Virus record (IMG/VR): IMGVR_UViG_3300030060_002542
Coordinates: 1-22,094 of that record
Source of the DNA: a virus
Length of the DNA: 22,094 nt
Strand: one strand, 5' to 3'
In this document: positions 1 through 22,094 of the stretch, one piece after another
Layout: every line of letters starts with the position of its first letter
Numbering within the stretch: the first letter of the stretch is position 1
The notes under the pieces: model-generated
What the model was told of the DNA's origin: nothing
Databases searched by the model: none
Seen by the model: only the letters and a program-made list of their open reading frames with translations
Made by a program: the position numbers and the translations under genes

Positions 1-1061
1 GTGCCATCTGATAAAAAGTTATTTCCTTTATAGATTACTTGAGTGTTTACTATACTGTTGTCAAATGATTGTAAATCATTTTTTGGTGTGTTGCCATTAG
101 GTATACCTCTAAAAAAGTTTCTATTACTATAGTGTGGGATTCCATTTGGATTTAGAAGAGTTGGTAATGTTAATCCAGTTCCTGCAGCACCTGAATCAGT
201 TTCTGCTTGCATAAATCTTCTAGTAGAAAATTGTTGGGTTGCTGGAACAGGAAATCTACCTACACCCATTATCGTATCTATATTACTTTGAAAAAGCTTC
301 TCGTTGGTAATAGATGAATTTTTTTGTAATATTTCAATATTACCTAATTGTGCTCCATTGACTTTAACTAGAGGTGCAAAGGGTTCTGATGTTGTCGGAT
401 TCACTACATTTAATGAGCTAAAACTTACTATAGTTACTATTGAGTCAGGAACTGTAGTAACTGTTGCTTTAGCAGGACAGCTTACTGATATAGTCATACT
501 ATTTTCGGTAACTACAGGTAAGTGAAGTTGAAACCGTAGATTACCAGTATGTGATGATGAATTGTATGCAAATGTTTTTGTTATATCTAAACCATTGGTG
601 TCTGTTGGAGTACCAGTAAGACCACTTGTACCATAACCTGCTGCTTCAAAAGTATCGCTATGTGTAGTTAATCCTTTATTTTCAAATGCTGTACCTGTTC
701 CTAAATCCTTTTTAGGTACGTTTGCTACAACATCCATTCTAATTCTTACAGGTATATTTATATCATTTAATGAAACGGTATAATCACCATTTACCCTTCC
801 TGTAGTTTCTATATCAAAATTATAAACCATAGCACCTACAATCCCTATGTTTTGTACACTAGCACCACATATTAAGTTTCTATCGTTAAATACAGGATCA
901 GGAATTGTTTTTGCACATTGTGGTAAAGTAGGGTCTGTTATACAAGGGTCGTCATCTATACAAAGACCATTGATATCTGTAATACAAGGGTCATCAACTA
1001 CTTTAGCAGCTTCTCTTTGTACAGTAATAAAAAATGGTGATCTGACGTTAATCTTTTTCAT
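1..1061 (-). CDS. Large virion structural protein, 3' end beyond window
   Basis: An open frame starts at the ATG at 1061, directly after the stop of the HK97-gp10-like gene, and stays open to the left edge (353 full codons, C-terminus missing). The N-terminus reads MKKINVRSPFFITVQR, followed by a Cys/Asp-rich stretch with two DDPCITD copies and four cysteines spaced as if for two disulphides or a metal site. The remainder is rich in Thr, Ser, Val and Gly and looks like beta-structured virion protein, with no enzyme motif. Its place after tail genes suggests a tail or baseplate/appendage component. I do not recognise a precise family. An alternative is a surface-exposed adhesin. Confidence is high that it codes and low on its exact role. 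Confidence 0.8.
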   Translation of the reverse strand, partial: MKKINVRSPFFITVQREAAKVVDDPCITDINGLCIDDDPCITDPTLPQCAKTIPDPVFNDRNLICGASVQNIGIVGAMVYNFDIETTGRVNGDYTVSLNDINIPVRIRMDVVANVPKKDLGTGTAFENKGLTTHSDTFEAAGYGTSGLTGTPTDTNGLDITKTFAYNSSSHTGNLRFQLHLPVVTENSMTISVSCPAKATVTTVPDSIVTIVSFSSLNVVNPTTSEPFAPLVKVNGAQLGNIEILQKNSSITNEKLFQSNIDTIMGVGRFPVPATQQFSTRRFMQAETDSGAAGTGLTLPTLLNPNGIPHYSNRNFFRGIPNGNTPKNDLQSFDNSIVNTQVIYKGNNFLSDG

Positions 1062-1565
1062 CTATTTAAATTTTATAGTTTTGTTACTTACATCCAATCC
1101 TTGCTGTTTTATTATGTCTTTTATAGAAACTTGTAAATCTTTTACAAACGGTGCAATAAGTTTTAAATTACCACGTTCTCTATCTACAAGTGGTTTGATA
1201 AAAACATTCTGTCTAATACCTATATTTGGGTTTCTTATCTTACTGGTTATCCTTTTAGCTATTTGTCTTAAGGTAAGTCTGCCATATATATCTACAGGCT
1301 TTTGTACTAACCAAGTTGCTATATCTGACACTTGTGGTAGTTTAGGTGGTTTACCACCTTCTTCTATAGTTTTAAGATAATCCTTACCTACAATCTCAAT
1401 TCCAAAAGCACTTAAAGAATCTTCTACAATATTATGTCTAAGTGAATTTTTAGCAGCACCAGTATAAGTTATCTTCTTATTATCTAAAGTTCTCTTTAGT
1501 AATTTTATGAGCCTTTGTGAATAAGACTTTAAATATGCTTTTGTATTATTTAGTTTTATTGACAT
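1062..1565 (-). CDS. HK97 gp10-like head-tail / tail completion protein
   Basis: This 167-residue protein has the layout of the HK97-gp10 family: a basic N-terminal helix, a central 'TGAAKNSLRH' stretch matching the TG-L-S part of that family, a 'YLKTIEEGGKPP' segment corresponding to the usual aromatic-x-x-x-x-E-x-G motif, and a C-terminal helix after a 'FIKPLVDRERG' stretch. Such proteins act at the head-tail junction of siphoviruses. The family link comes from motif pattern, not an alignment. It overlaps the upstream gene by 10 bases and abuts the downstream structural gene without a gap, so the three are translationally coupled. No Shine-Dalgarno sequence is evident. Confidence 0.6.
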   Translation of the reverse strand: MSIKLNNTKAYLKSYSQRLIKLLKRTLDNKKITYTGAAKNSLRHNIVEDSLSAFGIEIVGKDYLKTIEEGGKPPKLPQVSDIATWLVQKPVDIYGRLTLRQIAKRITSKIRNPNIGIRQNVFIKPLVDRERGNLKLIAPFVKDLQVSIKDIIKQQGLDVSNKTIKFK

Positions 1566-2047
1566 TCTGTTCCGTCTCTATTTATTAGTGCCATATCGTT
1601 ATTAGGTGTTCTGATCGATAAATCCATTGACCAGCCTGTAACTTTGTTTTCAAACTTATCTTCAAATAACTGAGCTGTAGGATCTGTGTTTAGATGAAAT
1701 AAATCATCATATAAATCACCTCTTCTAATTGCAGACTGTATACCATTTACTACAGATAATAGTGTATTTTGTATATCGTGCTTATTATCTAAACCTAAAT
1801 GTGGTTTTGCTTTATCCTGCTTATCATCTTTATCTTCATCTACTAAATCCATTACAACAACATTTATGTTTATATTCATAATATGTTCTGCAAATGCTAC
1901 GTTTTGAATATTTATATGTGCCAATGGAAAAATAGTTTGTTTTGATAAATCAACTTCTAATAAATCACCAAAGGTTACGGTATTTATAGAAACATTACCA
2001 TTTAGGTAAGTATGTAATTTATCAATAATATTATAATAGCTTCTCAT
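1556..2047 (-). CDS. Probable tail terminator / minor tail protein
   Basis: A 163-residue acidic protein. The N-terminal part (MRSYYNIIDKLHTYLN) is a helix followed by 'TVTFGDLLEVDLSKQTIFPLAHINI', then a strand-rich middle and an Asp/Lys-rich loop (VDEDKDDKQDK). The end 'VTGWSMDLSIRTPNND' is the sort of strand ending seen in tail-terminator proteins that fold as a small alpha/beta ring subunit. The call rests on this general pattern and on position, between the tail chaperone and the gp10-like protein. Its ATG at 2047 overlaps the stop of the chaperone's frameshift frame as ATGA, the expected coupling if that frame is truly translated. Confidence 0.5.
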   Translation of the reverse strand: MRSYYNIIDKLHTYLNGNVSINTVTFGDLLEVDLSKQTIFPLAHINIQNVAFAEHIMNININVVVMDLVDEDKDDKQDKAKPHLGLDNKHDIQNTLLSVVNGIQSAIRRGDLYDDLFHLNTDPTAQLFEDKFENKVTGWSMDLSIRTPNNDMALINRDGTECQ

Positions 2048-2304
2048 TTAAACTTCTTTTTTATCATTTGTCTTTCGAGATCGTTTTTTTGCTTTTCAAA
2101 CGAGAGGAATGTGAGACATTGGTGTATCGGAAGTTTTGTAACATCGTCAAATTTTCTGACATCTCCTCTAGCGAGTGCATAAATTGATTGATACCAACCC
2201 CATTTTTTTCCAAAGCTGCCTTCAAGTCCGATGTTGTATCCTTCTTCACTGTCTTGCGAATATAAGTCAGGGTAGCTTTCGACAATTCCATCCCTAAACG
2301 ATAA
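2044..2304 (-). CDS. Tail chaperone -1 frameshift extension (gpGT-like)
   Basis: This is the downstream half of a predicted fusion of about 255 residues: 169 from the zero frame, then 86 from the -1 frame. The extension (LSFRDGIVES..., with KWGWYQSIYALARGD, then FDDVTKLPIHQCLTFLSF) looks strongly like a real globular helical domain, with tryptophans and cysteine in a typical buried pattern, and I recall this kind of sequence from Bacteroidetes phage tail chaperones. The frame has a TAA only a few codons before the T run, so it is entered just where slipping is possible. There is no good independent start; a TTG at 2319 is the only one nearby. Its stop overlaps the next gene's ATG, which supports translation of this frame. 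Confidence 0.7.
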   Translation of the reverse strand, partial: LSFRDGIVESYPDLYSQDSEEGYNIGLEGSFGKKWGWYQSIYALARGDVRKFDDVTKLPIHQCLTFLSFEKQKNDLERQMIKKKFK

Positions 2305-2810
2305 AAAAAAACCATACAACCCATTACTACGTTAAGTGGCATTTCTTTCATTAGATGGCTTATTTCATCAGATGGTGAATATTCTGCAATCGTATATCTT
2401 TCCTTCTTCTTAAAGTTAACTGGTCTGTAAAGTACAGCCATAGCTTTGTGCATATTTTGCCAATCACCAAGAAAGTTTTCTGTATCTACGTATTCACCTA
2501 AACTCATATCATCTAATTTCGGTATGAATCCCATTTGTACATCTAGTAATTTAAATAATTGCACCAATTCATAATCTTTCTCAAAAGCAGTAGAAATAAC
2601 ATTCACTACTTTTATTACATCTTTGTAAGCAACCTTGTCAACTAACTTTTCTTCTATGCCACAGAAATGTTGAATAAGCTTTTTGTTTACTGTCTTAGCA
2701 TCCTTTTCAGGATCTAGCTTGTCTATGCCTTTAAGATATTCTTGATATTGACCTAGTGTTACCTCAGATAATGAATTCGGTACAACAATCTTTACTTTTT
2801 CTTTTATCAT
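2064..2810 (-). CDS. Tail assembly chaperone, zero-frame product (gpG-like)
   Basis: A 248-residue mostly helical protein starting at the ATG at 2810 (IKEKVKIVVPNSLSEVTLGQYQEYLKG). 'LSEVTLGQYQ' and a later 'MSLGEY' give it the look of a phage tail assembly chaperone, which guides tape-measure protein during tail polymerisation. A run of nine T residues (2311-2303 on the coding strand) gives zero-frame codons GTT TTT TTT TAT after residue 166. Slipping back one base there leads into a second frame that is open for 86 residues. Reading on in zero frame adds 79 residues (ending KKTISKDK). Both products are described separately. No perfect promoter is visible in the 207 AT-rich bases upstream. 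Homopolymer miscount is the main alternative. Confidence 0.75.
   Translation of the reverse strand: MIKEKVKIVVPNSLSEVTLGQYQEYLKGIDKLDPEKDAKTVNKKLIQHFCGIEEKLVDKVAYKDVIKVVNVISTAFEKDYELVQLFKLLDVQMGFIPKLDDMSLGEYVDTENFLGDWQNMHKAMAVLYRPVNFKKKERYTIAEYSPSDEISHLMKEMPLNVVMGCMVFFYRLGMELSKATLTYIRKTVKKDTTSDLKAALEKNGVGINQFMHSLEEMSENLTMLQNFRYTNVSHSSRLKSKKTISKDK
2303..2311 (-). promoter_or_regulatory. Slippery T9 run for -1 frameshifting
   Basis: Nine consecutive T on the coding strand form an ideal T TTT TTT heptamer in the chaperone frame; both tRNAs can re-pair after a one-base backward slip. A run of nine could also permit transcriptional slippage by RNA polymerase. I saw no convincing strong stem directly downstream, only a weak AGGG/CCCT pairing. 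Confidence 0.7.
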
Positions 2811-3017
2811 ATTATAATAACTTTGTTTCTATTTTATGTATCTCACCAAGTCAAATGACGTAGTGACATATCAATAAATAATTATATGTATTATACAGAA
2901 TATTATGTGTTATGTACAATATTATACTAATACATACTTATACATAAAATAAAAAACATACTTACTTATGTATACTTATAATTATATATATATGTGCCAT
3001 TAGGACAGTTGGAATAT
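2811..3017. other. AT-rich intergenic region with ATACTTA repeats
   Basis: No gene is supported here; reading frames are short. The segment is extremely AT-rich and holds three direct copies of ATACTTA at 2934-2940, 2958-2964 and 2972-2978, plus an alternating AT run at 2981-2995. It lies directly upstream of the tail gene unit but has no TAnnTTTG box for the minus strand. It could hold a promoter of another type, perhaps one read with a phage factor, or an operator. That is inference. Confidence 0.4.
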
Positions 3018-3605
3018 TCAATTATTCGTGGTGTAGTAATGACAACGTAATTCTCGGATTTTATCGTAAATTGTTTTTGATGTATACGTTTGGGGTGATC
3101 TTATTATCAAACCTCTGTTATCTATTTCAATATACATTTCTTTTGAATTTAGGGTTGGCACTGGATATACTTTTACATCATTTTTTATGCACCAACTAAA
3201 ACATACATTTGGGTCTATATAATTTTCCATTTTATCTATATTAGTATTTGACTCAATAAATATTTTCTCTTGCACTTTAAATAAATCCTCTATCTTTTTA
3301 GCGGCATTTATAATGCTTTTTACTTTTTCTGAACCACCTTTAAACCATTCTGTTTTACTATCAAAAGACTTTACACCCATACAATCTCTATACTTTATTG
3401 CTTGGTTTAGTTTGTTGCTTACTTTTATTATAGATTCAACTTGATTAGAGAATCTATGTTCCTTAACATACGTTTCATTTACAGCTAAATCCATATTTTG
3501 TGTTACTTGAGTATGCCTCTTTTTTGGGTTATCTGTTATACCAACTTTCCAAAACTCTTTGGCATCTTTATCTCTAGTTGTGTATATGTATAAATATCTT
3601 TTCAC
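3018..3605 (-). CDS. GIY-YIG / T5orf172-like nuclease-domain protein
   Basis: The N-terminus 'KRYLYIYTTRD...FWKVGITDNPKKRHTQ' (about residues 2-33) matches the start of the GIY-YIG-like T5orf172 family: a YIY strand, then WKVG-T-n-P-RR in place of the second motif. The rest (195 residues in all) is helical and then strand-rich and is not recognised. Whether it still cuts DNA cannot be read off; a clear catalytic Glu was not identified. I chose the GTG at 3605 over an in-frame ATG at 3635 because the sequence between them is a terminator tail and a perfect TATATTTG box; the predicted transcript start falls on the GTG itself. It is the only gene in its unit. Confidence 0.6.
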   Translation of the reverse strand: MKRYLYIYTTRDKDAKEFWKVGITDNPKKRHTQVTQNMDLAVNETYVKEHRFSNQVESIIKVSNKLNQAIKYRDCMGVKSFDSKTEWFKGGSEKVKSIINAAKKIEDLFKVQEKIFIESNTNIDKMENYIDPNVCFSWCIKNDVKVYPVPTLNSKEMYIEIDNRGLIIRSPQTYTSKTIYDKIRELRCHYYTTNN

Positions 3606-3609
3606 AAAG

Positions 3610-3617
3610 CAAATATA
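3610..3617 (-). promoter_or_regulatory. Promoter -7 box TATATTTG, leaderless start
   Basis: A perfect TAnnTTTG box ends four bases before the GTG at 3605, so transcription should begin at or very near that start codon. The -33 box is poor: the corresponding stretch is taken up by the terminator hairpin of the upstream gene, which offers only ATG at about the right spot. The same box-to-start geometry is found at the ERF gene. Confidence 0.55.
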
Positions 3618-3646
3618 AAAAAAAAAGGGTAACATTTCTGCTACCC
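3617..3646 (-). terminator. Rho-independent terminator with GAAA loop
   Basis: On the minus strand GGGTAGCA pairs with TGTTACCC (8 bp with one G-U) around a GAAA tetraloop and is followed by ten T. It closes the 77-residue coiled-coil gene (stop at 3672). The T run flows directly into the next promoter box, sharing one base. Confidence 0.85.
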
Positions 3647-3671
3647 TAATTTTTAACCATCCTGGTCTATG

Positions 3672-3905
3672 TCATATGTTTTTTGCTTTTTCGTTTTCGT
3701 AACGGTCTTCTGTCTCTTGAACTTTGTTTGAATAATGATTCATAGACTCAAGTGCTTCGACATATTTCTCTTGTGCTTCTTTTAGATATTTTTTATAAAC
3801 ATCTAATCTACCTTGTAACTCACGAACTTTTCCTAACCAATGATTCTTGTCTAATTCGTGTATCTTAAGATTTGTTTCCTTTTTCATTTTCTGTGTATTT
3901 TTCAT
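3672..3905 (-). CDS. Small coiled-coil protein, function unknown
   Basis: A 77-residue highly charged protein, rich in Lys, Glu and Gln with heptad-like spacing of Leu, Val and Tyr from about residue 20 to the end (VRELQGRLDVYKKYLKEAQE), so almost entirely coiled coil. There is no catalytic motif. It is a single-gene transcription unit: a near-ideal promoter lies at 3934-3964, a palindrome sits just beyond the -33 box, and a strong terminator follows. That isolated, dedicated control suggests an early or regulated role, but the function is not recognised. Confidence 0.7.
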   Translation of the reverse strand: MKNTQKMKKETNLKIHELDKNHWLGKVRELQGRLDVYKKYLKEAQEKYVEALESMNHYSNKVQETEDRYENEKAKNI

Positions 3906-3933
3906 AACGTATTTTATTATTATTATTATAAAC

Positions 3934-3964
3934 CAAAGATACGATATTATCTGTCATATGCAAA
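3934..3964 (-). promoter_or_regulatory. Bacteroidetes-type promoter (TTTG-N19-TATCTTTG)
   Basis: A TTTG at 3964-3961 lies 19 bases before a perfect TAnnTTTG box (TATCTTTG, 3941-3934). The predicted start is near 3929, leaving a leader of about 24 bases before the ATG at 3905. Confidence 0.7.
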
Positions 3965-3971
3965 TTATATT

Positions 3972-3983
3972 ACAATTAATTGT
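3972..3983. repeat. 12-bp perfect palindrome, candidate operator
   Basis: ACAATTAATTGT is a perfect palindrome starting eight bases beyond the -33 box of the 3905 gene's promoter, a usual position for an activator or repressor site. Overlapping it on the plus strand is TTGTCAGTTGG, the same motif found at the -33 boxes of other promoters here, so a weak divergent plus-strand promoter is possible, though no good -7 box was found. Confidence 0.4.
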
Positions 3984-4242
3984 CAGTTGGAGAATGTTAT
4001 CTGTGTGGAGTCGTGGTTATATTAGTACGACTTGCCATTTTTACAGAGAGTACCCCAAATAAATACTATTCAAGCATAATAAAAAGATTAGCTGTAAGGA
4101 GCTCAAATTCTGTCCAGGTGGTTTACCATCAAATCAAATTTTAATTGCATTAGGCGTTCTCTGAGGCGTAAAATTCGCACTATTTAGGATCTGTATTAAT
4201 CTTTTAGAGCTGGAAATCAACCAATTATAAATTTTAACCCAT
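3984..4242. other. Unassigned non-coding region, possible RNA or relic
   Basis: About 260 bases between the terminator of one unit and the promoter of the next, with no reading frame I would call. It is less AT-rich than the other gaps, and contains a 6-bp hairpin (AGTCGT at 4010-4015 with ACGACT), a GAGCTC palindrome near 4100 and a direct AGGCGT pair near 4152-4170. A plus-strand transcript of it would end at the C5-A5-G5 hairpin at 4251-4265. Options are a structured small RNA, a relic of acquired DNA, or an attachment-type site. None is established. Confidence 0.35.
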
Positions 4243-4265
4243 AAAAAAAACCCCCAAAAAGGGGG
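4243..4265 (-). terminator. Rho-independent terminator, C5-T5-G5 then T8
   Basis: On the minus strand CCCCC, a five-T loop, GGGGG and eight T follow the four-gene unit that ends at 4310. It is a textbook terminator. Confidence 0.85.
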
Positions 4266-4309
4266 TTATATAATTAATTTATTTTATTTAATGTTTAATT
4301 TATTTATTT

Positions 4310-4561
4310 TTAGTTAGTCATTCTGTAAGTACAAACCCAATCTTGAATTTTATTATTGAATTTTTTATGGGCTTCTTTTTTGCTTAAATTATCAACATTG
4401 ATATAATGGGAAATAATACAATCAATTATCAATTCCCAATTCCAATTTTTAAACCTTTCTTTTGCAATAGTGCTCAATAGAAAAATTTGATTATCATCCT
4501 TTAAATAGCTTACCCTCAAATACTCGTTGAGGATAAGCTTCCTTTGTTGTAGATTAAACAT
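4310..4561 (-). CDS. Hypothetical protein, last gene of an early unit
   Basis: An 83-residue basic protein (FNLQQRKLILNEYLRVSYLKDDN...), with Trp-rich helical segments (KNWNWELIIDCIISHYINVD) and a short C-terminal 'KIQDWVCTYRMTN'. No family is recognised and there is no membrane segment or signal. Its ATG overlaps the end of the preceding gene by 8 bases, so the two are coupled. A terminator follows 45 bases after the stop. Its stop codon lies in a CTAACTAA sequence of the kind seen at other gene junctions in this region. Confidence 0.65.
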   Translation of the reverse strand: MFNLQQRKLILNEYLRVSYLKDDNQIFLLSTIAKERFKNWNWELIIDCIISHYINVDNLSKKEAHKKFNNKIQDWVCTYRMTN

Positions 4562-4967
4562 TGTATGTGTGATTTACGTCTTTAAGACATTCAACAATTA
4601 ATTTTTCAATATCGATTTCTTCTTGTATCAAATCATAAATGTTAGCATAAGCAACTTGCATCCAATTATTAAACCTTTCGCCGGTTACATCCCAAGTACC
4701 GAAGGCATCATATTTACCGATTATATCCGATATTTTTTTTGCGTTGTGAGTGTAAATAACATCTTCACAGCCGTCAATAATTTCGTGTAACATATCTTGA
4801 ATGCTGTCGTTTAAATCATCCTTTAAACAAATATCGTTTTCATAATCGTCTAAAGAAATCCTGTCACCTGTAGAAGTACGAAAATCATATTCTAAAAGTG
4901 CGTTGATTGAGTCTTTAATTGTTTCTTCCCAATCTTTAATTATTTCGTTTATTGTTGTATTTTCCAT
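4554..4967 (-). CDS. Hypothetical acidic protein
   Basis: A 137-residue strongly acidic helical protein (EIIKDWEETIKDSINALLEY; SLDDYENDICLKDDLNDSI; EEIDIEKLIVECLKDVNH) with a central 'KYDAFGTWDVTGERFNNWMQVAY'. It is not recognised. The composition, rich in Asp, Glu and Ile, is in line with small host-takeover or DNA-mimic-like phage proteins, but this is only a resemblance. It lies in the early unit behind the promoter at 5606-5637 and shares an 8-base overlap with the next gene. The start at 4967 follows an A/T-rich leader without a Shine-Dalgarno. Confidence 0.65.
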   Translation of the reverse strand: MENTTINEIIKDWEETIKDSINALLEYDFRTSTGDRISLDDYENDICLKDDLNDSIQDMLHEIIDGCEDVIYTHNAKKISDIIGKYDAFGTWDVTGERFNNWMQVAYANIYDLIQEEIDIEKLIVECLKDVNHTYNV

Positions 4968-5001
4968 TTTATTTAAATTTATAAGTTATTTTGTTAGTTA
5001 A

Positions 5002-5325
5002 TTAAAAAGGTAAATCCGCATCCCTTGTGAAAGAAGATGAAGAAAAATTGTAAGTAATACCTTTAAATCTTAAGTACTTCAAATTATCCGCCTTTATTGT
5101 ACGAAATCCGTTTTTATTCATATCCCATACAATTACGTTATTAAATTTTCTAGGGTCATAATTTAAACCCTTTCCATTGACGCCAATTTTGACACCACCG
5201 CGGAAAGCTCCGCTTCTGTACTCTTCAACTTTATTAAATGTATTTTTTTTAATAAAGGTTGCACCAAAAATGTTACCGCTTTTTGCCGCTTTAGTTAGTA
5301 AATCAAATTTTAATTTTTTATTCAT
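5002..5325 (-). CDS. Hypothetical protein with SSB-like C-terminal tip
   Basis: A 107-residue basic protein. The first half is rich in Lys, Phe and Gly (FDLLTKAAKSGNIFGATFIK; AFRGGVKIGVNGKG). The second half has 'NVIVWDMNKNGFRTIKADNL', which looks like a small beta-barrel. It ends in RDADLPF, closely resembling the acidic-hydrophobic tip (DDLPF/DDIPF) by which SSB proteins bind their partners. A second gene here, the SSB-like protein at 15603-15863, ends DGLPF. This may let the protein bind host SSB-partner proteins; that is inference, and a chance match of a short tail is possible. It follows the structured element at 5356-5414, so its expression may depend on it. Confidence 0.65.
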   Translation of the reverse strand: MNKKLKFDLLTKAAKSGNIFGATFIKKNTFNKVEEYRSGAFRGGVKIGVNGKGLNYDPRKFNNVIVWDMNKNGFRTIKADNLKYLRFKGITYNFSSSSFTRDADLPF

Positions 5326-5355
5326 AATATATATTTATTTAGTTAGTAAAAGGTA

Positions 5356-5414
5356 GAGAACTTTTGATTGTAACTACCTTAAAGGATTTTACAGCCCTTT
5401 CACCAAAAGTCCTC
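5356..5414 (-). other. Long-range inverted repeat, structured leader RNA
   Basis: Arms at 5356-5366 and 5404-5414 pair over 11 bp (GAGGACTTTTG with CAAAAGTTCTC on the minus strand, one G-U). They enclose 37 bases that can form an inner AAAGG/CCTTT stem; an alternative AAGGTAG/CTACCTT stem (from 5350) competes with the outer one. The element fills the gap between the 42-residue membrane gene and the gene at 5325. The run of T after it is too short for a strong terminator, so a leader structure, attenuator or processing site is more likely. Confidence 0.5.
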
Positions 5415-5434
5415 TGTTTATTTATTTTAATTAG

Positions 5435-5563
5435 TTAAAATATTTCTTTAATAGTCCTTATAAAAGGCTTTAAAAATAGTGTAGAAACTATTAAAGTCAT
5501 AATACCGAAAAAAGGTATTAATAAATTGATTATTGTGTTTATTTCGTTTAAAGTCATTTTCAT
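5435..5563 (-). CDS. Small membrane protein (42 residues)
   Basis: The ATG at 5563 opens a 42-residue frame: a short polar start (MKMTLNEINT), one hydrophobic span of about 22 residues (INLLIPFFGIMTLIVSTLF) and a basic tail (KPFIRTIKEIF). It is the first gene after the promoter at 5606-5637, with a leader of about 38 bases. The function is unknown; single-span mini-proteins in early phage units often act on the host envelope, but nothing here shows that. The stop lies in a TAACTAATTAAAATA junction sequence. Confidence 0.6.
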   Translation of the reverse strand: MKMTLNEINTIINLLIPFFGIMTLIVSTLFLKPFIRTIKEIF

Positions 5564-5605
5564 AATTATAATTTTTAGTTAGTTATTATTTTAAATTAGT
5601 TAGTA

Positions 5606-5637
5606 CAAATCTAAAGTAAATTTTTCTAACTGACAAA
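5606..5637 (-). promoter_or_regulatory. Early promoter (TTTGTCAGTT-N-TAGATTTG)
   Basis: TTTG at 5637-5634 lies 20 bases before the perfect box TAGATTTG at 5613-5606. The -33 part is extended to TTTGTCAGTT, shared with the promoters at 6758-6788 and 16430-16459. It drives the unit 5563-4310. Confidence 0.8.
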
Positions 5638-5724
5638 CCAAAAGCAAAAAAAATGCAAAAAAATGCGAAAAAATGCAAAATTTAGAATGAGTCTAAATAA
5701 AGCTCTAGAACGTATTTATTAAAC

Positions 5725-5759
5725 AAAAAAAAACCCCCTATTGAATTCACAAAGGGGGG
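5725..5759 (-). terminator. Terminator with a repeat motif in its loop
   Basis: On the minus strand five C pair with five G and nine T follow. The 15-base loop contains a complete copy of the repeat unit (GTGAATTCAATA). It closes the five-gene unit 6729-5811. The unusually long, conserved loop suggests the repeat may be recognised as RNA or may modulate termination. Confidence 0.8.
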
Positions 5760-5806
5760 TATTAAATTCATAGGGGTATTAAATTCACATCCCTATTAAA
5801 TTCATA
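5739..5806 (-). repeat. Repeat cluster S: four copies of RTGAATTYAAYA
   Basis: Four direct copies begin, on the plus strand, at 5739, 5760, 5777 and 5794 (TATTRAATTCAY), 17-21 bases apart, between the stop of the 44-residue gene and the T run of the terminator. Copies differ only at the R and Y positions. They are the same repeat, in the same orientation, as the eight copies after the large terminase. Confidence 0.9.
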
Positions 5807-5810
5807 GAAA

Positions 5811-5945
5811 TTAACCTGGTCCAGGTGTAGAAGAAAATAATTTTTTTCTTTCTCTGATCTCTTTTTTTATTTTAGGGTCAGAGCTGGACAACTTATTCAA
5901 ATCTTTTATATTTATTTTAAAGTAAGTGTATCTTTCTTTTTCCAT
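5811..5945 (-). CDS. Small basic protein (44 residues)
   Basis: The ATG at 5945 overlaps the previous stop (TAATG). The 44-residue product is Lys/Arg-rich in its middle (DPKIKKEIRERKKLFSS) and ends PGPG. It is the last gene of its unit, directly followed by the repeat cluster. There is no recognised family; the Lys-rich helix could bind nucleic acid. The end of the gene contains a small inverted repeat, CCTGG-A-CCAGG. Confidence 0.55.
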   Translation of the reverse strand: MEKERYTYFKINIKDLNKLSSSDPKIKKEIRERKKLFSSTPGPG

Positions 5946-6112
5946 TATGTATATTTTTTTAATTGTTTATGAATATCATCATAAGCTATTCTTGAATCCT
6001 CAATAGATTTTTCGTTAAGCATAGATGCTATGAGAATTGATATCATTTGTTTTCTTTCGTATTCAGGTAAGCATAGAGCTTGACTCATTATTTGTTTTGT
6101 ATATTCATTCAT
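5945..6112 (-). CDS. Small hypothetical protein (55 residues)
   Basis: The frame from the ATG at 6112 encodes 55 residues, helical and mixed in charge (NEYTKQIMSQALCLPEYERK; MISILIASMLNEKS; DDIHKQLKKY). It is preceded by an A/T-rich junction sequence (TACTAATTAAAATA) like those before its neighbours and is coupled to the next gene by TAATG. The function is not recognised. Confidence 0.6.
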   Translation of the reverse strand: MNEYTKQIMSQALCLPEYERKQMISILIASMLNEKSIEDSRIAYDDIHKQLKKYT

Positions 6113-6127
6113 AGTTATTTATTTTAA

Positions 6128-6325
6128 TTAGTAATATTTATTATCTCTTTCATCGTGAAAGCCAGTGCCTTCTTTACATTCTCTACAACGACCAGTTGCA
6201 TAATCATCTACTATTTCTACTTCACCTATTGGATAAGCACCACAACAATCTGATAAGAAAGTTACATTATCGTACTTGTAATATTCATCTTGCCAATTAG
6301 GTTCACTATCTACCATATGATTCAT
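6128..6325 (-). CDS. Small zinc-ribbon-like protein
   Basis: A 65-residue acidic protein with two cysteine pairs: 'SDCCGAYP' near residues 26-29 and 'GRCRECKE' near residues 46-50, separated by a short strand pair (IGEVEIVDDYATG). This is the pattern of a small zinc ribbon or knuckle. Such proteins commonly bind nucleic acid or RNA polymerase, but no specific role can be assigned. An alternative start is the ATG three codons in. The ATG at 6325 overlaps the preceding stop as ATGA. It lies in the unit behind the promoter at 6758-6788. Confidence 0.65.
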   Translation of the reverse strand: MNHMVDSEPNWQDEYYKYDNVTFLSDCCGAYPIGEVEIVDDYATGRCRECKEGTGFHDERDNKYY

Positions 6326-6474
6326 AATTCTAAATTTAATATGTTTCTATGTGTTGCTACTTCTAATAAGTATTCATTGTCATAATCTAATGATCCATCT
6401 AAATATCTCAAGATGTTTTCTTGACAATATTCATAAGGTAATATGTATTGTTTTATAAATTGTTTTCTTTTCAT
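6322..6474 (-). CDS. Small hypothetical protein (50 residues)
   Basis: The frame from the ATG at 6474 gives 50 residues: a basic start (MKRKQFIKQYILPYEYC) and an acidic end (DGSLDYDNEYLLEVATHRN). It is preceded by the junction sequence CTAATTAAAATATAAAATT directly before ATG, nearly identical to that of the gene at 6729, and overlaps the next gene by ATGA. It is not recognised. Confidence 0.6.
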   Translation of the reverse strand: MKRKQFIKQYILPYEYCQENILRYLDGSLDYDNEYLLEVATHRNILNLEL

Positions 6475-6489
6475 AATTTTATATTTTAA

Positions 6490-6729
6490 TTAGCTATTAG
6501 TTTTATTAGTTTGTTTATTTATATCTTTGTAGAGCTTGTTAATTATACTCTTGTATATTTCAAATTCAAACAAAAACATTTCTTTATCATTCATATTTTT
6601 AATCTCAGGATTTAAAAATTTTGTTGATTTAAGACTAAGATGCCAATTAGTAGTATCCCAAATGTGATCTTCAACAACTGGGAGTATGTAATCTGCAATC
6701 TCCTGGACCGTTTTTTTATCTGTATTCAT
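6490..6729 (-). CDS. Small hypothetical early protein (79 residues)
   Basis: First gene after the strong promoter at 6758-6788, with a leader of about 25 bases. The 79-residue product is helical and polar (VQEIADYILPVVEDHIWDTT; EMFLFEFEIYKSIINKLYKD) with no known motif, no signal and no membrane span. As the promoter-proximal gene it should be the most highly transcribed of this unit. Its stop codon forms the beginning of the junction sequence in front of the next ATG. Confidence 0.65.
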   Translation of the reverse strand: MNTDKKTVQEIADYILPVVEDHIWDTTNWHLSLKSTKFLNPEIKNMNDKEMFLFEFEIYKSIINKLYKDINKQTNKTNS

Positions 6730-6757
6730 AATTTTATATTTTAATTAGTTAATAGTA

Positions 6758-6788
6758 CAAATATAATAATTATTTTGCAACTGACAAA
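6758..6788 (-). promoter_or_regulatory. Early promoter (TTTGTCAGTTG-N-TATATTTG)
   Basis: TTTG at 6788-6785 is followed after 19 bases by a perfect TATATTTG at 6765-6758. The extended TTTGTCAGTTG is shared with the ERF promoter. It drives the five-gene unit 6729-5811 and lies right after the terminator of the large-terminase unit. Confidence 0.85.
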
Positions 6789-6825
6789 TATTATTTAAAT
6801 TATTTTTTATATATATTTGCAGAAA

Positions 6826-6857
6826 TTAAAAAACCCTCTGAAAGTATCAAAGGGTTT
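6826..6857 (-). terminator. Terminator of the replication/packaging unit
   Basis: AAACCCT (6831-6837) pairs with AGGGTTT (6851-6857), extended inward by TGA/TCA past one mismatch; on the minus strand six T follow. It lies about 200 bases past the large-terminase stop, after the repeat array. Confidence 0.75.
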
Positions 6858-6926
6858 CTTGTTAACTAATTATAATAACCAAATCAAATTATGAAATAAC
6901 ATAATTGAAGTAGATGCTAATATAGG

Positions 6927-7059
6927 TATTAAATTCATATATACAAAATTTTACCTATTGAATTCATAGTATTGAATTCACAGGTGTTGAATTCACAAGC
7001 TATTAAATTCATAAACCTATTAAATTCACAGTATTAAATTCATAGGTATTGAATTCACC
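6927..7059 (-). repeat. Repeat array R: eight copies of RTGAATTYAAYA
   Basis: Eight direct copies begin, on the plus strand, at 6927, 6956, 6970, 6985, 7001, 7018, 7032 and 7047 (TRTTRAATTCAY), mostly 14-17 bases apart. Variation is confined to R and Y, plus one C in the fourth copy. The copy nearest the gene includes the TGA stop of the large terminase. Together with the S cluster it forms a 12-copy family. The C-type copies contain GAATTC. The remainder of 6858-7054 has no gene. Confidence 0.9.
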
Positions 7060-8266
7060 GAATAACATAAGTACCTTTTGGATTGCTACGCAGAAGTAAA
7101 TACTCAACAGCATACCTCATCGCATCGACACCGTGATTGTAAGCATCTCTCGGCTTGACACCCCTGATATCCCATACATAATTGTTGAATTCTTTGACAA
7201 GGTTTTCTCCATCCAAGTTGATGTTGTAGTCTTGCATCAACGCAATTCCTGTTACAATACTGCCCTTCTTCTTCACAGTGGCAGTGCAATTCAACCCTCT
7301 TGAATTCAGCTCGGCAATCAGTCGAGGTTCGCTGGAGTCTACAACAATAAGTCTTTTTCCTGCATATCTTAAACATAAGTCATATATATTTGAAGTAACT
7401 AACCCTTTTTTGTAAAAGTGTTCCTTAACCCAAATAACTTTTCTAGGTTTATCTACTGCAACTTCGGTCAGAACAGATTCATCTCTAGCGAATCCAATAT
7501 CCAATCCAAAACAACTTATTGGTATCTCCCTATTGAATTGTCCAATTTGCCAATCTTCAAACACAACTCCTTCAGCTTTCTGTAACCAACCACCCATTAT
7601 CTGATGCTCATATTTCTGTGGTCTTCTTACTTTCATTTCTTCTACTTGCTTCACAAAAGACTCAGATAAATGTTCTTCGTTGTCTAAGTAGGTAGTATGA
7701 ATATAAGTAACACCATTTTTAGATCCATTGAATCCATCAGCAATACCTCTATTCTGAAAGAATCTCTGATACACCCAATGTTCTTTTGTAGTTGGATTTA
7801 ATATAAGTAAAACTCTATTGCTAGACATTTTGGATCTGATACTATAATCTATCTTATCAAAGTTATCTTCTTCCATAAGCTCTTCTGCTTCATCAAGTAC
7901 AAAAGTATTTACACCACTTATAGATTTAAGTTTAGCAGTCTGATCACCACTTGCAGTTTTTATGCCACTAAAGTATATAGAAGAACCAGTAACCTTATTT
8001 TTGATTTCATACTTGGTTACCTCAAAGTTTTCAATTACCCCCATTAAATTCAGTTTTTCTACAAACTCAGGAATAATCGACATAGAAGCCGAAGTCATTG
8101 TGTACCTAGTAAATAGTATCCTATTATCTTTTTCGTATGTTAGAAGTGCTAAAAACACCGTTACTGCGAATGATTTACCTGAACCTCTACCACCAGTTAT
8201 TACAACGTATCTATCCTTTGTCTGAAACAGACTTTGATACTTTGGATTTAGATTCAGCTTTTGCAT
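7055..8266 (-). CDS. terL: Terminase large subunit (TerL)
   Basis: The packaging motor ATPase and headful/cos nuclease, 403 residues, close to the usual size. The N-terminal ATPase has Walker A GGRGSGKS (about residues 25-32), a 'FTRYTMTSASMS' coupling stretch, and Walker B with catalytic acid 'TFVLDEAEE' (121-129), then 'ILNPTT' as motif III. The C-terminal RNase-H-like nuclease shows 'GLDIGFARD', 'IVVDSSEPR' and 'HGVDAMRYAVEY', carrying the expected metal-binding aspartates. It resembles the PBSX/Terminase_3-type group. Its ATG at 8266 lies inside the 3' end of the 57-residue gene (56-base overlap). The stop codon sits in the first copy of the repeat array. It is the last gene of the long unit that starts at 16425. 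Confidence 0.95.
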   Translation of the reverse strand: MQKLNLNPKYQSLFQTKDRYVVITGGRGSGKSFAVTVFLALLTYEKDNRILFTRYTMTSASMSIIPEFVEKLNLMGVIENFEVTKYEIKNKVTGSSIYFSGIKTASGDQTAKLKSISGVNTFVLDEAEELMEEDNFDKIDYSIRSKMSSNRVLLILNPTTKEHWVYQRFFQNRGIADGFNGSKNGVTYIHTTYLDNEEHLSESFVKQVEEMKVRRPQKYEHQIMGGWLQKAEGVVFEDWQIGQFNREIPISCFGLDIGFARDESVLTEVAVDKPRKVIWVKEHFYKKGLVTSNIYDLCLRYAGKRLIVVDSSEPRLIAELNSRGLNCTATVKKKGSIVTGIALMQDYNINLDGENLVKEFNNYVWDIRGVKPRDAYNHGVDAMRYAVEYLLLRSNPKGTYVIR

Positions 8267-8384
8267 TATCTTGTATAAGCTTGTTTATGTCTTTTTTAAT
8301 TATTGGTAAATGATAAAGAAGATGAACTTTTTTCTCTAAGTCCTCAATCTTTTTTTTCATTTGTATGAGAGTCGATTCTTTCAT
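8211..8384 (-). CDS. Small coiled-coil protein overlapping TerL start
   Basis: The frame from the ATG at 8384 (ATGA overlap with the methyltransferase stop) encodes 57 residues: 'MKKKIEDLEKKVHLLYHL' and 'DINKLIQDN' form a helical, coiled-coil-like part, and a Lys/Ser-rich tail runs 56 bases into the terL reading frame. The overlaps on both sides suggest a real coupled gene. Small coiled-coil proteins next to terminase genes are common in phages, but a role in packaging is inference only. Confidence 0.6.
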   Translation of the reverse strand: MKESTLIQMKKKIEDLEKKVHLLYHLPIIKKDINKLIQDNAKAESKSKVSKSVSDKG

Positions 8385-9019
8385 ATTGCTGTTAATATTT
8401 CTTCACATAATTCTTCAGGAATCATACTTCTTTCGTAAGCTCCTGACATACCTTGAGTGCCACCTTTTTCTGGATGATTACCTCTAGGGCATTTATCGTG
8501 GTGGCAATTTTCATTTCCATTAAAACATTCTGGTCTAGGATTCCAACCATTAGGATTAAATAATGATTTTATATTGTTACTCCATATATCTGTAGGCTTG
8601 GCTCTTTTATCTCCATACCTACAATACCAAACAGTTACTCTGGGTAATCCTTTTACTACATCTAATACTCTTAGCTTACCTCTTGGATTTTCCATATACC
8701 AAAACTTAGGATTTAATTCTTTAATTATTGATATAGTTTTTTCTACAAGCTTAACACCTAAGACTGCAGTTTCTGTTTTTGGTGTATTGTCTTTATGCCA
8801 ATTCCTACCAATACGTATAACACTAAATGCTGTACAAGGTGGTGATGCCCAAACAATATCAGGACTAAATGGTACTTTACTTAAATCAAACTTAAGTATA
8901 TCCTGGACATAATCTATTTTATCAAAAGGTTCTATATCAGAGCTGTATACTTGATATCCTAACTTTTCGCATACTTTACCTACACTTCTGCTACCTGCAA
9001 ATAATTCAAGAACTTTCAT
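8381..9019 (-). CDS. DNA cytosine-C5 methyltransferase
   Basis: A 212-residue protein with the C5-methyltransferase signature: motif I 'LELFAGSRSVGKV' (4-16) for AdoMet binding, motif IV 'ASPPCTAFS' (58-66) with the catalytic Cys62, and motif VI 'MENP' (109-112). It is short compared with restriction-associated enzymes (usually over 300): the target-recognition part is reduced to a region with 'RYGDKRAKPTDIWSN' and a Cys/His-rich stretch (CFNG-CHHDKC) that could bind a metal. No cognate endonuclease is visible, so it probably modifies phage DNA to evade host restriction. It is inserted between the putative small and the large terminase genes, overlapping its neighbours by 14 and 4 bases. Target sequence unknown. 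Confidence 0.9.
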   Translation of the reverse strand: MKVLELFAGSRSVGKVCEKLGYQVYSSDIEPFDKIDYVQDILKFDLSKVPFSPDIVWASPPCTAFSVIRIGRNWHKDNTPKTETAVLGVKLVEKTISIIKELNPKFWYMENPRGKLRVLDVVKGLPRVTVWYCRYGDKRAKPTDIWSNNIKSLFNPNGWNPRPECFNGNENCHHDKCPRGNHPEKGGTQGMSGAYERSMIPEELCEEILTAI

Positions 9020-9362
9020 TTTGGTTCTGATCTTCTTTAGGTGTCACATCTATTGTTTTAGGTCTAGCAAAATCTATAACAGGAATACTAACTTTTGTGT
9101 TAACATCTATCTGTTGCATTTCTTTTGGTTTACCATATCTATAATTCATAATATAATCCCAGTGTTTAGGTGAACCTGCTTTGGCTAACTTTGCCACTTC
9201 AATCCACATCTTTTCTTCACTGCCGAATATCTTCTTTAATGCAGATAAGGTAAGACTACTCATATCTTTATTGAGAATCTTTCTAGGTCTACCTTGTCCT
9301 CTGCTGACACCTTTTACAGCACCATTGTTTTTTCTGCCATCTTGTTTTTCTATTTCTGCCAT
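9006..9362 (-). CDS. Putative terminase small subunit
   Basis: A 118-residue protein with a Gly/Arg-rich N-terminal arm (GAVKGVSRGQGRPRKIL), a helical middle (LTLSALKKIFGSEEKMWIEVAKLAKAG) and 'HWDYIMNYRYGKPKE', a sequence of the sort found in small-terminase or related phage DNA-binding proteins. The C-terminus is polar and probably disordered. Position supports the call: only the methyltransferase and a 57-residue gene separate it from terL. A general DNA-binding protein cannot be excluded. It overlaps the upstream 24-residue frame by 13 bases and the methyltransferase by 14 bases. Confidence 0.55.
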   Translation of the reverse strand: MAEIEKQDGRKNNGAVKGVSRGQGRPRKILNKDMSSLTLSALKKIFGSEEKMWIEVAKLAKAGSPKHWDYIMNYRYGKPKEMQQIDVNTKVSIPVIDFARPKTIDVTPKEDQNQNESS

Positions 9363-9424
9363 ACATCTATAATGTAAATCAATGCTATCAATAAAGCACC
9401 TACTAAATAAAACGCTGTTCCCAT
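9350..9424 (-). CDS. Possible 24-residue single-span membrane peptide
   Basis: The ATG at 9424 opens a frame of 24 residues, GTAFYLVGALLIALIYIID followed by a short polar end, that is a single hydrophobic helix. It fills the otherwise empty gap after the DnaA-C-like gene and overlaps the start of the next gene. The length is at the limit of what can be trusted; supporting points are the clean hydrophobic span and the packed gene spacing. Confidence 0.4.
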   Translation of the reverse strand: MGTAFYLVGALLIALIYIIDVWQK

Positions 9425-9425
9425 A

Positions 9426-9800
9426 TTAATTTTGTTTTTGTAATTGTCTTTTCATTCTTACGTTTTCTCTTATCAGATCTTCAACGTAATACTTTTTATT
9501 GTTCCACCAATTATTACACTTCATATCTCTACACTCTCTACTTATCTTATGATAAGCTTCTATATATTTCATTTCTTTCCATAGAAATAAATTCTTAAAA
9601 GTATTCTTGGTATGATATAAAACTGTTGCGTGGTCGTATCCGAGAGTATCACCAATATGTGCAAATCCCATATTTAATAATTCTCTAGACAAACCAAAAT
9701 ATAAAGCTCTAGCATATACAAACTCCCTTTGTCTTGTAGGAACTTCTAAATCTATATTTAAATGCTCTTCTACTTTATTTCTAATTATCTTATAATTCAT
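9426..9800 (-). CDS. DnaA-C-like DNA-binding protein
   Basis: A 124-residue protein whose segment from about residue 22 to 67 resembles DnaA domain IV: 'RQREFVYARALYFGLSRELL' corresponds to the R-q-ia-yLar-l helix, and 'FAHIGDTLGYDHATVLYHTK' to the i-G--fggRDHsTV-ha-k signature helix-turn-helix that reads DnaA boxes. It lacks the AAA+ ATPase part. The C-terminal third is basic and helical with two Cys (KCNNWW). Such proteins may bind the phage origin or an operator. The repeat arrays at 5739-5806 and 6927-7059 are possible targets, though this is untested inference. The gene overlaps its upstream neighbour by ATGA. Confidence 0.75.
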   Translation of the reverse strand: MNYKIIRNKVEEHLNIDLEVPTRQREFVYARALYFGLSRELLNMGFAHIGDTLGYDHATVLYHTKNTFKNLFLWKEMKYIEAYHKISRECRDMKCNNWWNNKKYYVEDLIRENVRMKRQLQKQN

Positions 9801-9982
9801 TTTCTTGTTTTTCTATAATCATTATACGCATCAAGTATACCTTGACAACATTCGTATTGCTCTAAATCTTCATAGTGTTGTATGATAACTTTGATATCAT
9901 CTTTCACAAGTAAACCCTGAACCAATGACATAATTATATCATCGTAGCACTCTTTTCGACTTACTGTTAAAGTTTCTATCAT
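9797..9982 (-). CDS. Small hypothetical acidic protein (61 residues)
   Basis: A 61-residue helical protein with paired Cys (YECCQGILDAY) and a run of acidic and Ile/Val residues (DDIKVIIQHYEDLEQ). It is coupled by ATGA overlaps on both sides, between the exonuclease and the DnaA-C-like gene. No family is recognised. Confidence 0.65.
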   Translation of the reverse strand: MIETLTVSRKECYDDIIMSLVQGLLVKDDIKVIIQHYEDLEQYECCQGILDAYNDYRKTRK

Positions 9983-10746
9983 AATATAAATTCTCTATAT
10001 TTTGGTTCAAATTCTGTTTGTCCTTTTTCTATCAACTTATAATTACTTATACCTTCCATTACAATTTGTTTGCCACTTAGATAAAAATCCTCACTTATAG
10101 TATAGAAATCAAATTCACCAGTATTTCTATCTACTGCTATAAATGTCCAGTTTGTATAATCTATATCAAACAATTCTGTATAAATATATACTTGAGCTGC
10201 ATACCCATAGTCTCTAGCATCCCATTTGAATCCATTTAAATTCCTACAGGTTTTTAAGTCTACGATATAACCATCACCTAAAATATCAGCTTTAGCTCTA
10301 AAACAATAACCATTTATCATACCAACTGTTGGCACTTCTTTTTCACTATGTTCTAAAATATGTTCTACTTTGCTACAAGTAAGAAACCGTTCTGCTAGTC
10401 GTTTTACCTTGTAACGATCAGACATAAGATATACTTTACCGTGTTTCTCTTCTGCTTCTTGCCAAACTTTACCTGATCTTCTAGATACATCTAGAAATAC
10501 TTGCTTTTCAAATACATCAGGTTCTAATACATACCAGTGAAACAAACTACCAAAATCAAACTTGCTATCACTAACACCTGTTGAATTCACATACTTATAA
10601 TAGTCGTATGGTCTACTTGATAATACTTTTATAGATGAAGAGGAAAGAGAATTCTTACCCATATAGCCATAGTAAAATTCATCATCATACATATTCGTTT
10701 CCAATTCTTCCTCTCTCCAAAGTTCTCCATCTAAAGTAACTATCAT
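9979..10746 (-). CDS. RecE-like PD-(D/E)XK exonuclease
   Basis: A 255-residue nuclease of the phage exodeoxyribonuclease VIII/RecE-like group (the family formerly DUF3799). Core residues are visible: 'FGSLFHWYVLEP' (65-76) with the conserved GxxxH-type helix, 'GYCFRAKADIL' (146-156) with Asp154, 'IVDLKT' (161-166) providing Asp163 and Lys165, and 'YAAQVYIYTELF' (182-193) with the supporting Gln185. It should digest duplex ends to single strands for the ERF annealing protein encoded in the same unit, making a two-component recombinase. The codons for VNST (about 53-56) happen to contain an exact copy of the repeat unit. It overlaps the upstream 40-residue gene by 4 bases. Confidence 0.85.
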   Translation of the reverse strand: MIVTLDGELWREEELETNMYDDEFYYGYMGKNSLSSSSIKVLSSRPYDYYKYVNSTGVSDSKFDFGSLFHWYVLEPDVFEKQVFLDVSRRSGKVWQEAEEKHGKVYLMSDRYKVKRLAERFLTCSKVEHILEHSEKEVPTVGMINGYCFRAKADILGDGYIVDLKTCRNLNGFKWDARDYGYAAQVYIYTELFDIDYTNWTFIAVDRNTGEFDFYTISEDFYLSGKQIVMEGISNYKLIEKGQTEFEPKYREFIL

Positions 10747-10865
10747 CTATTTATTTTTTTTTCGTATACAACGTGATTATTTTTTCTAAGTAGTGTCTTA
10801 GCTTTTTCTATTTTTCTTTGTTTCTTTCTATAGTGTTCAAAGATATGATTTGTAATTACACTCAT
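10743..10865 (-). CDS. Small basic protein (40 residues)
   Basis: The ATG at 10865 overlaps the previous stop as ATGA, and the TGA overlaps the exonuclease ATG. The 40-residue product is a single Lys/Arg-rich helix (HYRKKQRKIEKAKTLLRKNN), likely to bind nucleic acid or a partner protein. The function is unknown. The tight double coupling argues that it is real. Confidence 0.6.
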   Translation of the reverse strand: MSVITNHIFEHYRKKQRKIEKAKTLLRKNNHVVYEKKINR

Positions 10866-10978
10866 TTCTTTTCTTTTTGTGATTCATATAAATGCTCTTC
10901 TTCTTCCCATTGAATTCTTACTCTAGCTTCCTCACCAAGTATTTCTTCTTCTTCTAATAGTTTTTTTATTTGTCCCAT
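10862..10978 (-). CDS. Small acidic helical protein (38 residues)
   Basis: The frame from the ATG at 10978 gives 38 residues with a very acidic helix (KKLLEEEEILGEEARVRIQ, then EEEE). It follows the stop of the membrane gene by one base and overlaps the next start. The acidic peptide lies beside a basic one; they might pair, but that is speculation. Confidence 0.55.
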   Translation of the reverse strand: MGQIKKLLEEEEILGEEARVRIQWEEEEHLYESQKEKK

Positions 10979-10979
10979 A

Positions 10980-11159
10980 TTATAGTTTTATAATTATATA
11001 TTTTAAGATTGATTCTATCCCTTTTAATATTTTATTAAGTGGATATTCTAGTAGATAGTAAATAGTATTTGACAATACTTTTACTATACAAAATACAACC
11101 AATAATATAAAAGCTATAATTAAATGTGGTAGTCTTGATAATATTTTTAGTGCTTTCAT
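10980..11159 (-). CDS. Small membrane protein (59 residues)
   Basis: The ATG at 11159 opens a 59-residue frame: a basic start (MKALKILSRLPH), a hydrophobic span (LIIAFILLVVFCIVKVL, about 13-29), and an amphipathic basic C-terminal half (LNKILKGIESILKYIIIK). It sits oddly within the replication unit. It might be an accessory lysis or superinfection protein; nothing in it decides this. A TAGATTTG box lies just upstream. Confidence 0.6.
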   Translation of the reverse strand: MKALKILSRLPHLIIAFILLVVFCIVKVLSNTIYYLLEYPLNKILKGIESILKYIIIKL

Positions 11160-11175
11160 ATTTTTGCTTATGACA

Positions 11176-11183
11176 CAAATCTA
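11176..11183 (-). promoter_or_regulatory. Possible internal promoter box TAGATTTG
   Basis: A perfect TAnnTTTG lies 16 bases before the ATG at 11159 in a 45-base gap, one of the few gaps in the long unit. There is no TTG at the -33 position, so it is at best weak. Confidence 0.3.
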
Positions 11184-11204
11184 TGAAAAATATTTTATAT
11201 AATA

Positions 11205-11363
11205 TTACTTGCTTGGATCAAACGTACCTTTCCATATAGATTGACATACTGCAAACCTCTGATCTCTGTCAGTAAATTCAGATATCATCTTTGCATTGTT
11301 CATACATCTTCTATTGAAGTCTTGTTTCTCTTCGTACTTTTTAGGTTTCATTCTAAGTGGCAT
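11205..11363 (-). CDS. Small conserved-looking phage protein (52 residues)
   Basis: The ATG at 11363 gives 52 residues: a basic N-terminus (MPLRMKPKKYEEK), then 'DFNRRCMNNAKMISEFTDRD' and 'QRFAVCQSIWKG'. The layout F-RCM-----M--EF-D--QR-AVC---W is a pattern I know from small phage proteins of unknown function, often found near packaging or head genes. The two cysteines could bind metal. The gap to the upstream gene is three bases. Confidence 0.65.
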   Translation of the reverse strand: MPLRMKPKKYEEKQDFNRRCMNNAKMISEFTDRDQRFAVCQSIWKGTFDPSK

Positions 11364-11366
11364 AAC

Positions 11367-11717
11367 TTATTTTTTAGTTTTCTCTAATTCCTTTTGTAGA
11401 TTAGCTAAAGCTCTCCAAGCTACCTTTGTTGAATGACGAATACCATCATCATCAAATGTACCTGCTTGAAGTAAATGCCTAGTTAATGCATCTAATTCAT
11501 CCCCTGATTTAGACCTATCCCAATGTAATTCTTTATCAGGATTATGTTGATCGTTACCCACATAACTACATTTAGATATTTCTCTAATAGCATCAGGAAA
11601 GTATTTTAATACACCACTGTAAACTGGCATAGACTTTCTATCTTCTTTTGAAGTAACTATACCAGTATCATTTTGTACGTAAACCAAACCTGTTATTTCA
11701 TCTGTTACCACTCCCAT
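11367..11717 (-). CDS. dATP/dGTP diphosphohydrolase-like protein (DUF5664)
   Basis: A 116-residue protein matching the pattern of the phage family once called DUF5664, now described as dATP/dGTP diphosphohydrolase N-terminal domain: 'PVYSGVLKYFPDAIREISK' (31-49), 'GNDQHNPDKELHWDRSKSGDE' region (54-74) and 'DALTRHLLQAGTFDDDG' (76-92), with conserved His, Glu and Asp that would bind metal. The family includes MazZ-like enzymes that hydrolyse purine dNTPs. No PurZ-like synthetase or matching DNA polymerase is seen, so a role in 2-aminoadenine DNA is not supported here; nucleotide-pool control is the safer reading. It overlaps the upstream nuclease-like gene by 13 bases. Confidence 0.7.
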   Translation of the reverse strand: MGVVTDEITGLVYVQNDTGIVTSKEDRKSMPVYSGVLKYFPDAIREISKCSYVGNDQHNPDKELHWDRSKSGDELDALTRHLLQAGTFDDDGIRHSTKVAWRALANLQKELEKTKK

Positions 11718-12106
11718 AATACATCTGCTTCTTTAATTGATAAATATGTTATTTTCTTACTAACTATTGAATTGTCAGAAAAATGTGTTGTCTTTCTAAT
11801 GTCTTTCATTTGCCAATCAAGATACAACATTTTATTAATATTAAATCTATAGATACCTTTAGGTGTTGAATTTATGTACATTGGTGTTTCAAATGTAGAA
11901 TCACATTTTTTTCTAAGTGCATCGTATTTTATGTACTCTAAAATTAAAGTATCGTAATGTGTTTTTCTACATTTAAGTTCTATTCTATGGTTTAACATAT
12001 CATCGTAACAATCCCATTTACTCATAGGATCTGATGCCTTAACTAAATTGCTATATTCATTTTTTTGCAACCAATTAAATAAATCTTCTTCTACCCAGTT
12101 ATGCAT
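11705..12106 (-). CDS. Probable PD-(D/E)XK-type nuclease
   Basis: A 133-residue protein. 'KWDCYDDMLNHRIELKCRKTHYD' contains an Asp, then about 15 residues on an E-x-K (IELKCR), the spacing of a PD-(D/E)XK metal site; 'LEYIKYDAL' follows as the next helix and 'INSTPKGIYRFNIN' as a later strand. The size fits a minimal single-domain nuclease. It could process recombination intermediates together with the RusA and RecE-like enzymes encoded in the same unit. The family assignment is by motif only. It overlaps the upstream gene by 8 and the downstream gene by 13 bases. Confidence 0.5.
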   Translation of the reverse strand: MHNWVEEDLFNWLQKNEYSNLVKASDPMSKWDCYDDMLNHRIELKCRKTHYDTLILEYIKYDALRKKCDSTFETPMYINSTPKGIYRFNINKMLYLDWQMKDIRKTTHFSDNSIVSKKITYLSIKEADVLWEW

Positions 12107-12521
12107 TATAATGTATATAAATATCCTCTAGTTTCCTTAGCACATTATTTACAAAACAAGGTGAGCAACTTGTAGGTTCTACCTTTGGTGCTTTAGGAAA
12201 TACTCTACCATAAATATTAATTAAAGCAACTTGTTCATCTATGGTTATTTGCGATTTGTGTGCCTTAAAGTGTTTATCTAGGTAACTAAATTCATCTTCT
12301 GTTAAACATTGTGGTTTGATATAAGGAAACATTTGATTTAGCTTCTCTTTTCTTTCCTCACAACCACAGTCTTCACCAAGTATCCACTTAGCTACTTTAT
12401 CTATACCAGTAGCCTTAAATACTTTTTCTACAGTATCACCAAAACCTTTACTGGTCTTTTTTGCTTTTAAGGTACTCGTACCACTCTTCTCTAACTTCTG
12501 ATCTAATTTTTTCTTTGCCAT
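12099..12521 (-). CDS. Conserved phage protein of unknown function
   Basis: A 140-residue protein: a basic, Ser/Thr/Lys-rich N-terminal arm (residues 1-28), then 'GIDKVAKWILGEDCGCEERKEKLN' with a Cys-Gly-Cys pair, a single Cys in 'PQCLTEDEF', and near the end 'EPTSCSPCFVNNV' with two more Cys. The five cysteines suggest metal binding. I have an impression that this CGCEERK-type protein recurs in Bacteroidetes phages beside sigma-like genes, without known function. Its first 74 bases overlap the end of the sigma-like gene in another frame, a long overlap for this genome, so the true start could be a little further downstream. Confidence 0.65.
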   Translation of the reverse strand: MAKKKLDQKLEKSGTSTLKAKKTSKGFGDTVEKVFKATGIDKVAKWILGEDCGCEERKEKLNQMFPYIKPQCLTEDEFSYLDKHFKAHKSQITIDEQVALINIYGRVFPKAPKVEPTSCSPCFVNNVLRKLEDIYIHYNA

Positions 12522-12984
12522 TTTTTAGTGTATTAAATATTGAACTTAAACTTATTTTTGTAGCAGATGCTATTGTTCTCATAGACATTTGCTTTTTAAA
12601 ATGTATCTCCCAAAGTTTCTTATCATACCAATACCATTTCCCTACTATATCTTCTATTTTACTAATTAACTTATTGAAGGCATTTTCGTAGTCTTGCTTG
12701 TAAGTTTCATCAGTGCCTATATTATAATTATCTATAGGTAAATCTTTTTTTAGCTTATGATAACCTGATAGAAATAAATTACGTAGTGTTACATATACAT
12801 AGTATGTATTTACATTCTGTTTATCATACATTATCTTCTCTACGTTATCTACATATTTGGTTAGCCTTATGTACATACCTTGTACTAATTCATTTGCAGC
12901 ATCATCATCACATCCAAACGATTTTGCCATATGTATCCAGTCTTTATGTTTTTCTGCTAGTTTATCTATTAGTCTCCCCACCAC
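12448..12984 (-). CDS. Sigma-70-like transcription factor
   Basis: A 178-residue protein with a two-part layout like small sigma factors. The N-terminal part 'CDDDAANELVQGMYIRLTKYV' (25-45) resembles the core-binding helices of region 2, followed by 'TYYVYVTLRNLFLSGYHKLKK' as in region 2.3/2.4. The C-terminal part 'QMSMRTIASATKISLSSIFNTLKNGKEKI' resembles a region 4 helix-turn-helix. A role in directing host RNA polymerase to phage promoters is inferred. The start is a GTG (12984) overlapping the end of the upstream 56-residue gene; no ATG is close. An alternative is a plain HTH regulator. Confidence 0.6.
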   Translation of the reverse strand: MVGRLIDKLAEKHKDWIHMAKSFGCDDDAANELVQGMYIRLTKYVDNVEKIMYDKQNVNTYYVYVTLRNLFLSGYHKLKKDLPIDNYNIGTDETYKQDYENAFNKLISKIEDIVGKWYWYDKKLWEIHFKKQMSMRTIASATKISLSSIFNTLKNGKEKIRSEVREEWYEYLKSKKDQ

Positions 12985-13139
12985 CAGTGAAAAGATATAC
13001 CTACAATTCCTATAAAGAATTGTATCATATACTCTTTACTAAGATCATCAGGATGTGGGTCGTCTTCAGTTTTCATATCTGTATCCCAATAGTTAATGCC
13101 TACGCATAAACCATATATGGGAAAGAATTGTATATACAT
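12969..13139 (-). CDS. Small aromatic-rich protein (56 residues)
   Basis: The ATG at 13139 opens a 56-residue frame: a hydrophobic start (MYIQFFPIYGLCVGINYW), an acidic middle (DMKTEDDPHPDDLSKEY) and a hydrophobic end with three Trp in a row (IQFFIGIVGISFHWWWGD). The two hydrophobic flanks could sit in a membrane as a hairpin. It overlaps the sigma-like gene's GTG by 16 bases. I have seen similar short proteins beside RusA in flavobacterial phages; their function is unknown. Confidence 0.6.
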   Translation of the reverse strand: MYIQFFPIYGLCVGINYWDTDMKTEDDPHPDDLSKEYMIQFFIGIVGISFHWWWGD

Positions 13140-13144
13140 AATTT

Positions 13145-13552
13145 TCAGTCTTCGTTGTACTGTTTTACAACAGCTTCTATTCTAGGGTTTTCTCTATCTA
13201 TTCCTCCGTATCTACAAGTAATCTTTTTTACAGTTTTTGTATCATCACTGACAATACATCCACTAGATGTCATTGTATCCTGAAAGAATTTATCTACGAC
13301 TGATATTACGTTCATCAAATCTCTTACTCTGCTATCAGGTGCATAGTAAGTATAATCTACTTCTATCTCACTATTAAATTTAAAATCTAATCTCTTGCTT
13401 ACGTTTTCCTGAAATGTTTTTTTGATATCGTTGGAGACAAAGGTATTCCAATTTCTATATTGGTTTAGATTCAAATAGAATCTTCTTAGTCTTCTTTTGC
13501 CTATTGTTATTCTAATTGGCAGAAGAACTTTTATGTCCTTTTCTAAGTTCAT
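13145..13552 (-). CDS. RusA-like Holliday junction resolvase
   Basis: With the ATG at 13552 the product has 135 residues, the normal size for RusA. It contains the family signature: 'APDSRVRDLMNVISVVDKFFQD' region (71-92) with Asp73, Asp78, Asn81 and Asp87, then 'SGCIVSDDTKTVKKI' (97-111) with Asp103/104; the acidic residues form the metal site. It resolves four-way junctions made during recombination-dependent replication. An earlier in-frame start at 13609 would add 19 residues not typical of the family, so the inner ATG is preferred; it still overlaps the primase-helicase by 41 bases. Confidence 0.85.
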   Translation of the reverse strand: MNLEKDIKVLLPIRITIGKRRLRRFYLNLNQYRNWNTFVSNDIKKTFQENVSKRLDFKFNSEIEVDYTYYAPDSRVRDLMNVISVVDKFFQDTMTSSGCIVSDDTKTVKKITCRYGGIDRENPRIEAVVKQYNED

Positions 13553-15251
13553 CAATCTTCGTAAATGGTGTGGTTCCACCAAAGTAAAATCGTTGGCTTT
13601 TAATATCAAATTCTATATCTTTTATTTCCTGTGGAATTCCTACCAACTTCTGTTTCTTGATTTTCTGTGAACCAAAGATAGCTTTCTTTGATGAATAATC
13701 CAAAGCTCTCTCAGGTCTCCATATAAATAATACGTTATCTGCTTTGTCGGCAAACGTACCCCCACCCTTGATTCTATTACTATCAGGCTTTATATATTTA
13801 CCATTATCTTCTTTTGTTGGGGTTACTTGATGTGCCACTAAATGAACAGATATTTTATAATCTAATGCAAATCTTTTTAACTCAGACATAAATCTAGATA
13901 TATATAAATCTTCTCTTTCCCCTGACCTCATACGGTGTTGAACTGTATTATAGGGATCTATAATTAAACTACGTATACCTTTTGTCTTAACTAAAAATCT
14001 TGCCCTACTAAATATAGAACCTAACTCAAAATCAGCTCTAGGAAATATTATAAAGAAATGCTTCTTTACAAAATCCATAGCCTCTGTATATTCTTTTATA
14101 GACATCTGATTATTCTTATAAAAAGGATCAGATGTTTTACCTACATACATTTCTATGATATCATTAAAGAAATCATTTATTGGCATATTCTCAGGAGAAA
14201 ATACAGCAAACTTCCAACCATCGTGAAATGCTTTTAGTGTAGCTAATTGATTAAGAAATAAACTTTTTCCTTCGTTTTGATAACCAGTCCATATATTTAC
14301 CTCACCTATTCTCCAAGTCCAAGCATTATCTATTTCTCTTACATAGGTAGTAGAACCTCTTTCTTGCCCATTATGAAATCCATCTATCATAGACTCACCT
14401 ACATCTGATACAGAGAATATACCTTCCTTTTTAGGTCTTAAGGCACTTTTAAGACGATTTCTGAGACTTTCTACACCTTCGTGGACTAACACCTCATTTG
14501 CATCTTTATATGGCTTTAAATCGACTAATAAACATTTTTCTGATTCAAACCTACGTATTAGTTCTTTCTGCAAGTTTCTACCATTTTCATCTTCATCAGT
14601 GGCAATATAAATAATATCTGCATTTTTAAATATATCATAGCAATTAGTTAAGCATTCTAGTTTTTTATCTATGTTGCTATCTTTTGAATTTGGTGCTCCC
14701 ATATTTACAGATGTATGAGATGTAATACCTGCAACTTCCCAAGACAAAGAATCTATTTCACCTTCACATATAACTATTGTTTTCTGATCTACACAATTAT
14801 CATAGTTATAGATAATAGATTCAGCATCTTTAGATTGCGTAAAGCTTTTACCATCTATACCTCTAGTTTTATAATTTATAATCTGACCATCTTTAAAGTA
14901 TGGAAACAAAATACTTTTGTCATTTCTTGTAGAAACTATCTTATTGTTTTTTATAACCTCTTCAGTAATACCTCTATCTGTTAAAAATGATTTACCCTTA
15001 CTTGTAAGAGAAATCATATTAGACTTAGATGGTTTTTTGTATATTTTTGTTATTGGCATTATTTCTATATTATCTTTTATTTTTCCTTTCCAACCACATT
15101 TATGGCAATAAAAAAGTCCTTGTGTTGAATTTACAGATAAGCAAGTATCTTTATAATTTTGTTTACCTAGTTTTATACAATTAGGACAGCGTAACTTTTG
15201 TTGATCCTTATTGTGATTTACACTTATACCTAAATCTAAAAATGATTGCAT
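13512..15251 (-). CDS. Primase-helicase (T7 gp4-like)
   Basis: A 579-residue replication protein with domains in the order of T7 gp4: an N-terminal zinc-binding domain (Cys22, Cys25, Cys49, Cys52); a TOPRIM primase domain with 'VICEGEIDSLSWE' (160-172) and 'IYIATDEDENGRNL' (214-227); and a C-terminal RecA-type hexameric helicase with Walker A 'GYQNEGKS' (323-330), 'FAVFSPENMP', Walker B-like 'SLIIDPYN' and 'VHLVAHQ'. It should unwind the fork and prime the lagging strand. No replicative polymerase accompanies it in the window. The start ATG at 15251 follows an AT-rich run. Its 3' end overlaps the RusA gene. Confidence 0.95.
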   Translation of the reverse strand: MQSFLDLGISVNHNKDQQKLRCPNCIKLGKQNYKDTCLSVNSTQGLFYCHKCGWKGKIKDNIEIMPITKIYKKPSKSNMISLTSKGKSFLTDRGITEEVIKNNKIVSTRNDKSILFPYFKDGQIINYKTRGIDGKSFTQSKDAESIIYNYDNCVDQKTIVICEGEIDSLSWEVAGITSHTSVNMGAPNSKDSNIDKKLECLTNCYDIFKNADIIYIATDEDENGRNLQKELIRRFESEKCLLVDLKPYKDANEVLVHEGVESLRNRLKSALRPKKEGIFSVSDVGESMIDGFHNGQERGSTTYVREIDNAWTWRIGEVNIWTGYQNEGKSLFLNQLATLKAFHDGWKFAVFSPENMPINDFFNDIIEMYVGKTSDPFYKNNQMSIKEYTEAMDFVKKHFFIIFPRADFELGSIFSRARFLVKTKGIRSLIIDPYNTVQHRMRSGEREDLYISRFMSELKRFALDYKISVHLVAHQVTPTKEDNGKYIKPDSNRIKGGGTFADKADNVLFIWRPERALDYSSKKAIFGSQKIKKQKLVGIPQEIKDIEFDIKSQRFYFGGTTPFTKIDELRKGHKSSSAN

Positions 15252-15279
15252 ATATATATTATATATATAATTATATTAT

Positions 15280-15591
15280 TTATTTATTTTTATGTATAAT
15301 ATTGTTATGATATGTCGCTTTGACAGTTGGAGTAACATAAATCTTTCTACTCTTACCATACTTACCTGTACTTCTAGTTACCCTTTTTATTAGTTCCTTT
15401 TCCTCTAATCTATTTAAAATTCTATATAGAGTTCTATCGTGTATTTTTAATGTATCTGACATATGGCTATTTGATGCAAAACAATATTCTTTTTTATCAA
15501 GTGAGCATAAGTAAGATAAAACAGAAGACTCCTTAATTGATAAGGAGTCATCTAGATTTAATTGTACATTTACAAATTTTGTTTTAGTCAT
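15280..15591 (-). CDS. Winged-helix (HTH) DNA-binding protein
   Basis: A 103-residue basic protein with a helix-turn-helix of the winged type: 'SIKESSVLSYLCSLDKKEYCF' as first helices, 'MSDTLKIHDRTLYRILNRLEE' (about 44-64) as turn and recognition helix, then a basic wing (KRVTRSTGKYGKSRKIYVTP). It resembles HTH_36-type replication or transcription proteins. Located between the SSB-like and primase-helicase genes, it may load the helicase or regulate this unit; the sequence does not decide. The gap to the primase-helicase is 28 AT-rich bases. Confidence 0.7.
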   Translation of the reverse strand: MTKTKFVNVQLNLDDSLSIKESSVLSYLCSLDKKEYCFASNSHMSDTLKIHDRTLYRILNRLEEKELIKRVTRSTGKYGKSRKIYVTPTVKATYHNNIIHKNK

Positions 15592-15602
15592 AGCTTAAGT
15601 TT

Positions 15603-15863
15603 TTAGAATGGTAAACCATCTCCTGCACTTACAGGTTTTTTATTGTCTTTCGCTTTGCTTGGATCATAGTCATTAATCCATACAGTATGTGTTTTACCAT
15701 ACTGGTCCGTTTCCTTCTTCTTACCCACTGTAAGACGAATGTATTCCTCACCATTATATTCAAAAAAGTGATCTTTTATTTTACTTTTAGTTAGTGATAT
15801 GTTTATATAGTAATCACCATTTTGTCTGCCATTTCCGACAAACTTTCTTTCATTGTTGTCCAT
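15603..15863 (-). CDS. Single-stranded DNA-binding-like protein
   Basis: An 86-residue protein with strand-rich sequence (DYYINISLTKSKIKDHFFEY; EEYIRLTVGKKKETDQYGKT; VWIND) and the C-terminal tip GDGLPF, similar to the acidic-hydrophobic tip of bacterial SSB through which partner proteins bind. It lies between the ERF annealing protein and the HTH protein, right where phages place an SSB. It is shorter than a typical bacterial SSB (usually over 110), so it may be a divergent or minimal OB-fold protein. Confidence in the role is moderate. Confidence 0.65.
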   Translation of the reverse strand: MDNNERKFVGNGRQNGDYYINISLTKSKIKDHFFEYNGEEYIRLTVGKKKETDQYGKTHTVWINDYDPSKAKDNKKPVSAGDGLPF

Positions 15864-15870
15864 ATTATAT

Positions 15871-16425
15871 TTATTGAGTTAATAATTTTTCTACTGTTGA
15901 ATTTACCTTGTATTTTGTTTTTACTTCTTCCATTGTAAATCCTTTACCTAATGCTTCCTTTACTTTATTAAAGGCTTCTGTACCTTTTTTTAATTCAGGC
16001 ATAGCATCTATAGTCTTAGGCATAGTTTTATCGTGTGTATTTGTAGCATCTGCATCTTTGGTATCATCAATTAAGAATAAACCATTTAATGCATACTTTC
16101 TAGCATAACTAGAACTACTACCAAAAGATTGCGATACATCCATCCCTTTTCTATTAAAATCTATACCTGCTTGTGCAGAAACCCAAACCTCTTGTTTGCC
16201 ATCGGTTATTCTTGCAGTAGCATTTACATAAGTATGATTACAATTATCTAAATTTATAATTTCATCTGTGATAGTTAAAACCAACTTATGTTTTGTAAGC
16301 AGTGGTTTTACTGCTTCTAATATATCTTCACAACTACGGTAATTATATCTACCAAAGCTGTTTCTTTGATTTTTAGGTGCTTTCAGTCTCCCCTGAATGT
16401 CTACCAGTTTTTCGTATATTGTCAT
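15871..16425 (-). CDS. ERF-family single-strand annealing protein
   Basis: A 184-residue ERF-type recombinase: 'MTIYEKLVDIQGRLKAPKNQ' and 'GRYNYRSCEDILEAVKPLL' (24-42) are the hallmark N-terminal stretch, followed by 'ATARITDG' and 'QSFGSSSSYARKYALNGLFLI' (about 106-126), the conserved G-S--SYarRYal-glf motif, and 'DDTKDADA'. The C-terminus is a small helical domain. It anneals strands exposed by the RecE-like nuclease. I chose the ATG at 16425 and not the in-frame TTG at 16458, because the 33 bases between are the promoter; transcription is predicted to begin on the ATG itself, giving a leaderless mRNA. It heads the unit that runs to terL. Confidence 0.9.
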   Translation of the reverse strand: MTIYEKLVDIQGRLKAPKNQRNSFGRYNYRSCEDILEAVKPLLTKHKLVLTITDEIINLDNCNHTYVNATARITDGKQEVWVSAQAGIDFNRKGMDVSQSFGSSSSYARKYALNGLFLIDDTKDADATNTHDKTMPKTIDAMPELKKGTEAFNKVKEALGKGFTMEEVKTKYKVNSTVEKLLTQ

Positions 16426-16429
16426 AATG

Positions 16430-16459
16430 CAAATATAATAAAAAATTACAACTGACAAA
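16430..16459 (-). promoter_or_regulatory. Promoter of the replication/packaging unit
   Basis: TTTG (16459-16456, extended to TTTGTCAGTTG) is followed after 18 bases by a perfect TATATTTG (16437-16430). The box ends four bases before the ERF ATG, so the predicted start coincides with the start codon. Confidence 0.85.
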
Positions 16460-16465
16460 ATGTAT

Positions 16466-16494
16466 AAAAAAAGAGAGCTTAATTAAAAGCTCTC
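16466..16494 (-). terminator. Terminator of the late/lysis unit
   Basis: GAGAGCTT and AAGCTCTC form a perfect 8-bp stem with a six-base loop; seven T follow on the minus strand. It separates the lysis genes from the ERF promoter only six bases away. The 100 bases between it and the stop at 16595 hold no gene; they include a small inverted repeat (TTGTTA-A-TAACAA, 16569-16581). Confidence 0.85.
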
Positions 16495-16594
16495 ATAGGA
16501 AAAACGTAAAAACAAAAGGAGATAAATCCATCCCAAAGGTATATATAAAATTACTTGGTGTTGACAGATTGTTAATAACAAATAAATTCTTCTG

Positions 16595-16732
16595 TTATCG
16601 CTTTCCTTGACCCCTATATTTCTTTTTATATATCTTACTAGACTTTAAACCGCTAGATTTACTCTTTGCGTGTACGTTTGGTCTTTTTACTTTATTTTTT
16701 TTTCTATATACAAATGCAGCTTGACGTGCCAT
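16595..16732 (-). CDS. Tiny highly basic protein (45 residues)
   Basis: The ATG at 16732 shares a base with the holin stop (TAATG). The 45-residue product begins MARQAAFVYRKKNK and is almost one-third Lys/Arg, with Ser and Tyr and no acidic residue, ending YRGQGKR. Charge alone suggests binding to nucleic acid or to cell-wall polyanions. I recall similar short basic proteins near the end of lysis blocks in flavobacterial phages, but no function is known to me. It is the last gene of the late unit. Confidence 0.65.
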   Translation of the reverse strand: MARQAAFVYRKKNKVKRPNVHAKSKSSGLKSSKIYKKKYRGQGKR

Positions 16733-17145
16733 TATTTATGATGTTTGTTGCCAATTATTTTTTCTGCACCTCTAGATCCAAAGTAACCTAAAAATACAAT
16801 AGTCAGTAATTCTTTTATTACTGATAATTCTTCTAATTGTAAATACCATCCTATAACAAATGCTACAGTTAAAAATACAAGTGTAAGTGGTCTGACGTTT
16901 TTAGCTAACCAACTACTACTGGCAGAATCAGCTACCCATCTTTTTGTTATGCCATCAAATTCGTGTATTTCTTGTTCTAGCTTTTTAAGTGCAACTTGTT
17001 TATCACCATCAGACATTTCTGACCCACCAATGAGAGTACGAACAATATTACCAGCAGGGGAATCACTAGCGAGACTGGTGACGACATTTGGGATTTTCTC
17101 AAGTAAGAATCTTCCAACCTTTGTATCTTTAAATTTCTTTTTCAT
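16732..17145 (-). CDS. Holin of the 3-TM type
   Basis: A 137-residue protein with a basic N-terminus (MKKKFKDTKVGRFLLEKI), an amphipathic section (VTSLASDSPAGNIVRTLIGG; KLEQEIHEFDGITKRWVADS), then 'WLAKNVRPLTLVFLTVAFVI' and 'ELLTIVFLGYFGSRGAEKI', two clear membrane spans with a short Lys/His tail. The K-W-x-D-S...NVRPL-l--l pattern matches the family described as '3TM holin' for gene-transfer-agent-type release. It would open the inner membrane to let the M15 peptidase reach the wall. It begins 23 bases after that gene's stop. Confidence 0.8.
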   Translation of the reverse strand: MKKKFKDTKVGRFLLEKIPNVVTSLASDSPAGNIVRTLIGGSEMSDGDKQVALKKLEQEIHEFDGITKRWVADSASSSWLAKNVRPLTLVFLTVAFVIGWYLQLEELSVIKELLTIVFLGYFGSRGAEKIIGNKHHK

Positions 17146-17168
17146 CGGTTAATGTGCTTCCTACAGTA

Positions 17169-17546
17169 TTAGTACAACCAGAGAGCATCCACTTTGTTTG
17201 GGTCGTTGTCAACGTGAATGAAGGATTTTGCCACTCCAAGTCTAGTGAATCCTGCCGTGATAAGGCTTCTAACAATAATCTCTCTATTATTCGAATTTTT
17301 ACAGGCAATGTCCGCAGCGAATCCATACAGGTGTGAGCTTCCCCTATTCCAGTTAGTTTTAGGCACTCCTCCCACCTTAAAATTGTGAGTCTCGCTTCTA
17401 TATCCTGAGTTAATTTTAAAGGATATTCCTGCGATTTCTCTTGCTTTGTCCAGCATCCGTAAGAAATTATGATCCATATTAACACCACTATTCTCTTGGT
17501 CAGGACTGTCAAATTCAGATAATTCAAAATATTTAAGTTTAATCAT
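17169..17546 (-). CDS. M15-family peptidase endolysin
   Basis: A 125-residue single-domain zinc peptidase. 'FKINSGYRSETHN' (43-55) is the S-G-yRs motif, 'GSSHLYGFAADI' (69-80) is the SxHxxGxAxD motif with zinc ligands His72 and Asp79, and 'FIHVDND' (109-115) supplies the third ligand His111 and catalytic Asp113. This matches peptidase M15 (M15_3) enzymes that cut cell-wall peptides, as in many phage endolysins. No signal peptide is seen, so release depends on the adjacent holin. The start overlaps the 39-residue membrane gene by ATGA. Confidence 0.9.
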   Translation of the reverse strand: MIKLKYFELSEFDSPDQENSGVNMDHNFLRMLDKAREIAGISFKINSGYRSETHNFKVGGVPKTNWNRGSSHLYGFAADIACKNSNNREIIVRSLITAGFTRLGVAKSFIHVDNDPNKVDALWLY

Positions 17547-17662
17547 TTTATTAAATAAGTGATAACATACAGAAATGTAATTACAAACATAACTGTTACC
17601 ATCTTTGTTGTTAAATCTAATTTATTCCAATTAGATACTAAATAATCTTTTATCTTTTTCAT
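17543..17662 (-). CDS. Small membrane protein in lysis block (39 residues)
   Basis: The ATG at 17662 (ATGA overlap) opens 39 residues: a basic start ([14 protein letters not shown]) and one membrane span ([18 protein letters not shown]), inside-out topology like a small holin partner or antiholin. It is coupled by ATGA to the peptidase. Role inferred from location only. Confidence 0.6.
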
Positions 17663-18042
17663 TTCTTTACGTTTTTACGCAAGTCATCTATGTAGAAAGA
17701 ACTCATAAGAGATAATTTATCTATAGAATCTTCTTGCATTTTTATTATCATATGTTCTAAGCTATCTTTCTGAGATACCAACATATCTACTCTAGCTTCT
17801 AAAGTGCTTATCTTTTTCTTTGCACTTTCTAATTCATCAGGATTTCTACCTGTAATTGTTGATATAATCATAGCTACACTAGCAGCTATCATACCAATTA
17901 ATGTGTTTACAATACTAGCATTTTCTTCAGGTATAGTGTATTCTGTTAAGTATACAAGTATACCTACTATAAGAAAGAATACAAGTAAAGCACCTGAGAA
18001 ATGCAATAAAAATCTAAATGTTCCGTTTTGTGGTATGGTCAT
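17659..18042 (-). CDS. Membrane plus coiled-coil protein, spanin/holin-like
   Basis: A 127-residue protein with two membrane spans (about residues 12-30, [20 protein letters not shown] region, and about 44-62, '[19 protein letters not shown]') and then a long coiled coil ([37 protein letters not shown]) ending in a basic tail. A membrane anchor plus periplasmic coiled coil is the layout of an inner-membrane spanin, though those have one span; a two-span holin with a long tail is the alternative. It lies in the lysis block with ATGA overlaps on both sides. Confidence 0.6.
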
Positions 18043-18185
18043 TTTGTCTTTTGATATATTTGGATTATTACTAATATAATTGTGAGGATCAGAACAGAAG
18101 TTTGTAAGTACATATTAACTTGTGGCATTGAACTAAATATTAATGCAAATGCTGAAAGTCCATATGTTCTTAAATCTGTTATCAT
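18039..18185 (-). CDS. Small membrane protein in lysis block (48 residues)
   Basis: The ATG at 18185 (ATGA overlap with the gene before, and again with the gene after) gives 48 residues: a weakly hydrophobic N-terminal segment ([11 protein letters not shown]) and a strong span ([15 protein letters not shown]) with a basic end (QKTK). It is the first of four consecutive small membrane genes, presumably part of the holin/spanin set. Confidence 0.6.
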
Positions 18186-18574
18186 CTCAAAATAACATCC
18201 CATTCATTTGTGTCTTCATCCCATAAATAAGCATTATCATCACTTGGTCTTTCTACTGGTGCTTCCCAAAGTAATGTAGATGAGTTTAATGTCCAAGATG
18301 CGTAAGGTTTTGGCGGAGCAAATCCATCGTGACTTACATAATATTTAAATCCTTTACCAGCGTAATTTTTTCTAAATGCTTTTGATTGATTTTCGCTTGG
18401 CTCTCCATCGGTGTAATGAATGCCGCCTCTTGTATTGTATGATGTTCTTTTACAAGTTTTACCAAAAAGGTTAGAATATACCTCTTCCCAATTTTCACTA
18501 GTATCGCTTTCATCTCTGCCGACAAAAACACTTATAACTATATTTTTTGAGTTAAGTTTTGCGTAATGTGCCAT
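18182..18574 (-). CDS. Fibre-associated protein of marine phage type
   Basis: A 130-residue protein (MAHYAKLNSKNIVISVFVGR, then CKRTSYNTRGGIHYTDG and a Pro/Trp-rich C-terminus with 'PPKPYASWTLN' and 'WEAPVERPSDDNAYLWDEDT'). The opening 'MAHyAkl--nnvV--V-Vv' and 'TSYNT-GG-H' pattern is one I know from marine phages, where it commonly follows tail-fibre genes; such proteins are thought to be fibre accessories or virion proteins. It follows the glycine-rich adhesin by two bases. The precise function is unknown. Confidence 0.65.
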   Translation of the reverse strand: MAHYAKLNSKNIVISVFVGRDESDTSENWEEVYSNLFGKTCKRTSYNTRGGIHYTDGEPSENQSKAFRKNYAGKGFKYYVSHDGFAPPKPYASWTLNSSTLLWEAPVERPSDDNAYLWDEDTNEWDVILR

Positions 18575-18576
18575 AA

Positions 18577-19452
18577 TTAAACTGCATTAAATGTTATTGT
18601 ACCTGATGATGTAATTGTAGTTACATTTTCTGTGTTAGAATTTACTTGTGTTGTAGAACCTGCTCCTCCGCTTGTGTAAGTAATAGCATAAGCAACAGGG
18701 TATCTTAAAATAATAATACCGCTACCACCATTACCGCCTACGTTAGCATTACTTGAACTCATATTAGAGCCACCGCCTCCTCCACCTTTTCCGTCAGCTC
18801 CTGCAGCTCCAACTCCGTGAGTACCTGATTTACCTGCACCACCACCATCAGTAGCTGAACCGCCTCCTTGCGAACCATAACCTGAACCGCCACCGCCTCC
18901 TGCATAACCAACAGTACTTGCAGTTATATCAGAATCAGAACCGCTACCGCCTGCTCCACCTGAAGAGCCATTAGCATTACTTCCTACACTTCCTGCACCG
19001 CCACCGCCTCCACTTGTAGAGCCGCTTGCTGTACCACCTGCGTTTCCTTGACCTGAAGGACTTGCTGCACCTGCAGTACCTGAAGCACCTTGAGCACCAC
19101 CGCCTGAACCTCCATCACGACCATTGTTTCCGCCTGAAGCTTCTGAACCTCCACCACCTCCTCCTTCAGAGGTAATTGTAGAACCGCCTAAATTTGTAAC
19201 ATATGAATTGTCTCCATCATCTCCTTGATTTTGTACGCCAGTTCCACCACCGCCAAGCTCAACAACAAGCCCTACACCTGTTGTAACTGATACGCCTGTA
19301 GCTGTACGGAAACCGCCAGCTCCACCGCCACCGCCTCCGCTAAAGTTTGCACCGCCACCACCACCAGAGCCACCACCTGCAATAATTAAATATCTAACAG
19401 TTAATGGTGTTGTAGCCGTAGGTGTAATGTGTAAGAATTTTCTACGTAACAT
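18577..19452 (-). CDS. Glycine-rich adhesin-like tail fibre protein
   Basis: A 291-residue protein with a conserved N-terminal strand (VRYLIIAGGGSGGGGG), a long central region dominated by Gly with Ser, Ala, Thr and Asn (about 25-245), and the closing motif 'GGSGIIILRYP' followed by a Thr/Ser-rich C-terminal domain. Runs of GGGGG and GGxGG are typical of polyglycine-II sandwich domains like those of T-even fibre-tip adhesins, and of marine 'glycine-rich domain' fibre proteins. It likely contacts the host receptor. The region has clearly higher GC than its neighbours because of glycine codons, and its repeats are prone to recombination. Confidence 0.75.
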   Translation of the reverse strand: MLRRKFLHITPTATTPLTVRYLIIAGGGSGGGGGANFSGGGGGGAGGFRTATGVSVTTGVGLVVELGGGGTGVQNQGDDGDNSYVTNLGGSTITSEGGGGGGSEASGGNNGRDGGSGGGAQGASGTAGAASPSGQGNAGGTASGSTSGGGGGAGSVGSNANGSSGGAGGSGSDSDITASTVGYAGGGGGSGYGSQGGGSATDGGGAGKSGTHGVGAAGADGKGGGGGGSNMSSSNANVGGNGGSGIIILRYPVAYAITYTSGGAGSTTQVNSNTENVTTITSSGTITFNAV

Positions 19453-19457
19453 AATTT

Positions 19458-20528
19458 TTATATATCGTCTTTATCAGCAGCAAAAGTAGCTAAAGAATAA
19501 AAGAATACAGAATTTGCAGCATCATCTACACATTCTATTTGTAGTATATTACTACTTGAACCATTATCTTCATAATTTATACCACCGATTTTATTAAATA
19601 CTGGCGTACCACTTGCAGTTGATAAATTTAATGTTTGGTCTCCTTTTATTGGGTAAATGGTAATTATTTGTCCTTTTTTATGATTGGACAAAGTAATTGT
19701 ATAAGCACCTGCTAAATCATCTCCAAGTTTAAATACAGAACCTGTTGAACAATCAAAAGTAACTGCACCTGTATATGTAGTTATATCTACATCTTCTGTA
19801 AATCTATTTGCTAATTCATCGTGATCTACTGCATTGTCAGCTAACATTGAATTTTCAACTGCACCTGCTTGTATTGTTACTGCACCTGTATTTGAAATAG
19901 CTACATCACCACTTACTGCAACGTTACCAAAATCTGTACCATCGCCCACCATTATATGTGCATCTGTAGCTGCTAGTGAGTCATCTAAAATATTAATTTT
20001 AGCTGGTGTAACTGCATCATTAGCAATTTTACCTGTAGCAACACCTAAGTCTTTTATTCTTACTGCACCACTACCATTTGTAGCAGATAACTCTATAGTA
20101 GAATCATCTACAGTAACTTCTATTTCATCTGCACTAGATGTAATACCATCTCCACCAACTACATTAAGCACTGGATCACCTGAAGTTAAAGAAGTGCCTG
20201 TAAGACCATCTCCAGCACCAATACTATCTAAATCTGCTGATACTACTAAATCTATCGTTCCATCACTATCTTCGTAAGTAGCTGTAATATTTGTTTCTGT
20301 GTTGCCTGTAAACATAGCACCAACGATGTCTTGTACTGATTCTGCAAAAGTTGGTGTACCTGTAGATAAATCTAATGCATCTGTATAACTATCTAAAACA
20401 TCTGATGCGTTTGTAGATATACCGTATATTTCATACATCATTTTACGAACATTTATAAAAGCATCTCGTAACGTTGCACCGTCATTTGAGTTTGCTGCTG
20501 TTCCTACATTTATATTTATTGCTGCCAT
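19458..20528 (-). CDS. Tail fibre / appendage protein, modular
   Basis: A 356-residue protein. The N-terminus 'ININVGTAANSNDGATLRDA' with 'FINVRKMMYEIYG' is a virion-attachment module frequent in marine phage structural proteins. The middle contains several copies of 'G-DG-t-t-a-d-i-VsvDds' type sequence and 'VATGKIANDAVTPAKI', 'NSMLADNAVDHDEL', a repetitive segment common in marine fibre proteins. The C-terminal part 'FDCSTGSVFKLGDDLAGAYT' to 'NSVFFYSLATF' is a compact beta domain. No chaperone or enzymatic motif is seen. It precedes the glycine-rich adhesin by five bases. Confidence 0.75.
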   Translation of the reverse strand: MAAININVGTAANSNDGATLRDAFINVRKMMYEIYGISTNASDVLDSYTDALDLSTGTPTFAESVQDIVGAMFTGNTETNITATYEDSDGTIDLVVSADLDSIGAGDGLTGTSLTSGDPVLNVVGGDGITSSADEIEVTVDDSTIELSATNGSGAVRIKDLGVATGKIANDAVTPAKINILDDSLAATDAHIMVGDGTDFGNVAVSGDVAISNTGAVTIQAGAVENSMLADNAVDHDELANRFTEDVDITTYTGAVTFDCSTGSVFKLGDDLAGAYTITLSNHKKGQIITIYPIKGDQTLNLSTASGTPVFNKIGGINYEDNGSSSNILQIECVDDAANSVFFYSLATFAADKDDI

Positions 20529-20530
20529 AA

Positions 20531-20704
20531 TTAATAATTTGTTCTATCTATTGTTTCTAATATTGTATCTATTTTAATCTTAACAGTTGATATAAATAAA
20601 TCTGTCTGTTCTGATATAAAAGCATACGCTTTATTAAAGCCTAGAAATATTATTGAAGGTAAATCACCCCAAAAACTTGTTTCATAAACTTTACCGTAGC
20701 TCAT
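20531..20704 (-). CDS. Small virion-associated protein (57 residues)
   Basis: The ATG at 20704 opens 57 residues beginning MSYGKVYETSFWGDLPS, an opening I know from short proteins in marine phage structural clusters, followed by a helical rest (FISEQTDLFISTVKIKIDTI). It lies between the adaptor and fibre genes and overlaps the 32-residue gene by 14 bases. The function is unknown. Confidence 0.6.
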   Translation of the reverse strand: MSYGKVYETSFWGDLPSIIFLGFNKAYAFISEQTDLFISTVKIKIDTILETIDRTNY

Positions 20705-20789
20705 TGTTATTCTTTTTAAGATAACCTGAAAGTCTTATTTCGTTCTTCTGTTTTGGTTTATATTGTCCAATTTTTTTTCTTTTCTTCAC
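20691..20789 (-). CDS. Possible 32-residue basic protein
   Basis: A GTG at 20789 overlaps the adaptor's stop (CTGTGA) and opens 32 residues, very rich in Lys and Asn (KKRKKIGQYKPKQK...YLKKNNNELR). It fills the only gap in this part of the cluster. The start codon type and small size leave real doubt. Confidence 0.4.
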   Translation of the reverse strand: MKKRKKIGQYKPKQKNEIRLSGYLKKNNNELR

Positions 20790-21289
20790 AGTACCCAACC
20801 AGCATAATTAGAATCCTTATCAGGATATATTTCCTCATTTTGATTTGTATAATACTCAGGGTACTTTGATGCAGCATTAAAACTCATAAAGTCTATAAAT
20901 CTATTTGTATAATATTCTGCATAATCTCTTTCTTTTGCAATAAGTTGATCTATTTCACTTTTTTCTGCATTTTGACTATTTTCACTTTCGTGTTTATGTA
21001 TACCACCGTTAGATATGGTGTAAGCAGCAAAAGGTAAATATTCTGCCATAGCATAATGAATTAACATATCTTGTATGTAATCATTTACTAAAGTAAGGTA
21101 ATCACCAGCTAGACTACCAGCAACTATATCTGCACTAATTTTATCATATAAATCTGATCCTAAATAATTTCTAACGTGAATCTCTTGTGCTAATTTTATA
21201 AAGTGTATAAATTTATCTGTATCTACAGAACCACTTATAGCAGTATTTTTTACTAAGTCTTCTCTTTTTATAAATAGTGCTGTTGCCAT
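20786..21289 (-). CDS. Head-tail adaptor-like protein
   Basis: A 167-residue helical protein: 'LFIKREDLVKNTAISGSVDT', 'FIHFIKLAQEIHVRNYLGSD', 'DYIQDMLIHYAMAEYLPFAA' and 'RFIDFMSFNAASKYPEYYT'. The pattern of N-terminal 'FI-REDL-knT-i-g-vD--kf---ik-AQe-hi---lG--LYdki' is that of the DUF6712-like group from Bacteroidetes phages that I associate with head-tail connection. It lies directly downstream of the portal gene with a one-base overlap, as expected for an adaptor. Assigned by pattern and position. Confidence 0.65.
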   Translation of the reverse strand: MATALFIKREDLVKNTAISGSVDTDKFIHFIKLAQEIHVRNYLGSDLYDKISADIVAGSLAGDYLTLVNDYIQDMLIHYAMAEYLPFAAYTISNGGIHKHESENSQNAEKSEIDQLIAKERDYAEYYTNRFIDFMSFNAASKYPEYYTNQNEEIYPDKDSNYAGWVL

Positions 21290-22094
21290 TATTCTTCAGA
21301 TTGTTCGTTTATTTCCTCTTCTCTTTCTATATCATCTTTTTTAACACCTGTTTCTTTTTCTACTTCTGCATCTGATATAGCATTGGTCAGATCAGTAAAT
21401 TCTAAAGGTTGTAGTGTTTTAAAGTATAAGTCTAAATCAATATTGTTATAGTCTAATATCTTTTGTAGTTCATCTATAATTGTTACCTGCATTGGTCTAA
21501 TAACTGTATTGTCCATAAGTATAGATGCTGTTTCTAATTCTTGAGCATTATTACCTAGACCAGTTTTATCTTTAATCCCAACTAACATAGGTGAAACAAT
21601 TCTGTGAGAAACCATAACTTTAGTCATAGATTCATTTGCTAAAAATTCATATTGTTGGTAGGCATCAGGAATAGTTACTGGTTCAATATTAGCAGCTAAT
21701 TCTTTACTGTCGTTAAATGCCAATATAAATTTACCTGCATTTGATGTACCACTAAACTTTTCATAGATTGCTCTTTCTATTTCTTCTCTTTGTTCTTTGT
21801 TAGGTGTACCATTATTGAAGTTAATTAACATACTTGGTTGTAGACCATTTTGTATATTATTTATATGATAGTTACCTATCTCTTCTTCTAATTCAGCATA
21901 TTGTAGACCACCTTGATAATCTACTGGTGAATAATAATAGAATCCTGCCTTGTATGGACGAATATAAAGTATCTCTATGCCATCTTTAGACATTCCAAAT
22001 GCTGAGATACGTTTAGGCTCGTCATCTTTCCTTATATCCTTCCATTTGGGGTGATAATAGTAAGCCATTACTTTACCATCTGTAGCCTTTTCAG
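21289..22094 (-). CDS. Portal protein, N-terminus beyond window
   Basis: The frame is open to the right edge, so the first part of the protein is missing; the ATG at 22068 is internal and need not be the start. The 268 visible residues include 'GNYHINNIQNGLQPSMLINF' and 'REEIERAIYEKFSGTSNAGK', 'PDAYQQYEFLANESMTKVMV', 'HRIVSPMLVGIKDKTGLGNN' and 'VIRPMQVTIIDELQKIL'. The order, with the S-H-rv-sP-l-gi----glG-na motif, matches phage portal proteins of Bacteroidetes phages. It forms the ring through which DNA enters the capsid. The C-terminus is acidic (EREEEINEQSEE). It overlaps the adaptor gene by one base (TAATG). Confidence 0.85.
   Translation of the reverse strand, partial: EKATDGKVMAYYYHPKWKDIRKDDEPKRISAFGMSKDGIEILYIRPYKAGFYYYSPVDYQGGLQYAELEEEIGNYHINNIQNGLQPSMLINFNNGTPNKEQREEIERAIYEKFSGTSNAGKFILAFNDSKELAANIEPVTIPDAYQQYEFLANESMTKVMVSHRIVSPMLVGIKDKTGLGNNAQELETASILMDNTVIRPMQVTIIDELQKILDYNNIDLDLYFKTLQPLEFTDLTNAISDAEVEKETGVKKDDIEREEEINEQSEE

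Follow-up and report, generated by a model that had tools for sequence, protein, structure and literature searches.

Does a run of nine T residues in the middle of a viral gene divert some of the translating ribosomes into another reading frame and, if so, what do the two resulting proteins do? The question is raised by a gene of a marine virus of bacteria, located in the window, that is, the 22,094-nucleotide stretch of IMG/VR virus record IMGVR_UViG_3300030060_002542 analyzed here (Table 1). An earlier note on this DNA had proposed that T9 is read in a chaperone frame as a T_TTT_TTT slip site and that a slip at 2304 leads into a -1 frame that has a stop shortly upstream, stays open for 86 residues and ends over the ATG of the next gene. 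All these details are borne out: the run is exactly nine nucleotides long (A9 on the plus strand, 2303-2311), its context in the frame of the 248-aa ORF (the 0 frame) is ATG GTT TTT TTT TAT CGT, with T_TTT_TTT in the canonical X_XXY_YYZ register, the upstream stop in the -1 frame lies about 9 codons before the post-slip sequence, leaving an open -1 ORF of 95 codons, the -1 extension includes WGWYQSIYALARGD, and its TGA (2046-2044) overlaps the next ATG (2047-2045) within ATGA. What had been missed is that the 0 frame, too, is conserved and continues beyond the slip for another 79 codons. The T9 run by itself is unremarkable in such AT-rich DNA (the window has 6 T9/A9 words where 4.9 are expected, the other 16.3 kb 0); its conservation in register is what exceeds chance, so conservation had to decide.

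Table 1. Features of the frameshift locus, with coordinates in the window
Feature	Coordinates	Strand	Remarks
0-frame ORF, 248 aa	2810-2064	minus	Product of normal decoding; from the ORF list
Parts of the 0-frame protein			Putative chaperone-like N domain (residues 1-169), then a 79-codon 0-frame extension
Candidate T9 slip site, T_TTT_TTT in the 0 frame	2303-2311	minus	From the sequence
-1 frame extension, 86 codons after the slip	2304-2047	minus	Invariant F..WGWY motif
-1 frame stop, TGA	2046-2044	minus	
Dual-coding overlap, 79 codons readable in the 0 and -1 frames	2303-2067	minus	
Next gene, 163 aa	2047-1556	minus	Matches PHROG 30964

IMG/VR was searched with both frames as well as with divergent members, which yielded about 200 homologous loci, and at least 595 stretches there match the -1 domain. 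Homologues are present also on two bacterial MAG contigs, one from Winogradskyella and one from Flavobacteriaceae, and in the cultured Nonlabens phages P12024L and P12024S; no other cultured phage with a homologue was detected in these searches. At all 108 first-round loci, the second part of the gene is in the -1 frame, and the second-round loci all agree. A homologue with one uninterrupted frame, which according to the earlier note would speak against frameshifting, was looked for across all fetched loci, and none was found. The 169 distinct homologous sites comprise 135 with T9, 18 with T10, 15 with A_AAT_TTT and one of another kind, such that one of the two heptamers occupies the 0-frame register at the junction in 168 of them and the T run is kept in the register NTT TTT TTT in 153; the alignment of homologues that had been suggested as a check thus finds both the run and the two frames conserved. 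The homology of the -1 domain, in which an F and the WGWY motif are invariant, starts at the slip site. In a maximum-likelihood tree (the root being midpoint only), all A_AAT_TTT sites fall into a single clade with a support of 99, which is nested within the T9 rows. Because the register and the -1 relation are the same in every homologue, fused versions were not found, and one clade has swapped the heptamer, a conserved programmed -1 frameshift in the 248-aa gene is strongly supported by these comparisons. The sole site that lacks a heptamer (L143:2478-2520; TTG CTT TTT ATG) carries a U_UUU tetramer only and is the sister of the A_AAT_TTT clade; it is either a natural test of the minimal slip site or a sequence error. 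In Escherichia coli, the known -1 motifs include tetramers as well as heptamers (PMC4066793).

Could the two frames be explained without any frameshift? The -1 ORF might be a separate gene that has a start of its own or depends on re-initiation, as implied by the GenBank annotation of P12024L, where gp41 is listed as a gene of its own with an internal ATG that overlaps the stop of gp40. By homology, however, gp41 (L112:12528-12695, YP_006560440.1) corresponds to the terminal part of the -1 extension of gp40. This possibility appears very unlikely: at 60 of the 169 sites, none of ATG, GTG and TTG occurs close to where the -1 frame opens, and 57 sites lack an ATG throughout that frame. Moreover, the -1 homology begins where the slip would occur, and most members have their 0-frame stop a long way beyond the point at which the conserved -1 domain starts. 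Homopolymers are prone to errors, so that a sequencing or assembly artifact in the T run also comes to mind; such an artifact is next to inconceivable here because the same -1 relation recurs at 169 distinct sites, among them T10 versions, versions that lack a T run and the site in the genome of a cultured phage.

What, then, slips on this site? Tandem re-pairing is possible on both T_TTT_TTT and A_AAT_TTT, and the replacement of one X_XXY_YYZ heptamer by another in the same position favors tandem slippage of the ribosome over transcriptional slippage on T9, so that, judging from these sites, the slippage is most likely ribosomal. In the proposed scheme, ribosomes translating the minus-strand gene from 2810 would mostly stay in frame and produce the 248-aa protein, and a fraction of them would slip back by one nucleotide as two tRNA-Phe re-pair in tandem on the T_TTT_TTT of the T9 run, to yield a product that shares residues 1-169 with the 248-aa protein and ends in another C-terminus, mainly helical and 86 residues long. 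Stimulatory structures are found at many characterized -1 sites, being common, not obligatory; when 20 homologues were folded, no downstream RNA stimulator was apparent as excess stability (z from -1.8 to +2.1).

The competing view, under which RNA polymerase adds a U on T9 and the -1 product arises by ordinary translation of the edited mRNA, has some appeal given that runs of nine A/T are slippage-prone in many bacteria and that IS elements, among others, express genes in this way (PMC1088944), and that all T-run homologues possess 9 or 10 T even though T7 would be enough for ribosomal slippage. The flanking T's, however, are accounted for by conserved residues, namely, a hydrophobic NTT codon in the 0 frame before and a Leu codon in the -1 frame after the heptamer, and slippage on A/T runs may be suppressed in AT-rich organisms (PMC1088944). 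Furthermore, the clade of 15 sites without a T run has A_AAT_TTT and keeps the same -1 architecture. Thus, transcriptional slippage is disfavored as the general mechanism and is altogether an improbable one, while it may contribute where T9 exists. With regard to the earlier note, the programmed -1 frameshift stands, owing to the conserved register and the absence of fusions among the homologues, whereas the transcriptional alternative that it had offered is unlikely as a general mechanism in view of the A_AAT_TTT clade.

The 0-frame extension past the slip is long not only in this gene: across the 169 distinct sites, its median length is 64 codons (range 16-102), with only 16-25 codons in the P12024-like group. 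The midpoint root of the tree gives no direction for the gain or loss of the long tail. Is this tail a by-product of the -1 frame? When the -1 codons were recoded synonymously, the probability of an open 0 frame was 0-0.09 per representative, and the frame is actually open in 32 of the 32 representatives, which are related sequences, such that the individual values are not to be multiplied; a stricter shuffling of each sequence's own codons gave 0.004-1.0 and is less decisive for single sequences. The fourfold-site divergence falls at the slip, from 0.39-0.53 to 0.007, and then climbs to about 0.3 along the overlap. For the same pairs of sequences, it is 0.340 in the N-terminal part and 0.111 in the -1 frame and 0.092 in the 0 frame of the overlap, that is, roughly threefold lower in both frames, with amino acid identities of 0.90, 0.89 and 0.82, respectively. 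Since the 0 frame is open in all 32 representatives and the fourfold divergence drops in both frames, both overlapping C-terminal regions evolve under purifying selection, so that the programmed frameshift comes with genuine dual coding. The fourfold divergence is close to zero over the first 12 codons after the slip, an effect stronger than elsewhere in the overlap, and this segment may contain a short nucleotide-level element.

One could still argue that the long 0-frame extension has no function as a protein, that only the -1 frame matters, and that the constraint on the overlap acts at the RNA level or is a side effect. Such an interpretation would fit the predicted disorder at the far end of the tail (AF2 pLDDT under 50 from residue 223) and the existence of the P12024-like group that makes do with the short extension. 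It seems unlikely to us, considering that the 0 frame is open against expectation, that its own fourfold sites are constrained and its identity is maintained at 0.82 where that of the -1 frame is 0.89, and that the 20 folded homologues gave no RNA structure signal.

With regard to the function of the protein, searches of Pfam, PHROG and the PDB returned no match that names it. All 51 aligned 0-frame proteins match PHROG 32199, a family of unknown function, and four of them match phrog_166, annotated as 'tail protein'; PF10109 (Phage_TAC_7) was hit by a single member of the 51 with an E-value of 0.009, which is at chance level, and the Pfam matches below the cut-off (Birna_VP1_thumb, DUF5424 and others) were likewise judged to be due to chance. 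Sequence and fold searches of the PDB with both C-termini gave nothing usable, which is not evidence of a new fold. The AF2 models were made separately for the 248-aa 0-frame protein and for the -1 domain. The former has a mean pLDDT of 84.6, its confident part encompassing residues 1-190, and a long helix of the confident N domain spans the slip point; the latter is mainly helical (mean pLDDT 71.7). The best structural neighbors in BFVD are uncharacterized phage proteins, and there is a weak match to an annotated tail assembly chaperone (ctCpR1; E 0.037, TM 0.34/0.41).

The gene order is terminase, then the frameshift gene, then terminator-like and gp10-like genes. The next gene, probably encoding a tail terminator or completion protein, has a homologue following the frameshift gene in 186 loci, and a terminase precedes the frameshift gene in 115 relatives, at a median distance of 162 nt upstream. 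Here, the gap between the two is 4.2 kb (window 2811-7054) and contains a T5orf172-type ORF (3018-3635) and small ORFs; about 380 nt of the T5orf172 ORF (window 3221-3600) are cleanly missing in near relatives such as L002-L004, whereas L007 and L009 have them. Capsid, protease and portal genes are found in the same 33.3-kb virus record, as is a 771-aa coiled-coil-like ORF, the putative tape measure, several genes downstream of the frameshift gene. The portal gene is broken by unread bases (XXXX in the translation; L111:5092-5472, about 22.1-22.5 kb of the genome), which represent an assembly gap at the window end, and elsewhere in the window (17129-17546) an ORF of 132 aa overlaps, in a different frame of the same strand, another long ORF, whose 125-aa product resembles an M15 peptidase. 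No other candidate chaperone pair was noticed in the tail region.

Given the terminator-like gene that follows in 186 loci, the coiled-coil-like ORF and the two-form architecture, the most likely role of the gene is that of a tail assembly chaperone made in two forms, and we regard this assignment as probable. The chaperone identity put forward in the earlier note is accordingly plausible from architecture and neighborhood, whereas the searches above connect it to no curated family or solved fold, and its position is not that in phage lambda: the gene does not occupy the slot between the tail tube and the tape measure genes. Such a position is usual, not universal, and is not itself the function. 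The pair would then work like gpG/gpGT of lambda, a tail assembly chaperone whose two forms are produced in a fixed proportion, where the abundant form would coat the tape measure and the rare form would bring in the tail-tube subunits. A ribosomal -1 slip, two products and this lambda-like mode of action jointly provide what seems to be the best explanation of the locus, and quite probably the right one.

How does this gene compare with the known systems? As in lambda, likewise a tailed phage with a long set of tail genes, one gene would give two products via a -1 slip on an X_XXY_YYZ heptamer, the shifted form bearing an added C-terminal domain. In lambda, however, the slip occurs at GGGAAAG, 5 codons before the stop of G, compared with 79 codons after T9 here, and the gene lies between the tail tube gene V and the tape measure gene H rather than before a terminator-like gene; no sequence relationship to gpG/gpGT was found. 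Similarly, gpE/E+E' of P2 and gp13 of HK97 with its -1 extension involve a -1 programmed frameshift in a tail chaperone gene, and P2 also uses a T-rich heptamer, T_TTT_TTG (PMC3091744). These systems differ in that only 6 codons separate the slip from the 0-frame stop in P2 and that, in both phages, the chaperone gene adjoins the tape measure gene or is one small gene away; no sequence match to the P2 or HK97 genes was obtained. True homologues of both parts are gp40/gp41 and gp38/gp39 of the Nonlabens phages P12024L and P12024S (Inhavirus), which share the slip site (CTT TTT TTT TAT) and the order of terminase, frameshift gene and terminator-like gene, and differ in a 0-frame extension of about 25 codons and in being annotated as two hypothetical proteins without a frameshift. 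Shigella mxiE and the IS elements also reach a second frame via a homopolymer run, by transcriptional slippage (PMC1088944); here, in contrast, one clade has a ribosomal heptamer in place of the run, which RNA polymerase slippage does not explain. Compared with the known -1 frameshifts in chaperone genes, what is new is the long unshifted frame with both C-termini under selection. In the literature searched, we found no paper that joins a Flavobacterium phage, frameshifting and tail assembly.

This family amounts to a natural experiment on slippery sites: alongside 153 sites with a T run, it contains a nested clade in which the heptamer was exchanged, and this exchange helps to tell the ribosomal mechanism from the transcriptional one with no need for laboratory work. 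As an example of long dual coding on one strand, the overlap is unusually clean, and it lends itself to changes that are silent in only one of the two frames. In practical terms, a likely tail assembly gene can be named in environmental phages whose proteins are now all of 'unknown function', and the annotation of such genes as two separate ORFs conceals the real product. On balance, we lean toward the view that, in a large group of Bacteroidota phages, the slip, rather than letting a minority of ribosomes pass a stop close by, is a choice between two complete C-terminal domains that share 50-100 codons by overprinting, the unshifted chaperone having a selected tail of its own within the code of the -1 domain, and that the two forms of the protein may bind different partners.
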